Assembly (NCBI RefSeq): GCF_033063295.1
Contig: NZ_JAWJZH010000001.1
Location: 1,550,001-1,614,000 of the forward strand
Direction: 5' to 3'
Origin: Nitrosomonas sp. Is35
GTDB lineage: Bacteria > Pseudomonadota > Gammaproteobacteria > Burkholderiales > Nitrosomonadaceae
Length of the DNA stretch: 64,000 nucleotides
In this document: positions 1 to 64,000 of the stretch, in pieces
How the letters are laid out: every line of letters starts with the position of its first letter
How positions within the stretch are numbered: position 1 is the first letter of the stretch
Notes under the pieces: model-generated
What the model saw: only the letters and a program-made list of their open reading frames with translations
Told to the model about the DNA's origin: nothing
Databases searched by the model: none
Made by a program: the position numbers and the translations under genes

Positions 1-573
1 ATCAATAACTGGAATACACCGGTTCTGAAGGTCAACGATGAGCGCGGCAGTCCGATTGAGATTGCCGCCGTGATTGCCTGGCGGGTGCAAGATACCGCCC
101 GGGCGGTGTTCGACGTTGAAAGCACATTGAATTACTTGCAAATCCAAAGTGAATCCGCCGTGCGTCAAGTGGCCAGTAGTCACGCCTATGACGCTGCCGA
201 AGGAGGGCAACGCAAGAGCTTGCGTACCGATCTGGATGCCATTGCAGCGCTGTTGCGGGATTCTATACAGCAGCACGTCGAAGTGGCGGGCATTGTGATA
301 GAAGAAGCCAAAATTGCCCATCTGGCTTATGCGCCGGAAATCGCCAATGCCATGCTGCGGCGCCAGCAAGCGGAAGCGGTGGTACAGGCGCGTCAAAAGC
401 TTGTCGATGGGGCGGTCGGTATGGTCGAAGTAGCATTGAAGAATCTGGAAGATAAAAAAATCGTTACGCTGACATCCGATCAACGCGCAGTGCTGGTTAC
501 CAACATGATGACCGTATTGTTATCCGAATCGGGCGCGCAGCCGGTGATTCAGATGGCGCAATCGACGCAATAG
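1..573 (+). CDS. SPFH/Band 7 domain protein (C-terminal part, 5' end outside window)
   Basis: The reading frame is open from base 1 to the TAA at 571-573 and gives 190 residues without a proper start, so the gene begins upstream of the window. The opening residues contain the Band 7/SPFH signature (EIAAVIAWRVQDTARAVFDV region), followed by an Ala/Glu/Gln-rich helical stretch (REEAKIAHLAYAPEIANAMLRRQQAEA type) typical of the stomatin/flotillin stalk. SPFH proteins are membrane scaffolds that form large oligomers. An internal GTG at 70 could be mistaken for a start, but the SPFH fold clearly extends before it. Family call is firm; the exact subfamily cannot be told without the N-terminus. Confidence 0.85.
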   Translation: MNNWNTPVLKVNDERGSPIEIAAVIAWRVQDTARAVFDVESTLNYLQIQSESAVRQVASSHAYDAAEGGQRKSLRTDLDAIAALLRDSIQQHVEVAGIVIEEAKIAHLAYAPEIANAMLRRQQAEAVVQARQKLVDGAVGMVEVALKNLEDKKIVTLTSDQRAVLVTNMMTVLLSESGAQPVIQMAQSTQ

Positions 574-814
574 TGATTCAACTGCCGCAAGTAAAGTCAA
601 GCCTGCAATCCGGGAGCCGTTGCGGTGAGTGCTTTTTTTACTGTGAGAGTTAATGCGATTGATTAAAAGTTCAAATGAGATAAAGAATTAGGTAATGTCG
701 TTCACGTTTGACTTTAATTGGAGATATCGCTATATAGTGAAATGCGGTATCGGCAATACTGATTCAATGCAGTAGCAATGCGAGTTTATCGACACTATAA
801 AGGAGAATAACAGC

Positions 815-2086
815 ATGTCAGCGACCACAATCTTTTCAAAAAAATCTCATCGAACCCACAAACTGTTCCTTTGGAGCATGATACTTGTGCCATTTCTGAT
901 CTCGGGTTGCAGCATCGGCGACAAAATCGACAAGTTAACCGACAAAGTCAGCGATGTTGCCGGTGATACTGTTGCTACGCTGGATAACGCCATCGATGCC
1001 TTGGACCGGAACTCCGCATCGTGGCAAACGGTATTGCAAGATACCACCGCGAAGTTGACGAGCGATGCGCAATCTACGGTGCGCAATGAAGTCTCGGATG
1101 TGCTGAATCGCAGCGTAGCGGCTACCGGCGATGAATTGCGTTGCAATATGGATTTTATCGGTACACGCGTGCGCCAGGCCCTAGTGAGAATCCGGGCACG
1201 CTTAATGCATCAAGCGATACCGCCGGTTGAACCGGCGCTGTGTCATGTGGTTCCAGCCGCAGTGGATATGGCACTGGATCCAAGCCGCCGCAACAAGCTG
1301 GAATTTTTTGGTTACGATTTCGATACCACACCAATCAAAGTAACGCTGCATGACACATCGAGAACACTGGATGTTTCTCCCGAATTGGACCGATTGACGC
1401 ACTATCACATGACTCTTAACCTCGGCGCCAACGGTGTTCCTTTATCCAAAACCAGCGACCGCCTCACGTTGGAATGGCAGAATCGTCCTATTTCCAGCAT
1501 CGCCGTCATTCAGCCCGCGACACCGGTATGCCGGGAAAAAACCGAAACCTATGCGCGCGATACCTATTTATCGTTCACACCCCCTCATACCCGAGGTGAT
1601 AAGGAATTCGGTGGTCATGGCCCGGAAGTTTGGGCTAAAGCAACCTGGAGCGTCCAAGGCACGCGCGTCAACTTACGGCTCTGGATGAAAGCGCAAGAAA
1701 CACGGAGCGACTGGACTACTGCGGAAGGCGAGCGCAACGATACTTACTATACGGCTCCCCCCGGTTGGCGCATTGACAGTATCGTTAGTAGTTTGGAAAG
1801 CTCAGCGCATTACATTGACACCGATCACAACGATGATCGTCAGGGCGGAGGACCAAATGGACCGGTGAAGGAATTCAAATTCCGCGGCGATCGCGATGGT
1901 GACGATGCCGGCAGTTATACCGGCGTAGATGTGACTTTCAATCCACTGGTGGTTAAATTGGTCGAAGTGGCTAATTGTGCTCCGGCATCGGCGGTTAAAT
2001 CGTTGCAAATCAAAGACCAGCTGGCACCTTCCACCATCAAACGTCTGCAACCCATGATGTTGAAGCTGCAACCAGCCAAACCTTAG
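815..2086 (+). CDS. putative lipoprotein of unknown function
   Basis: 423 residues. The N-terminus is basic, then hydrophobic, and ends in a lipobox LISGC with the lipidated cysteine at residue 32, so the product should be anchored to a membrane facing the periplasm. Residues about 35-75 form an amphipathic helical stretch (repeated D-K-x-x-D/L patterns), followed by a mixed region with a DxDxDD-like acidic patch near residues 357-366 that could bind calcium, which is inference. The start is chosen because AGGAG lies at 801-805. I do not recognise the family. It stands alone, with a strong hairpin just after its stop codon. Confidence 0.8.
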   Translation: MSATTIFSKKSHRTHKLFLWSMILVPFLISGCSIGDKIDKLTDKVSDVAGDTVATLDNAIDALDRNSASWQTVLQDTTAKLTSDAQSTVRNEVSDVLNRSVAATGDELRCNMDFIGTRVRQALVRIRARLMHQAIPPVEPALCHVVPAAVDMALDPSRRNKLEFFGYDFDTTPIKVTLHDTSRTLDVSPELDRLTHYHMTLNLGANGVPLSKTSDRLTLEWQNRPISSIAVIQPATPVCREKTETYARDTYLSFTPPHTRGDKEFGGHGPEVWAKATWSVQGTRVNLRLWMKAQETRSDWTTAEGERNDTYYTAPPGWRIDSIVSSLESSAHYIDTDHNDDRQGGGPNGPVKEFKFRGDRDGDDAGSYTGVDVTFNPLVVKLVEVANCAPASAVKSLQIKDQLAPSTIKRLQPMMLKLQPAKP

Positions 2087-2094
2087 CTATAGTC

Positions 2095-2127
2095 GAGCAA
2101 TCACCGGTTTCGCAACGGTGATTGCTC
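2095..2127. terminator. 12-bp perfect stem-loop, probable bidirectional terminator
   Basis: GAGCAATCACCG (2095-2106) and CGGTGATTGCTC (2116-2127) form a perfect 12-bp stem with a 9-nt loop. It lies between the convergent lipoprotein and MFS genes. The downstream T content is modest on either strand, so efficiency is uncertain. Confidence 0.65.
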
Positions 2128-2198
2128 TGCCATTTCTCTATGAAAACCGGTATTACTCAAATCCTGCCGGAGTCTCAGATCATGCTGCGGTTTTCTCT

Positions 2199-3818
2199 CT
2201 ATAGATCGTGATGTGTTTTGGGGATTGTTTTCAGCTGGCCGCCAGTATGCGGTGCAACGGCATGCGTAACACGCGGTGAGGTTTCTCCGCGATGCAAAGC
2301 GAAAATTTTGTTTTGCAGCATCTTGTCGGACACGGATACGCGGGCATGCTGGCGCAAATGCGCAACCCAGGATTCGACCGTGAACATCTCGATGAATCGT
2401 CCATGATCCTCAACATCCTCGAAAAATCCCCATTGAATGGCGCCATCGCGGCGGCGGGTTATCTCCAATTCCTGCATCAGCACATAAAAAGCAGCGCGAT
2501 CCGCATCGTCGATACGATACTCCAGCGTCACCAGCACGGGGCCATGATCGTGCGATACAGGAATCACCGGCGCGGGATCGGCCCAATGACCGGACGCCGT
2601 ATAGTCATGGTGTTCACCCAGATTGAGTTTGAATCGCGCCGTGATTGGGATCAGCAACAGCGCCAAAAATCCTGATGCGGTCAAAGCTTCTGGCAAGCCG
2701 ATCATTTCCGTCGCCTGACCCCAGCTGAGCGATCCCGCTGCCATCGCACCGAAAACCACCATCTGAAAAATGGCGAGTCCGCGGGCACGAACCCAATCCG
2801 GTAGCGCCATTTGCGCGGAAACATTCAACAACAAAACCGCCATGATCCATGACACGCCGCCTGTAAATCCTGCGACCATACCGGTCACCGCATGTCCGCC
2901 ATAAGCAAACAACATGGAGCTCAGCGCGGTTACCGTTGTTGCTACTATCATGATTGTGTTTGCACTGAAGTGTTTTTTCATGACAGGGAGTAGAAATGCC
3001 CCGGATACGGCACCAATGCCCAGTGCAGTCAATAAAATACCGTAAAGGCTGGGGCCGCCTTGCAATGTATCCTTCGCGATCAGTGGCAGTAATGCCCAGT
3101 AAGCGGATGCGCACATGAAAAAAGCCAATGCATGAGTCAAGGTGTGACGTAGCGGCTTGCTATGCAGGGCAAAGCGGATACCGGCATGCATGGCACCGGC
3201 CAAGCGTTCGCGCGGTAATGCATCGTCTTGGGTGGTACTCGCGCGCCACCATAACAGCGCTGCCGCGACGGCAAGATAGGAAATGGCATCCAGAAAAGCC
3301 GTCGCCACGGCACCGGCTGCGGCCAGAATAAAACCACCCAATGCCGGCCCGATGGCGCGGGCGATATTCATGCTGACGCCATTCAATACAATGGCGGAAC
3401 TCAAGGTATCGCGCGGCACAAGACGCGGTACGATGGCCTGCCATGCGGGCATGGCAAAGGCTGATCCGGTGCCGATGATGAAAGTAAACAGCAGCAGGGT
3501 CCAGGCATTAACGCTGCCGCTCCATAACAGTGCGGTAAAAAGCAGTAGCACCGCTGCCAGAAAGATTTGTGTCCATATCAGCAGTTTGCGGCGGTCAAAA
3601 AGATCACCCAATGCTCCGGCGGGAAGGGCAAAAAGAAAAACCGGCAAGGTTGTTGCCGCTTGCACCATCGATATCATGAAGGGTGAGGGGGATAATTCGG
3701 TCATCACCCAGCCGGAAGTGACGTTGAACATCCACGTGCCGATATTTGAAACCAGCGTCGCAATCCATAGCACCGTGAAAATACAATGCTTGAAGGGAGA
3801 AAACGCGGAGCCTGTCAT
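2199..3818 (-). CDS. MFS transporter of the MFS_3/EntS-like type with a C-terminal cytosolic domain
   Basis: 539 residues. The first about 400 residues hold the usual dozen hydrophobic segments, with the MFS loop motif between helices 2 and 3 (GALGDLFDRRKLL). The family (PF05977-like) exports small molecules such as siderophores. Residues about 430-515 form a soluble extension (VLVTLEYRIDDADRAAFY, then RDGAIQWGFFED) resembling the ferredoxin-like monooxygenase domain often fused to this subfamily. Transcribed towards the lipoprotein gene, with a shared terminator hairpin between. Substrate is unknown. A short GAGG lies upstream of the ATG. Confidence 0.85.
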   Translation of the reverse strand: MTGSAFSPFKHCIFTVLWIATLVSNIGTWMFNVTSGWVMTELSPSPFMISMVQAATTLPVFLFALPAGALGDLFDRRKLLIWTQIFLAAVLLLFTALLWSGSVNAWTLLLFTFIIGTGSAFAMPAWQAIVPRLVPRDTLSSAIVLNGVSMNIARAIGPALGGFILAAAGAVATAFLDAISYLAVAAALLWWRASTTQDDALPRERLAGAMHAGIRFALHSKPLRHTLTHALAFFMCASAYWALLPLIAKDTLQGGPSLYGILLTALGIGAVSGAFLLPVMKKHFSANTIMIVATTVTALSSMLFAYGGHAVTGMVAGFTGGVSWIMAVLLLNVSAQMALPDWVRARGLAIFQMVVFGAMAAGSLSWGQATEMIGLPEALTASGFLALLLIPITARFKLNLGEHHDYTASGHWADPAPVIPVSHDHGPVLVTLEYRIDDADRAAFYVLMQELEITRRRDGAIQWGFFEDVEDHGRFIEMFTVESWVAHLRQHARVSVSDKMLQNKIFALHRGETSPRVTHAVAPHTGGQLKTIPKTHHDL

Positions 3819-4159
3819 TCCGTTTGCTATCCTCAGTCAGCGAAGCAGCCGCAACCGATTGCCCAGGGATTTTTAGAGTCTGTCACCAGCCGGTGAAGGT
3901 GGAGAAATACGTCCGATTGAATGTTTGTCATGGTTTGAGGCTCCGTTTAAGCAGTTAACTACAGTAGCAAAAAGTACCCGCTGACTTAGTTTTAGGTACT
4001 ATACAGCATTCCTGAACACTCTCATTTTCTTGGTTTTAAGTTGTATTCACCGGATATCCGCAGTAGTGCAACCGCTGTGCGCACGCAATCCGGCATAATC
4101 ATGAGATACTGAATGTCACAACATCACATCGCACTCAATTATTAACAGGGAATATTTTT
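3819..4159. other. divergent intergenic region
   Basis: 341 bases between the divergent MFS and DUF1993 genes. It must hold both promoters, but I see no convincing -35/-10 pair or operator. An AGTAC...GTACT inverted pair near 3971-3999 is the only local symmetry. No open reading frame with a good ribosome binding site. Confidence 0.5.
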
Positions 4160-4672
4160 ATGACTACTTCGTATATATACAAAACCTCAGTACCCGTTTT
4201 CAAGCAATTGTTGACCAGCCTAAGCGCCATTTTGACCAAAGCGGAAGCCTACGCCGCCGGGAAAAAATTTGAACCGGCCGTATTGCTGAACGCCCGGCTA
4301 TATCCCGATATGTTTCCTCTGGTCCGCCAGGTGCAAGTGGCTGCCGATTTCGCCAAAAGTGTATCAGCCCGGTTGGCGGGAGTGGAGGTGCCAGCCTATG
4401 AAGATAATGAGCAGACTTTCGCCGATTTACAGGCGCGCATCGCTAAGACGTTAGCGTTTATCGAAAGCCTGACGCCCGCACAGTTCGAGGGCAGCGAAAC
4501 GCGTGAAATCGTGTTGCGTCCGGGCACGCCGAAAGAGAAAAAGATGATCGGGCACAATTACCTGATCAATTATGGATTGCCGCAATTTTTCTTCCATGTC
4601 ACTACTGCCTACGCGATTCTGCGGCACAACGGACTGGATGTCGGCAAAGGCGATTTCATGGGCAGCTTTTAA
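4160..4672 (+). CDS. DUF1993 family protein
   Basis: 170 residues, helical, cytosolic, no signal peptide. It shows the DUF1993 layout: an N-terminal helix with a conserved LLNARLYPDMFPL motif (about residues 46-58), and a C-terminal NYGLPQFFFHVTTAYAILRHNGLDVGKGDF motif split over the last 40 residues. The family resembles DinB-like four-helix proteins and has no assigned activity. The start has AGGGA at a normal distance. The gene sits alone upstream of a secreted DUF3617-like protein. Confidence 0.85.
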   Translation: MTTSYIYKTSVPVFKQLLTSLSAILTKAEAYAAGKKFEPAVLLNARLYPDMFPLVRQVQVAADFAKSVSARLAGVEVPAYEDNEQTFADLQARIAKTLAFIESLTPAQFEGSETREIVLRPGTPKEKKMIGHNYLINYGLPQFFFHVTTAYAILRHNGLDVGKGDFMGSF

Positions 4673-4727
4673 GTGCTGATGCAATACTGGCCGTGCCATT
4701 TCTTATCGGCGTTATGAGGGAAGCGAG

Positions 4728-5141
4728 TTGAAACATTTACTTAATTATGGTGTATCAATCGCAATTTTATTGTCTGTATTCAGCGCTCATGCTCAGCAAT
4801 TTCCGAAAGGCAAATGGGAGGTCACCATGCAGACAATAATGCCGCACATCATGACGCCGATGCCTATTCATACCGATGTTATTTGCGTCAATGATAAAAC
4901 CAAGGGAAAACCGCCCATTGCTGTGCATGAGTCCTGTGAATTTTTTGATTATAAAATTATCGATAATGATGCTTCATGGCAAATGAAGTGCAAAGGTAAG
5001 CTGAAAATGAATGGCGCGGGAAGAATTATTTTCAGCTCGGATAAATATAAAGGTTCCGCTGTCATTAAAATGAAAATGCCTGAATCGGAACCCATGGAAA
5101 TAGATCACACATACACGGGCCGACGGATTGGCGATTGTTAA
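4728..5141 (+). CDS. secreted DUF3617-like protein
   Basis: 137 residues starting at TTG (4728), supported by GAGGG a few bases before. A signal peptide ends at about residue 22 (AHA, then QQFPKGKWEV), so the mature protein is periplasmic. The mature part has the DUF3617 pattern: KWEVTM..., three or four cysteines (CVND, CEFF, CKGK, final C) that could form disulfides, and repeated GSAVIKMK-type beta strands. The family is common in proteobacteria and its function is unknown. A cysteine is the last residue, which is normal for the family. Confidence 0.7.
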   Translation: MKHLLNYGVSIAILLSVFSAHAQQFPKGKWEVTMQTIMPHIMTPMPIHTDVICVNDKTKGKPPIAVHESCEFFDYKIIDNDASWQMKCKGKLKMNGAGRIIFSSDKYKGSAVIKMKMPESEPMEIDHTYTGRRIGDC

Positions 5142-5726
5142 AAAAGCAAAAATTCCCTGTTGCCATTAAGAAACATTCATTTTCAAACCAATCATAATTT
5201 CAGTAGCGAATGCCTCGCACCAGTAGCCAATAATACTGAAACACCAGACCGGATTTAATCGCAGATTACGATTGCTTTTAAAACGAGCAGGAAAAAGTGA
5301 AATTTTTTGGCAGGGACAATTGATGGAAATTTATATGCCGTAGGATTTCAACGGCATGAATCCTGAATCGGGGCGGTGGCATTCACACTCAGTTCATAAC
5401 TGCATGTAATTATGAATATTTATTATTGAGTTTAAAAAAGTTACTACGTTTTTTACCACATTTTTTTAATCGCTGCCTGGTTTTTAGGCAGTTAATTTGC
5501 TTAATTTCTAGGCAATGGCTATTTTAACCCCCCCCCCTATTTAAATGCGGTTTTTTGCAAACGTAGGCTGAGAGCGGTCTAGACCTTACTAAGCTATAGG
5601 GATTTTGACCGCCCCCGGTAGTGTCATGACTGAGGTATACCCCCCGTCCCGATTTCCCGCATAAAAAAATTAGATGCAACAAACGGTCTCGAAACCTGAA
5701 AGGATAGACTTTTGAACCGCCCCAGG
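5142..5726. other. left flank and boundary of the genomic island
   Basis: 585 bases with no credible gene. It contains the left copy of an att-like repeat (5434-5468), a CTGCC...GGCAG hairpin (about 5473-5491) and a run of ten C (5528-5537). The 68-residue frame on the minus strand here crosses the poly-C run and has no ribosome site, so I treat it as noise. Composition turns AT-rich at about 5400, matching the proposed island edge. Confidence 0.55.
5434..5468 (+). repeat. left att-like/integrase-site repeat of the genomic island
   Basis: The sequence here matches 14097-14131 in direct orientation with three mismatches. It includes an identical 19-base core, TTTTTACCACATTTTTTTA. The right copy lies just upstream of the integrase start. 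The repeat therefore either marks attL/attR or the integrase arm-binding sites at both ends. Confidence 0.5.
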
Positions 5727-6368
5727 TCATGCAGTAGGCAGGTAATCACCGCATGATTCGGGTGCAATCAACACACGTTCGCCCACATAGAATGCTTCAA
5801 GCATTGGGTGTTGTTGTTTGCAAGTGAATCTGAATACAGGGCGCTTGTCGGTGGCGATCTTTTGCATTTCTATGTGCTTACACCCTTGGCAGCTTGTGCC
5901 TTTGTTTGATGATCGGATGAATGGGTGGATGACTTTGTGGGGATTGATGCCATACTTTTGGCAAAGTATCGCCCATGATCTGACCTGTTCGGACTGCGGG
6001 ATGGTTTGAAGATTGATGATTGCTTCAATGGTTTCTTCTTTGGTGAATGTTGCTTTATTGCAACAGGTTAATAGCAGGGTAACGGCAATCGGATTAATCG
6101 GATGCGTTTTCGTGGCGCAATAATTATCTGAAGCCACCCCTTCACCGGGCGCATGATTTTCTTGTTCAAATCCTACCCCCTTATTTTTTAGTAGGGCAGG
6201 TAGGGCGAGTAGGGCGGAATCGTCAAGAACGTCTTGGTTATTGGTTTCTAGCTGCCCTACTTTTCCATGATGGCCATCGGAATCAGTAGGGCGCGCCCTA
6301 CTATTGGGGGTGTTTTCCGATGTTTCAGTATCGTTTTCCGCCCTAATCAGCTCATCCCAATCAATCAC
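5727..6368 (-). CDS. island protein with C-terminal Cys/His metal-binding-like motif
   Basis: 213 residues, starting at GTG (6368) inside the last codons of the upstream replication gene (8-bp overlap, GGGAGAG before it), so the two are probably translationally coupled. The middle (about residues 20-75) is polar and low-complexity, because the DNA there is an iteron array (6171-6303). The C-terminal half has CxxCKH, then FTCKQQH, then ESCGDYLP, a set of four cysteines and two histidines likely to bind zinc or an iron-sulfur cluster. I do not recognise a named family. Its position suggests a role in island replication or its control. Confidence 0.65.
   Translation of the reverse strand: MIDWDELIRAENDTETSENTPNSRARPTDSDGHHGKVGQLETNNQDVLDDSALLALPALLKNKGVGFEQENHAPGEGVASDNYCATKTHPINPIAVTLLLTCCNKATFTKEETIEAIINLQTIPQSEQVRSWAILCQKYGINPHKVIHPFIRSSNKGTSCQGCKHIEMQKIATDKRPVFRFTCKQQHPMLEAFYVGERVLIAPESCGDYLPTA
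6171..6303. repeat. left iteron array (inverted copy of 12681-12811)
   Basis: Contains GTAGGGC at 6191-6197, 6200-6206 and 6209-6215 (9-bp period), the reverse complement at 6254-6260, and a perfect 16-bp palindrome GTAGGGCGCGCCCTAC at 6286-6301. The whole segment matches the reverse complement of 12681-12811 at roughly 90%. It lies inside a coding region, yet keeps the iteron spacing. Confidence 0.85.
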
Positions 6369-9186
6369 TTTCGCTCTCCCAGATTGTTGGAAGGATATGA
6401 AAAACACGCTTCCGGCCTTCACCCGGCAAGTTAACTTTAGGCTGAAGATTCTTCCCATCGCCTTTCATAAATCCCCGGTCGATCAGCAATCGCGCAACCG
6501 CCTTATAATCAAAGCCCTTGCATATTTCCGCCTTGAATACTTCCGGATAGCAGTAATACTCAAGATTACTTTCATGATTCTTTTCACGGAACCCCGCCTT
6601 ATTCATCGTGCGCGGTGTGTGGTTATCGTCAACCACAGTGCGTTCAATATCGGTGAACCGTGATTCACCATGCAATTCCAGAAAGTGGCGAACCTGTGCA
6701 ATCATTGCCCGATCTTCTTTATTGCCTTCACCGCCAAAAGCCTGAAGCCAAGCCTTAAAGCAAGTGATGGCGGATTGCATCGATGCACCCGGCTGCCAGC
6801 CGGTAATGCCCCAATCGGTAGCCAGCTCACCCGCAGCACCCGCAAGGGCAAACCTTGCCGCTACCCGTTGCGCCTGTCCACTGGCGGCATTGCTAAGCGT
6901 TGCCTTCTCGAACTTTTGCCGGGCATCGAAGAGCGATTCCCGCAACGTTTCCCGGTGTTTCAGTACTTGTTCAATGAAAGTAGGGAAGGCCGTCCCATAG
7001 TATTTATTGACGGCCGCATTCAATGCTTTGGCGAATTCGTGCCCGTTCTCGAAGCCGTGCAGATTCTCAAAGCAGCCCAACCCTTGCCCGGCATCGGCCG
7101 GAACATCCGCCATGCGCAATTCAGCGCCGCTGGGTGTTTTCTTGCCAGATTCCGCCACATGCTGGGCTAGACTCAACTCACCGGCGGATAAGAACAGCAA
7201 CCGCCATTTAGCGGTACTGCGTGCGCCGCCGGTCACGTTCGCCCGAACCTTGGCCGCACCGTTCGCCAGCATGTAAGCCGATTCCCCGGCAATCCGGGCA
7301 TCGATCATTTTCAATTCATCCAAGGTCAGGATTGCATCGCAATGTGAAAGGGCGGTGCTTTCCAGTCCGTTATCCGTTGACCGCCACCGCTGCAAATACT
7401 CAGGTGAACCGCACACGCTACCGGCAACGGTTAAAGCGCTAGTCTTGCCGCTGGAAGTAGTGCCCCGGTAATGAAAACCGCCCGATTCCATTTCGATCAG
7501 ATGCAGCAGCGGCGCGGCAAAGGCAACGGATACCGCAAACGTCAATCGGCTATTGCCTACGCACAAGGCAGCTACATGCTCCCGCCATTGCTTCAGCGTG
7601 CCACGTTGCCGGAATAGACTGGAATCAGGCTTGCTATCACTAAATAGCCACTCATCATCGGATTGCCCTATGGAACCATCCGGCATGACAAAAACTAAAT
7701 CATCACCGATACCATGCCAGCCGGTGCGATTGGTTATCCTTGCCCGTTTCTCAGGGTTTTGCGTTTGCAGGTATTCGATGACCAATTGCCGGGACTTGGG
7801 CGCGATGGTCAAGCCTTCGGATAACAAACGGCCTGAAGCTTCCAATCCATCGCCATTGAACGAACGGGCAGGGATCACCAATTGCTTAACCTTGTTATCC
7901 GGATCGGCGAAACGAACCAGCGTACCCCATTCCCTTGAATCCGTATCCCTTGCCAATGCCAGCACTTCCAGCCGTGCGCACACCTTGCGGCGGCGTAACC
8001 GCCCGTCTTTAGTCGGTTCCAGAAAGTACAGGCCGTCATCGAACAATTCAAATCCCCGTTGCACGGCTTCCGCTTGCGGCTCTTCCGGTTTGCTGACTGG
8101 CTTTGATTGCCCGGCGCCGGGATTGGCATCAGGTAGGAATGCATCCTCACGCTTGATGAAATCACCGAACTGGGCAGCATCCCAGCCGCACGCCACCAAA
8201 TCGGCGGCATCGTCTCCCGGCTGCAATGGTTCACCGGCTGCGCGTTCCAATCGGTCGACATCCAACACCCGTACCGAGCGCGCACCCGCAGCCGTTAACC
8301 GCTTCATCAAATCATTGGCGGCTTTCTTACCGGGTAGATCGTAATCCGGGAAGATCACGCAATCACGTCTGGCAAGCGGGCTATAATCCGATTTCTCCAC
8401 GGCTTGGCTTCCGCCTTGCCAGCACAATACAGGATGATCGGGCAGCAGCTTTTGCAAGGCTTCGGCCGCCTTTTCGCCTTCGGTAAACCAGCAAGCGGCA
8501 TCAGGGAATTGCAGCAATCCAGGCAAGCCGTACACCGGGCGCAATCCTGGCGGAACCTTAAACCGCCATTCGTACTTATTGCCTTTTTGCCAAAGCGTCA
8601 GCGGGCTGAATTGCTTTTTTTCACCCTTGGGCTTGTCATATCTGTAATGATAGAAATTAACGCGGCCATCCGGATCATGATACGGATAACGCTTTGACGG
8701 CTTCCCGTGTTTCGGGTGTGCGGCCGGCGGCTTGGGTGCATCATCGGGAACCGGCATAATGCACTGCCAGCCGTCATCATCACCGCCGGGATTCTTAACG
8801 CTGCCTGATTCTTTACGGCCGGTTGATGCCTTACCGTTGCCGGATGGTTTGGAATCGCTTCCGGCGCATTTTGGCGGACTGCTTTCTTCCAGTTCGATAC
8901 CCAGAAAAACCGCCAAGCGGCGGGCGGCCTTTCCTTGGGTTTCGCCTTCCAGATAGGCAACCAGTGCCACCAGGTCAAGCCCCTTCGCATCGCAAGCAAA
9001 ATCACTCCATGCGCCGGTGTTCAAGTTGATTGAAAACGAACCCGGCGCGCTGTCCGATCTCTTCGGATTCAGCGGCAGGTATTCATGCCCTTGACGCTGG
9101 CCATTGGGCAACCAATGCCGCAAAATGGCATCGATGTTATCCAGCCCAGCGGAGGCAATCCGTTTAATGAAGGGAATCGTGGACAT
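6361..9186 (-). CDS. replication protein: TOPRIM primase-like plus DUF927 helicase/ATPase
   Basis: About 941 residues. The N-terminal about 110 residues resemble a primase zinc-domain region without the cysteines. Residues about 225-340 are TOPRIM-like (FTEGEKAAEAL, then FPDYDLPGK as the DxD). From about 375 on it is a DUF927 module with Walker A GTTSSGKT and Walker B ILTLDELK. Such proteins start replication of phage satellites and integrative islands by origin binding, priming and unwinding. In-frame TTG, GTG and two ATG codons crowd 9201-9184; ATG 9186 is best placed behind TTGAGGG, with ATG 9192 as alternative. It overlaps the next upstream gene by about 23 bases, so all the genes from alpA on form one operon. 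Confidence 0.85.
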   Translation of the reverse strand: MSTIPFIKRIASAGLDNIDAILRHWLPNGQRQGHEYLPLNPKRSDSAPGSFSINLNTGAWSDFACDAKGLDLVALVAYLEGETQGKAARRLAVFLGIELEESSPPKCAGSDSKPSGNGKASTGRKESGSVKNPGGDDDGWQCIMPVPDDAPKPPAAHPKHGKPSKRYPYHDPDGRVNFYHYRYDKPKGEKKQFSPLTLWQKGNKYEWRFKVPPGLRPVYGLPGLLQFPDAACWFTEGEKAAEALQKLLPDHPVLCWQGGSQAVEKSDYSPLARRDCVIFPDYDLPGKKAANDLMKRLTAAGARSVRVLDVDRLERAAGEPLQPGDDAADLVACGWDAAQFGDFIKREDAFLPDANPGAGQSKPVSKPEEPQAEAVQRGFELFDDGLYFLEPTKDGRLRRRKVCARLEVLALARDTDSREWGTLVRFADPDNKVKQLVIPARSFNGDGLEASGRLLSEGLTIAPKSRQLVIEYLQTQNPEKRARITNRTGWHGIGDDLVFVMPDGSIGQSDDEWLFSDSKPDSSLFRQRGTLKQWREHVAALCVGNSRLTFAVSVAFAAPLLHLIEMESGGFHYRGTTSSGKTSALTVAGSVCGSPEYLQRWRSTDNGLESTALSHCDAILTLDELKMIDARIAGESAYMLANGAAKVRANVTGGARSTAKWRLLFLSAGELSLAQHVAESGKKTPSGAELRMADVPADAGQGLGCFENLHGFENGHEFAKALNAAVNKYYGTAFPTFIEQVLKHRETLRESLFDARQKFEKATLSNAASGQAQRVAARFALAGAAGELATDWGITGWQPGASMQSAITCFKAWLQAFGGEGNKEDRAMIAQVRHFLELHGESRFTDIERTVVDDNHTPRTMNKAGFREKNHESNLEYYCYPEVFKAEICKGFDYKAVARLLIDRGFMKGDGKNLQPKVNLPGEGRKRVFHILPTIWESESD

Positions 9187-9775
9187 TACCATCACCCTCA
9201 AGAGTCTCAGAAATTAATTCACAAAGTGCGTTGACTCCTTCATAGATATCTCCCGCCCTGTCGTCTGTTAATTGCATCACATGGAATAAACCGCAAATGC
9301 CAATTGAATCCATAGAAAAGCATTCTTCCTGAGAATTCCACTCGGTAGGTAATCCAACCATTTTGCAAACTTCAACATCTTTGCGAAAAAGTATCGTTCT
9401 GTCTCTCGCTTTATCAAGATGAATTCGAGCTAATTTTAGGGAAAAGCTTGTCATAAAAAAGAATGCATCAGTCGACCGACAAATATCATGAGTTATTTCT
9501 TCGCACGGTGACATTTTTATGACTATTTCCCGAACTTCACGCACCAAAGGAACTACTGATTCAACTACCAAGAAAGCGCCTAACATCTGTTCCCAGCTTA
9601 AGCTAAGAGTGCGAGTCAATCCATTAACTTGTTCCATCATTTCACCGCAGTCGATAAAACCAATAACAGAAATGCATTTTGAAATTATCAGGCGGGCACG
9701 CTCAAGTTCTTTCAGGCGCTCGATGTTACTGACCGTTGCTGATTCTGATGCGGGGATTTGATTGCTTGTTGTCAT
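9164..9775 (-). CDS. hypothetical island protein
   Basis: 203 residues, mostly helical and acidic, no membrane segment. The start is well supported by AAAGGAG before ATG 9775. The residue 15-35 region (NIERLKELERARLIISKC) looks like an amphipathic helix, and the protein has seven or so scattered cysteines without a clear metal motif. It lies between the Ash-like leader gene and the replication protein and is probably co-transcribed with both. Family not recognised; it may be an accessory of replication or an anti-phage factor, but nothing in the sequence decides this. Confidence 0.65.
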   Translation of the reverse strand: MTTSNQIPASESATVSNIERLKELERARLIISKCISVIGFIDCGEMMEQVNGLTRTLSLSWEQMLGAFLVVESVVPLVREVREIVIKMSPCEEITHDICRSTDAFFFMTSFSLKLARIHLDKARDRTILFRKDVEVCKMVGLPTEWNSQEECFSMDSIGICGLFHVMQLTDDRAGDIYEGVNALCELISETLEGDGNVHDSLH

Positions 9776-10058
9776 GATTTATGCTCCTTTGAACGGTTTC
9801 GATAAAACCGCCACCCGTGCGAGACACGGGCGGGCGGATAGATCGGGTTGACAGACCGGGGATAAGACCGGCGAGCCTTTCGGCTCCCCAAAATACCCAC
9901 CCATAAAAACAAAGGGCAAATAAATAACGGACATAAAAAATGCCGCATAGCGGCAATATCCGCTTATCCAACAGGCTGTCAAACCCGTCCATTGATTTTG
10001 CAATGGCACAGTGAGCATAAACCCAGCAAGCGGGCAAAGTCAACAGGAAGTCATTCAT
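9726..10058 (-). CDS. Ash/Icd-like small phage protein
   Basis: 110 residues from ATG 10058, which overlaps the stop of the preceding gene (ATGA) and follows GGGAGG. It contains WGAERLAGLIPG followed by RPPVSRTGGG, a pattern I associate with the Ash/Icd-like proteins encoded in phage immunity regions (P4 ash, P1 icd). A second frame (ATG 10018 to 9779) is also open and reads GEPKGSP, so the DNA, rather than one protein, may be what is conserved. The same DNA motif recurs in the Mu-like element at 34115-34223. It overlaps the 203-residue gene by 50 bases, so coding status is uncertain. Confidence 0.4.
   Translation of the reverse strand: MNDFLLTLPACWVYAHCAIAKSMDGFDSLLDKRILPLCGIFYVRYLFALCFYGWVFWGAERLAGLIPGLSTRSIRPPVSRTGGGFIETVQRSINHDNKQSNPRIRISNGQ
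9846..9954 (-). promoter_or_regulatory. conserved leader: T-tailed hairpin plus GAAA-loop hairpin
   Basis: Read on the minus strand: GCCGCTATGCGGC (9954-9942) followed by an AT6A tract, like an intrinsic terminator or attenuator. Further on comes the hairpin GAGCC-GAAA-GGCTC (9886-9873), then a conserved tract ending in TGTCAACC (9846). The same order and spacing appear at 34223-34115 in the Mu-like element. The likely role is an antisense or attenuator RNA of the C4/CI type. Confidence 0.55.
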
Positions 10059-10261
10059 CTTGAATGCCTCCCTATTGATCGCCGCTCTAACCACTTGAAA
10101 AAATCGTAAGCAAAAACATGCTGCTTCCGCGTATGTCCCGGATGATCTGCAACCCATAATTGCAACAGGTCACGCACTTGACCGGGCGCGGGCGGCGATA
10201 ACCTGCAACCACACGATGCGGCGATCTCTGCCGATACCAAGGGGATAACTTGATTAATCAT
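10055..10261 (-). CDS. hypothetical small island protein
   Basis: 68 residues. The ATG at 10261 lies within the stop region of the upstream gene (8-bp overlap) and the TGA stop overlaps the next ATG, so it is tightly packed in the operon. The sequence has LLQLWVADHPGHTRKQHVFAYDFFKWLERR, a hydrophobic-aromatic helix followed by a basic end, reminiscent of short nucleic-acid-associated proteins, but I recognise no family. The tight couplings on both sides argue that it is translated. Confidence 0.6.
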   Translation of the reverse strand: MINQVIPLVSAEIAASCGCRLSPPAPGQVRDLLQLWVADHPGHTRKQHVFAYDFFKWLERRSIGRHSR

Positions 10262-10508
10262 GATTACCCCGGCTCAGCGTGAATGAATCACGAACTTCCG
10301 CAATCAGATCATCTAGTTTCTGATTCAGAATCGCGGTATGAAAATCTGATGCTGCGGTTTTCATAAATCCAGCGATCAATTCCGGGTGTGCTTTGGCGTA
10401 GCCTTCACCGAATTTTGAATCAATGATTCGGATAGACTGATTGAAGTATGTTTCTGCTGTGTCCCGTGCTTGCAGCATCAGGTCAGTAGGGGATAGCTGA
10501 TTGCTCAT
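10254..10508 (-). CDS. hypothetical small island protein
   Basis: 84 residues from ATG 10508, which overlaps the alpA stop by four bases (ATGA) and has GAGGTG in front. An upstream in-frame extension exists but would run deep into alpA. The sequence is helical and acidic (MLQARDTAETYFNQSIRIID, then FGEGYAKAHPELIAGFMKTAASDF), with no membrane segment. Short proteins of this kind are common immediately after alpA in integrative elements. Function unknown. Confidence 0.65.
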   Translation of the reverse strand: MSNQLSPTDLMLQARDTAETYFNQSIRIIDSKFGEGYAKAHPELIAGFMKTAASDFHTAILNQKLDDLIAEVRDSFTLSRGNHD

Positions 10509-10780
10509 GCTTGCACCTCTGCATTCTTGCCGGATGCACCATTGATTTGATCGTGAATCCATTGCTGAATCTCAGACTCACGCCATCGGCTGGCCGCTCC
10601 AATCTTTATTGGTTTGGGGAATTTGCCTTCTTTGATTAGCTGATAGATGAAGCTGGATTTGAACCCGGATCGTGATTCGACTTCAGGAAGGGGTAGAAGC
10701 CGCTCAGTTGTTGATGTTGCTGGCGATTGCCCGGCATCAGGGTTTAAGTGGTGCTGCGGGGTTGGTGCTGTTTGATTCAT
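10505..10780 (-). CDS. AlpA-family DNA-binding regulator
   Basis: 91 residues. After a disordered 27-residue start, residues 28-75 have the AlpA/excisionase-type winged helix: LLPLPEVESRSGFKSSFIYQ, then GKFPKPIKIG, then SRWRESEIQQWI. Members activate integrase/excisionase or replication genes in P4-like satellites and phage-inducible islands. It sits between the integrase and the primase-like gene, the usual place for it. Its stop overlaps the next gene, so it probably heads the replication operon. GGAG lies shortly before the ATG. Confidence 0.85.
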   Translation of the reverse strand: MNQTAPTPQHHLNPDAGQSPATSTTERLLPLPEVESRSGFKSSFIYQLIKEGKFPKPIKIGAASRWRESEIQQWIHDQINGASGKNAEVQA

Positions 10781-10889
10781 TGATTCTCCTTAACATTTGA
10801 TTTCATATCCATGAATATGGATACATGCCAAAGAGATTAAACTTGTGAAACTTAGAAATAAAACCGGGAAATTTTGATTTTTCCCGGTA

Positions 10890-11369
10890 TTAATCGTAAT
10901 ACTTCACCTTATAAGGTTCTAGTAAGGCATCAAATACACGTACGGCCCCTGGATTTTCCATCTTACGTTTCCACTCAGAATAATAAATAATTGCATCTGT
11001 CTTATTAATATTCAGCTCTAAAGCAATTCCTTCAAACAAATGAATATCAATAGGAATTCCTTTCTCTTTTGCGGCCATAACTTCGCTATAGACAATAGGG
11101 GAATTTTTACGCTTTTTTCTGGCAGCATTAATATGTTTACCTTTTGGCCATGAACAATTAAAAGCTTCATCTAAGGTTTTTGCTTTTAGTGAATACCAAT
11201 CATTTGTTGCTGAATGAAATGCAGATACTACCCATTCAGGCATAATTATTTGCTCATTCCCGCAAAACCCTATTGCATGGAAAATAATAGCCTTATTGCC
11301 CGCCAAGAATTCTTTCTCTAATTCATCTAAATAAAGCTTCATTAATTCATCAGGAAGACTTACTGACAT
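10890..11369 (-). CDS. hypothetical island protein
   Basis: 159 residues, start ATG 11369 preceded by GAAGGGGGTG. The middle holds a basic cluster (NAARKKRKNS, about residue 82), and the C-terminal part LNINKTDAIIYYSEWKRK looks like a helix-turn-helix of the kind that ends small DNA-binding proteins, but I cannot assign a family. A structured leader (11405-11455) lies between this gene and the integrase side, suggesting regulated expression. It is more AT-rich than the neighbouring replication gene, hinting at a separate origin. Confidence 0.65.
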   Translation of the reverse strand: MSVSLPDELMKLYLDELEKEFLAGNKAIIFHAIGFCGNEQIIMPEWVVSAFHSATNDWYSLKAKTLDEAFNCSWPKGKHINAARKKRKNSPIVYSEVMAAKEKGIPIDIHLFEGIALELNINKTDAIIYYSEWKRKMENPGAVRVFDALLEPYKVKYYD

Positions 11370-11699
11370 AACACCCCCTTCAAAAGTGCATCCTTCAGAT
11401 AGGACACCCCAGGCGGTTGAAGGAAACCGTTTTCATCTGGCCGGACTATGGGGTGATCGGAAATATTCTACAGGGCAATTCAATTTTTCGAATCAAAAAA
11501 TTTTCTTGAATTCTTGGCAGTTGAAGCATGAAATCTATTGCCCAAATATTAGGCAATCGGCATGAAAAATAGGGGGGTGCTTTTCAAAAAACGGGTAGAT
11601 TTGCGGGTAAATTTGAATGTTAAAAAATGTAGAATGGCTTAAATAAATGGTTTACAATGATGATATGAATCCATTCTGAGCATCCACAGTGCACCGCGA
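11370..11699. other. intergenic region with leader hairpin and regulatory-looking repeats
   Basis: 330 bases without a gene. It holds the 11405-11455 stem-loop, an ATTGCC...GGCAAT hairpin (about 11538-11558), a G6 run (about 11572-11577) and an AT-rich end with a TATGAT-like element. No iterons of the GTAGGGC type here. Confidence 0.5.
11405..11455 (-). ncRNA. candidate structured leader RNA between integrase and alpA
   Basis: CACCCCA (11405-11411) pairs with TGGGGTG (11449-11455). Inside, CGGTT (11414-11418) pairs with AACCG (11425-11429), and CCAG with CTGG competes with the outer stem. On the minus strand it lies about 35 bases before the ATG at 11369. Structured RNAs lying between integrase and alpA genes have been described; membership would need a covariance search. 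Confidence 0.4.
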
Positions 11700-11993
11700 T
11701 CACTTTATTGAATCGATGATTTTGTCCAAGTATAAGCGTGTCTTCTTGGCGGCTTGCTCTTCGTTTCGTGTCAATTCTTTCTGTACCAGGTTTGCAAAAT
11801 TAATCAGGCTTTGTGATGGATAGTTATCCTGTAAGCCACAGTCTTGAAAGAATTCAGCAATCCAGTGAGCATTCAACTCACTGCTTCCCGTTTCTTCAAA
11901 ATAGGTATCCGCTGCTAGCTTGATGTGGTCTGATAATTTATGCATTGCGTGTGTGCTTGGTCTTTGTGTGGATCCCTTCAGAAACCGAACCAA
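11700..11993 (-). CDS. hypothetical small island protein
   Basis: Up to 97 residues with a TTG start at 11993. An internal ATG (residue 17, about 11945) is the alternative, and neither has a good ribosome site. The product is helical and charged (ADTYFEETGSSELNAHWIAEFF, then LVQKELTRNEEQAAKKTRLYLDKI) with no membrane segment or metal motif. It lies between the HTH regulator and the structured leader. Family not recognised. Confidence is limited by the weak starts. Confidence 0.5.
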   Translation of the reverse strand: MVRFLKGSTQRPSTHAMHKLSDHIKLAADTYFEETGSSELNAHWIAEFFQDCGLQDNYPSQSLINFANLVQKELTRNEEQAAKKTRLYLDKIIDSIK

Positions 11994-12017
11994 TAAAAGC
12001 CGCGATTTCTAAATATT

Positions 12018-12266
12018 TTAATCAGCAGAATCGGCAGCTTCACGCCGCGCTTGGCGTGCTTTCTTCGTGGGCGGTTCGAGTAGGGTAGCGGTTAAATCAT
12101 GGAGTGTTAGCAATAGTTGAAGGTGACGCTGTGCCCATACGGGTAGGGGTGCTGAACCGTTCGCCCAATTGCAGACACTGACACGGGAAACCCCTGTACC
12201 CGATGCAAAATCACTCTGTTTCCAGCCTAATTTATCCAAACCATTTTTAAAATCTTGCGGTGTCAT
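12018..12266 (-). CDS. helix-turn-helix regulator (XRE-like)
   Basis: 82 residues from ATG 12266, chosen because AAGGAATTG lies at a good distance. An upstream in-frame start would add 11 residues. Residues 1-45 carry an HTH: FKNGLDKLGWKQSDFASGTG, then SRVSVCNWANGSAPLPVW. The domain is followed by a short leucine-rich helix and a basic tail (KKARQARREA). Probably the island's repressor or a control element of integrase and replication. A 14-bp palindrome (12412-12425) 150 bases upstream is a candidate operator. Confidence 0.75.
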   Translation of the reverse strand: MTPQDFKNGLDKLGWKQSDFASGTGVSRVSVCNWANGSAPLPVWAQRHLQLLLTLHDLTATLLEPPTKKARQARREAADSAD

Positions 12267-12411
12267 ATCAATTCCTTCGCGCGCGCATGAGAGTTTCAAG
12301 GGTAGCAGAACTATGTGTGTAAAGCAACTTTAATCAAAAGTGGGAAATTATATTAATAAAGTAAACTTATTTTAATAAAAAGTGGGTAATCGTTAAAATA
12401 GTGAATTTAAC

Positions 12412-12425
12412 ATAACGTACGTTAT
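12412..12425. promoter_or_regulatory. 14-bp perfect palindrome, candidate operator
   Basis: ATAACGT-ACGTTAT in an AT-rich stretch upstream of the HTH gene. It could be the binding site of that regulator or part of the origin. Confidence 0.4.
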
Positions 12426-12680
12426 TGGCAATTGAAAAAATAATTTTGCAAAAGTGGGAGACTCAATATTCATGCGGCTTGCGGCGATGTTTCAGGCATT
12501 TTTGTACAGTTTCGTATAATTATTTATGCCATCGCATAATTAAATTCTAGTTATTTTTTGCTCATGGTGAAGGGCGGCAACAGGAACATTTCGCGCTGCA
12601 TTTTCGCAGTTAAACTTGCTGCGGAATCCAGAAATGTAGGGCAAGAATTGCAGCGAAAAAGCGATGAATTACCCTTGGAA

Positions 12681-12811
12681 GTAGGGCGCGCCCTACTGAT
12701 TCCGATGGCCATCATGGAAAAGTAGGGCGGCTATAAGCCAATAACAAAGACATTCTTGACGATTCCGCCCTACTCGCCCTACTTGCCCTACTCAAAAAAT
12801 AGGGGGTAGGA
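12681..12811. repeat. right iteron array (inverted copy of 6171-6303)
   Basis: Begins with the palindrome GTAGGGCGCGCCCTAC (12681-12696), then GTAGGGC (12722-12728), then GCCCTAC at 12767-12773, 12776-12782 and 12785-12791 with a 9-bp period. Same order as the left array but reversed, and noncoding here, just after the integrase stop. Confidence 0.85.
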
Positions 12812-12839
12812 CATAAACACAAAAAAGATACTGAGAAAG

Positions 12840-14072
12840 TCAAACCGTTTTTCCGAAAAGCGGAATGACTTCCGCTCCCTTTTCCAATGCTTCGATATGG
12901 TTACCCCACCACATCATCATTCTTTTCCTTTCCGGTAAGTATTCCGCCCGATTGTATGCGCCTCTGATTTCATTCCTTTCTCCGTGTGCCAATTGCCGCT
13001 CAATGGCATCGGGGTTGAATAGGCCGGATTCGTTCAATGCAGTGGAAGCAACCGCCCGGAAGCCGTGCCCGGTCATTTTGCCTTTATAGCCAAGACGGTA
13101 CAGGGCAAAGAGCAAAGTATTATTGCTGATGGGTTTGTTTGGGTTTCTGCCGGGCAGCAGGTAGCGGCTATCCCCGGCGATGGTTTTCAATTCAGTCAGT
13201 ATGGTCAGTGCTTGATGGGTGAGGGGTACTACATGCTCGGTTTTCATCTTCATGCGTGTAGCCGGTACAATCCATAACGCATTGGTTAAATCAAACTCTT
13301 CCCATAACGCGCCAATCAGTTCATTGGTGCGGACGAAGGTTAAAGCCAGCAATCGCAAGGCAAGCTGTGTCTGGCGGTCACCGATGTTTTCATAGGTAGC
13401 GATTGCCCGCAGTAGTTCCGGCAGCTCTTCCGGTTTGACGGCGGCCTGGTTTTTCTTTTTGTGTGGTGTAAGTGCGCCGCGTAGATCGCCGGAAGGATCA
13501 CGGGTGCAACGGCTTGTCGATACACCATAGCGGAATACTTGCCCGCATACCCCCAGCACTCTATGCGCCAGATCATAAGAACCGCGTTGTTCAATGATGC
13601 GGATCATGTTTAGCAATTGCGGGGCTTCAATCGTGCTGATAGGGTACATTCCGATATAGGGAAACACATTGCTTTCAAGCCGTCTCAGTACATCTTTTGC
13701 ATGGCTTTTTACCCAAGTGTGTGTTTGCTTGGCAGACCATTCACGGGCGACAGCTTCAAAGCTATTGGCGGCGGCTTCCTTGGCTTTCTGCTTATTGATC
13801 TGGCGATCAATGGATGGATCGATATTGCCGGACAGCTTGACACGCTCAACTTGTGCAAGCTGCCTTGCTTGCTTTAACCCTACAACAGGATAAACGCCAA
13901 GGGATAAAGATTTTTCCCTGTCATGAATCTTATAGCGCAGCCGCCAATACTTGCGGCCGTCTTCATAAACCCAAAGATATAGCCCTTGGCCATCGTGCAG
14001 CTTGCGTATCTTGCCACCTTCAACGGTTGCATTCTTGCAAGCTAAGTCAGTCAGTGCCTCTTTTATGGCCAT
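12840..14072 (-). CDS. tyrosine-type integrase (P4-like, DUF4102 N-terminus)
   Basis: 410 residues. N-terminal about 85 residues match the DUF4102 arm-binding domain (LHDGQGLYLWV, then RYKIHDREKSLSLGVYP). The catalytic domain shows Arg in LTFVRTNELIG, the HxxR box in GHGFRAVAS, the His in RQLAHGE and the nucleophile Tyr in RGAYNRAEYL. It catalyses insertion and excision of the island. It points inward from the right edge, with its start 166 bases from tRNA-Ser. Several GTGGTA/TACCAC words between the ATG and 14125 may be its arm or autoregulatory sites. The gene looks intact. Confidence 0.93.
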   Translation of the reverse strand: MAIKEALTDLACKNATVEGGKIRKLHDGQGLYLWVYEDGRKYWRLRYKIHDREKSLSLGVYPVVGLKQARQLAQVERVKLSGNIDPSIDRQINKQKAKEAAANSFEAVAREWSAKQTHTWVKSHAKDVLRRLESNVFPYIGMYPISTIEAPQLLNMIRIIEQRGSYDLAHRVLGVCGQVFRYGVSTSRCTRDPSGDLRGALTPHKKKNQAAVKPEELPELLRAIATYENIGDRQTQLALRLLALTFVRTNELIGALWEEFDLTNALWIVPATRMKMKTEHVVPLTHQALTILTELKTIAGDSRYLLPGRNPNKPISNNTLLFALYRLGYKGKMTGHGFRAVASTALNESGLFNPDAIERQLAHGERNEIRGAYNRAEYLPERKRMMMWWGNHIEALEKGAEVIPLFGKTV

Positions 14073-14096
14073 AATGTGGTAACTCAGAGTGTGGTA

Positions 14097-14131
14097 AAAA
14101 AAGTTACCACACTTTTTACCACATTTTTTTA
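14097..14131 (+). repeat. right att-like/integrase-site repeat
   Basis: Direct copy of 5434-5468 with three mismatches, located just upstream of the integrase start and before the tRNA. It contains inverted GTGGTAA/TTACCAC words, so it may be an integrase arm site rather than the crossover core. Confidence 0.5.
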
Positions 14132-14237
14132 CTGGCTTCTAGCGGATTATTCTGGATTGATACGGAATGGAATATTTAGTTAAGTGTCGCTATTGCTGGG
14201 TTTTGTGGATTGGCTTGGACTTACACGGAAGAGAATG

Positions 14238-14327
14238 TGGCGGAGGCGGTGAGATTCGAACTCACGGTAGAGTCACCCCTACGGCAGTTTTCAAGACTGC
14301 TGCCTTAAACCGCTCGGCCACACCTCC
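14238..14327 (-). tRNA. tRNA-Ser(UGA)
   Basis: Minus strand: acceptor GGAGGTG (14327-14321) pairs with CGCCTCC, followed by discriminator G and encoded CCA (14240-14238). The anticodon loop CTTGAAA gives anticodon TGA. There is a long variable arm as expected for serine, and a T-loop TTCGAAT. The 3' end faces the integrase of the island, the common arrangement for tRNA-associated islands, though no duplicated tRNA tail was found at the other end. Confidence 0.95.
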
Positions 14328-14344
14328 ATTGACTTACAGGTCGC

Positions 14345-14373
14345 ATCATACCGATTAGTGTACTTTTTGGCTA
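14345..14373 (-). promoter_or_regulatory. candidate promoter of tRNA-Ser
   Basis: On the minus strand TAGCCA (14373-14368), a 17-base spacer, then TATGAT (14350-14345), about 18 bases before the tRNA. The -10 is good, the -35 matches four of six bases. Confidence 0.45.
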
Positions 14374-14532
14374 GTTTCTATGCATTGAATTGCGAATAAA
14401 ATAACTCCCGATGGAACTAAACTAATTTATTCTTTATGATGATCATTTTCAGATTTATCTTACCTCTTCATTTTAATTTTATGAATTGATATTGATTTTC
14501 TGATTTCTAAATTCCTTATCAACAGCAATATC

Positions 14533-16419
<1,887 letters not shown>

Positions 16420-16518
16420 TTCCACCAGATTTCAGAGCGGCAATGCGATAATACGCAGTATTTACACACACAGCATATTGCCGCTGGATATCGCACACGC
16501 TAATTCTATATACCCAAA

Positions 16519-16977
16519 ATGATGATCTGGAAACCCAATGTGACGGTTGCGGCCGTTGTTGAACACGATGGTAAATACCTGCTGGTTGAGGAAGAACCCG
16601 AAGCTGGCGCCGGTTTATTTTTAAATCAGCCGGCAGGGCATTTGGATCCGGGAGAGTCCATTATTCAAGGCGCCATACGGGAAACGCTGGAGGAAACGGC
16701 ATATACCTTTGTTCCCGAATATCTGGTGGGCATTTATCAATGGCATTCGCATCGCGTCGATACTACGTATATCCGTTTCGCGTTCGGCGGGCATGTGACG
16801 CATCACGATCCGGAACTTGTACTGGATACGGGCATTTTGCAGGCTTCTTGGTATAGTCTGGATGAAGTGAATCAAATGATTCAGCAGCACCGCAGTCCGC
16901 TGGTGATGCAATGTATTCGTGATCATTTGGCAGGTAAACGCTATCCATTGGAACTGCTGACACACTATGAGTCGTAA
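16519..16977 (+). CDS. nudJ: Nudix hydrolase, NudJ type
   Basis: 152 residues. The Nudix box is [20 protein letters not shown] (about residues 40-59), with the metal-binding glutamates intact; the usual glycine after it is alanine (ETAY). In E. coli, NudJ hydrolyses HMP-PP and nucleoside di- and triphosphates, and its gene lies next to mnmA, as here: the mnmA start lies inside the last codons. The same neighbour makes the NudJ assignment reasonable. Cytosolic, no other domains. Confidence 0.85.
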
Positions 16978-18061
16978 TGCGATGAAAAAGTACCGTGTTG
17001 TCATTGGCATGTCCGGTGGTGTTGACTCGTCTGTGGCGGCGTACTTGCTCAAGCAACAGGGCTATGACGTTGTTGGTCTGTTCATGAAAAACTGGGAAGA
17101 CGACGATACCGATGAATATTGCTCTTCCCGCCAGGATTTTCTCGATGCGGTATCGGTTGCGGATGTTATCGATATTCCGATTGAAGTAGTCAATTTTTCC
17201 ACTGAATACAAAGACCGGGTTTTTTCCCATTTCCTGGCCGAGTATCAAGCGGGGCGGACGCCCAATCCCGATGTGCTGTGTAACGCCGAAATCAAATTCA
17301 AGGCTTTTCTGGATCATGCGCATAAACTGGGGGCGGATTATATTGCAACAGGCCACTATGCGCAGGTGCGTGAAGTTGGTGGCGTATTTCAGTTATTGAA
17401 GGGCGAAGACGGCACTAAAGATCAAAGTTATTTTTTGTATCGCCTCAATCAAACACAACTCGCCAATACCTTATTTCCGGTCGGGCATTTGTATAAGCGC
17501 GAGGTGCGCAAGATCGCTAAGGAATTGAACTTACCCAATTCTGCCAAAAAAGACAGTACCGGTATTTGCTTCATCGGCGAACGCCCTTTCCGTGAGTTTC
17601 TCAATCGCTATCTGCCGCACGAACCGGGGGAAATTCAAACGCCAGAAGGCAAAGTGATCGGCCAGCACGTGGGATTGATGTATTACACCATCGGCCAGCG
17701 GCAAGGACTCGGCATCGGCGGCACACGCGATGGCAACGATGAGCCGTGGTTCGTATCTGCCAAGGATATGACCCGGAATGTATTGATTGCAGTGCAAGGC
17801 CATGATCATCCGGATTTGCTCCGTCCATCGTTGAAAGCCACTGATTTGACCTGGATTAGCGGTAAGCAGCCGCACTGTAATTGGGTCTATGCCGCTAAAA
17901 CACGCTACCGCCAGGTTGATGCTCCCTGTGCAATCATTGAATTGGCTCAAAATCATTGTCAGATCGATTTCGCTCAACAGCAATGGGCCATCACACCGGG
18001 ACAGTCAGTCGTGATTTATGAAAGTAGAGTCTGTCTCGGCGGTGGAGTCATCGCGGAGTAA
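16967..18061 (+). CDS. mnmA: tRNA-specific 2-thiouridylase MnmA
   Basis: 364 residues (ATG 16967; ATG 16982 is also possible). The N-terminal PP-loop is [15 protein letters not shown]. The two catalytic cysteines are visible in [12 protein letters not shown] and [15 protein letters not shown], and the C-terminal beta barrel is present. The enzyme adds sulfur to U34 of tRNA-Lys, Glu and Gln, using persulfide passed along the Tus relay. It overlaps nudJ by 11 bases, so the two are co-transcribed. Confidence 0.96.
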
Positions 18062-18190
18062 ATGCCGGAAAAACCGCCATGCCCTAAATTGGTGTTCGCA
18101 ACAGTAGAAAACAAAAATAGAATTTTTCATACAAAATCTATTTTTATTCTATTTATTACAATGCATTAGAAAATATTCCTGTAACTTGAT

Positions 18191-18219
18191 CTTGAAATTT
18201 CGAGTCAAAGCCCCTATTA
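18191..18219 (+). promoter_or_regulatory. sigma-32-type heat-shock promoter of groESL
   Basis: CTTGAAA (18191-18197), a 13-base spacer, then CCCCTATTA (18211-18219). This agrees closely with the heat-shock sigma factor consensus. It abuts the CIRCE operator, so repressor binding would block initiation. Confidence 0.8.
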
Positions 18220-18246
18220 TTAGCACTCATAGTTAATGAGTGCTAA
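18220..18246. promoter_or_regulatory. CIRCE operator (HrcA site)
   Basis: TTAGCACTC, nine bases, GAGTGCTAA: a perfect match to the HrcA-binding CIRCE element, directly after the sigma-32-like -10. The groESL operon is thus predicted to be under both positive (RpoH) and negative (HrcA) control. Confidence 0.93.
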
Positions 18247-18352
18247 CACCATCTCACCCGCGTATTAGTATTCTGACTTATTAGAGATTTATACATGAAA
18301 TACTTTGTATTTCATAAATTTTGGCTTTTTAATTTTAACAGGAGAAAACAGT

Positions 18353-18643
18353 ATGAAAATTCGCCCTTTGCATGATCGTGTGATTGTCAAGCGATTGGAA
18401 GATGAACGCAAAACCGCTTCAGGTATTGTTATCCCGGACAGCGCTGCAGAAAAACCTGATCAAGGTGAGATTCTCGCAATAGGAAAAGGAAAAGTCGGCG
18501 ATGATGGAAAAGTGTGTCCATTGGAAGTTAAAGTGGGCGATAAAGTATTGTTCGGGAAATATGCCGGACAGTCTGTCAAAGTTCAAGGTGAAGAACTTTT
18601 GGTCATGCGGGAAGAAGATATCATGGGTGTAATTGAAGGCTAA
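18353..18643 (+). CDS. groES: co-chaperonin GroES
   Basis: 96 residues from ATG 18353, with AGGAG seven bases before; a longer frame would add unneeded residues. It begins [17 protein letters not shown] and includes the mobile loop ([16 protein letters not shown]) and the roof segment. It caps the GroEL ring. First gene of the groES-groEL operon, behind a sigma-32-like promoter and CIRCE. Confidence 0.98.
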
Positions 18644-18685
18644 TTGCACCGGTTCAATTATTCGCTAAAGACAATATGTTGTTGA

Positions 18686-20353
<1,668 letters not shown>

Positions 20354-20392
20354 TAAGTGCTATTCCAACGCAACTTAGAGTTTTGATACTAA

Positions 20393-20427
20393 ACAGACTC
20401 CAATATTTCTTGGAGTCTGTTTTTTTA
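20393..20427 (+). terminator. intrinsic terminator of groESL
   Basis: ACAGACTCCAA (20393-20403) pairs with TTGGAGTCTGT (20410-20420), with a 6-base loop and then T7 or T8. Textbook rho-independent terminator. Confidence 0.92.
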
Positions 20428-20517
20428 TGCAAATGGAATTTCGATTGGAGGAATAGAGATACTTATCAGGCGTTATATTTTTATCTGAAAATATATTGCC
20501 GTGATAAATTCTACGGT

Positions 20518-21264
20518 ATGGACAAAATTGAAAACTACTCACCGGCCGGAGATCTTTTGCACGATCGCGTTATTCTGGTGACGGGAGCGGGGCAGGGATT
20601 AGGGCGTGCAGCCGCTCTGGCGTATGCAAGTCATGGCGCCACCGTGATTTTGCATGGGCGTAAAGTTAAAAAGCTGGAAACTGTTTATGATGAGATTGAA
20701 GCGCTCGGTAAAGCGCAAGCGCTAATTTATCCGCTTGATCTCGAAAAAGCCGAGGACAAAGATTTTGCTACACTGGCGCAAGCGATTGCGGAACAGCTCG
20801 GCCGATTGGATGGAATTTTGCACAATGCAGCACTGCTACCAGGTTTAAGTCCGTTGGAGCATCAATCAGTTGCACAGTTTCGCTCGTTGCTGCAGGTGAA
20901 CCTGATTGCGCGCTTCGCGGTCACGAAAGTGTGTTTGCCATTATTGAAAGCCTCACCGGATGCGAGTGTGATCATGACTACAAATTCGCATGGACTGAAT
21001 CCTTCAGCGTATTGGGGTGGTTTTGCCGTAGCCAACGCAGGGATTCACGCTTTGATGAAGATTCAGGCCGATGAATGGGAAGCATTGCCTAACTTACGCA
21101 TGAATTCTATCGTGCCCGGGATTGTAAATTCACCTCAACGGATTATGACGCATCCTGGTGAAGTCAAACAAACGATGCGCCGCCCGGAAGATTTAATGGC
21201 AACCTATCTGTATTTGATGGGGCCGGATAGTAAAGGTGTCAGCGGGCAAACTATCGCTTGCTAA
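20518..21264 (+). CDS. SDR-family protein related to YciK, with altered catalytic residues
   Basis: About 248 residues from ATG 20518; the open frame extends upstream into the terminator. The Rossmann motif TGAGQGLGRAAAL and NNAG-equivalent (HNAALLPG) are present. At the position of the catalytic YxxxK the protein reads GGFAVANAG, i.e. Phe and Asn in place of Tyr and Lys, so ordinary SDR oxidoreduction is doubtful. The remaining sequence (PLSPLEHQSV, then QADEWEALPNLRMNSIVPG) matches YciK relatives. Cytosolic. The next gene is tRNA-Leu. Confidence 0.8.
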   Translation: MDKIENYSPAGDLLHDRVILVTGAGQGLGRAAALAYASHGATVILHGRKVKKLETVYDEIEALGKAQALIYPLDLEKAEDKDFATLAQAIAEQLGRLDGILHNAALLPGLSPLEHQSVAQFRSLLQVNLIARFAVTKVCLPLLKASPDASVIMTTNSHGLNPSAYWGGFAVANAGIHALMKIQADEWEALPNLRMNSIVPGIVNSPQRIMTHPGEVKQTMRRPEDLMATYLYLMGPDSKGVSGQTIAC

Positions 21265-21337
21265 TTAGCACAGTAATTGAATGATCTGGCTGCGATCAGC
21301 GGGATTAAAAGGTATAATCGTTACAATAAATTGACTT

Positions 21338-21422
<85 letters not shown>

Positions 21423-21527
21423 AATTATCTTTAGCAGCAATCTTTTTATCCGGTTGTCCGGTATGTCAAGAAATAACCGGATGTTATTGCAATATATTGA
21501 AAAATATTTAATCAGTCGGGAACTTGA

Positions 21528-22832
21528 ATGGGATCAAATGTAGAAAACCTCGGTGCACTAGAACGTCGTTTTGATATCACAATTTCTCTGGAGAAATTAC
21601 AGAGTGAAATTGATAACCGCTTGCAGCGGCTGGCGAGAACAGCCAAATTGCATGGTTTTCGCCCTGGAAAAGTCCCATTGAAAATAATTACTCAAATGTA
21701 TGGAATGCAGGTTCAGCAAGATGTATTGAACGATGCGGTCCATAAAGAGTTCAAAGACACTGTTCAGCAGCAGAACTTACAAGTGGCCGGTTATCCGCGT
21801 TTTGAAGCAAAAGCGACTGATGGAAACGATACACTTTATACCGTAAGCGCAACATTTGAAGTGTACCCCGAGATCGTATTAGGTGATTTAAGTAGCCAAA
21901 GTATTGAGCAACCCACTGTGAAAGTTGGTGAAACGGATATCGACAAGACGCTTGATATGATTTGTAAGCAGCGTGTGGCCTATCAGCCGGCCAATCGCGC
22001 CGCAAAAAAAGGCGATCGGGTTAAGATAGATTATCACGGCACTATCGACGGAAATGATTTTGCGGGCGGTAAGTCTAACGATGTGTACTTGATTCTGGGC
22101 GATGGAAAATTTCTAAAGGATTTTGAAGCTGCACTCATTGATATGCAAGTTGGTAGCAGTAAATCATTTGATGTGGTTTTTCCTGAAGACTATCATGGTA
22201 AAGAAATTGCTGGAAAAACCGTTACTTTTGAAGTTACATTGAATGAATTGGCGGAACCAGTACTGCCAGCTATCGATGCCGAATTTGCCAAATCGTTAGG
22301 TATCCCCGATGGAGATCAGCAAAAGCTGCGCGAGGGAATACAAAAAGATCTTGAACGTGAAGTTTCCAAGCGAGCCAGGTCAAAGCTGAAAGAGCAGATT
22401 ATGCAGGCGTTATTGAGCACAACGCAAATCGATGCACCAAATGTATTGATTAATCAAGAAAAAGAAAGGTTGCTGCAAAACGCAAAAAGCGACTTGGAAG
22501 CACGCGGGATGAAAGCTAAGGAAATATCGCTGTCATTGGATCTTTTTAAAGAAAAAGCCGAATATCGCGTAAAACTAGGATTGATTCTGGCTGAACTTGT
22601 CAAAGTGCATGCACTGAAAGCTACTCCCGAACAAGTTCGCAGAATTATAGAAGATGCAGCACAAAGTTATGAAAATCCAGAACAGGTTGTTAAATGGCAT
22701 TACGCTTCTTCAGAACGATTGCAAGAAGCTGAATCATTAGCTTTAGAAGAAAATGTAGTGGATTGGGCGCTCGGAAAAATAAAATTAATTAACAAAACTG
22801 TAACTTTCGACGAGCTGATGGGGATATCCTGA
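21528..22832 (+). CDS. tig: trigger factor
   Basis: 434 residues. The ribosome-binding signature GFRPGKVP lies in the N-terminal domain (about residues 44-51). A FKBP-type PPIase domain follows (about 155-240, [17 protein letters not shown], then [17 protein letters not shown]), then the helical C-terminal cradle. It binds the ribosome exit tunnel and helps nascent chains fold. The ribosome site is weak. One base separates its stop from clpP, so tig-clpP-clpX form an operon, as in many proteobacteria. Confidence 0.97.
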
Positions 22833-22833
22833 A

Positions 22834-23475
22834 ATGAAGCAAATTTTTGATAACATGCATGATCTGGAACCAAAGAACCTGGGGTTGATTCCCATGGTGA
22901 TAGAAACCAGCGGGCGCGGTGAGCGGGCTTATGATATTTATTCGCGCTTATTAAAGGAAAGAGTCGTATTCCTGGTGGGTCCGGTTACCGAAACCAGTGC
23001 AAATCTGGTAGTTGCACAGTTTTTGTTTCTTGAATCTGAAAACTCAGAGAAAGATATTCATTTTTATATTAACTCTCCCGGAGGAATGGTATCCGCCGGT
23101 TTGGCCATTTATGACACAATGCAGTATATAAAACCGGATGTCAGTACTTTATGCATTGGTCAAGCAGCAAGTATGGGAGCACTACTTTTAACCGCGGGCG
23201 CGAAAGGTAAGCGTTATTGTTTACCGAATTCACGCGTCATGATTCATCAACCGCTTGGGGGGTTTCAGGGGCAGGCTTCGGATATCGAGATACATGCACG
23301 TGAGATATTATATCTTAAAGCTCGATTAAATGAGATCATGGCAAAACACACCGGACGCCCGGTCTCCGATGTCGAAAAAGATACAGATCGTGATAATTTT
23401 ATGAGTGCTGCAGAGTCTGTAAGTTATGGATTAGTAGATGCGGTATTGGCACAAAGAGATGTAAGCGCAAGTTAA
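22834..23475 (+). CDS. clpP: ATP-dependent Clp protease, proteolytic subunit
   Basis: 213 residues. The catalytic Ser lies in [11 protein letters not shown], the His in MIHQPLGG, and the Asp in the C-terminal helix region. The N-terminal loop ([20 protein letters not shown]) is the part that contacts ClpX. It makes the 14-subunit proteolytic chamber. It follows tig by one base and precedes clpX by 64 bases. Confidence 0.98.
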
Positions 23476-23539
23476 CAAATGCTTGTGCAAAATTTGTTTA
23501 AACACGGTTACCTAAACTCGATTACGGTGGGACAAAAAT

Positions 23540-24817
23540 ATGCCAGACAAAGCTAGTAGCGAGAAACTCCTTTATTGTTCTTTTTGTGGCAAGAGTCAGC
23601 ATGAAGTAAGAAAACTGATTGCAGGCCCTTCGGTTTTTATTTGCGATGAATGTATTGATTTGTGCAATGACATCATTCGCGAAGAAATGCAAGGCGATGA
23701 GGCAACCAAGTTAGTCAAATCAAACTTGCCGGTACCCCGTGAGATCTGCCAAATACTTGATCAATATGTAATCGGGCAGGAGTCCGCGAAAAAAATTCTT
23801 TCTGTAGCAGTTTATAATCATTATAAGCGGCTGAGAAATGTAACAAAATCAGACGAAACCGATGATATAGAGCTATCAAAAAGCAACATCCTGCTTGTCG
23901 GTCCAACAGGTTCGGGTAAAACACTATTGGCACAAACCTTAGCCCGGCTCTTGGATGTTCCTTTCATTATGGCGGATGCTACAGCGCTCACTGAAGCAGG
24001 TTATGTAGGTGAAGATGTCGAAAACATTATCCAGAAATTACTGCAAAAATGTAATTATGATGCCGAAAAAGCGCAACGTGGTATCGTTTACATTGATGAA
24101 ATCGATAAAATTTCACGTAAATCAGACAATCCATCCATTACTCGTGATGTCTCCGGTGAAGGCGTGCAACAGGCATTACTAAAATTAATCGAAGGCACCA
24201 TTGCGATGGTTCCTCCTCAAGGCGGACGGAAGCATCCTAATCAAGAATTTATTCAAGTCGATACGACCAATATTTTGTTTATTTGCGGTGGTGCATTTGA
24301 CGGTCTCGATAAAGTGATCAGGTCGCGCACCGAAAAAGGTGGTATTGGTTTTGGCGTCGATGTGAAAAGCCACGCGCGTAAGGATATGAATAAGGTACTA
24401 CAACAAGTAGAGCCTGAAGATTTAGTGAAATTCGGTTTAATCCCTGAGTTTGTTGGGCGTTTACCAGTCGTTGCCACATTGGAAGAACTCAACGAAGCAG
24501 CATTAATTCAAATTTTAACGGAACCGAAAAATGCACTCGTTAAACAATATTGGAAAATGTTTAATATGGAAGGGGGCGTTGACTTGGAGTTCCGGGAGCC
24601 AGCACTTAAAGCTATTGCTAAAAGAGCTTTAACACGTAAAACAGGTGCGCGCGGCTTACGATCAATTCTTGAAGAAATATTGCTGGATATTATGTACGAT
24701 CTTCCGTCGCTCGAGAATGTGACAAAAGTAGTCATTGACTATAACTCGACCAATGATGATGTCAAACCAATTTTAATCTACTCGGATCAGCCGAAAATTG
24801 CTAAGCGTTCCAAGTAA
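23540..24817 (+). CDS. clpX: Clp protease ATP-binding subunit ClpX
   Basis: 425 residues. The zinc-binding domain (CSFCGK, then CDECIDLC) is followed by AAA+ motifs: Walker A GPTGSGKT, Walker [11 protein letters not shown], sensor 2 GARGLRSI. The ClpP-binding loop (IGFGV) is visible. It unfolds tagged proteins and feeds them to ClpP. Part of the tig-clpP-clpX cluster, with lon 170 bases downstream. Confidence 0.98.
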
Positions 24818-24839
24818 TTGGGAAAACTTGATTGGTAGT

Positions 24840-24897
24840 GCTATCTGTAAACTATACATATTTGATAATGGCATTATATGAAATATTTACAGATAGC
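24840..24897. other. 12-bp inverted repeat between clpX and lon
   Basis: GCTATCTGTAAA (24840-24851) and TTTACAGATAGC (24886-24897) are perfectly complementary, with 34 AT-rich bases between. No T tail follows, so it may be a processed hairpin, operator pair or weak terminator. Confidence 0.6.
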
Positions 24898-24989
24898 TAG
24901 CATGTGCTGGTATTTTTGATAGTCGTCTTGTAATTCTGGTTTGTGCACATATTTTATTAATCAGTTATGAATTTATTAAATGAGTGGAT

Positions 24990-27401
24990 ATGACTTCTTT
25001 GATTGAAGATTCTGAACAGTTGATACTACCGTTATTGCCTTTGCGCGATGTGGTTGTTTTTCCGCATATGGTTATTCCATTATTTGTCGGTAGACAAAAA
25101 TCTATCAAAGCGCTGGAACTGGCTATGGAGTCGAATAAGAATATTCTGCTGGTTGCTCAAAAAGTAGCATCAAAGGATGACCCTGCTCCTGAAGATCTTT
25201 ATGATGTATGCAGCATTGCTAGCTTGTTACAAATGCTGAAATTACCTGATGGAACCGTCAAGGTTCTGGTGGAGGGTAATCATCGAGCTCGCATTATGGA
25301 GTTAGTTGATTCTGAAACTCATTATTCTGGCAGAGCAATGCAAGTTCGATCCGATTCTACGGAAAATCCCGAAGTAGAAGCGATGCGCCGCGCCATTCTG
25401 ACTCAATTTGATCAATATGTGAAACTCAATAAAAAAATTCCACCGGAAATCATTACCTCATTGGGAGGCATTGATGATGCCGGCCGCCTTGCTGATACGA
25501 TTGCTGCCTACTTGCCGTTAAAACTTGAACAAAAACAGGAAGTTCTTGAAATTTTTGAGGTTTCTAATCGCCTGGAGCATTTATTAGGATTGTTAGAAAC
25601 TGAATTAGATATTTTACAAGTTGAAAAACGTATTCGCGGTAGAGTAAAACGCCAGATGGAAAAAAGTCAGCGTGACTACTATCTTAATGAACAAGTAAAA
25701 GCTATTCAAAAAGAACTGGGTGAAGGCGAAGATGGCGCAGACATCGAAGAAATTGAGAAAAAAATCAAGTCTGCTCAAATGCCGAAAGAAGTGCTCGCCA
25801 AGGCCGAATCGGAATTAAAAAAACTGCGCTTGATGTCCCCAATGTCTGCCGAAGCGACGGTAGTGCGTAATTATATTGATGCACTGGTAACTTTGCCTTG
25901 GAAAAAGAAAAGCAAGATCAATCAAGACCTTAAATCGGCAGAAGCAAGACTGGAAAAAGATCATTATGGTTTGGAAAAAGTAAAAGAACGAATCGTCGAA
26001 TATCTTGCGGTTCAGCAACGTGTCAGCAAATTGAAAGCACCGATTCTTTGCTTAGTTGGCCCTCCGGGTGTTGGTAAAACTTCATTAGGTCAATCGATCG
26101 CTCATGCCACAAACCGAAAATTTGTGCGCATGTCGTTAGGTGGCGTGCGCGATGAGGCTGAGATTCGCGGTCACAGAAAAACCTATATTGGATCAATGCC
26201 GGGTAAGATCTTGCACAATATGAGCAAGGTTGGTGTAAAGAATCCATTATTTTTGCTTGATGAAGTCGATAAGATGGGTATGGATTTCCGTGGAGACCCA
26301 GCGTCTGCTCTACTGGAAGTTCTTGATCCTGAGCAGAACAGCACGTTTGTCGATCACTACATCGAAGTGGAGTACGACTTGTCGGATGTAATGTTTGTAG
26401 CCACTGCAAATACACTAAATATTCCGCCTGCACTGCTTGATCGAATGGAAGTCATTCAGTTATCAGGGTATACAGAAGACGAGAAGCTGAATATATCGAC
26501 ACGCTATTTATTAACAAAACAAATGCAGAATCATGGTCTTGAGGAAAATGAGCTGACTGTTTCGGAATCTGCGTTGCGGGATATTGCGCGCTACTATACG
26601 AGAGAAGCGGGTGTGCGTGCAATGGAACGGGAAATTTCAAAAATTTGCCGGAAAGCTGTAAAAGCAATGTTGCTCAAAAAAGGTAAAAACAAAATTACCG
26701 TTACTTCTCGTAATCTTGACAAATTCTTAGGCGTAAGACGTTTTACTTATGGCGTAGCAGAAGAGAAAAATCAAGTTGGGCAGGTAACTGGTCTGGCATG
26801 GACTGAAGTTGGTGGTGAATTACTCACTATTGAAGCAGTGGTGCTAGCAGGAAAAGGAAAAACTATTACAACCGGGCAACTTGGTGAAGTCATGCAAGAA
26901 TCCATTCAGGCGGCGCTTTCAGTGGTTCGAAGCCGTTCCCAGCTGCTAGGAATAGTAGAAGATTTTTACCAGAAGAATGATATTCACATTCATCTTCCTG
27001 AGGGAGCAACGCCCAAGGATGGACCGAGTGCTGGGATTGGCATATGTGTCGCAATGGTATCAGTTCTCACAAATATTGCTGTAAGAGCTGATGTCGCTAT
27101 GACTGGAGAAATTACCCTTAGAGGTGAAGTGCTACCCATCGGCGGTTTGAAAGAAAAATTATTAGCAGCGCATCGCGGCGGTATTAAATCGGTCATTATT
27201 CCAGAAAAGAATGTGAAGGATTTGACCGATATTCCAGCTAATATAATAAGTCAACTGACCATTTATCCAGTTAAGTGGATTGACCAAGTACTTGATATCG
27301 CGCTGGAGCATAAACCAGAGCTATTTCCTGCAACAATTGCACAGCCCGTTTTACAGTCAAATGCCGAAGAGAACATAACAGATTCTTTTATCAAACATTG
27401 A
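24990..27401 (+). CDS. lon: ATP-dependent protease Lon
   Basis: About 803 residues from ATG 24990 (GTG 24984 is in frame, two residues longer). The N-terminal substrate domain (LPLLPLRDVVVFPHMVIPLF), Walker A GPPGVGKTS, Walker B LFLLDEVDKM, and the catalytic Ser in PKDGPSAGIG with Lys in GGLKEKLLAA make up the full protein. It degrades damaged and regulatory proteins in the cytosol. It is separate from clpX by a region with a 12-bp inverted repeat. Confidence 0.98.
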   Translation: MTSLIEDSEQLILPLLPLRDVVVFPHMVIPLFVGRQKSIKALELAMESNKNILLVAQKVASKDDPAPEDLYDVCSIASLLQMLKLPDGTVKVLVEGNHRARIMELVDSETHYSGRAMQVRSDSTENPEVEAMRRAILTQFDQYVKLNKKIPPEIITSLGGIDDAGRLADTIAAYLPLKLEQKQEVLEIFEVSNRLEHLLGLLETELDILQVEKRIRGRVKRQMEKSQRDYYLNEQVKAIQKELGEGEDGADIEEIEKKIKSAQMPKEVLAKAESELKKLRLMSPMSAEATVVRNYIDALVTLPWKKKSKINQDLKSAEARLEKDHYGLEKVKERIVEYLAVQQRVSKLKAPILCLVGPPGVGKTSLGQSIAHATNRKFVRMSLGGVRDEAEIRGHRKTYIGSMPGKILHNMSKVGVKNPLFLLDEVDKMGMDFRGDPASALLEVLDPEQNSTFVDHYIEVEYDLSDVMFVATANTLNIPPALLDRMEVIQLSGYTEDEKLNISTRYLLTKQMQNHGLEENELTVSESALRDIARYYTREAGVRAMEREISKICRKAVKAMLLKKGKNKITVTSRNLDKFLGVRRFTYGVAEEKNQVGQVTGLAWTEVGGELLTIEAVVLAGKGKTITTGQLGEVMQESIQAALSVVRSRSQLLGIVEDFYQKNDIHIHLPEGATPKDGPSAGIGICVAMVSVLTNIAVRADVAMTGEITLRGEVLPIGGLKEKLLAAHRGGIKSVIIPEKNVKDLTDIPANIISQLTIYPVKWIDQVLDIALEHKPELFPATIAQPVLQSNAEENITDSFIKH

Positions 27402-27451
27402 GTTACAATATTTCCTAACTATTTGATTCTTTTATATCGGGAAGTTAAAGC

Positions 27452-28207
27452 TTAAATTAATCGAAATTCTGCAAGCAGTGGAATATGATCGGATAAATGA
27501 CGCCACGGTTGCCCTTTAAGGTATTTGCAGCTGACAATTTTCAGATCACGATAATAAATTCGATCCATGGATAACACTGGCAACCAAGCAGGGAATGTTC
27601 GCGCATAAGCACCATGAGTGATTTTAAAAGCTTCCTGAACACCCAAATTGTGATGCAATAGATACTCCGCACGGCCGCGCCAATCATTGAAGTCACCAGC
27701 AATAATCAGCGGCTCGTTTGCTGGAATATGTGAGTTGATGCGCTTTACCAGTGTTGCGAGTTGACGCTCTCTCTCTTGTTCAAATAATCCCAAATGCACA
27801 CAGATGACATGAATTCTTTGATCGACTCCGGGAATTTGAATAATCCCGTGTAACAAACTCCGGCTGGCTGACTTAAATGATGAAACATTAATATTTTCCC
27901 ATTCAATAAAGGGGTATTTACTCAAAATTGCATTGCCGTGATGACCTGATTTATAGATAGCGTTCTTACCATAAGCATAATGGTGCCAGACTTGATCAGC
28001 TAGAAATTCAAATTGCCGGTTATTGGGCCAATCAACAAATCGATTATTCGATATAGCGCGCTCACCATGTATTTCTTGCAGAAAAACTATATCTGCGTTG
28101 ATATACTGCAATGAATACTTGATTTCATGCAAAATAAAACGCAAATTGGTAGCGCTGAATCCTTTGTGAATATTATAAGTCAGAATTTTCAATGAACCAT
28201 TAGTCAT
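27452..28207 (-). CDS. endonuclease/exonuclease/phosphatase family protein
   Basis: About 251 residues from ATG 28207 (TTG 28228 is also in frame). It shows the EEP fold markers: LTYNIHKGF near the start, ADIVFLQEI (metal-binding Glu), HVICVHLGL, IIAGDFNDWR and LSDHIPLLAEF at the end. These enzymes cleave phosphodiesters using a divalent metal. Similar short cytosolic members (YbhP-like) have no assigned substrate. It converges on lon. Confidence 0.85.
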   Translation of the reverse strand: MTNGSLKILTYNIHKGFSATNLRFILHEIKYSLQYINADIVFLQEIHGERAISNNRFVDWPNNRQFEFLADQVWHHYAYGKNAIYKSGHHGNAILSKYPFIEWENINVSSFKSASRSLLHGIIQIPGVDQRIHVICVHLGLFEQERERQLATLVKRINSHIPANEPLIIAGDFNDWRGRAEYLLHHNLGVQEAFKITHGAYARTFPAWLPVLSMDRIYYRDLKIVSCKYLKGQPWRHLSDHIPLLAEFRLI

Positions 28208-28381
28208 GCGATCGTCCGTAACGACCAAAAGCGAAATTTGATTTTGTACTTTCGAAATACTTGGAGCGAGAATTTAATGCTTATCAATTATGCAGTACCT
28301 GATTGATTAAATTGATTCTTCATTTTACATGTCAAAAGCTCTGACAGTGATGTAAAATTCGGTGAGTTGCCCATTATGACG

Positions 28382-28475
28382 TTATGGATGAAGTGAAGCA
28401 GTGGCAATCCCAGCCTCTCAATACAGTGTATCATCCTGTGATCTATCTCGATTGTATCCACGTCAAAGCAAGGGT
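28382..28475 (+). pseudogene. IS256-family transposase fragment
   Basis: The plus strand reads VMDEVKQWQSQPLN, then PVIYLDCIHVKAR, matching the transposase at 39569-40798 almost word for word. Only about 30 codons remain and one extra codon is inserted. A dead scrap inside the insertion hotspot. Confidence 0.75.
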
Positions 28476-28536
28476 GCCAAGAGACATTAGAGAACTCGGT
28501 TCGGCGGCTCATGAAAGAGCACAACATAAAAGTTTA

Positions 28537-29247
28537 GGGGCTGTAGTAGATTAGCTTAACTGATAAGCTAATTTAATGAAGATAAGTCATTGTAGATTAT
28601 TAAAGAAAACGCAATCAAGGTTGTTGGAATATTTTGTGTTGGAAGTTACAGCGCGATCAGCAGCCGATATATTGGGAATTCAACCTAATAGTGCAGCACT
28701 GTTTTATCGCAAAATACGGGAAGTGATTGTTTATCATCTAGAGCAAGAATCTCACGAAATTTTTCATGGTGTAGTGGAATTAGATGAAAGCTACTTTGGT
28801 GGTATTCGTAAGGGCAAGCGTGGTCGCGGCGCTGCGGGTAAGGTTGCTGTTTTTGGCATATTGAAGCGCGGTGGCAAGGTTTATACGAGGGTTGTTGGAG
28901 ATCTAAGACAGAAACGTTGATGCCGCTAATTACTAGAAAGATAGCGCCTGACAGCATAGTTTATACAGACTGCTATCGTAGTTATAATGCGCTCGACGTG
29001 AATCATTTTTACCATAAGCGTATCAACCATTCCACACTATTTGCACAAGGTAAGAATCACATCAACGGCATTGAAAACTTTTGGAATCAGGCCAAACGCG
29101 TCTTAAGAAAATACAATGGTATTCCTAAAGGATCATTTCCATTGTTTCTCAAGGAATGTGAATTCAGATTCAATTATGGAACTCCTAAACAACAGTTAAA
29201 AATTTTGAAATCTTGGACTCATATTTAACCTGATCTACTACAGCCCC
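28537..29247 (+). mobile_element. IS1595 (ISXO2/IS1016-like) insertion sequence
   Basis: 711 bp with terminal inverted repeats GGGGCTGTAGTAGAT at both ends (28537 inward and 29247 inward), flanked by an 8-bp direct repeat AAAGTTTA (28529-28536 and 29248-29255). Clean ends and target duplication show a simple insertion. Its transposase frame is broken (see the pseudogene entry). It interrupts an older KAP-NTPase relic. Confidence 0.9.
28576..29228 (+). pseudogene. IS1595-family transposase, frameshifted
   Basis: Two consecutive frames (28576-28920 and 28917-29228) together give the family protein. The first ends in GGKVYTRVVGD, the second carries TETLMPLITRKIAPDSIVYTD, and both the VELDESYFGG and HINGIENFWNQAKRVL motifs of the DDE domain are present. 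The join needs one extra base near 28903-28908 (GGAGATCTAAGACA, where GGAGATACTAAGACA would be continuous), so a one-base deletion explains it. No slippery heptamer is seen at the join, so programmed shifting is unlikely. Confidence 0.85.
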
Positions 29248-29409
29248 AAAGTTTATAAGCATCAATGAAAATTGTTTTGCGCTGTCGCGTATCCTTCAAA
29301 TATTTTTCCCAATGAATACCAAACCATGTTTTTCCTTCACTTCATGGAGCATCAACAGCAATAACAGCACCATCTCTTATTCTTTCAATACAAAAGCGCT
29401 GATTGACAA
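29248..29409 (-). pseudogene. KAP-family P-loop NTPase fragment
   Basis: The minus strand from 29409 reads RFCIERIRDGAVIAVDAP, a TGA stop, then SEGKTWFGIHWEKYLKD and IFIDAYKL. This is the KAP Walker A region (DAPWxxGKT), with TGA where the family has Trp. The rest is missing, cut by the IS1595 element on one side and the IS481 remnant on the other. KAP NTPases are often found in mobile and defence loci. Confidence 0.55.
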
Positions 29410-29617
29410 AGTTTAACGGCGTGTCAGTTAAACGAGTCATCCGCACCCTGATGGATATGTGGCACAGCCAGATTTCCTTTAAAGACTGCGCCGATCGGCG
29501 CATTCTGCTTTTCCGTTTCATTAACTTCTACAATACCGTCAAACCTCATAAGAGTTTGAATAATGCTACCCCTTATGAAATACTCACCGCTTATTTCAAT
29601 CAACCTCTCTGTAAACA
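29403..29617 (+). pseudogene. IS481-family transposase 3' end with its terminal repeat
   Basis: Codes for about 70 residues of the transposase C-terminus (RTLMDMWHSQISFKDCADRR, then FYNTVKPHKSLNNATPYEIL). It ends in CTGTAAACA (29609-29617), the exact complement of TGTTTACAG that opens the IS481 element at 63527. It is a truncated copy of that element, lacking the catalytic core. Confidence 0.75.
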
Positions 29618-29684
29618 ACCCTGAGATTTCTTACATCTTAAGAAGTAAAAAACACTGCTTTTTGCTTTGCCTTTCAAAAACACG

Positions 29685-29774
29685 GGTTGCGCCGCCGACC
29701 GGCGCAAGGGACATGCTCGGCGAAAGCCGGGCATGCTGTCCCGAACCCAATCACCACAGGGACTTTGTCCCTGA
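29685..29774. other. cluster of three strong hairpins, candidate phage origin or packaging signal
   Basis: GGGTT/AACCC (29685-29689, 29745-29749) encloses hairpin 1 (GCGCCG 29690-29695 with CGGCGC 29701-29706) and hairpin 2 (29709-29743, stem GGGACA/TGTCCC, tip CGGC-GAAA-GCCG). Hairpin 3 is CAGGGAC-TTT-GTCCCTG (29758-29774). Such clusters form the intergenic origin and packaging region of filamentous phages. This fits the Zot-tail-like gene just downstream. Confidence 0.5.
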
Positions 29775-29852
29775 CTCCTCCTTACTGCTAAACGGGTTTA
29801 TATTTCTGATTGCTTGCCGCTAAACACTCCAATGATTTTATTTGGGGAGTTT

Positions 29853-30206
29853 ATGCGCTTTATTTCTTGGTTCTTTCGGTATTACAGACCTAACTTTTTT
29901 GTTTTTTGTTTGGCTGTGATTGTTTTGGACTTTTCTTTTAATTTTTTCTATAGAATCGCTATGTTCGACTTTATTACTGATAAAGTGAAAACCGAAATTT
30001 TGAAATTGCCGAGCATTAATAAACCTCATATTCACAGTGCGCCCGTGCCTTCTCATTCTGAATCTCTTGTTCCTTCCAGAATTCCGAAATCCTGTTTTTT
30101 TAGCGATGCTCGCGGTTGTGTTTGCTATGATCAACACGCTATTATCATTAAGGACTTTCCTGCAGATCGATGTCAGGATATTGTCAACGGTTTTGCTCTC
30201 TTTTAG
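29853..30206 (+). CDS. small membrane protein resembling the C-terminal part of inovirus Zot/pI
   Basis: 117 residues from ATG 29853, with TTGGGGAG before it. One membrane segment (FFVFCLAVIVLDFSFNFFY, residues about 15-33) is followed by a Pro/Ser linker and a Cys-rich end: SCFFSDARGCVCYDQ, then FPADRC. The C-x-Cys-Tyr-x-Gln pattern with a later Cys is typical of the periplasmic tail of Zot-like assembly proteins of filamentous phages. The N-terminal ATPase is absent. Either a truncated relic or a small stand-alone derivative. Confidence 0.5.
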   Translation: MRFISWFFRYYRPNFFVFCLAVIVLDFSFNFFYRIAMFDFITDKVKTEILKLPSINKPHIHSAPVPSHSESLVPSRIPKSCFFSDARGCVCYDQHAIIIKDFPADRCQDIVNGFALF

Positions 30207-30213
30207 GTGCGTC

Positions 30214-30482
30214 ATGTCTGACTTTTCTAAGCTCCAGAATATTTACTGGCGCATTCGCTTTCAACGAAATAAGAATCTCAAGCGTAAATACTATCGCTAT
30301 GCTGCGACGAAAAAAAACGCCTGATTGAGTCAGGCGCTGATCCGGAAGAACTGCGTTTACTTTGCCGAACGCTTGCTAAGCAGCACTGCGAGCACGCAGA
30401 AAGACATTTAAAAACTTATCGATTAAAAGTGTTACAAAATCCGATTTCCTTCTGTAATTGCGACGGCGGCAATTGCCAATAA
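30214..30482 (+). pseudogene. small basic protein with a one-base frame change at an A8 run
   Basis: Frame one gives 36 residues (MSDFSKLQNIYWRIRFQRN...) and stops right after A8 (30310-30317). Frame minus one, from CGC 30318, continues KRLIESGADPEELRLLCRTL to a TAA at 30480-30482, and looks protein-like. Together they make about 89 residues. The context A-AAA-AAC in phase plus an immediate hairpin could allow minus-one frameshifting, but a lost A in the run explains it as well. It follows the Zot-like gene by seven bases. Confidence 0.45.
30318..30336 (-). terminator. minus-strand intrinsic terminator (or frameshift hairpin)
   Basis: CGCCTGA-TTGAG-TCAGGCG forms a 7-bp stem. Read on the minus strand it is followed by T8 (30317-30310), a standard terminator that could end the transcript of the 30591-31496 gene. 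On the plus strand it follows a possible slippery A-run. Confidence 0.7.
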
Positions 30483-30541
30483 TTTGTATTATGTTAAATA
30501 ATAATCGCAGAAACAAACTTAGAAGAAAATCCGATAAATTT

Positions 30542-30588
30542 TGACGGCGGACAATTACTTTGAAACAAAGGGACAAATAATTTGAAAC
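30542..30588 (+). repeat. right-end tandem transposase sites (R1-R2)
   Basis: Two similar 22-bp units in tandem, GGCGGACAATTACTTTGAAA and then GGGACAAATAATTTGAAAC, begin two or three bases after the TG terminus. The arrangement is that of Mu R1-R2. A near copy (44 of 47 bases) lies at 39411-39457 in the same orientation. Confidence 0.8.
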
Positions 30589-30590
30589 GT

Positions 30591-31496
30591 TTATTTATTA
30601 CGTACTTGATTAGTTGCGTATCTTTTACTGAGGTTTATAAGCTGGCGATTTTGAATTGCTAGGCGTTTACGAACGTCATCCCAGTCAAGAAATAATGGAA
30701 CTTCATCAATTTTGCGATTATCATCGAATGCGAAAGCATGAAGGCCAATAAATTTTCCTTCGTTCTCAGCCTTGTAAAGGCTAATTGTATCTTCAAATGT
30801 GCGACGTGCTTTTACTACGTTGCAATCAATCATTTCCCTTGCTTGCTGATGAATGAAGCTTATCGATTCGATATATTTACGAGTTGCCGCACATAAATTA
30901 ACCTCATCAGGCATTTGATTTAATACTGATTTCTTAAATGAATTATCAGAAAGTAATTTTTCTTTCTTGGCAGAAATATAGATCGAATACTCGTTTAACC
31001 CATTAGTTTTATCAATATCAGTCCATTGCGATCCTATTGAGACTCTATGAACTGGAGCACCTCTATGCTGAACGTGATTTCTCAAAGCTTCCATAAAACG
31101 ATATTCAAAATTATCGTCGTATTCCTTCTTAAATAGATTACTAACTTCATCTTTTATATTCGAAATTTCTGGAAGGCATGCTGCTAGATGGCTGGTTAGG
31201 GTATCAGTGTAGAGCCGTACTGACGTTAAAAGATTTACCAGCCTCACATTTAGTATCAGAATAAGATCAAAGAAATCATTATATCCACCAGTCGCGCGAA
31301 CCATTTCTGAAGCAGTTAAGGTAATAATTTCTTTTTCTAACTCCATGTAGTTAGAAACTAAAATTTCGTACTTTTCTTCAAAAAATAGTGCTTCACTTAG
31401 AATAGTTCTCGATGATTTCAGTAATTGAAACTTCTGCTCATCAATCTGAATCTCTGAGTACTTTCCTAAAACATTAAGTCTGAGTATGAATTTCAT
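30591..31496 (-). CDS. cargo protein with a HEPN-like RNxxxH motif
   Basis: 301 residues, almost all helical, no signal peptide. Around residues 137-147 it reads EALRNHVQHRG, matching the RNxxxH active-site pattern of HEPN ribonucleases; the surrounding YRFMEAL...GAPVH context also looks conserved. HEPN proteins act as RNA-cleaving toxins in toxin-antitoxin and abortive-infection systems. The gene ends two bases inside the right-end sites of the Mu-like element, the usual place for cargo. It has its own leader with a T-tailed hairpin (31568-31617). Activity is inference; the N-terminal third is unassigned. Confidence 0.65.
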   Translation of the reverse strand: MKFILRLNVLGKYSEIQIDEQKFQLLKSSRTILSEALFFEEKYEILVSNYMELEKEIITLTASEMVRATGGYNDFFDLILILNVRLVNLLTSVRLYTDTLTSHLAACLPEISNIKDEVSNLFKKEYDDNFEYRFMEALRNHVQHRGAPVHRVSIGSQWTDIDKTNGLNEYSIYISAKKEKLLSDNSFKKSVLNQMPDEVNLCAATRKYIESISFIHQQAREMIDCNVVKARRTFEDTISLYKAENEGKFIGLHAFAFDDNRKIDEVPLFLDWDDVRKRLAIQNRQLINLSKRYATNQVRNK

Positions 31497-31826
31497 AGCT
31501 ATGATAATAATTGCTTAACTCAAAAATTAGTGCCAAATAACGCGAAAATTTAACGCTAGACACAAATAAAAAAGGAACCGATGCAGCCATGCTTGCCACA
31601 TGGCGGTGGACGGCTCCATTCATAGCGATCAATCCAAAACCATTTCCCAATAATTCGAGACTGCTGCCATGAACCCATGACAAACCATATCACGGATAAG
31701 GCGTAGCAAATGTGTATGAACAAAGCATTTGCTACACTGCCAAAAAGTTTTTTCCAAATCTATGGTTTGCCTATCTCGATTAGGAATGTTACTTATGACA
31801 GTTTGATGCTAAATTTCTTGAACTCA
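31497..31826 (-). promoter_or_regulatory. leader of the HEPN-like gene with terminator-like hairpin
   Basis: 330 bases between the 203-residue gene and the HEPN-like gene. On the minus strand GGAGCCG...CGGTTCC (31617-31574) with an inner GCCATG/CATGGC helix is followed by T6 (31573-31568). A 69-residue frame (31683-31474, MNGAVHRHVASMAASVPF) runs through it and into the gene start; it resembles short leader frames of phage immunity regions, but may be incidental. Premature termination here could control the downstream gene. Confidence 0.5.
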
Positions 31827-32438
31827 CTAACTTAAAGCATGAATCTTTTCAGCATTAGCACCCTTTTTATGTTCAAGCTCTTGTATTCTTGCTTTAATCG
31901 ATTGAATCATTCCGCGGCGTTCTTTTAAACCTGGGCCTATTTCACTTGGAGATATGCCGCCATAACCGAATTCTTCCGGCGTCATTCTTTCCATGATGTC
32001 ACGCAAAGCTGGCTCGATTGTTTTGAAAAGCAGCGACAAGAAAACCCTATCGTCGAATTGAGTTTTTTGGGGCGTTAATATCTGGCAGGCTGGGTAATCC
32101 CCTAATTTTCCCGATAGCGCATCCTCTAATGTTTTATAGTTCAATGGGGTTCCGTAAGCTACTGATCTATTTGACCATACCGCATTTGTGGCCAATCCTG
32201 TGATTCCAGGGCGAATAGAAGCAAATTCATAGCTTTCCGCGCCAACGGCTAAGATTTCTATGATGCCATCTTTCAGGTCTTGCAGCGGCAAGTATGCCGT
32301 TTGAAGCCATACAAGCTGTTCCTTGGCTTTGGTTATTTCAGCATCTATCTTTTCATTTTCTGATTTCAGTGCTTGTTTTGTTAATTTAACACTTTCATAA
32401 GCTGAAACAACATCATGAAATTTGTCGTTATCTGTCAT
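31827..32438 (-). CDS. hypothetical Mu-like element protein with coiled coils
   Basis: 203 residues from ATG 32438, behind AGGA; TTG 32444 would add two residues. Residues 10-50 and 170-195 are predicted coiled coil by eye (VKLTKQALKSENEKIDAEIT, then MIQSIKARIQELEHKK). The middle is a globular region with YGGISPSEIGPG. It follows the Mor-like gene, which in Mu opens the late region; here it stands where the lysis genes would be. Family not recognised. Not a known head or tail protein. Confidence 0.6.
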   Translation of the reverse strand: MTDNDKFHDVVSAYESVKLTKQALKSENEKIDAEITKAKEQLVWLQTAYLPLQDLKDGIIEILAVGAESYEFASIRPGITGLATNAVWSNRSVAYGTPLNYKTLEDALSGKLGDYPACQILTPQKTQFDDRVFLSLLFKTIEPALRDIMERMTPEEFGYGGISPSEIGPGLKERRGMIQSIKARIQELEHKKGANAEKIHALS

Positions 32439-32458
32439 ATTCAATTCCTATCGTTTTT

Positions 32459-32803
32459 TTATGAATCAGAAATAATTCGTCTTACCTGCCGGTCGGTCAG
32501 GTCGTATTTCATGGCGATATCCCGATGGCTCATGCCTTTTTTGGCGTCTTCGATAATCGCCTGGTGCCGTTTTTTGATTTCAAGGCTTGAGAGCATGGGT
32601 AAGGTCAACGCCACGCCATCGAAATGAAATATCATTTTCTCGGTATTTTCTGCACCTACGATGATATTCAGCCGCTTACGTGACCGGTCGCTGTTTGAGA
32701 CATGCAGGCGCGTACCGCCAAAAACCGTACATAGCCGGGTAAAAGCATCATCACCGATCAGGTTTAACAGCTCTTGATTTTCGTTGTTGTCGTTTGCTGG
32801 CAT
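32459..32803 (-). CDS. Mor-like transcription activator
   Basis: 114 residues from ATG 32803; a longer frame reaches 32914 but its extra part is not family-like. The N-terminal part (LLNLIGDDAFTRLCTVFGGTRLHV) matches the dimerisation region of the Mor/C activators of Mu. The C-terminal helix-turn-helix is MSHRDIAMKYDLTDRQVRRI. In Mu, Mor turns on middle transcription and then C and the late genes. Here no late structural genes follow, so it may only drive the 203-residue and HEPN-like genes. Confidence 0.75.
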   Translation of the reverse strand: MPANDNNENQELLNLIGDDAFTRLCTVFGGTRLHVSNSDRSRKRLNIIVGAENTEKMIFHFDGVALTLPMLSSLEIKKRHQAIIEDAKKGMSHRDIAMKYDLTDRQVRRIISDS

Positions 32804-32928
32804 ATCGCTTGCATTTGTAAATGAGGAACACTGTCCACAGTACGATAGCAAGCCGAATGGATTGAAATAAGGCGGAATGATTTCCGCCCTAGGGTTTGGA
32901 AATCTTAGAATCAAGTTTGATTGAAAAA

Positions 32929-33009
32929 CGGGCGGGAGGCCGGATGTCCCTCCATCAACGAATCATAGAAACGTTTCTGTGGACTCCGAAAATTTCCACA
33001 GCTCACCCG
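32929..33009 (-). ncRNA. structured RNA unit A of the Mu-like element
   Basis: Closing stem CGGGTG/CGCCCG (33009-33004 with 32934-32929, minus strand). Inside are CTGTGGA/TCCACAG (33001-32995 with 32983-32977), a small AAACGTTT hairpin, and GGAGG/CCTCC (32953-32949 with 32939-32935). It repeats unit B (33116-33198) in the same orientation, with sequence changes that keep the pairing. Confidence 0.6.
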
Positions 33010-33020
33010 CATAAAACAAA

Positions 33021-33105
33021 GAGCAAAACCGGCGCCGGATTCGAACCGGATCATAGCAGTCTTTCGACCCCCAACCATTCCCATTGGAAACAACCGGCTT
33101 TGCTC
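33021..33105 (-). ncRNA. structured RNA unit M with tRNA-like T-arm
   Basis: GAGCAAAGCCGG (33105-33094) pairs with CCGGTTTTGCTC (33032-33021), twelve positions with one G-U. Enclosed are TTCC-AATG-GGAA, GTC-GAAA-GAC and CCGG-TTCGAAT-CCGG. The last has the exact T-loop consensus of tRNAs. No anticodon arm or normal 7-bp acceptor is present, so it is tRNA-like at most. Confidence 0.55.
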
Positions 33106-33115
33106 AAAACTGCAA

Positions 33116-33198
33116 CGGGCGGGAGGCCGGACGTCCCTCCATCCAGGATCACGCAAGTGACCAAGCCTGTAGACTCCGAAATTTCCACAGCTCGCCCG
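33116..33198 (-). ncRNA. structured RNA unit B of the Mu-like element
   Basis: Closing stem CGGGCG/CGCCCG (33198-33193 with 33121-33116). Inner helices: CTGTGGA with TCTACAG, GGTCAC-TTGC-GTGATCC (33162-33146), GGAGG with CCTCC (33140-33136 with 33126-33122). Compared with unit A, the outer and third stems keep sequence, the middle hairpin changes sequence but remains a hairpin. Confidence 0.6.
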
Positions 33199-33333
33199 TC
33201 TAAATCTGCAAAGATACTTTGCGGATGGTGAGCCCCCCCAACCCGGTTTCCCGGAAACCCCACATATCACTCCGGCATTACTGCCGTGTTACGGCCGGGA
33301 GAATATTACCGTGTCACACCCGCGTTTTTTATT
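33199..33333 (-). other. noncoding block upstream of RNA unit B
   Basis: More dense symmetry without a gene: GCAAAG/CTTTGC (about 33207-33221), GTTTCC-G-GGAAAC (about 33246-33258) and GCCGT/ACGGC (about 33280-33292). It follows the 112-residue gene and probably belongs to the same structured transcript. The 119-residue frame over 32911-33270 runs through the RNA units and is best ignored. Confidence 0.45.
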
Positions 33334-33672
33334 CTATACCCTACTTTGGTTTGCTTCCACACTCCTTGATAAATCAGGTGATTGATTAAGTTCTTGCTGC
33401 TTTTGTGATTCACTGGCCATATCCATAGCTTCAAAGCTGTTGTTCATCAAGTGTTTTCCGAGTATCTCCAATAAAGAGCCAATTCCTTGAATAGTGTATT
33501 CTTCCAATCGATCACGATCCACCACCCTCATTAACTCGCCTAAAGAAGCTAGTGCAGAACTCGCATCTTCAAATTCATTGGCCATTTTCCGGTAGCTTTC
33601 AGGATTTCCGGGGATTTTCTCAGGATATCGAACGATAACAACTTCATCATTATTAATTTCCTGATTACGCAT
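33334..33672 (-). CDS. hypothetical Mu-like element early protein
   Basis: 112 residues, ATG 33672 overlapping the previous gene by eight bases, so translationally coupled. It is acidic and helical (NEFEDASSALASLGELMRVVD, then IGSLLEILGKHLM), with a polar Gln/Ser-rich tail. No transmembrane segment and no recognised family. It lies downstream of the GemA-like and 91-residue genes and just upstream of the RNA block. Confidence 0.6.
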   Translation of the reverse strand: MRNQEINNDEVVIVRYPEKIPGNPESYRKMANEFEDASSALASLGELMRVVDRDRLEEYTIQGIGSLLEILGKHLMNNSFEAMDMASESQKQQELNQSPDLSRSVEANQSRV

Positions 33673-33940
33673 GATTTTCCCCTTGTCCTAGCTTCTCATA
33701 CGCGCGTTTTACATCCTCGCGGCATAAATCAAGAACATCACCCAGTGCGGAAGCAAGGTTCCCGATTTCATTGACATAAAATGCCGTTGTACTGTTTTCA
33801 GTTGATGCTGGCAGATATTCCAGTATGCAACCGGTTATGGAGCGGCATGCATCAAGCCTAACTTCAAGCTGTGCCAACGTACCAACAAAATCCGGTTTTT
33901 TTGTGACTGGTTGCATGGTTTCTTGGCATTTATTGCACAT
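33665..33940 (-). CDS. hypothetical Mu-like element early protein with N-terminal CxxC
   Basis: 91 residues. It begins MCNKCQETM, a lone CxxC, and continues with a helical part (LAQLEVRLDACRSITGCILEYL, then LASALGDVLDLCREDV). Its ATG (33940) sits inside the last codons of the 38-residue gene (ATGTGCAATAA), so it is coupled to it. Small proteins of this kind follow Ash-like leaders in phage operons; function unknown. Confidence 0.6.
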   Translation of the reverse strand: MCNKCQETMQPVTKKPDFVGTLAQLEVRLDACRSITGCILEYLPASTENSTTAFYVNEIGNLASALGDVLDLCREDVKRAYEKLGQGENHA

Positions 33941-34046
33941 GACGGCCTCCCATTACTTTAGCCTGTTGCACGTGAACTTGCTGAGTCGATTGTTTGCCGA
34001 TTGATTCGCTCAATCGAAATGAGGCGGGATTAAAGATTTGTTGCAT
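33930..34046 (-). CDS. 38-residue peptide gene downstream of the Ash-like leader
   Basis: ATG 34046 has AAGGAG at a good distance (AAGGAGTAATACC). It codes for MQQIFNPASFRLSESIGKQS and 18 more residues, ending GGRHVQ, stop TAA at 33930-33932. The stop overlaps the start of the 91-residue gene, a typical leader-peptide or coupled arrangement. No homologue recognised; the strong ribosome site and coupling suggest translation. Confidence 0.55.
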   Translation of the reverse strand: MQQIFNPASFRLSESIGKQSTQQVHVQQAKVMGGRHVQ

Positions 34047-34114
34047 GGTATTACTCCTTGTCTAGCGATCAAAAACCGCTACCCCGATGTCAAACGAGGA
34101 GGCGGAACTGTGCA

Positions 34115-34223
34115 GGTTGACATACCGGGACAAGGTTCCGGCGAGCCTTTCGGCTCCCCGCACAGTCCGCCAAAAACTAGGCGTGCTTGTATCAACGGAC
34201 AAAAAAATAGCCGCTTAAGCGGC
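34115..34223 (-). promoter_or_regulatory. conserved leader (copy of 9846-9954) in the Mu-like element
   Basis: Minus strand: GCCGCTTAAGCGGC (34223-34210) followed by TAT7G, then GAGCC-GAAA-GGCTC (34156-34143), then a tract ending TGTCAACC (34115). The order, loop and spacing equal those of the island leader. Two frames are open here too: GEPKGSP and GAERLAG, but both are shorter than in the island. Confidence 0.55.
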
Positions 34224-34414
34224 TTATCCGCCTTGTCATCGGGATGTCAAACCCGGCGCGGCATTTGGCCGCGACTTTTTTCACTTTAACGTGTCATTAA
34301 AAGCACGTCAAGTTGAAATCTTGCTGTTTTGCGTTAAAAACCCCGCAATCGTTTTATATCGCGTTAAACGCTATCCGAACAAACTTCCCTATTCATTTTC
34401 TTTTTTATCGAAAA

Positions 34415-34912
34415 TTAACGCGCGTTTAACGGTGTTTTTGCGGCATGTTTATTCATGCCGGAATTGTCATTTTTCTGTTTTTTGTATTCCAACCATTTTT
34501 CCAAACCGATAATGACCTTAGAAATCGATTGCCGGGTTAGAAAGCGCGGGCTTTCCAGTTTGGTAACGCGCTTAACAAAAGCCGCGAATTGCGGCGTCAT
34601 GGCATTGCCAAACCCTAACCGCCGGGCAAGAATCTCCATCTCGCCCCATTGTATTTGCGTTGGCCGGTTCGATGCGCTTCCGGTGGCTTTTCGCTCTAAG
34701 CAGCCTCGCTGCCTTAACGAAGCAATCAATTCCCGCAATTGCTCATCCGTTAAATCCTTGCAGCTCGTCTTGCCGGTCAAATTTTGTAACCATGCGCGGT
34801 ACTCAATGCTGCCATGTTCAATATTAAGCTGCTGTGCGGCAATATGAACCATTGCCATCAGCTTATGGCGCGGCGTTGGTTTCCAGGTTTGTTTCAAATC
34901 ATTTGTCCGCAT
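34415..34912 (-). CDS. GemA-like (DUF1018) early regulatory protein
   Basis: 165 residues. It matches the Mu Gp16/GemA family: KLMAMVHIAAQQLNIE, then YRAWLQNLTGKTSCKDLTDE, then a C-terminal region LESPRFLTRQSISKVIIGLEKWL. In Mu, GemA modulates host gene expression and DNA supercoiling. ATG 34912 lies one base from the MuB-like stop, so they are one operon (A-B-gemA order as in Mu). Confidence 0.8.
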   Translation of the reverse strand: MRTNDLKQTWKPTPRHKLMAMVHIAAQQLNIEHGSIEYRAWLQNLTGKTSCKDLTDEQLRELIASLRQRGCLERKATGSASNRPTQIQWGEMEILARRLGFGNAMTPQFAAFVKRVTKLESPRFLTRQSISKVIIGLEKWLEYKKQKNDNSGMNKHAAKTPLNAR

Positions 34913-34913
34913 G

Positions 34914-36026
34914 TTATGCCTTTTTATAAAACATCAGACTGTCATGATTAATTTTCCCGAAGTCATACAGGGAATTTCTGAATGCTTTAACCAGTGTACG
35001 CAACCCGCCTTCACCCATCCCCATTTTTACACACCAATCCAGTTCCTTTTTACCGGATACCCCCCAGCTTTGCATGATCAGCAAAATATCGTTCTCGGTT
35101 AATTTAATGGGCCTTTCGCAGGTAATTCTGCTGGTAATTTGAATACTTTTTAGTTCCCTTGCTCGCTGGAACATTTCTCCATTACTCAAAAGAGCAATTC
35201 CAAATAGCTTGCGATCAATGAACGTTCTCAGGGTATTTGCTATCGTTCCACCGGAAGACCTTGTAATTCCAATGAACCGGCCAAGATGATTGGCTTCATC
35301 AAAAATGAATACTCCGCCTCGATGATAAGTAGCCATGCGCTCTATTGATTTTTCCAGCATATCAACTTCCATTCTTTCATCCGGTTCAATGACATGATCA
35401 CTGGATTTTCCGCTTGCGTATATTGCGCGTGCCATCTCAAGAAGCAGAATCTTTAATGTTAAATTCGTTTCACGCAAGGTAATTATCCACACTGGCGCGT
35501 CAAATCCTTCAGATTTGCGGCATTGCAACTGATATTGCACACTTGCGCTGCTTTTTCCATGTCCTGGGGGGGATGGAATCTCAATTAAATCTTGCATAAC
35601 ACGGGCTTTGTGGATTTTCTCAATAATATTGGTAGCAACACTTGTTGCGACAAAGCACGGCTCACCGAATTTATTATTTTGTTCATTATCTTGAGTATCA
35701 AGCCATTCTTCAATCTGAGCTTCAATTTTTTCTGCTAATGGCTGCTGATTAAAATATCGTCCCGGTTCGCGGAATTTATGACCATCCTTCATCCATCCTT
35801 CTATGCAGGCTGCCCAGGTTTCTACGGTGTTATTATTTCGCCTCATCCCATCATCTTGGGGCATAGTTTCAATTGCAAGCTGAAGCAAAGAAACCCCTCT
35901 TAAAGCCATTCTATCCAAAGCTCGATTTTTAAGAGTTTCCCATCGGGTTATATCAACATTTGGCTTATCAGATTCAAGTATCTGGTTTTCTATGTCGCTC
36001 GATAAATCAATTGTTTGTGATGTCAT
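34914..36026 (-). CDS. MuB-like AAA+ transposition target-choice ATPase
   Basis: 370 residues. Walker A is IPSPPGHGKSS (about residue 150), Walker B GGVFIFDEANHLG, and the arginine region RDxxIQITSRITC follows. The C-terminal about 60 residues are a small helical domain like that of MuB. Such proteins form filaments on target DNA, deliver it to the transposase and protect the element from self-insertion. Directly downstream of the transposase (15-bp gap). Confidence 0.85.
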   Translation of the reverse strand: MTSQTIDLSSDIENQILESDKPNVDITRWETLKNRALDRMALRGVSLLQLAIETMPQDDGMRRNNNTVETWAACIEGWMKDGHKFREPGRYFNQQPLAEKIEAQIEEWLDTQDNEQNNKFGEPCFVATSVATNIIEKIHKARVMQDLIEIPSPPGHGKSSASVQYQLQCRKSEGFDAPVWIITLRETNLTLKILLLEMARAIYASGKSSDHVIEPDERMEVDMLEKSIERMATYHRGGVFIFDEANHLGRFIGITRSSGGTIANTLRTFIDRKLFGIALLSNGEMFQRARELKSIQITSRITCERPIKLTENDILLIMQSWGVSGKKELDWCVKMGMGEGGLRTLVKAFRNSLYDFGKINHDSLMFYKKA

Positions 36027-36041
36027 GTTTCCTCCTTTTCC

Positions 36042-38153
36042 CTAGTTTTGTTTCATCCATTCAGGTAAATTTTTCTTTTGCTGCTCTGATCGAAGCTGAT
36101 TGATCTCATCTTCGCCGGTCTCTGAAGGTGCATCAAAATATTTAAACTTAGGCTCCGATCTGACTGTAATTTCACCGGTTTGAGTATTCTTAATGCTCCC
36201 GTCTTCTTGGGTTGTGATGTGGTTGATCGGCTCGGGCTGCTTTTCCGGTGGCAGTTTTAATACATTCAATAAATTTGATTGCAACAAATCCGGCAATCCT
36301 TCTTCAGTGGTATCTTGGATTACTTCTGCATTTTTGATGCGCTCTTTTGCCGCCTTTGTTGCCATTCCTGATTTTTTGATCTTCGATGATCGATTTTCCC
36401 AAGTTTCCCCGCCAGCTGTTCTATCCAGGAATGACGTATGCGCTTTATTAATAGCTTCCCCCATGTAGATGGCCCCGTCATAAATCAAAGCCGGTTCTTT
36501 GGGATCTGATGGGTCTGGAAGAATATCGTAGGAGTAGCCACGTTTAACGGTCTCACTATCTTGCGGCGTATATTCAACTTGTCCAAAGCCGGGAATTGTC
36601 ATTTGAAAAACAAGCTGCTTGCTGAGTACACGACGAAATACCAGCGGACGCATTGCGCGTATGTGTTCAATGGATACTGATTTCTTTGTGTGGGTCTCCA
36701 TCAAGTGGTTGTATAGCTCAAGTGGAGACATGCCATTCATGCCCTGCCCGCGATGTTTGCCAAACTCACCTTTTGCCCATGCGACTACGCAACTCGATAA
36801 GCGTTTTACGTATTCTTTAATGGGCATTGCGTGTTTTTTGTCGCAATTTTCCGGTCGATTCACAGCATTGGAACCTGTATATGCAGCTCCACATAACTTA
36901 TCTACATTTTTTGCAATTACATTCCACCATGATTCAATGCTTTTTGCTGCGCCGTGGTAGGGTGTTGCCCATATTGTATTGACACCCATCCGGGTGAGTA
37001 TTCCTATTGGCTGGTTCTTTAATACGGTATGGCGGAAAGGGCTTTTCTGTCCACCATTCAATGCATTATTTGAATATTCGGTGCCATTATCTAAGTAGAA
37101 ATTTTCCGGCATTGTTTCAGTTAGCAATACCGCATTTCTTAATGCATCAATAACCAATTCCGCATTGGTATCAACGTACACTTTAATTCCAAGCGGCATA
37201 CGTGTTCTGACTTCGCGAATAACGACAACCCAAGGACGTGAAACCGTTCCATCCGGCCATAGACAAAATACATCCGCTTTCCGCCCGTCAGATTCCCACA
37301 ATTCATGAATTCCCAACGTTGTGTAGTCGCGTTTGAGGTGTGGCAAGCTTTCTTTTAACGCCGTTTTTCCTTTACGAAGCAGTATCTTCTCGTTATCCGG
37401 TACATCGCTATCCCATCTTCTTAAAAATGTTTTAAGGCTTGGCAATTCACCCCATCCATTCTTTTTGGCTTCTTTGCTTGTTTCGCGATAAATAACCGTT
37501 GCATCCGGCTGAGTTTGTTGTCCGTAATTGACATAGAAAAAATCCCAGGCTCTTGGGTGAATTTCAGTGCGCGCGCGCCCTTGGTAATCGGGAGCTAGAA
37601 TTACTTCCCAATATTGACGCGGATGATTGGCCACTTGCTGCAACCAACGCCATAAAGTGGCTTTGGAAATGCCCGTGTAATTCGATTGGATGATTTTTAA
37701 TGCCTTCCCTTTCTTAAAACCACCCTTAAGCAATTTCAAATATTCATCCAGGATATTTACTCGACGTATTGCTTCTTCTTTGATTCCTGCTGATTTTCTA
37801 CTGTATGAGTCGGCTATTGCTTCATATGCTTCATGTTCGATTTGAACATTTTCCTGATTTTTATAAATGGAGGGTAAATCAGGGCGCTGCGGTTCGTGAT
37901 GCTCTAACCAGTATTTGTCTTGTATTGGTTTGAGCAGGCTGGATAAAAGGATTTCATAGCGCTTACCTTCTTTACGGTAGGTATAACGCCCTCCTCTATA
38001 ACTTCCATCTCGTTCTAAACAAGCTTCACGAATTGTTGCTGGATTCAATCCAGTTAGATTAGAAACTTCAGTAACAGTTAACCAAACATTATTCCCCGCA
38101 AAACCCGCGATAGTTTTTATGTGCAATATTTCGGGTAATTCTGACTTACTCAT
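36042..38153 (-). CDS. MuA-like DDE transposase
   Basis: 703 residues, similar in length to MuA (663). Residues 20-70 form the winged-helix enhancer-binding domain (WLTVTEVSNLTGLNPATIRE), followed by the end-binding region (GGFKKGKALKII, then SKATLWRWLQQV). The catalytic triad is visible: Asp in LWESDGRKAD, Asp in FYLDNGTEYS, Glu in AAKSIESWWNVI. The beta-barrel/C-terminal domain for MuB contact follows. It cuts and joins the element ends. GGAGG-poor start; ATG 38153 fits the family N-terminus. Confidence 0.92.
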   Translation of the reverse strand: MSKSELPEILHIKTIAGFAGNNVWLTVTEVSNLTGLNPATIREACLERDGSYRGGRYTYRKEGKRYEILLSSLLKPIQDKYWLEHHEPQRPDLPSIYKNQENVQIEHEAYEAIADSYSRKSAGIKEEAIRRVNILDEYLKLLKGGFKKGKALKIIQSNYTGISKATLWRWLQQVANHPRQYWEVILAPDYQGRARTEIHPRAWDFFYVNYGQQTQPDATVIYRETSKEAKKNGWGELPSLKTFLRRWDSDVPDNEKILLRKGKTALKESLPHLKRDYTTLGIHELWESDGRKADVFCLWPDGTVSRPWVVVIREVRTRMPLGIKVYVDTNAELVIDALRNAVLLTETMPENFYLDNGTEYSNNALNGGQKSPFRHTVLKNQPIGILTRMGVNTIWATPYHGAAKSIESWWNVIAKNVDKLCGAAYTGSNAVNRPENCDKKHAMPIKEYVKRLSSCVVAWAKGEFGKHRGQGMNGMSPLELYNHLMETHTKKSVSIEHIRAMRPLVFRRVLSKQLVFQMTIPGFGQVEYTPQDSETVKRGYSYDILPDPSDPKEPALIYDGAIYMGEAINKAHTSFLDRTAGGETWENRSSKIKKSGMATKAAKERIKNAEVIQDTTEEGLPDLLQSNLLNVLKLPPEKQPEPINHITTQEDGSIKNTQTGEITVRSEPKFKYFDAPSETGEDEINQLRSEQQKKNLPEWMKQN

Positions 38154-38192
38154 TGTTATTTATATATTTTTAATAGAATCGCAGGATTTACC

Positions 38193-38232
38193 AAAACCCG
38201 CGATAAAGTGCCGTAATAATCGCGGGTTTTTT
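38193..38232. terminator. bidirectional hairpin between Ner-like and transposase genes
   Basis: AAAACCCGCGA (38193-38203) pairs with TCGCGGGTTTT (38220-38230), with T-runs on both strands. The word AAAACCCGCGATA recurs once more at about 38099-38111 inside the transposase start, which may mark a regulator site as well. Likely an attenuator within the early operon. Confidence 0.65.
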
Positions 38233-38437
38233 ATTCAATGATTTCCCCCTTTTTTAATCCCAGCAGTACCGCTACTTTATGGCCCTTATTGATACTGCAT
38301 GATGTCTTGTTGCTAATTACTGCATTTACCAAATTTACAGAAACCCCGTGCCTCCTCGCCCACTCCTTGAGAGTTAACCCATGTTTCGACATGATTTCTT
38401 TAGCCTTTTTTCTTCTTTCTGATGTAGTATTACTCAT
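38231..38437 (-). CDS. Ner-like/BcepMu gp16-type DNA-binding regulator
   Basis: 68 residues from ATG 38437 (AGGTG before it; GTG 38446 is also in frame). A single helix-turn-helix: MSKHGLTLKEWARRHGVSVN, then LVNAVISNKTS, then HKVAVLLGLKKGEI, which fits the BcepMu gp16 and Ner group. In Mu, Ner damps the early promoter and the repressor promoter. It is the first gene of the transposition operon and divergent from the repressor. Confidence 0.8.
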   Translation of the reverse strand: MSNTTSERRKKAKEIMSKHGLTLKEWARRHGVSVNLVNAVISNKTSCSINKGHKVAVLLGLKKGEIIE

Positions 38438-38485
38438 ATTTAGCACCTATTTTAAACACGTTTTGAATAAACACATCACGCATTA

Positions 38486-38504
38486 AACACACATTTTGTG
38501 TGTT
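38486..38504. promoter_or_regulatory. repressor operator palindrome
   Basis: AACACAC-ATTTT-GTGTGTT, perfect 7-bp arms, between the divergent repressor and Ner-like genes. Further TAAACAC words lie at about 38453 and 38468. The palindrome overlaps the GTG at 38498, an argument for starting the repressor at ATG 38516. Confidence 0.65.
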
Positions 38505-38515
38505 ACGCAACCAGA

Positions 38516-39181
38516 ATGAAAACAATAATTGAATTATATTTGATAGAGAACAGCCTAAAAGAAGGCGAAAGGCTTAAAAATGAAAGGATTAGGCTGGGGT
38601 TAAATCAAGCCGAATTCGCTGAGCGCTTAGGTATTCATAAGAATACTCAAACAAACTATGAGAGCGGTAAGAGAAAACCGAGTAATGAGTATTACGTAGC
38701 GGCGGCTGAATTAGGAATAAATGTTCCCTATGTAATCACTGGAAATACTATTCTTGATTTTCCAAAGAAAGCCGCTGAATTAGCCCACAGGGTGTTCAAT
38801 TGCTATAAAAATGGTTTTGATTCAAATGCAATGTCAGCAATCTTCTTTATTATCGGTTCAAGTAATTTAAGTGAAGAAGTCGCTGGAAAAGATAAAGCTT
38901 TGCATCCCGCAGATATTGATGCCCTAGTAAAACTGGCTATTGATCGAGGTGAAGAATTTTACGAAGCTTATAGCTCAATTACCCTGTACTGTCATGACGA
39001 TTTATATTATGAAAATGATCCGTTGAATGTTGCTCTTCTGACTGATCTGATATTTGAAACCATTAATCTATATGATTCCGTTAAAGATCAGTTTTCACTT
39101 GTATCCATTCATGACAATATGCGGCTTGTTGCACAGCAAGTAGTTAATAGTCATAGTGAATTAAAAAAACCTAGTAAATGA
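38516..39181 (+). CDS. Mu-like element repressor (XRE-type HTH)
   Basis: 221 residues from ATG 38516. Residues 15-70 are a classical lambda-type HTH (RLKNERIRLGLNQAEFAERL, then GIHKNTQTNYESGKRKPSNE). The remainder is an all-helical effector/oligomerisation part without a LexA-like Ser/Lys peptidase signature, so induction is probably not by self-cleavage. It is the only gene on the plus strand of the element and lies next to the left end, as the Mu c repressor does. Confidence 0.85.
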   Translation: MKTIIELYLIENSLKEGERLKNERIRLGLNQAEFAERLGIHKNTQTNYESGKRKPSNEYYVAAAELGINVPYVITGNTILDFPKKAAELAHRVFNCYKNGFDSNAMSAIFFIIGSSNLSEEVAGKDKALHPADIDALVKLAIDRGEEFYEAYSSITLYCHDDLYYENDPLNVALLTDLIFETINLYDSVKDQFSLVSIHDNMRLVAQQVVNSHSELKKPSK

Positions 39182-39394
39182 AATTTTCATGTTATTTGAT
39201 ACTAAAACCATTCACTAGCAAACAATCGCAGAAAAATATCATTTTCGTTTCATTTCTTCTGACTTTTGTCGCGTTTTTTCTCAAAATGTTTCAAACCTAA
39301 ATTCTCTTTCAAATTCTCCGAAACATAATGCCGATAATGTTTTCCGGCTTATTTTTTTCTCTTCTTAATGTTTCAGAATGATAGTCCCCCCTCA
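39182..39394 (-). promoter_or_regulatory. left end (attL) of the Mu-like element with transposase sites
   Basis: AT-rich, no gene. On the minus strand from 39394: TGAGGGGGGACTATCATTCT and then GAAACA (L1-like, matching the right end), and further inward at least two TTTGAAAC-type sites (about 39290-39320). The spacing (one terminal site, others about 70-100 bp inside) recalls Mu L1-L3. Confidence 0.7.
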
Positions 39395-39410
39395 AATTTG
39401 CAGAATTGAT

Positions 39411-39457
39411 TGACGGCGGACAATTACTTTGAAACATCGGGACAAATAACTTGAAAC
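39411..39457 (+). repeat. second, orphan Mu-like right end
   Basis: Matches 30542-30588 at 44 of 47 bases and in the same orientation, so it faces away from the element to its left. It begins TGACGGCGGAC. The element it belonged to would extend to the right, where the IS256-family element starts 83 bases on. Confidence 0.75.
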
Positions 39458-39539
39458 AAATTTACAACCAACCGATGCGCTTAAAGCGGATATAAAGAAA
39501 GAAGCAAGCCAAACAAATAATCAAAAGTGCCATTGGGAG

Positions 39540-40864
39540 GGGTGTCCTAGATTTTGTGTAAACGGTGGTTAATAATGCCGAGGCATTCTTTCGTTAAATT
39601 GAATAGTAAACCTGTTTAGTGCCGGTTTCCAATCTCTTAGTGGCATAGACCATTTTTTGGCGATATTGCTGAGAGCCAAATAAAACAATTTGATCACGGC
39701 TTCATCGTTGGGAAACGATCCACGGTTCTTGCTGACTTTGCGTAGGCTCATATTGACTGACTCAATCGCATTGGTGGTATAAATGATGCGCCGTATCTCA
39801 GTCGAGTAGTCGAAGAATGGAATGATGCGTTGCCAGTTATTGCGCCAAGATCGGGCGATCGGTGGATAAGCATAGTTCCATTTATCTTCAAAGCCGGCTA
39901 ACGCGTGCTCAGCCTCATCAATCGTGGCGGCGCTGTAGACCAAACGTAAATCAGCAGCTACTTCCTTGCGTTTATTCCAGCTGACGTAGTTGAGACTATT
40001 ACGAACCATGTGCACGATACAGAGTTGTACAATGGCATGTGGATAGATGGTTTCAATCGCTTCGGGAAAGCCCTTTAAGCCATCGACACAGGCGATAAAG
40101 ATATCTTGCACGCCACGATTTTTGAGTTCAGTGACAACGCTGAGCCAGAACTTGGCACCCTCGGTCTGAGCAATCCATAAGCCCAGTATTTCTTTATGGC
40201 CCTCCATGTTAATGCCGATCGCCAGGTAAATCGCTTTGGTACGAACGCTACCAGCGTCACGAACTTTGGCATGGATACAATCGAGATAGATCACAGGATA
40301 CACCGCATCGAGAGGCCGGGATTGCCACTGCTTCACTTCATCCATTACGCCATCAGTGACCGTAGAAATGAGCGTAGGCGATACTTCTGTGCCATACATT
40401 TCAGTGAGGTGCTGTTGGATTTCACGCACTGTCATGCCACGGGCATACAGCGAGAGGATCTTGTCATCAAAGCCCGCCCAGCGGGTCTGATGCTTGGAAA
40501 TGATCAGAGACTCGAAGCTGCCCTCACGGTCACGGGGGATCTCGATGGGTAACTCACCGAATTCACCTTTCAGGGTCTTACGGCTTTTACCATTTCTGGT
40601 ATTGCCAGTGGCATTGACTACCGTTTCGTGCTTATCGTGACCAAGATGATCGGCCATTTCTGCTTGCAAGGCACGTTCAACCAACGCTTTGGTGAGTTGC
40701 TTGAGAAGACCATGCTCACCGATTAAATCTTCTGGCTTTTTGTAATCGGCCAGCAGGCTATCAATTAAGCCGGCTGGCAGGGGTTTGGGTGTGGTCATTT
40801 TTGCTCCAAAAATATATAAACAGTTTCCTGCAATATGACCATTTACACAAAATTATTTACACCC
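39540..40864 (-). mobile_element. IS256-family insertion sequence
   Basis: Ends are imperfect inverted repeats: GGGTGTCCTAGATTTTGTGT from 39540 and GGGTGTAAATAATTTTGTGT from 40864 inward. It contains one intact transposase gene. The 8-9 bp flanks on the two sides do not match, so target duplication is lost, pointing to a deletion or recombination next to it. Confidence 0.88.
39569..40798 (-). CDS. IS256-family transposase (Mutator type)
   Basis: 409 residues, full family length. DDE residues: Asp in PVIYLDCIHAKVRD, Asp in IACVDGLKGFPEAI, Glu in TTNAIESVNMSLRK; CIVHMVRNS and the C-terminal KLFYLALSNIAKKW are also typical. It moves the element by a copy-paste type pathway with circular intermediates. 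Looks intact and possibly active. A scrap of a close relative lies at 28382-28475. Confidence 0.95.
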   Translation of the reverse strand: MTTPKPLPAGLIDSLLADYKKPEDLIGEHGLLKQLTKALVERALQAEMADHLGHDKHETVVNATGNTRNGKSRKTLKGEFGELPIEIPRDREGSFESLIISKHQTRWAGFDDKILSLYARGMTVREIQQHLTEMYGTEVSPTLISTVTDGVMDEVKQWQSRPLDAVYPVIYLDCIHAKVRDAGSVRTKAIYLAIGINMEGHKEILGLWIAQTEGAKFWLSVVTELKNRGVQDIFIACVDGLKGFPEAIETIYPHAIVQLCIVHMVRNSLNYVSWNKRKEVAADLRLVYSAATIDEAEHALAGFEDKWNYAYPPIARSWRNNWQRIIPFFDYSTEIRRIIYTTNAIESVNMSLRKVSKNRGSFPNDEAVIKLFYLALSNIAKKWSMPLRDWKPALNRFTIQFNERMPRHY

Positions 40865-41072
40865 TTCATTTCAGATTTTGCCTTGAATATGTCTCACGCC
40901 AGTCGGCAGCACGATTCTTGGGAGTTGATCTGATATAACAATTGTTAGAATTGTGAACTTTTTGTGAAGCAATCAATCTTTAGTATTGAGTCTGATTTAT
41001 TTTTTAATTGATTGAAAAAATATTCAGATTCCGGAGCAATTGACTTGCGACACCAAAATGGAGGAAATGAAG

Positions 41073-41408
41073 ATGCAGAGAACTGTTTATAAATATCTAT
41101 TGGTTTTTCTGGTTGGCGGTTTTGGATTATCGCTCTCGAGTTTAACTTATGCGCAAAGTTCTGAAATGGAACGGTATCAAGCCGCACTGATAGAGTTGAA
41201 AAACACTCAAAAACAATTAATGGAGAAACTTACTGATGAAGATAAGGAAAACTTTATAACTTCTCAACGGCATTGGAACAGGTTCAAAAACTCAGACTGT
41301 TTAAATCTCGGTGTCAATCCGCTATATTGTTTAGAATCAAGAACCAAAGAGAGAATTTTGCATCTCAAAGATTTTTTAAAAAATTTAAGCACTGAGAAAT
41401 CAACATAA
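41073..41408 (+). CDS. small secreted protein, LprI/DUF1311-like
   Basis: 111 residues from ATG 41073, eight bases behind GGAGG (two upstream ATG codons at 41058 and 41067 are too close to it). A signal peptide ends at LSSLTYA, then QSSEMERYQ. The mature part is one helical domain, LTDEDKENFITSQRHWNRFK, then SDCLNLGVNPLYCLESRTKE, with two cysteines, matching the LprI-type lysozyme-inhibitor fold in layout. Function in this organism unknown. Followed by a strong terminator. Confidence 0.7.
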   Translation: MQRTVYKYLLVFLVGGFGLSLSSLTYAQSSEMERYQAALIELKNTQKQLMEKLTDEDKENFITSQRHWNRFKNSDCLNLGVNPLYCLESRTKERILHLKDFLKNLSTEKST

Positions 41409-41435
41409 TTTCCAGCTTTTATAAATTTACCAAAT

Positions 41436-41464
41436 AAAACGCCTATGCATTGCACAGGCGTTTT
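41436..41464. terminator. bidirectional intrinsic terminator
   Basis: AAAACGCCT (41436-41444) pairs with AGGCGTTTT (41456-41464), loop 11 bases, A and T runs at both sides. It serves the small secreted protein gene; the chemoreceptor gene ends 118 bases further on the other strand. Confidence 0.82.
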
Positions 41465-41581
41465 CATTCACTGTCATTACTTTATTGAAGCTTTTGGTCG
41501 TGGTATCCAGAGCTTGGCCAGGTGCGATTATTCGCACTATCCAATCAATCCGCCACTTTTTGCTCTTAAAAATAATTACGT

Positions 41582-43303
41582 TTAGAACTCTTCCCAATCA
41601 CTATCGCCATTCGCCGCTATTTTACGAGGTGAAGCTGTTGAAGCTGTTGAGACTGGCGCAGCTGCTGGTGCGGATTTAGTCGCTGGGCCGCGATTCGGTA
41701 ATTTTGCAACCGGCCGGTTACTTCTTTTGACTGGTTTGGCAATGCTGGAATCGCCGCTTTCCGATAATTTGAATAGACTGACCGCTTGCGCAAGTGCTTT
41801 CGCCTGATCTTCCATGGATTCAGCCGCTGATGCCGCCTGTTCAACCAAGGCCGCATTCTGCTGCGTCACTTCATCCATTTGTGTGACTGCTTGATTAACT
41901 TGTTCAATTCCGGAATGTTGTTCCTGCGATGCGGCGGAAATCTCGTTCATGATATCTGTTACGCGTTTGACTGCGGTGACGACTTCATTCATCGTAACAC
42001 CCGCTTCATCAACCAAGCGCGTGCCGTCTTCCACTTTCGCTACCGAGTCATTGATCAATTCCTTGATTTCCTTCGCTGCTGTCGCGGAACGCTGCGCCAG
42101 CGTGCGAACTTCGGTGGCCACCACCGCAAATCCTCGGCCTTGTTCACCGGCACGCGCCGCTTCAACCGCAGCATTGAGTGCCAATATGTTGGTTTGAAAA
42201 GCGATGCCGTCGATGACACTGATGATATCGACAATTTTCTTCGAGCTTTCACTAATCGAGCTCATGGTTTGCACTACTTGACCGACTACCGCGCCTCCCC
42301 TCACCGCAACTTCAGAAGCACCCACAGCCAGTTGATTAGCTTGGCGCGCATTATCCGCATTTTGTTTGACGGTCGAAGTCAGTTCTTCCATTGAAGACGC
42401 GGTTTCTTCCAGGCTGGATGCTTGCTCTTCAGTGCGCTGGCTTAAGTCCGAATTGCCCGATGCGATCTCACTGGCGGATGTTTGGATCAGATTCGCATCC
42501 AACCGCACTTTCCCTACCAGTTCGACCAAGTGATCATTCATCGCTTTCAGCGCGTTAATCAAACGGCCAAATCCATTAACCGTCGAACGAGGTTCGATCT
42601 TGGTCGATAAATCACCCGCAGCAACAGCACCGGCAATAGCGATCGCCTCATTCAAGGGTTTTACAATACCGCGTAGCAGAATGTATCCGAGCACACACGC
42701 AAGCAACACTCCCAAACTAATCGCAACAACCATGGTCATGAAAATGGAGTTGTAATCGCTTACCGCGCTTTCATATTTTTCAGCCGCAACGTTACCTTGC
42801 AAAGTAATCATGCCGTAAATCGTTTCGTGCAAGCGGTAAAACAGTGATTCCGCCTCTTCCTTGAGGTTTTTTGCCGCGCCATCGAAATCTCCGGCCATGG
42901 CCATCGTGAATATTTTATTAACTGCCGCGACATAGGCTGCATGCAATCGCAATTTTTCCTGAGCAAGCTGCTCTTCCACGGTAGTCAATTCAGTCGCCAT
43001 AAACCTCGCCCAGATTTCTTCAGCGCGTTTAATCGTTTTAGCTGTTTCTTCTGATTTTTCTTTCGCTAATTCCGTACTTTTTGTGCTGGCCACAGCGGTA
43101 ACATTCTTATGCACAACTTCCCAAATATCGTTAATTGTCGCCAGATCGACCGCAGTCACCGTACGATCTTGATAAACCGCTCTTAATCCTTCGTTCGATT
43201 GCTTTATTCCATGCAAACCTAGCGCGCCAATACCAACCAGCAATACTGACAGAAGACCGATCACAATGATCAGCTCCGTTTTCACTGTCATATCTTTCAA
43301 CAT
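41582..43303 (-). CDS. methyl-accepting chemotaxis protein
   Basis: 573 residues. A first membrane segment at about 10-30 is followed by a four-helix-bundle sensor ([14 protein letters not shown], then [20 protein letters not shown]), a second segment at about 190-212 and a HAMP domain. The hairpin tip [20 protein letters not shown] is canonical. The C-terminus ends DWEEF, close to the NWETF pentapeptide that tethers CheR and CheB in high-abundance receptors. No che genes lie nearby. Ligand unknown. Confidence 0.95.
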
Positions 43304-43664
43304 AGGAATCTCCTAAATTATTTCTACGTGAATGGCTTTATTTTGCAAGCACATTTCTCGTTTCAATCGAATGATCAAGATGACACCGGTTCGAATAAAG
43401 GTTTTTTACCAACAGGGTTTTATCATCGACAGAAAACCTTGCAAATACAAGGATATTCATTCAGAAGTTGAGCTACTTTTATGACTCATTTCATGCTTTC
43501 GGCATGAATAACCGGATTGACTCGAATAGTTTTCTCATCCTGCATGCTGATTGACCGCTCGAAACAAATTATTCCAAAACTGCGCGCTCCCACATGATAA
43601 AATCCAAGCGGATTTTTGATTGTTCATCTAGCTAACCTGAAATATCAATTCTAGTTTTTCTTCC
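43304..43664. other. intergenic region before thiS
   Basis: 361 bases between the chemoreceptor and thiS. I looked for a TPP riboswitch (CUGAGA and the ACCUGAUC box) and see none. No gene and no clear hairpin; the promoter for thiS must lie here. Confidence 0.5.
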
Positions 43665-43868
43665 ATGATACAACTCACTATTAATGGACAACCGCAACAA
43701 TTTGAAGGGCCGATTAACGTAGCACAACTGATCGACCACCTTGCGTTGCACGGCAAGCGGATTGCCATCGAATGCAATGGCGAAATCGTGCCGCGCAGCC
43801 AGTTCCCGCAACAAATGCTGGTTCATGGTGATCAGCTGGAAGTTGTCGTTGCCGTCGGTGGCGGTTAA
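43665..43868 (+). CDS. thiS: sulfur carrier protein ThiS
   Basis: 67 residues, ubiquitin-like fold, ending VAVGGG; the C-terminal GG is activated and turned into a thiocarboxylate that gives sulfur to the thiazole of thiamine. Short, no signal. It lies 43 bases before thiG, and they form one operon. Confidence 0.95.
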   Translation: MIQLTINGQPQQFEGPINVAQLIDHLALHGKRIAIECNGEIVPRSQFPQQMLVHGDQLEVVVAVGGG

Positions 43869-43911
43869 GTTCCGCTGCTCAATTAATACATATCGATATT
43901 AAAAGAATTTC

Positions 43912-44736
43912 ATGGATAATTTAGTTATTGCTGGTAAAACCTATACATCCCGTTTACTGGTCGGTACGGGTAAATACAAGGATTTCAACGAAACACGCGC
44001 GGCGGTTGAAGCGAGTGGCGCTGAAATCATTACCGTCGCGATCCGGCGCACGAATATCGGGCAAAATGCCGGAGAGCCCAATCTACTGGATGTTCTGCCG
44101 CCCTCGCAATATACCTTACTGCCTAATACCGCAGGCTGTTACACCCTCGACGATGCGGTGCGCACGTTGCGGCTGGCGCGTGAACTACTCGATGGTCACA
44201 GTCTGGTCAAGCTGGAAGTATTGGGCAATCCGAAAACGCTGTACCCAAACATGGTGGAAACGCTGAAAGCCGCGGAAATTCTCATCAAAGAGGATTTTCA
44301 GGTGATGGTGTATACCTCGGACGATCCGATCATCGCCAAGCAATTGGAAGACATAGGCTGTGTCGCCGTGATGCCATTGGCCTCGTTGATCGGCTCGGGC
44401 ATGGGTATTTTGAATCCATGGAATCTGCAAATCATTATCGACAATGCCAAGATTCCAGTGTTGGTCGATGCCGGTGTCGGTACGGCATCGGATGCAACCA
44501 TTGCAATGGAACTGGGTTGCGATGGTATCTTGATGAACACCGCGATTGCTGCCGCGCAACATCCGGTGCTAATGGCATCGGCAATGCGTAAAGCCGTTGA
44601 AGCCGGGCGTGAAGCCTATCTGGCCGGACGCATGGCGAAAAAGCTCTACAGCGCCAGCCCCAGCTCGCCGACGGAAGGCGTCATTGCCCGTACTGAAAAA
44701 ACTCCCGGAAAACCGGCAGGCGGCAAATCCCAATAA
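43912..44736 (+). CDS. thiG: thiazole synthase ThiG
   Basis: 274 residues, TIM barrel. The catalytic Lys that forms the Schiff base lies in [12 protein letters not shown]. Other marks are [20 protein letters not shown] and the phosphate-binding [11 protein letters not shown]. It joins deoxyxylulose phosphate, dehydroglycine and ThiS sulfur to thiazole phosphate. The last residues ([10 protein letters not shown]) are a normal unstructured tail. Confidence 0.97.
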
Positions 44737-44769
44737 CCACTCTGCTATTTATTGCCACGTCATCAGTTC

Positions 44770-45435
44770 ATGCCGCAGACCATCCGTAGCTTCGTCCTTC
44801 GCCAAGGGCGTGTTTCCAATGCGCAACGCCGCGCCTGCGAAACCCTATTGCCACAATACGGTATTCCATTTAGCGAAGACCTGCTCGATCTCAATCGGAT
44901 CTTTGGCCGTGAAGCGCCTAAAATTCTGGAAATCGGCTTCGGCATGGGCGAAAGCACCGCAACCATCGCGCAATCGCATCCGGAGAATGATTATCTGGGC
45001 ATCGAAGTGCATACGCCCGGCGTGGGCAGTTTGCTCAATCAAATCGAGCAACTGGAATTGATGAATTTGCGCATCATTCAGCATGATGCCGTGGAAGTCT
45101 TGCAATATATGCTGCCGACCGCATGCCTGGATGGTGTTCATATCTTTTTCCCCGATCCCTGGCCCAAAGCCCGGCACCACAAGCGCAGATTGATCCAACC
45201 GGATTTGACCGCCCGTTTATGCAGCCATCTGAAACCGGGTGGGTATATCCATGCGGCTACCGACTGGGAAGATTATGCTGAGCAAATATTGCATGTACTG
45301 GGCCAGGAAACACAGCTCGGCAATACCGCAGCAGACTATGCGCCACGGCCGGATTACCGGCCATTGACCAAGTTCGAGCAACGGGGAATCAAGCTCGGGC
45401 ACGGTGTATGGGATTTAATCTTCCGGAAAAAATGA
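44770..45435 (+). CDS. trmB: tRNA (guanine-N7-)-methyltransferase TrmB
   Basis: About 221 residues from ATG 44770 (TTG 44752 would add six). The SAM-binding site is [15 protein letters not shown], then [13 protein letters not shown]; the catalytic motif [16 protein letters not shown] and the final [17 protein letters not shown] are diagnostic. It makes m7G46 in tRNAs. Follows thiG closely, probably in the same transcript; a hairpin follows the stop. Confidence 0.96.
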
Positions 45436-45443
45436 GTTTTATT

Positions 45444-45481
45444 CCGGAGAAACGAGGCCTTGCGCCACTGGATTTCTCCGG
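45444..45481. terminator. hairpin between convergent trmB and haloperoxidase-like genes
   Basis: CCGGAGAAA (45444-45452) pairs with TTTCTCCGG (45473-45481), a 9-bp perfect stem with a 20-base loop. It overlaps the 5' side of the following short gap. T tail weak. Confidence 0.55.
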
Positions 45482-45482
45482 T

Positions 45483-46724
45483 TTATTTCGTTTTCAATGC
45501 GTATTTCTCAGCAGCCAGATGAGCAATTTTCCGCCCCATCTCGGAACCCACTTTACCGGAATTACGGTAGTGCACGCCATCATAAATGCGTGCATTGGCA
45601 ACTTCTTGCATAAAATCGTCTAGCTTCGTCCAGCTGCGCGCCACACCACCCGCAGCAGCGCTGGTCGTTGTTAGCACCGGTTTTTGACTGTCGCCGATTT
45701 CAATTTGCAGCACCGTGCCGACGGCGGCGGAAACGATGCAATGCGCGCACGGATATTCCGGATGCATCGGAGTGTCGATAAAAGGCAGCCACGCTGCATC
45801 ACGCTCCGTGGCATCATTACCGTCGCTATCGCCGTTGCGGATCGCCGTCACTGGCCGCCAAAAACCATAGTGATATTTCGCGTCAAACACCGCAATCAGT
45901 CCATCGTCCGAGGCTTGTGTCACAGCCGCGAACAAGCGTGCGTTCTGGGTAATTTCCCTTCCCGGCATGTTAGCAACCGAGCGGACGATACCATGATAAA
46001 TCGGCGGCATGACTTCTTCCCAAAAACGGGCGATGGCAGTTTGTTCCGTGCTTCTTTCGCGGCTATGCTTGCTGCCAAGCGCCTTTACTTCGTTATAATC
46101 GCGCGCCCATAATTCGCTCCCCAATTCAGGCGGCGGCGCCGGGCGGAATTGCGACGGCTGTGTCATCAGCCAGGGCTTGCGGTGCATCCATTGCGGCGCT
46201 TCGGGGATAACCGTTGGCACATAAACTCCCGCATGAGTAAACGGACGGTAAGATTCACCGGCAGCCGCGCCATCGTCGGCACGCAACGCCAGGATCGCCT
46301 GCGCCGCTTTCTCTCCCACAGCAATGCCACCAGCCTTACTCTCACCGTCAGCTATCACGGCCAGTGCGGCTTGATAAACGTGATCGATCACCGACTGCTG
46401 CGACGGTACCAGCTGAACTAACACCGCCCGGTTTGCCGCTGCTACCGCTGCTTCGACTGATGCACCGGGTACGGCTTGCAGTCTTGTATCCTGCACTGCA
46501 TAACGTTGGGTAATCGCATTTACCGCCTCGTACACAGATGCCTGCACAATCGCCAGCGCCCGTTCGGCCGGTAACGGTCCGATCTTGGCGTTCACTACGA
46601 TCTCGCCCGCACGCTGATTCCAGTCGGTTACTGCGTCGGCGGCTGCATTCATTGGCGCCGTTATCAATAAAAACGCGCTAACAACAAGCGCGTTCTGTAG
46701 TTTTTGGTATTTACCGGTCATCAT
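45483..46724 (-). CDS. secreted vanadium-dependent haloperoxidase/PAP2-type protein
   Basis: 413 residues with a signal peptide (cleavage near AAADAV). The active-site order of the PAP2/vanadium haloperoxidase family is visible: KYHYGFWRPVTAIR, then HPEYPCAHCIVSAA (place of the SGH motif, here AHC), then YDGVHYRNSG. The enzyme family either oxidises halides or acts as acid phosphatase. In this copy the serine before the His is replaced by Ala-His-Cys, so the chemistry is uncertain. It stands alone. Confidence 0.85.
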   Translation of the reverse strand: MMTGKYQKLQNALVVSAFLLITAPMNAAADAVTDWNQRAGEIVVNAKIGPLPAERALAIVQASVYEAVNAITQRYAVQDTRLQAVPGASVEAAVAAANRAVLVQLVPSQQSVIDHVYQAALAVIADGESKAGGIAVGEKAAQAILALRADDGAAAGESYRPFTHAGVYVPTVIPEAPQWMHRKPWLMTQPSQFRPAPPPELGSELWARDYNEVKALGSKHSRERSTEQTAIARFWEEVMPPIYHGIVRSVANMPGREITQNARLFAAVTQASDDGLIAVFDAKYHYGFWRPVTAIRNGDSDGNDATERDAAWLPFIDTPMHPEYPCAHCIVSAAVGTVLQIEIGDSQKPVLTTTSAAAGGVARSWTKLDDFMQEVANARIYDGVHYRNSGKVGSEMGRKIAHLAAEKYALKTK

Positions 46725-46807
46725 TATCAGTCTTCTTCACCATGAATTTATTTTTTGCAGTATAACTATCTCTGCTTGCACTTTATTGATCAAAGTCACA
46801 AAACCCT

Positions 46808-48058
46808 TCATATCCCTTGTATTTTATTGATATCGAATCCCCATTGCACCGGGTCCTCGATTTTTTCGATGCCGTCGGTTCCTTTCGACAAATCCAGAAT
46901 TTCAACTGGAATATGCGCGTTGGAACGTGTCGAAAAAAAAGTCTTGATGATCGGCGTGGTTAATTTTTTCGTGGATTGTTCCATCACCACACCTAATCGC
47001 CCGGACTTCAGTTTCAACAGGGTACCGCTGGGGTAAATACCGATGGTCTTCACAAAAGCTTGAAAAATAGTTTCATCAAAATGTCCGTCTTTCCAAGAAG
47101 CCATTTTGCGGATTGACTCGGCCGGAGACCAGGCCGGTTTGTAACAGCGATCCGACGAGATGGCATCGTAAACGTCACAGACTGCGCCCATGCGCGCAAA
47201 CAATGTCAGCGCATCGCCGGATAATTTTTCCGGGTAACCCTTGCCATCGACACGTTCGTGATGGTGCAAGCACACATCCAAAGTCGTTTCATGGACTTGG
47301 TAGCAGGATTTTAAAATTTCCCAGCCGCGCTCCGGATGGCTTTTCATGACGGCAAATTCTTCGTCCGTCAATTTTCCCGGTTTGTTCAGCACTTCATTTG
47401 GAATCACCATTTTACCGATGTCGTGCAACAATCCGGCTGTGCCTGCTTGTCTGATTTGCGCTTCATCCAGACCCATTTGCCTTCCCAGCGCCACCATCAG
47501 CATGCAGACCGCAACCGAATGCATGTAGGTATATTCATTGACATTTTTCAGCCGGATCAATGTGAGCAGTGCATTGGGATTGCGCTCCATCGATTGATTG
47601 ATTTCTTCCACCAAAGATTCCGCGCCTTCGATTTCAAGTGCTTTACCCATGCGCACATCGCTGAACATTGAGGTAACTGCATCTTTGGTTTTTTTCTGAA
47701 GCTTTTTAGCATTTTCCAATTCTTCTTCAACCGAAACGCGCGCAACCGGTTTCTTTACCGGCGGTGGTGATGGCGGAGGTGATGCTTCCGGGGTGATTGT
47801 ACTTACCGGGGAGGTTTTATCCGCTGGCTTGAGGTTTTCCACCAAACCGGTCTCAGTGGGAGCCACATCAAGCCCTTTACCGGTATCAATCCATATTTCA
47901 TCCATGTCGCAACTAACAAGCTTATCCAAGTCTTTCTGCTGCACCAGTTTAAACGATTTTCTCCAGAATGGATGTTCCAGCCAATTGCCGCGGAGCTCAT
48001 GGATATACATTCCCAGCCGGACTTCACTTGCTTGCACTTTTTTTATCATAAGGCTCAA
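46808..48058 (-). CDS. HD-GYP domain cyclic-di-GMP phosphodiesterase
   Basis: 416 residues. An N-terminal DUF3391 domain (about 1-100, VRLGMYIHELRGNWLEHPFW) is followed by a Pro-rich linker (SPPPSPPP) and the HD-GYP domain: HSVAVCMLMVALG, LLHDIGKMVIP, HPERGWEIL, HHERVDGKGYP. The HHExxDGxGYP signature indicates c-di-GMP hydrolysis. Cytosolic and single, so its input is unknown. Confidence 0.93.
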   Translation of the reverse strand: MSLMIKKVQASEVRLGMYIHELRGNWLEHPFWRKSFKLVQQKDLDKLVSCDMDEIWIDTGKGLDVAPTETGLVENLKPADKTSPVSTITPEASPPPSPPPVKKPVARVSVEEELENAKKLQKKTKDAVTSMFSDVRMGKALEIEGAESLVEEINQSMERNPNALLTLIRLKNVNEYTYMHSVAVCMLMVALGRQMGLDEAQIRQAGTAGLLHDIGKMVIPNEVLNKPGKLTDEEFAVMKSHPERGWEILKSCYQVHETTLDVCLHHHERVDGKGYPEKLSGDALTLFARMGAVCDVYDAISSDRCYKPAWSPAESIRKMASWKDGHFDETIFQAFVKTIGIYPSGTLLKLKSGRLGVVMEQSTKKLTTPIIKTFFSTRSNAHIPVEILDLSKGTDGIEKIEDPVQWGFDINKIQGI

Positions 48059-48296
48059 TATAAAAAGTAGAAAAGAAATTTACCGCACCAATTTCATCAC
48101 ATGAATTAATTACCAATCAATCCCTTGAATTACTTCCGGATACTCCAGTTCCACAGTAAGCAATCAAACTACAGAATGGATTTGTGCATATTGTGCACTT
48201 TTTAGTGAGACGGTTAACGGTAGGATTGCAGGGTTTTTATAGGGGTATTCAATTCATCTAGCGATAAAGTGAAGTGGCACATCACTCCTACACAAT

Positions 48297-49082
48297 CTAT
48301 TGCAAGCAATCCGCGCTTTTTCTCAAAGTGCGCCGCGCGTAATAAGCGAACGCTACCGCGCTGCGTTGTCCACGGAGAATCCAGTCGCGCGCTTCCTTGC
48401 CCAAACCGGGGTCTATCGGCTGGATTTTTCCGGCGGATGCCGCCAACAAGTGCATGCGTGCCGCCCGTTCAAAAGCAAGCGCCAAGATACAGCCCTCCTC
48501 AATGCTGGAACTGGCAATCAACAGACCGTGATGCGCCAGCAATACAGCATGTTTACTGCCGATGGCTTTAGCAATCAATTCACCCTCTTCATTACCCACC
48601 GGTATACCAGGCCACTTCGGCAGGAAAGCCACGTCGTCGTACAACACGCAATTATCCATGTGCGAAATTTCCAGCGGCACTTCGAGCATGCTGAGTGCGG
48701 CGGTATGGACGGCATGCGTATGAATGATGCATTGCACATCCGGCCGGGCGCGATACAGCCAGGAATGAAAGCGATTGGCCGGATTGGCCATGCCGTCGCC
48801 TTGTAAAACTTCCAGATCTTCATTGACGAGTAATAAATTGCTCGCGCAGGTTTCGTCAAACCCGAAGCCCAGACGCTGCGTCAAGTACGTGCCCGGCTGT
48901 TCGCCACGCGTGGTAATTTGTCCGGCCAAGCCGGAATCGTGGCCATTATCAAACAAAATCCGGCAGGTTAATGCCAGCTTTTGTGCCGGCGTGTAATTCG
49001 CGCCTTGCAAATGCTTGTCCATTTGCACGAAAGATTGCTGGATCAGTTGCTCTTTACCTAAATTGAATGTGTCATTGCTCAT
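48297..49082 (-). CDS. class II aldolase/adducin family protein
   Basis: 261 residues. It begins with a helical part and shows the zinc-binding histidines IIHTHAVHTAALS and the later LLAHHGLLIAS; the Glu of the active site lies in GNEEGELIAKA. Family members cleave sugar phosphates (fuculose, rhamnulose) or handle ribulose-5-phosphate. The genomic context does not reveal the substrate. Downstream neighbour of hslR. Confidence 0.85.
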   Translation of the reverse strand: MSNDTFNLGKEQLIQQSFVQMDKHLQGANYTPAQKLALTCRILFDNGHDSGLAGQITTRGEQPGTYLTQRLGFGFDETCASNLLLVNEDLEVLQGDGMANPANRFHSWLYRARPDVQCIIHTHAVHTAALSMLEVPLEISHMDNCVLYDDVAFLPKWPGIPVGNEEGELIAKAIGSKHAVLLAHHGLLIASSSIEEGCILALAFERAARMHLLAASAGKIQPIDPGLGKEARDWILRGQRSAVAFAYYARRTLRKSADCLQ

Positions 49083-49099
49083 GATTTTTCACTGGATTC

Positions 49100-49504
49100 T
49101 TAAAATTCGTCGTGGTTGGAAGTGAAGCGCTCGATGACGCGGCGGTCGCGTTTGGTTGGCCGTCCTTTGATATGAAATGGCGGTGGCTGCGCTTTTAAGC
49201 GCGCGGCCAGCAATTCTCGCTGTTGCTTGCTTTCTTCGGTTTCCCGGTACAACTGCTGCGCCACTGTGGCAGATCCTCTTTTATTGGATAACCCCAATAC
49301 TTCAATAATATACTGATAGTTATCAATGCGAATGGTCAGCATATCCCCTGCTGCAAGTATCTTCGCAGGCTTTACCCGTTGACCATTTACCGTAACCCGG
49401 CCGCGATCAATCGCTTCGGCAGCCAACGATCGCGTCTTAAAGAAACGTGCCGCAAACAGCCATTTATCAATACGATATTTTTCTATAGTATCATCTGATT
49501 GCAT
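49100..49504 (-). CDS. hslR: ribosome-associated heat-shock protein Hsp15 (HslR)
   Basis: 134 residues. An S4 RNA-binding domain (RIDKWLFAARFFKTRSLAAE, then GRVTVNGQRVKPAK) and a basic C-terminal tail (KGRPTKRDRRVIERFTSN) match Hsp15. It rescues stalled 50S subunits with peptidyl-tRNA during heat shock. Seven bases from the hydrolase-OsmC gene, so probably co-transcribed. Confidence 0.9.
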   Translation of the reverse strand: MQSDDTIEKYRIDKWLFAARFFKTRSLAAEAIDRGRVTVNGQRVKPAKILAAGDMLTIRIDNYQYIIEVLGLSNKRGSATVAQQLYRETEESKQQRELLAARLKAQPPPFHIKGRPTKRDRRVIERFTSNHDEF

Positions 49505-49511
49505 ATCAAAG

Positions 49512-50744
49512 TTAATCTATCAGGTTAGTTTCTATCCGAATCTTGCTTTGCAAGGTTTTATGCACCGGACATTGATTGGCAATTTCCAGCAATCGAGTCC
49601 GTTGCTGATCACTCAGATTACCGCTCAATTGAATTGCGCGCGTAATGACATCGATCTGTGTTTTCTGCTTTTCACAACCGTTACAGTCTTCGGCGTGAAT
49701 CCGGCTGTGATGCAATTCTACGGTAATGTCCTGCAAGTCAATTTGTTTGTGGTTCGCATACATACGCAGCGTCATCGACGTGCAGCTGCCCAGTGCGGCG
49801 AGTAATAATTCATACGGATTGAGCCCAAGATCCGCGCCGCCCAGCACGATTGGCTCATCGCTGATCAGCCGGTGGCGCGGCGTCAGAATCTCACGCGTGA
49901 ATTTTTTATCGTATTCGCGCACGATCACACTACCCGCCTCAACGCTTGGCCGCAACGCACCGTCTGCTTTGACCAGAGCTGGTTCCGTCTTCAGGTAACG
50001 GCTGGCCCAAGCCGACAAAACTTCCGCGACATAATGAGAATCTTCCGGATTGGACAACAGATGATCGGCATGATCCAGTGATACGAAGCTTTTCGGGTGT
50101 TTGGCCGCGGTAAAAATGCGCCCCGCTTCGTCAATCGAAACAACGTCATCTATCGGTGAATGAAAAATCAGCAATGCTTTTTTTAGTGCACCGATATGCT
50201 CAACTGAATTATATTTCTCCAAATCATCAATGAATTGACGTTTAATCTTAAAGCTTCTTCCAGCCAATTCGACTTGTACAGACGGTTGATTTTGCAATTC
50301 CCGATATGAACCGGCAAACAAGTGTTTAACGTGTGCTGCTGTTGCCGGTGCGCCGATCGTGATTACCGCATTGGCTTGCGGTAAATCTTGCGCCACCGCG
50401 AGTACCGCAGCACCACCCAAGCTGTGTCCGATCAAAAGCGCGGGAGCGGTGTAATGTTGCTCCAGGTAGCGCGCTGCGGCTAACAGATCCTGTAAATTGG
50501 AGGAGAAATTGGTATTCGAGAAATCGCCTTGGCTATTACCAAGGCCGGTAAAATCAAAACGCAATACCGCAATGCCGCGATCCGCCAATGCGAGCGCAAT
50601 CCGCGCCGCTGCAGGGTTGTCTTTGGAGCAGGTAAAACAGTGAGCGAAGAGCGCGTACGATTTAATCACACCAGACGGCATTTCCAGCAAACCGGATAAC
50701 GATTCGCCTTGCGCATTTTGAAATACTGCTTGGATACGCGGCAT
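49512..50744 (-). CDS. alpha/beta hydrolase fused to an OsmC-like domain
   Basis: 410 residues. Residues 1-255 are an alpha/beta hydrolase: nucleophile Ser in ALLIGHSLGGAA, oxyanion region LFAHCFTCSKDN, Asp in SPIDDVVSI and His in LDHADHLL. Residues about 270-410 are OsmC-like: ALGSCTSMTLRMYANHK carries the first redox Cys, NQCPVHKTL the second. OsmC proteins reduce organic peroxides. The fusion is seen in other proteobacteria; the joint substrate is unknown. Confidence 0.88.
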   Translation of the reverse strand: MPRIQAVFQNAQGESLSGLLEMPSGVIKSYALFAHCFTCSKDNPAAARIALALADRGIAVLRFDFTGLGNSQGDFSNTNFSSNLQDLLAAARYLEQHYTAPALLIGHSLGGAAVLAVAQDLPQANAVITIGAPATAAHVKHLFAGSYRELQNQPSVQVELAGRSFKIKRQFIDDLEKYNSVEHIGALKKALLIFHSPIDDVVSIDEAGRIFTAAKHPKSFVSLDHADHLLSNPEDSHYVAEVLSAWASRYLKTEPALVKADGALRPSVEAGSVIVREYDKKFTREILTPRHRLISDEPIVLGGADLGLNPYELLLAALGSCTSMTLRMYANHKQIDLQDITVELHHSRIHAEDCNGCEKQKTQIDVITRAIQLSGNLSDQQRTRLLEIANQCPVHKTLQSKIRIETNLID

Positions 50745-50915
50745 GGACTATTTACCTTATAACAACCGATCAGACAGCACTCTTTCAAGTGGGATACTGT
50801 GTGTAAATAGTACCAAAGTTTGAACCGGAAAATTCTTTTCTTCGCTGGAAAAGTAAGTGAATTCCGGATTAATTCAGGTGAAAAGTTTCCGGAAGGAAAC
50901 TTCGGACATGCGTGA

Positions 50916-51785
50916 TTAAACCATCAGTTCGGTCCGTTTTGCCGTTCCCTGTGGCAGGGACAATACGTTATTCTTCTTAATCACCAGTACCTTATCGAAT
51001 TGAAAGTCATCACTGGTATCATTGGAAAAACCGCTGTCATTGCTCAGTAAATGATCGATGGTCGTTTTGGCAGCGGCAACCGTGGCGGTATCGACCGTCA
51101 CTTTCGTCAGAATTTGCCGCATAGTCGCTCTTTCGATCGTAGTACCGGCTTTATCGACCGAATAATATCTTGAAACTTCGATGCGATTGTTGAGAAGCAC
51201 GGCTGCATTTCCCCACACCACATTGTCATGATCGACGCCAGTCACTGTGTCGATAGCCCACACGATCATTTCGCCGAAAGTTTTACCGGCTGCCATTTGC
51301 GCCAGCATATAATCGACCACTATCGCGATATTGGCTGGTGTAAAGGTGCTTCCGAGCAGATGCGTTATGACTTTGGTTGCATTCCGGGCATTGTGATGCG
51401 AGGCGGCTTTACCCCAATTGGAATTCGAAGCCGGGATTGGCGATAAGATACTCAAGAGTTCTGCGATCAGCTCTCCTTGCGTGGCACCGTCGATCATCCG
51501 GTGCGTCATATAATCAATGACAAGGCCTTTATCGCCAATCGACACCCGGTCGCCCACCAGATCGCTAACAAACTTGGCCGAAAACTCATCCGGCTTCAAA
51601 TACGCGGCATACTGCCGGTCGAGGAATAGAGAGCTTTCCGTCAGCGATTGCGCCAGACTTGCCAAGGATTGGCCGCTTCGCAACAGCGAACCGAGGAACA
51701 TCAGATTCGACGCGCCTGGCGCCGTATTAAACATAGCCAGCGTGAGCTGAAGAATAGAAGTCTGTTGTTGAAGGGTAAGCGCCAT
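50916..51785 (-). CDS. DUF4214-like protein, paralogue of the FG-GAP protein N-terminus
   Basis: About 289 residues from ATG 51785; an upstream ATG at 51833 adds 16 residues. The start MALTLQQQTSILQLTLAMFN equals that of the 54040-56333 gene (MALPAQQQTVILQLTQAMFN), which supports the shorter start. The helical, Ala-rich repeat unit (SLASLAQSLTESSLFLD, then VIDYMTHRMIDGATQGELIAEL) occurs twice. These domains are common in large secreted and surface proteins. No signal peptide; this class is often exported by type I systems. Confidence 0.7.
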   Translation of the reverse strand: MALTLQQQTSILQLTLAMFNTAPGASNLMFLGSLLRSGQSLASLAQSLTESSLFLDRQYAAYLKPDEFSAKFVSDLVGDRVSIGDKGLVIDYMTHRMIDGATQGELIAELLSILSPIPASNSNWGKAASHHNARNATKVITHLLGSTFTPANIAIVVDYMLAQMAAGKTFGEMIVWAIDTVTGVDHDNVVWGNAAVLLNNRIEVSRYYSVDKAGTTIERATMRQILTKVTVDTATVAAAKTTIDHLLSNDSGFSNDTSDDFQFDKVLVIKKNNVLSLPQGTAKRTELMV

Positions 51786-52013
51786 ACGTTGATCTTCGAG
51801 TGTATGGGATACGTTAATTTTTTGTGCGATCATAATGGTAAGGCAGCTTGTGATTTGCTTAAAAAAGATTCATAAAAAATTAGATAGAAATATTAACCGT
51901 TAACCTAACTTACTCAATTTATTGTTCATGAAAATGTAATCGTTAGCAATGCGGTAAATTGCCGCACTCAAACGATAGCTGTAAGAATTACCCAACAGTA
52001 TCCAATTTAATCT

Positions 52014-52931
52014 ATGACAACGTCATTACATATTCTCATCCTCGGTCACGGTGAAATGGGACATGCGCTGGAATATCTGCTGAAGGACCGGCACACATTA
52101 GCGATTTGGGAGAAATTTCCACGGAGCGGTTATTCTTACGCTACGCTGGAACAAAGCGCGCCGCTTGCAGACATCGTATTGTTCTGCCTGTCGGTCAATC
52201 CGCACCGCGAAGTAACTCAACGCATCGCACCGTTACTGAAAAAAACCTGCTTGTGCGTCAGTATCGCCAAGGGACTTGATGAATCCGGCAAAACCGCAGC
52301 GCAAATTTTTGCGGAAAACCTGCCTGCGCATCAACCATTCGCGCTTCTGTATGGTCCGATGATTTCCGAGGAAATCCGTGCAGGCCGGTATGCATTTGCG
52401 CAATTGGGCTGCCACGATCTTGCTGCATTTCATGTCATGCAAGCGTGTTTTAATCACACCAAGTTGTATATTGAGCACACGTTTGACATCGCCGGTATCA
52501 GTTGGGCGGTGATCTTAAAAAATGTGTACGCGATGACGTTCGGCATGGCCGATGAACTCCAGCTTGGCGATAACGTGCGCGGCTATCTGGCAACGGCAGC
52601 TCTGCAAGAATTAAGTCAAATCGCGCAGGTCATGGGCGGTCAAGCCGCCAGCCCGTACCGCTTGGCGGGATTGGGAGATCTAATCACCACCGCCACCAGC
52701 GAAAGTTCGCATCATCATGAATTGGGCCGGAAACTGGCACGGGAAGAAACGGATGGTATTTCAGGCGAAGGACCGCATACCCTCAAGATGATCAAACAGC
52801 ATCGGCTGCTGAATACACAAAATTACCGGCTTTTTCAATTGATTGGCGAAATCGTGCAAAATCCGTGCAATGTGCGGTCAAAATTCGACGATTATTTCAA
52901 GCAAGCTTTTCAATACCATCCGCAACACTAA
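52014..52931 (+). CDS. glycerol-3-phosphate dehydrogenase-like protein (GpsA family)
   Basis: 305 residues. The N-terminal Rossmann motif is LILGHGEMGHALEYL (GxGxxG-like with GHGEMG). The catalytic Lys region ILKNVYAMTFGMAD, GLGDLITTATSESS and RKLAREETDGISGEG are typical of GpsA. Standard GpsA has about 330 residues, so this one is slightly short, and GHGEMG instead of GAGxWG suggests an altered nucleotide site. It may be a paralogue rather than the main GpsA, which would supply phospholipid glycerol phosphate. Confidence 0.78.
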   Translation: MTTSLHILILGHGEMGHALEYLLKDRHTLAIWEKFPRSGYSYATLEQSAPLADIVLFCLSVNPHREVTQRIAPLLKKTCLCVSIAKGLDESGKTAAQIFAENLPAHQPFALLYGPMISEEIRAGRYAFAQLGCHDLAAFHVMQACFNHTKLYIEHTFDIAGISWAVILKNVYAMTFGMADELQLGDNVRGYLATAALQELSQIAQVMGGQAASPYRLAGLGDLITTATSESSHHHELGRKLAREETDGISGEGPHTLKMIKQHRLLNTQNYRLFQLIGEIVQNPCNVRSKFDDYFKQAFQYHPQH

Positions 52932-53980
52932 GCTTCAATACTCAATACCCGGCGAATTTCATCTGTTTTGAAACCCAGCGCCATCGGACGCCGCACACCC
53001 GGCAGCACAACAACATCGTACAGTTCTTCAACCACGCCTTCCATGCGCAGCCAATGCACTACATCCCCCGTGCGCAAATCCACGATCTGAACGCCGCAGC
53101 GCGCTTCGGCATGCCGTGATTTAAGATTCGCATCCAGCGCTAAGCCGCTGAAAGTTTTATTGTGACGTGGTTTGGATATTCCAATTAAGGCAAAATCCCC
53201 GTGAAAGCTGAGTCCGCGCATATAGCCGGGACAAAAACAAACTGGTTCAAACTGTCCTGTTTGCAGATTGGCATAGCCGAAATCCCCGGTGCCGGAATTG
53301 AGCAGCCATAACTTGCCGTTATGCCAGCGCGGAGAATGCGGCATCGACAACCCGGAACACACGATCTCGTTGCTATTCACATCGATCACAACACCACCAT
53401 CGGCACGGTGTTCACGCCAGCCATCGGCGACATCGGAACGGCCAACCGCGGTGACATACGCCGGTTCACCATCCCGCATCGCCAAGCCATTCAGGTGACA
53501 GCGATCTTCCGCCGCCAGCTTACTGATGAAGGCGGGTTGTCACAGCGGTTTAAAGTTATGCGCTTCGCTCAATGCCGCCAAGCAGCCAAACAACGTGTTG
53601 ACGAACACCAGCCGGCCATTGCGATCCACGGCTATGTCGTGGATATCCAGATCGCCGGTGGTGTAACCCACTTGCGGTACGTATAGCCGGTCGTAACCAT
53701 CCTGCTGCTGCCCGGGCTCGAAGATATTTTCAAAGCGCCAGATCTGATACAAACTGCTCATGTATAAACCATTCGATGTCGTGCACAGTCCCATGCAGCG
53801 ATTAAAACTGCGTTCAAACACCGAAAGCGCATTGTCGGGTTTCAAGCCGATAAAATACAGTTTGCCAATCTGGTATGTCGTCAGCGCGATAGAGATCTTT
53901 TGCTCTGCCAGCCACGGTAACAATTGGCGTGAGGTTGTGATTTCCAGCGTTGCTGTATGCGGAATTTCGTTAGTTATCAT
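52928..53980 (-). pseudogene. TIGR03032-family protein interrupted by a stop codon
   Basis: Two frames in register: 53980-53540 ends LSEAHNFKPL and a TGA, and the reading continues without shift QPAFISKLAAEDRCHLNGLA and on through MRDGEPAYVTAVGRSDVADG to 52928. The family has Trp at the TGA, so a TGG-to-TGA change explains it. Joined length is about 350 residues, the usual family size. The family (DUF4915) is beta-propeller-like, of unknown role. It overlaps gpsA-like by four bases. Confidence 0.85.
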
Positions 53981-54039
53981 AAAAAGCAAAATGCTTCATT
54001 GAGTTGACGCAAATCATGGGTATGTTGTAAAGCATGCGT

Positions 54040-56333
54040 TCATATCAAATCCATCGCCGCATTAACCCCAGTCAACAGCACCGCCGCGTCCTGACCAGCC
54101 ACATCAAGACTATCGGCTGCAACAGTTTTAGCAGCTGCCGCGCTGGCGAAACTATGGCCGAATATCACATAAGCCGCGCCAGAATTGAAAGTACTGCCGT
54201 TGGCTGAAGAGGCACCAATGATCAAATCATCAAAACCATCGTTGTTGAGATCCCCCGCGCTACTGACCGACTTCCCAATGAATTACCCGCCGCCAGTCCA
54301 CTCAACGCAAAACCATCGGTACTGCTTAAATTGGATAAATCCAGCGAAGCGCTAAAACCCGATGCTTTACCGAAAACGACATACGCGGCACCGGAATCCA
54401 CACCATTCGCATCGGAACCAACGGCACCGACCAGCACATCGGCGAATCCATCGCCGTTAAAATCTCCAGCGCTGCTCACCGAGCGACCGGCTTTATCGCC
54501 TTCCGCCACGCCCGCCAACCGGAAACCATTGCTGCCATCCAAGTCCGATAACTGGATCGTGGCATCAAACCCAGCAGCTTTGCCAAACACAACGTAAGCA
54601 GCACCGGATGCTTTACCATCGATTCCCGCGGACCGGGCACCGATGATCACATCGTCAAATCCATCGCCATTGACATCCCCGGCATTGCCGACCGAATAAC
54701 CCGCTTCGTCTCCTTCCGCGACACCTTCCACGCTAAAGCCGTTACTGCCATCCAAGCCGGATAAATCCAATATGGCGTCAAAACCCGATGCTTTACCGAA
54801 GATCACGTAACTAGTACCGCTTCCTCCATAGTAGGAACCGACGATCAAGTCGTTAATACCATCGCCATTGATGTCACCGGCACTCACACCATTGCCAAAC
54901 TGCGCGCCATCTTCCAAGCCATTCATTTGGAAACCGTTACTGCCATTCAAGCTGGCTAGATCCAATTGCGTATCGAAACCGGAAGTCTTGCCAAAAACGA
55001 CATAGCTGCGTTCGCCAATCGGCGCGCCAATAATCAAATCGTCGACATGATCGCCATTGACATCTCCGGCGCCGCTGATAGACCAGCCTAAAAGTTGATC
55101 GGCTTTATCAAGATGCATACGGAAACCGTTGCTGCCATCCGAACCCGACAATTCCATCGTCGCGCTGAAACCGGAAGATTTACCGAATACGACGTAGGTG
55201 TATCCGGTATCGTTTTTTGGCACATCGGAGATCGGCGCGCCGATCAGCAGATCATCAAAGCCATCGCCATTGATGTCACCGGCACTACTCACCGCATTAC
55301 CCGCGGCATCCCCGCCTGCCACGCCATTGAGGCGGAATCCGTTCGTGCCATTCAGGCTGGATAAAGGAATCGCCGCATCAAAACCCGAAGCTTTACCAAA
55401 TATTACAAAGCTGGCACCGGAGTAGAAATCGTCAAAATTATGCGGCGCGCCCACGATCAAGTCATCAAAACCATCGCCATTGATATCACCCGCACTGCCT
55501 ACCGACTCGCCTGTGTCATCACTGCCGATCACACCATTCAACTTAAAACCATTTGCGCCATCAAGCCGCGCCAGATCGATGACCGGATTGTCGAGCAGAT
55601 TGTCTACCGCAGCCTTAGCCGTCGCAACCGTGGCCACATCCGGAGTTATCCCTGTGAGAATTTGCTGAAGCGTTACTAAGTCTGTCGCAGTACCTGCTTT
55701 TTCGATCGAGTAATAACGCGATACTTCAATGCGGTTATCAAATAGCGCTGCTGCATTACCCCAGTCAGGATCGGCATGATCCATGCCATCCAGCAAGCTT
55801 ATGAGATCCACGACCGTCGCGCCGAAAGTCTTTCCGGCAGCCATTTGTGCAAGGATATAATCGATCGCGCCGGTTTTGTCCCCAGCTGACGCTGTGTCTC
55901 CTGCCAGGTTATCAATAATTTTTGCCGCATTCGCCGTGTTGTACGCTAATGCGGCCGTTCCCCACACCGGATCGGTTACCGGAATGGCTGAAAGGATTCC
56001 GGTTACATCGGCGATGATTTCACCTTGCGTTGCTCCGGCAGCCATTTTGCCGGTAATAAAATCAATGGCCAGGGCTTTGCTGTCCGCAGTGGCGTTATCG
56101 CCGGTCAAATCCTGAATAAAGGCATCTGCAAACGCTTCCGGGGTCAGATTCGTTGCATAATTCTTGCCAAAAAATAATGTATTTCCCATCAAAGATTGAG
56201 CCAGATCGGCCAATGATTGACCGGCTTCTACCGGGGAGACAAGTGCTTCCAGATAAATCGCGCCCGGAGCTGCATTGAACATTGCCTGTGTCAGTTGAAG
56301 AATGACAGTTTGTTGTTGAGCGGGTAGCGCCAT
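54040..56333 (-). pseudogene. DUF4214-like plus FG-GAP repeat protein, frameshifted
   Basis: Frame 54222-56333 gives 703 residues: residues 1-230 are the DUF4214-like helical part (paralogue of 50916-51785), residues about 250-700 are six to seven FG-GAP (integrin-like) repeats of the form SSAGDINGDGFDDLIVGAP...YVVFGK. Near 54271-54276 the frame shifts; the next repeat (SVSSAGDLNNDGFDDLIIGA) continues in another frame to 54040. One missing A (GGGAAG for GGGAAAG) would explain it. Calcium-binding DxNxDG loops suggest a secreted adhesin-like protein. Confidence 0.8.
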
Positions 56334-56374
56334 AGTGTTTATTCCTTAAATGTGTGCGGTACGATGACCATGAA

Positions 56375-57121
56375 TCAAGGTTGCGGCCACACCTGTGTGC
56401 CGTTAAAAATGATGGGCATATCGCGATCGATCTGCGCGGCGGATGGTTTTACCGTCACCTGCAAACCTGCTCCACAGGATTCCGGCAGCGGATTCGTTTC
56501 CAGATCCCGGTTGATGGTGAAATACACCGGAAAATCATAGGCATGATCTCCCGGTGTGCCGTCGTATTTCGATCCGACAGCGGGAGTCCAGAAATTAACC
56601 GTGTCCGTACCGTTCATATTACTGATATTGGTTATCTTGCAAATGTCAGCCACTGCGAAAGCAAACCGCACCGCCTTGGCACAGGATTCCGGCACAAACA
56701 GCACTGCCTTCGACACGAATGGAATGCGTCCCCAAGCATACGATGCCACCGCATGGCCGCCGCCAAACCAAAATCCGATCGTATTTCCATTCGCATCCAC
56801 TTTTCGATCCTGCTCACTAAATAATGAGCGGTCCTGCACAAATGTAATGCCACCCCAATTCTGCAGAAAATCACTGAGCGGTCCGGCATGAGGATTGCCA
56901 TTGGCCACGATGGAAGAATCGACCCCATCCGGTATGACAACACTCTGACCGATGACAGCGGCATCGCCGCAACCGTGTGTAATCACCGTGTGATTATTCG
57001 ATTGTTTGCCTTCCGTAACCTGGGACGGATCGATCACCGTATGCGCGAACGCATCGGATTGAATAAACCCAAACAGCACAATGACGGGTAATACACTATG
57101 AATCGCTGATTTTAGTAACAT
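56375..57121 (-). CDS. secreted protein of unknown function, mature N-terminus is His
   Basis: 248 residues from ATG 57121, chosen because GGAGGCG lies before it; a TTG 57139 start would place that site inside the gene. The signal peptide ends SDAFA, then HTVIDPSQVTEG. The mature protein would start with histidine, as in copper-binding YcnI/CopC-like and LPMO proteins, and has about six cysteines (HGCGD, ESCAK, DICK, ESCG). A resemblance to DUF1775 (first His, then P-S-x-V) is suggestive only. No family is certain. Confidence 0.65.
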   Translation of the reverse strand: MLLKSAIHSVLPVIVLFGFIQSDAFAHTVIDPSQVTEGKQSNNHTVITHGCGDAAVIGQSVVIPDGVDSSIVANGNPHAGPLSDFLQNWGGITFVQDRSLFSEQDRKVDANGNTIGFWFGGGHAVASYAWGRIPFVSKAVLFVPESCAKAVRFAFAVADICKITNISNMNGTDTVNFWTPAVGSKYDGTPGDHAYDFPVYFTINRDLETNPLPESCGAGLQVTVKPSAAQIDRDMPIIFNGTQVWPQP

Positions 57122-57410
57122 AGTAATAAGCGCCTCCAATGCGCTATGGTGGTAATTGGATCGGATGTGGTGAAGTAGATCTGCGGGTAATTGGAGAAAT
57201 AAAGCAAAACCGAGGTGAAGCGCTATTGATTCAAAAATTACCGTCCATGCAATGGCTTAAAAATTATCAGACGGAACCTTGCCATTAGCAATGCGGCAAA
57301 TTGCCACACATGAGTCCAGATATTCGTTGTCTCAAGGACGGGCATGTTTCAACGGCACGCCAAAAATAAGTTAGAATACGGCTTTTAAGAATTTTATCGG
57401 GAGTTCCTGA

Positions 57411-58331
57411 ATGTCAATGGCTGACCGTGACGGTGTAATCTGGTATGACGGGAAAATGGTTCCCTGGCGGGATGCCAATACGCATGTACTAACGCACACG
57501 TTGCATTATGGTTTGGGTGTTTTTGAAGGATTGCGCGCGTATGAAACCGCGCAAGGCGCGGCGATTTTCCGGTTGCAGGAACATACCGACCGCTTATTCA
57601 ATTCAGCGCATATTTTCATGATGAAAATGCCTTACGACAAGGCCACCATTATGCAAGCGCAGCGCGATGTGGTGAAACAAAACAAACTCTCGTCCGCGTA
57701 CATCCGCCCGATCGCCTTTTATGGCGCCGAGGCGATGGGGCTTTCCGCTCGAACGTTATCAGTGCATGTCGCCATCGCCGCTTGGTCATGGGGAACTTAT
57801 CTGGGACCGGAAGCGCTGGAAAACGGCATTCGCGTGAAAACATCGTCGTTTACCCGGCACCATGTCAACATCAATATGTGCCGCGCCAAATCGGTCACGA
57901 CCTACGCCAATTCGATTCTGGCCAATCAGGAAGTGGCATTGAACGGTTACGACGAAGCCTTGCTGCTGGATGTAGAAGGTTATGTGGCCGAAGGTTCGGG
58001 AGAAAATATTTTCATCGTCAAACAAGGCAAACTCTACACACCGGACTTAACTTCCTGCCTGGAAGGCATCACACGCGCTTCGATCATCGAATTAGCTGCG
58101 GAGCTCGGCATTCCCGTGATCGAGAAACGCATTACACGCGATGAAATTTATTGTGCCGATGAGGCATTCTTTACCGGCACTGCGGCTGAAATCACGCCGA
58201 TCCGCGAATTGGATAACCGTATCATCGGGCCGGGCAAGCGCGGACCGATTACCGCGCAACTGCAAACCCTATTCTTTGATTGCGTTAAAGGCCGGGCCAA
58301 AAATCACACCGATTGGCTCACCTTAGTTTAA
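57411..58331 (+). CDS. ilvE: branched-chain amino acid aminotransferase IlvE
   Basis: 306 residues. It starts WYDGKMVPWRDANTHVLTHT and contains the fold-type IV motifs LHYGLGVFEGLRAYE, the PLP-Lys region CRAKSVTTYANSILANQEV, YDEALLLDVEGYVAEGSGEN and LTSCLEGITRASI. It does the last step of Ile, Leu and Val synthesis. The Lys in AKSVTTYANS is the expected cofactor site. The start is well placed behind a GGGAG. Confidence 0.93.
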   Translation: MSMADRDGVIWYDGKMVPWRDANTHVLTHTLHYGLGVFEGLRAYETAQGAAIFRLQEHTDRLFNSAHIFMMKMPYDKATIMQAQRDVVKQNKLSSAYIRPIAFYGAEAMGLSARTLSVHVAIAAWSWGTYLGPEALENGIRVKTSSFTRHHVNINMCRAKSVTTYANSILANQEVALNGYDEALLLDVEGYVAEGSGENIFIVKQGKLYTPDLTSCLEGITRASIIELAAELGIPVIEKRITRDEIYCADEAFFTGTAAEITPIRELDNRIIGPGKRGPITAQLQTLFFDCVKGRAKNHTDWLTLV

Positions 58332-58356
58332 TACTGCTATTTTGGAGTTATTTTCT

Positions 58357-58560
58357 ATGAATCAACAAAGCAATAATAAAACCCGGGAAATCGAAGTTAC
58401 CGCCGATGATCTGCCATTACACTGTCCGACCCCGGCAATGCTGCTATGGAATTCCCACCCGCGGGTTTTTCTCCCCATCGAAGCTACCGGCGAAGCGCTG
58501 TGTCCCTACTGCGGCACGCATTACACCCTGAAAGGCGGTGCGGTTGCGGGGCATCACTAA
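58357..58560 (+). CDS. zinc-finger (CHCC) domain protein
   Basis: 67 residues from ATG 58357, preceded by TTTTGGAG; TTG 58342 would start inside that site. The CHCC pattern is present: LPLHCPTP, then HPRVFLP, then LCPYCGTHYTLKG. It is related to the zinc-finger subunit of complex I (NDUFS6-like) and to short bacterial proteins always found near ilvE and glycosyltransferase genes. Function unknown. Confidence 0.82.
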   Translation: MNQQSNNKTREIEVTADDLPLHCPTPAMLLWNSHPRVFLPIEATGEALCPYCGTHYTLKGGAVAGHH

Positions 58561-58670
58561 TGTAACCGGTTAATTTCTGCGGAAACTTGCGTTCCGATGA
58601 TAAATTGTCATTCGATCAATAACGATTCACCGCGTTTTATCAACAACCTTTCTTCCGGATCGATTAAATT

Positions 58671-60047
58671 ATGCAAGCAATTCCTCATGAAATTTTCAAG
58701 GCTTATGATATTCGCGGTATCGTCGGTAAAACGATCACCGCCGAAAACGTAGAAAAAATCGGCCATGCCATCGGCTCCGAAGCACGCGCCAGGAATCTGA
58801 CCGCGATTGCCATCGGCCGCGATGGCCGGTTATCCGGAACCGAGTTATCCCAAGCATTGGCGCGCGGTATCCGCAAAAGCGGTATCGATGTGGTGGATGT
58901 CGGCATGGTGGCCACGCCCATGTTGTACTTCGCCGCGCATGAGCTGTGCCAATATTCCGGTGTCATGGTCACCGGCAGTCACAATCCGCCCGAATACAAC
59001 GGCTTCAAAATCGTGCTCGGCGGCCAGACCTTGGCAGCGGAAACCATACAAGCACTGCGCTTGCGCATCGAAAACAACAACCTGACCGACGGCGCAGGCA
59101 ACTATTCCGAACACGCGATTGCCGACGCGTATCGCAAACGAATCACCGGCGATATCAAATTGGCGCGCCCGCTCAAAATCGTGGTCGATTGCGGCAACGG
59201 TGTAGCAGGCGCGTATGCACCGGCGCTCTATCGTGAATTGGGTTGCCAGGTGAGTGAGTTATTTTGCGACGTGGACGGCAATTTCCCCAATCACCACCCC
59301 GATCCGTCGGTACCCGAGAATTTGAACGATGTCATTCAAGCGCTAAAAACCAGCGATGCGGAAATCGGCTTGGCGTTTGACGGCGACGGCGACCGGCTCG
59401 GCATCGTCACCAAGGATGGCCATATCATCAACGCGGATCGCCAGCTGATGCTGTTTGCCGCCGATGTGCTGTCGCGCAATCCTGGCGCAAAAATCATTTT
59501 CGACGTGAAATGCACGCGCAATCTGGCGCCGTGGATCCGCCAGCACGGCGGCACGCCGGTCATGTGGAAAACCGGGCATTCGTTCATCAAATCCAAGCTC
59601 ATCGAAGAAAAAGCTTTGTTAGCCGGGGAAATGAGCGGCCATTTGTTTTTTAAAGAACGCTGGTATGGTTTCGACGACGGTTTATACGCCGGGGCGCGTT
59701 TGCTGGAACTATTGAGCCGCGAACAGGATATCAGCGCCACGCTGAATAACCTGCCCGATAGTCTGAACACGCCGGAATTGCAGGTACGCACGGCGGAAGG
59801 CGAAAATCATGCGCTGATTGTGCAATTGCAGAAAAACGCCGTGTTCGATAACCCGCAACAAGTCATCACCACCGACGGTCTACGGGTGGAATACCCCGAC
59901 GGCTTCGGCCTGGCGCGTGCTTCCAACACCACACCGGTGGTGGTTTTGCGCTTTGAGGCCGATAATGACGCAGCCTTGAAACGTATCCAGGAAGATTTCC
60001 GCCGCAATATTCTGCAAGCCAAGTCCGATGCGCAACTGCCGTTTTAA
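58671..60047 (+). CDS. phosphomannomutase/phosphoglucomutase (AlgC-type)
   Basis: 458 residues. The phosphoserine loop VTGSHNPPEYNGFK, the metal loop LAFDGDGDRLGIV and the sugar-binding GEMSGHLFFKERW are intact, and the phosphate-binding loop RASNTTPVVVLRFE ends the protein. It moves phosphate between C6 and C1 of mannose or glucose, feeding polysaccharide and LPS synthesis. Immediately upstream of nadE. Confidence 0.95.
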   Translation: MQAIPHEIFKAYDIRGIVGKTITAENVEKIGHAIGSEARARNLTAIAIGRDGRLSGTELSQALARGIRKSGIDVVDVGMVATPMLYFAAHELCQYSGVMVTGSHNPPEYNGFKIVLGGQTLAAETIQALRLRIENNNLTDGAGNYSEHAIADAYRKRITGDIKLARPLKIVVDCGNGVAGAYAPALYRELGCQVSELFCDVDGNFPNHHPDPSVPENLNDVIQALKTSDAEIGLAFDGDGDRLGIVTKDGHIINADRQLMLFAADVLSRNPGAKIIFDVKCTRNLAPWIRQHGGTPVMWKTGHSFIKSKLIEEKALLAGEMSGHLFFKERWYGFDDGLYAGARLLELLSREQDISATLNNLPDSLNTPELQVRTAEGENHALIVQLQKNAVFDNPQQVITTDGLRVEYPDGFGLARASNTTPVVVLRFEADNDAALKRIQEDFRRNILQAKSDAQLPF

Positions 60048-60070
60048 TCCGCAATAACATCGCGCAACCG

Positions 60071-61696
60071 ATGCGTATTGCGATCGCACAAATAAATTGC
60101 ACGGTTGGGGATATCAGTGGAAATGCCGCCAAAATTCTCGCCGCAGCGGAGCAAGCCAAGCAATCCGGCGCTGAGCTGATCATCACACCCGAGCTGGCGT
60201 TGTCCGGCTATCCTCCCGGGGATTGTCTATTACGCGAGACTTTTTGCCAATCGTGTACCGCTGCCTTGGCCGGGCTGGTCAAGGCGATCACTGGCATTAC
60301 CTTGATCGTCGGCCATCCGCACGTTCAGGAAGGCAAGCTTTACAACGCCGCTTCGGTGATTCGCGATGGCGAAATCCTGCACACTTATTACAAGCGAATT
60401 CTCAGCACGAAGCCTTTCAACGAAACAGTCTATTTCGATACCGGCGCCAAGCCTTGTGTATTTGAATTGGCCGGCATTCAGTTCGGCCTGGTAATCTGCG
60501 CCGATTTCTGGCTCGGTAATTTGATCGACACGATGGATCGCTCGGCGTGCGATATCTTATTGGTGCTCAATGCATCGGCTTTTTATATCAACAAGCAAGT
60601 TTCGCGCTGCCAAACGACGCACCGCTTCAGCAAGCAAACCGGTATTCCGGTGATCCATGCCAATCTGGTCGGCGGGCAGGATGAATTGGTTTATGACGGC
60701 GCTTCGTTCGCCATGAACGGACAAGGCGAACTCACGCATCAACTGGATGAATTTGTCGAAACCATCGCAATCGTCGACATTCACGATAAGCAACCGCTGC
60801 AAAGCAACCTGCCCGTTTCACCGGCAACGGCCGCCAGCGTTTATCAGGCTTTATGTTTAGGCGTGAGCGATTATGTGCGCAAAAATGGCTTCCCCGGGGT
60901 AATTCTGGGGCTTTCCGGCGGTGTCGATTCGGCATTGACGCTGGCGATAGCGGTCGATGCGCTCGGTGCGGACAAGGTTAAAACGGTTATGATGCCATCG
61001 CAGTACACCGCCAGCATCAGCCTGGAAGACGCCAACGAAATGGTTGAATTACTCGGCGTTGAGCACTACGAATGCAGTATTCAATCATTGTTCGAGCAAT
61101 ATTTATCAGTTGTCGAAAGCGATTTTGGCATATCGCCTGACGCCGCAGAAACAACAACCATGCCGGAAAATCTGCAAGCGCGCATCCGCGGCACCTTGCT
61201 GATGGCGTTATCCAACCAAACCGGCTCACTGGTGCTAACCACCGGCAACAAATCCGAAATGGCGGTCGGTTACTGCACGCTGTACGGCGATATGGCAGGC
61301 GGTTTCGCGGTTCTGAAGGACGTCAGCAAAACGCTGGTGTACCAATTGTGCGAATACCGCAACCGCATTAGCCGCGTGATCCCTGAACGTATCATCACGC
61401 GCGCGCCATCCGCCGAGCTTCGCGCCAACCAAACCGACCAGGACAGCCTGCCGCCGTACGACATTCTCGACGCCATCATGGAAGCTTACGTGGAAAAGAA
61501 CTGCTCACCGCAGGAAATCATCGCCATGAACTACAGCGAAGCGGACGTCACCAAAATTATCCGCCTGATTCATCTGAATGAATACAAAAGACGCCAATCC
61601 CCGCCCGGCATCCGCATCACCCGGCGCGATTTCGGCACCGCATGGCACTACCCTATTACATCAAGCTACTCAGTCTGGTCGATTCCTTCCTCATAA
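60071..61696 (+). CDS. nadE: glutamine-dependent NAD+ synthase
   Basis: 541 residues. An N-terminal nitrilase-type amidase (about 1-260: TPELALSGYPPGD with the Glu, YYKRILSTK with the Lys, VICADFW with the Cys) is followed by the synthase domain with the PP-loop GLSGGVDSALT and TTGNKSEMAVGYCTLYGD. It makes NAD+ from deamido-NAD+ and glutamine. The C-terminus (EYKRRQSPPGIRITRRDFGT) is normal, with a slightly altered last ten residues. Confidence 0.96.
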   Translation: MRIAIAQINCTVGDISGNAAKILAAAEQAKQSGAELIITPELALSGYPPGDCLLRETFCQSCTAALAGLVKAITGITLIVGHPHVQEGKLYNAASVIRDGEILHTYYKRILSTKPFNETVYFDTGAKPCVFELAGIQFGLVICADFWLGNLIDTMDRSACDILLVLNASAFYINKQVSRCQTTHRFSKQTGIPVIHANLVGGQDELVYDGASFAMNGQGELTHQLDEFVETIAIVDIHDKQPLQSNLPVSPATAASVYQALCLGVSDYVRKNGFPGVILGLSGGVDSALTLAIAVDALGADKVKTVMMPSQYTASISLEDANEMVELLGVEHYECSIQSLFEQYLSVVESDFGISPDAAETTTMPENLQARIRGTLLMALSNQTGSLVLTTGNKSEMAVGYCTLYGDMAGGFAVLKDVSKTLVYQLCEYRNRISRVIPERIITRAPSAELRANQTDQDSLPPYDILDAIMEAYVEKNCSPQEIIAMNYSEADVTKIIRLIHLNEYKRRQSPPGIRITRRDFGTAWHYPITSSYSVWSIPSS

Positions 61697-61924
61697 TTCA
61701 ATAGCCGAGCGACTGATTTCCAGACTTTATGCATCGGCAATTGAAGCTAATTTGGCTTGCTTGAAATAATCAATAATCAGCAAGTATCAAACTTGCAGAG
61801 AGCAATTAAGTTATTGAAGGTGGAGTTAGGAAAATGCCACGAGGATTCAAATCAAAGCTGATTTTTACAAACGCTAGGTAGTGCTGGAAAGTCGGTTTGG
61901 GATGATTTTACAAAGAAGTTTTAC

Positions 61925-63487
61925 CTAATCTTGAAGCTTAGAAAAAAGATTAATGATTGTTTTAGGAATAAAACCTGGAGAGTCTCCTATAACTTTCTCT
62001 ATGATATCAACCTTTAACTTCGGTTCTTGATGATATTTAATCAATTGTTGGAATGTTTTTTTTATAGCTTCTTCGAGTTCATGTCCTTGAATCAAAGAAA
62101 AGTACACTGGCACTTTTATACTAAAACCATTTGCATATTCAAAACAAACTGTGGAATTCTGATTACTATCCATTTTTGGTTGGACAATTAAATTAGCAGA
62201 AATAGAACTAATTATTGAATCTGCAATTTTTTGAATGTTATCGCAAGTTAAAGTGTTAATTGAAAGATAGCTAAAATCCAAATTTAATCCGAATTCACTG
62301 GGATTACAGATTTTTTCTCGCAAAAGAAATAAACCTAAAAGAACGGGATCAAAAACAAAATTTTCTATACTGTATCGTTCATTTTCTCCAAGTACAAATA
62401 AATAATCTGTGCTTTTATTCTTTTTATCCCAATCGATTACACCGCGTACAGTTTTTGTTCCGTTGGTACTGAGTCTATCGACTAATGATTTAACCTCACT
62501 GCAGCTACCATCGGTACGTTTCCCAGAAGGAATAAAAGCTAAGGATATTTCAGGTCTTAGCTTAGATTTGGAGTATTGATAAAAAAGATCATAAATTGTA
62601 ACATCATGGCTGCTTTCAACAAAAATCTGGCGTCTATTTTGATAATCAACACTTAATGTTGGGACGCCCGCAGTGAGTATCCCAAGAGCCTTGTCTTTCG
62701 TAGTGCTCGAAATGCGCGGTTTACCATCCTTCTCCATCACAAAAATATTGGCTTCAGGAGATAGTGCGACGGTTGTAGGCGAATGAGTAGTAAGAATAAT
62801 CTTTATCTTATATTTTTCTACTAATACCTGTTGAATTACATTAAGCAATGATTTTGTCATTGATGGATGTAATGGTGCATCAATTTCATCAAAGAGCAGA
62901 GCTTTAGGAAATTCAGCGCTGGTGTTTTCAGTCTGGACATGAAACAAACATAGCGCAAAAGACATCAGAATTCTCTCGCCCGATGATAAATCATGTAATG
63001 ATAATTCTACATGTCTTTTCCTATCGTATAGTCTTGCCTCATAGGGTCCATCATCATAAAAGTTAGGTGGGCGCATTATAAAATCTAATTTCGCAGCCTC
63101 AAGAACTTCGTCTACAATTTTCCAAGGCGGCGGCCCAAATCTTCGAAGAAATTCTTCTGTTGACAGCGGGCTAACTATTTCCCCTTCCTCTTCAGCAACT
63201 TTTCTAAGCTTATTTAACATTACAGCACGATTATATGATGTGAATAAGCGAGCAAACGATTCTTGGAATAAATCAACAGATTGCCATATCAGAGGAAAAT
63301 TATTATAAAAATCATCTTGATTCATTACTAATAAAGGGCTTCGTTGAGAATTCTCATCTAATCGAGCAAGAAACCGAGCATAGCTAGTATCACGAGACAA
63401 CAATCTGGATCTAAGTGTGGAATCAAGAGAATTAATATCGGCCAGCACGGATACGCTTTGATCTTCTGTAAGCCCTGCTGCAAGCAA
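61925..63487 (-). pseudogene. OLD/ABC-type ATPase with TOPRIM-like domain, N-terminus lost
   Basis: 520 residues without the Walker A. Visible parts: signature LSSGERILMSFAL, Walker B ALLFDEIDAPLHPS, switch TTHSPTTVAL, then a TOPRIM-like half (RQIFVESSHDVTIYDLFY, then RGVIDWDKKNKS). Such two-part proteins are the ATPase-nuclease type found in OLD, Gabija-like and retron-linked defence systems. The reading frame runs unbroken past 63487 up to the IS481 end at 63527. Insertion of that element, not a natural start, cut the gene; the missing part should lie on its far side. Confidence 0.8.
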
Positions 63488-63526
63488 ATCTTGCTTTTTT
63501 AATTTAGGTGTAAGAATTACTAGCGT

Positions 63527-64000
63527 TGTTTACAGTATTTGGGAGAATACTGTAGATGAACATACACAAACGCACCCGATTAACTTTATTAGATCGTCAG
63601 GAAATCTGGCGGCTTTATCAAACCCGGCTGTGGAAGGTGGCGCATTTGGCGGAACGCTTTCATGTCAGCCGGCCAACGATTTATGATGTACTGAAACGCG
63701 CGAGACTGCAGGAATTTACGCCGCGTGACAGCACCAATCAGCGGTTCAAGACGTTGCAATACGGTCTTAAGCGCCTGGCTAAGGTCGAACAAGCCATCCA
63801 GGAACGGCTCAAGCGTGAAGCCAAACGCTATAACAAGTCTTACCCAGGTGAGCTTGTTCACTTTGATACCAAGCGGCTTTCCTTGTTGAAAGGGCAATCC
63901 GCCAATGAACCTCGCGAGTACCTGTTTGTGGCCATCGATGATTTTTCCAGGGAGCTGTATGCCGATATTTTTCCCGATAAAACTCAACACAGCGCAGCTC
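63527..64000 (+). mobile_element. IS481-family insertion sequence (runs off the right edge)
   Basis: Begins with TGTTTACAG (63527-63535), part of a hairpin (ACAGTATT...AATACTGT). The same terminal sequence, inverted, ends the remnant at 29609-29617. It carries a transposase starting at 63556. The right end is outside the window. Confidence 0.85.
63556..64000 (+). CDS. IS481-family transposase (partial, 3' end outside window)
   Basis: 148 codons are in the window. It starts MNIHKRTRLTLLDRQEIWRL and has an HTH (VAHLAERFHVSRPTIYDVLK), then the first catalytic Asp in ELVHFDTKRLSLL and the second region VAIDDFSRELYADI. The family uses a DDE mechanism with duplication of a short target. The C-terminal half of a sister copy is preserved at 29403-29617. 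Confidence 0.9.
   Translation, partial: MNIHKRTRLTLLDRQEIWRLYQTRLWKVAHLAERFHVSRPTIYDVLKRARLQEFTPRDSTNQRFKTLQYGLKRLAKVEQAIQERLKREAKRYNKSYPGELVHFDTKRLSLLKGQSANEPREYLFVAIDDFSRELYADIFPDKTQHSAA

Follow-up and report, generated by a model that had tools for sequence, protein, structure and literature searches.

Type III toxin-antitoxin systems (ToxIN and its kin) oppose an RNA antitoxin to an RNase. Their antitoxin consists of short direct repeats located directly upstream of the toxin, within one operon, and ToxI has a pseudoknot. In polymorphic toxin systems, immunity is usually sought as small proteins. Temperate phages encode MuF polymorphic toxins, whose immunity has been proposed to reside in a small ORF that follows the toxin gene (Jamet et al. 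2017, PMC5576092); the same authors asked if the C-terminal extensions of proteobacterial MuF proteins are toxins. Furthermore, the C-terminal domain of Mu gpF relatives was predicted to be an RNase of the BECR fold (Iyer et al. 2017, PMC5512222; Pfam PF18819). Among the matches listed in the open-licence PMC literature, no paper links an RNA to MuF immunity.

Here, we analysed a row of folded RNA units in a Mu-like element of Nitrosomonas sp. Is35, within a stretch of 64,000 nucleotides (hereafter the window), together with its relatives in phage contigs and bacterial genomes. As in the MuF polymorphic toxins (PMC5576092), the relatives involve a MuF N-terminal head domain with a swappable C-terminal domain; what differs is that a structured RNA lies on the opposite strand, in the gap, and that the next gene is a virion gene. 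The PBECR/MuF-C family (PMC5512222) likewise concerns the C-terminal domain in relatives of Mu gpF: PF18819 matched two of the 10 proteins scanned, one just above the cut-off, but the Pfam model does not recognise most of the domains, and an RNA partner is not mentioned in the part of that paper drawn on here. As in type III systems, an RNA antitoxin for an RNase is proposed, and a pseudoknot is present both in our unit N and in ToxI. However, there is no run of repeats upstream of the toxin: the units, of ~90-115 nt, are mostly single, convergent and downstream of the toxin gene, their partner is a phage head protein, and three unrelated RNA families share one role and are mixed in orphan arrays. 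Lastly, C4 antisense RNA (RF01695) is also a phage RNA and is present in the same element, but the units have no covariance match to it.

A row of four folded units in the Nitrosomonas element

The minus strand of the Mu-like element carries four folded units, in the order N, A, M, B. The first-pass annotation had described three folded RNA-like units in a row; these are real, and a fourth one, unit N, had been missed. The features of the locus are as follows.

33214-33329, minus strand: RNA unit N (N family); model R3, 110.8 bits, E 2e-26, the unit being among the sequences used to build R3
33107-33208, minus strand: RNA unit A (A/B family); model R1, 101.6 bits, the unit being among the sequences used to build R1
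33017-33106, minus strand: RNA unit M (M family); model R2, 94.8 bits, the unit being among the sequences used to build R2
32920-33019, minus strand: RNA unit B (A/B family); model R1, 92.8 bits, the unit being among the sequences used to build R1
33331-33338, minus strand: -10-like box TATAGAAT, a few nt ahead of unit N, read from the sequence
32924-32928, minus strand: T5 run directly after the closing stem of B, read from the sequence
32459-32914, minus strand: Mor-family activator gene, just downstream of the array; Pfam Mor, E 3.3e-8; phrog_836, late transcriptional activator
34415-38153, minus strand: GemA, MuB-like and MuA-like genes of the same Mu-like element (Pfam)

Units A and B repeat each other in direct orientation at a spacing of 187-190 nt, and A, M and B follow one plan, in which a long closing stem encloses three inner hairpins. 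Unit M has a T-arm-like hairpin, GGTTCGAATCC, and the pseudoknot of unit N is formed by CUCCC pairing with GGGAG. A tRNA reading of M was rejected, as neither ARAGORN nor Rfam recognises a cloverleaf. The motif TATARAAT precedes the first unit in 12 loci (L001-L011 and L017), and a consensus scan found no full sigma-70 site at the array. The T5 run after B could be the end of the array transcript; the terminator scan did not call it.

The same element also contains a C4 antisense RNA (RF01695) at 34095-34177 on the minus strand, 0.8 kb upstream of the units, and C4 RNA is present in three sister array stretches as well (L343, L346 and L350). A second C4 RNA of the window, again on the minus strand, is adjoined by the c4-a1b1 target element (9826-9908 and 9968-10020). 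The 301-aa cargo protein (30591-31496, minus strand) has phrog_30874, of unknown function, as its sole match, and Pfam, NCBIfam and PADLOC gave none.

Conservation of structure

Folded as single sequences and compared to shuffles, A and B showed modest z values (−1.9 and −1.7) and M a strong one (−3.6), and the fold of N was no better than shuffles (z −0.6). The alignments of homologues showed two-sided changes at 11/20 pairs in the A/B family (31 sequences), at 12/24 in the M family (32 sequences) and at 18/31 in the N family, one of them within the pseudoknot (46 sequences). Standard pairs represented 96.0%, 97.5% and 98.4% of the pair cells in A/B, M and N, respectively, and in none of the three families was any of 500 shuffles as high as the real alignment on any of five measures. 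When the partner was slid by 1-3 columns pairing fell to 36-53%, although this control leans in favour of the structures, which were derived partly from the same alignments.

The closing stem and the middle hairpin vary in sequence and keep their pairing, while the first and third hairpins are nearly fixed. For both of these hairpins this is partly by construction, because the search patterns were taken from them; the patterns do not extend to the parts that covary, namely the closing stems and middle hairpins. In the N family, the pseudoknot joins columns 29-33 with 106-110, and its single free pair changes from U-A to C-G in 14 of the 46 sequences. On the basis of these alignments, N, A/B and M are three unrelated families of predicted RNAs with conserved structure.

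No unit matched Rfam 15 at E<=5 (1,401 nt searched), and the same search found C4 RNA; with the C4 model (RF01695) the units had no match at this threshold, 34095-34177 being the sole match. Thus, we consider the units to be undescribed RNA families. This agrees with the first-pass annotation, which had read them as selected for structure and unlike described RNAs, had seen that the middle hairpin differs between the A and B repeats and still pairs, and had proposed a search for covarying homologues, now found for A/B, M and N. That the units are new self-cleaving ribozymes is most improbable: hammerhead and twister ribozymes are enriched near Mu-like phage genes (PMC10085705), but the known self-cleaving ribozymes in Rfam gave no covariance match to the units, and the tracking of toxin-domain type reported below would not be expected of a ribozyme.

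A protein-coding reading of the region was also rejected. The 119-residue frame over 32911-33270, which in the window is open for 92 codons from the first hairpin of A, meets an earlier stop in all nine related arrays (1-5 stops over 285 nt) and the Pfam scan was empty, in line with the poor protein frames noted at first.

Setting of the units in phage contigs

The pattern scans of IMG/VR selected 25 contigs for A/B, 29 for M and 54 for N. Four of the 25 A-pattern contigs (L020, L021, L036 and L040) had no A unit, were taken as chance matches and dropped, and two of the 54 N-pattern contigs (L076 and L121) lacked the N stems by eye.

In these Mu-like contigs the units are mostly single and occupy one site: they are convergent with the gene for the Mu gpF-like (MuF) head protein, on the other strand and at its 3' end. 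The RNA is thus opposite to the structural genes and ends −5 to +58 nt from the end of the toxin domain. All 10 proteins scanned beside RNAs contain PF04233, and the four MuF proteins tested all matched the PHROG category "minor head protein and DNA pilot". As in a MuF polymorphic toxin system, the MuF head domain is fused to a variable C-terminal domain. On the toxin strand, MuF is followed by the virion morphogenesis gene PF05069 (Phage_tail_S) in 10/10 loci tested, all above the cut-off, and among ORFs other than very small ones no immunity protein gene was found directly downstream of MuF. The RNA therefore occupies the gap in which one would seek an immunity gene.

The models of the C-terminal domains weakly resemble RNase toxins. 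In a PDB sequence search, the only matches to the N-type profile were designed repeat proteins and unrelated chains, and the M-type profile had no match. Among named phages we found no M unit and one match for the A unit (E 0.8), taken as chance; the domain search gave no N-type match and one distant M-type match, in a Pasteurella phage. A search for the Mor protein in IMG/VR gave no match. In the phage contig L047, a degenerate A-type unit (1099-1205, 35 bits) stands just before the M unit, forming a two-unit row beside the toxin gene.

The convergent position, with the RNA ending so close to the toxin domain, would also be expected if the toxin mRNA were under antisense (type I like) control, and antisense immunity RNAs were among the roles first suggested. 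However, complementarity to the toxin gene is not clearly cognate-specific: the mean longest perfect complement was 8.86 in cognate vs 8.48 in non-cognate comparisons for one family, and 8.59 vs 8.54 and 8.78 vs 8.65 for the others (last 60 nt excluded). Moreover, hairpin sequences are fixed across unrelated phages while the closing stem is variable, and orphan units exist. The chance that the RNAs act as antisense is, in our view, very slim.

RNA family and type of C-terminal domain

Three domain profiles were built from nine (A), 11 (M) and 17 (N) C-terminal domains, and IMG/VR was searched by protein. Relatives were encoded in 15/27 pattern stretches for A, 39/101 for M and 137/163 for N, the best 80 of these 137 being kept, and the RNAs at the loci found were scored with sequence profiles. 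The matching RNA was present at 14/15 A-type loci, 35/39 M-type loci and 73 of the best 80 N-type loci; no locus had the RNA of another family, and two of the N-type misses had too little downstream sequence. After the removal of exact duplicates, the counts were 13/14, 30/33 and 64/69. Because the domain profiles came from RNA-bearing loci, the contigs outside the RNA scans are a fairer subset: here the matching RNA was found at 2/3 A-type, 13/17 M-type and 46/53 N-type loci, which means 61 matches and no mismatch.

Starting from the RNAs, 63 of the 68 MuF ORFs beside them fit a profile (E<=1e-5) and 62 of the 63 agree with the RNA; most of the agreeing proteins helped build the profiles, and among the others 25 agree, one disagrees and five fit none. 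The mismatch, L063:3209-3305, has an M-type RNA and an A-like domain (82 vs 36 bits); recombination, divergence of an M-type domain or a limit to the pairing rule could each account for it. As for the five without a profile, L059, L075, L088 and L099 look like wrong frames picked by the ORF script, and L067 seems to have a divergent domain. Since the ORF picker chose wrong frames in some loci, we used the protein-first count as the main tally.

Sequence was available for 11 of the protein-first misses, which were examined by eye and by folding. In L148 the first hairpin of A is kept and the third hairpin is re-paired; L162, L163, L168 and L191 have a long closing stem and the T-arm-like GGTTCGAATCC. 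Four loci with divergent N-type domains (L265, L266, L267 and L272) have in common another folded RNA, at the same site downstream of the domain, possibly a fourth family, and L256 and L258 share a further stretch. Folded alone, four variant RNAs gave z values from −2.2 to −4.7.

The persistence of the GGTTCGAATCC hairpin in M-type RNAs and in their variants (it belonged to the search pattern for the 32 aligned M sequences, not for the variants) would fit decoy substrates, i.e., RNA baits cut by the toxin in place of host RNA. This explanation appears quite unlikely to us, as ARAGORN and Rfam do not take the RNA for a tRNA and no tRNA feature is visible by eye in A and N.

Then, we compared the two parts of the MuF proteins. 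The median N-terminal identity between A-type and M-type proteins (0.55) is as high as within types (0.59 and 0.54), while the C-terminal identity is 0.22 between them vs 0.43-0.45 within type. Two pairs illustrate this: L150_A and L195_N have 80% N-terminal and 19% C-terminal identity, and L148_A and L161_M, the former having the variant RNA judged by eye, have 77% and 23%. A tree built from 108 N-terminal parts requires no fewer than seven changes of the domain-type label, and well-supported branches force 4-5 changes per group. Within this sample, the predicted RNA family follows the type of C-terminal domain and not the N-terminus of the head protein. Such alike N-termini with differing C-termini, together with the label changes on the tree, suggest that domain and RNA travel as a cassette.

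Orphan arrays and solo units in bacterial genomes

Among 125 genomes of the family, 16 matched the A-M-B stretch, its own genome included and several of them at one unit only, and unit N had a match in eight of the 125. Eleven arrays of at least two units, from ten genomes of the same genus, showed seven compositions: N-A-M-B three times, A-M-B and A-M-inverted N twice each, and N-A-M-inverted N, A-M-N, A-M-A and N-B once each.

A mor gene was found in 10 of the 11 array stretches. This vicinity would fit regulatory leaders or attenuators of mor, a role which had been suggested at first, or processing elements of the Mu-like early transcript. Yet, N units are inverted in three of the arrays, units are absent or re-ordered in others, the genome G091 has a single unit only, and in phages the same families stand singly beside MuF genes. 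We regard this explanation as very unlikely.

With the queries used, no MuF gene was found in the 11 array stretches, nor in six further stretches from five genomes (G091 among them), an absence that is partial because several contigs are short. In the window's own assembly, the search for A-, M- and N-type domains found none, and one PF04233 gene is present elsewhere, with no unit nearby. Pfam MuF_C had no match in this genome but its controls were silent too; the absence of the toxin thus rests on the A-, M- and N-type domain searches. Over the 125 genomes, the A-type domain was found in four intact copies and an interrupted one, the N-type domain in one copy, and the M-type domain in none, so that the M-type search has no positive control in this set. 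The matching RNA adjoins all four intact A copies, and likewise the single N copy. The arrays keep M units although no M-type domain was found in the genomes searched, as immunity to foreign phages predicts.

A scan of GTDB gave an N match in 44 of 70 pattern loci: 11 with an N-type domain, six Nitrosomonas arrays and 27 without the domain in the stretch. The latter include eight weak matches (<30 bits), two cut at the RNA and 17 clear units from several bacterial groups. The neighbours tested around toxin-less N units included a Mu-like protease gene, a Mor-like gene (below the Pfam cut-off) and a hipA gene. The frequent retention of the RNA without the toxin supports orphan immunity, without proving it.

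Two of the solo units have settings of their own. An orphan N unit in a Halothiobacillus MAG (L303:4482-4589) lies 0.1 kb from a Mor-like gene that is below the Pfam cut-off, echoing the Nitrosomonas arrangement. An M-type match of 69 nt (82%) is located on the conjugative plasmid MEALZ_p of Methylotuvimicrobium alcaliphilum 20Z (L368:4001-4069, corresponding to NC_016108.1 85280-85348), between a hypothetical gene and a UvrD-helicase gene.

The orphan arrays also bear on the possibility that the RNA associates with the MuF C-terminal domain but does not inhibit it: a virion or packaging RNA, a cofactor of its activity, or a guide bound by an RNA-binding module. The pairing with domain type would be equally expected, and the catalytically dead MuF-C of phage Mu has been proposed to act probably by RNA binding (Iyer et al. 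2017, PMC5512222). In arrays of three families where no MuF gene was found, and in a genome without the domains, a cofactor would be useless, and we consider such a role unlikely.

Proposed role of the units

Judging from sequence comparisons, the units are probably structured RNA antitoxins to virion-borne MuF RNases, stacked in Nitrosomonas as an orphan immunity array. Each unit would be a small, independently folding RNA which inhibits one type of RNase-like MuF C-terminal domain of Mu-like phages. The domain would be a toxic RNase acting in the infected or producing cell, and the RNA would bind and block it, perhaps by mimicry of the substrate, as the tRNA T-arm-like hairpin of the M type may suggest. 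Beside the toxin gene the RNA would protect the lysogen; in the element of the window, N, A, M and B would be orphan antidotes, stacked to protect the host from incoming phages that deliver any of these toxins. That the specific partner of the domain is also its inhibitor is something that we infer. An RNA antitoxin had already been imagined in the first-pass annotation, for a HEPN-like cargo protein: the kind of role was probably right, but the partner indicated by our results is the MuF C-terminal domain, and among the loci analysed here no pairing with the 301-aa cargo was seen.

More broadly, we lean towards the view that phages and their hosts counter virion-borne toxins with a class of RNA immunity genes, composed of several unrelated families, one per toxin type, and spread as a cassette with the domain; collected, re-ordered and inverted in orphan arrays, they would provide bacteria with a heritable, stackable, RNA-only panel. 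At least three undescribed RNA families appear to replace immunity proteins in Mu-like phages, and their pairing with the domains makes the question posed by Jamet et al. (PMC5576092) directly testable. With the orphan arrays, stacked host immunity would take a new form, and the RNAs would add new folds that inhibit proteins.
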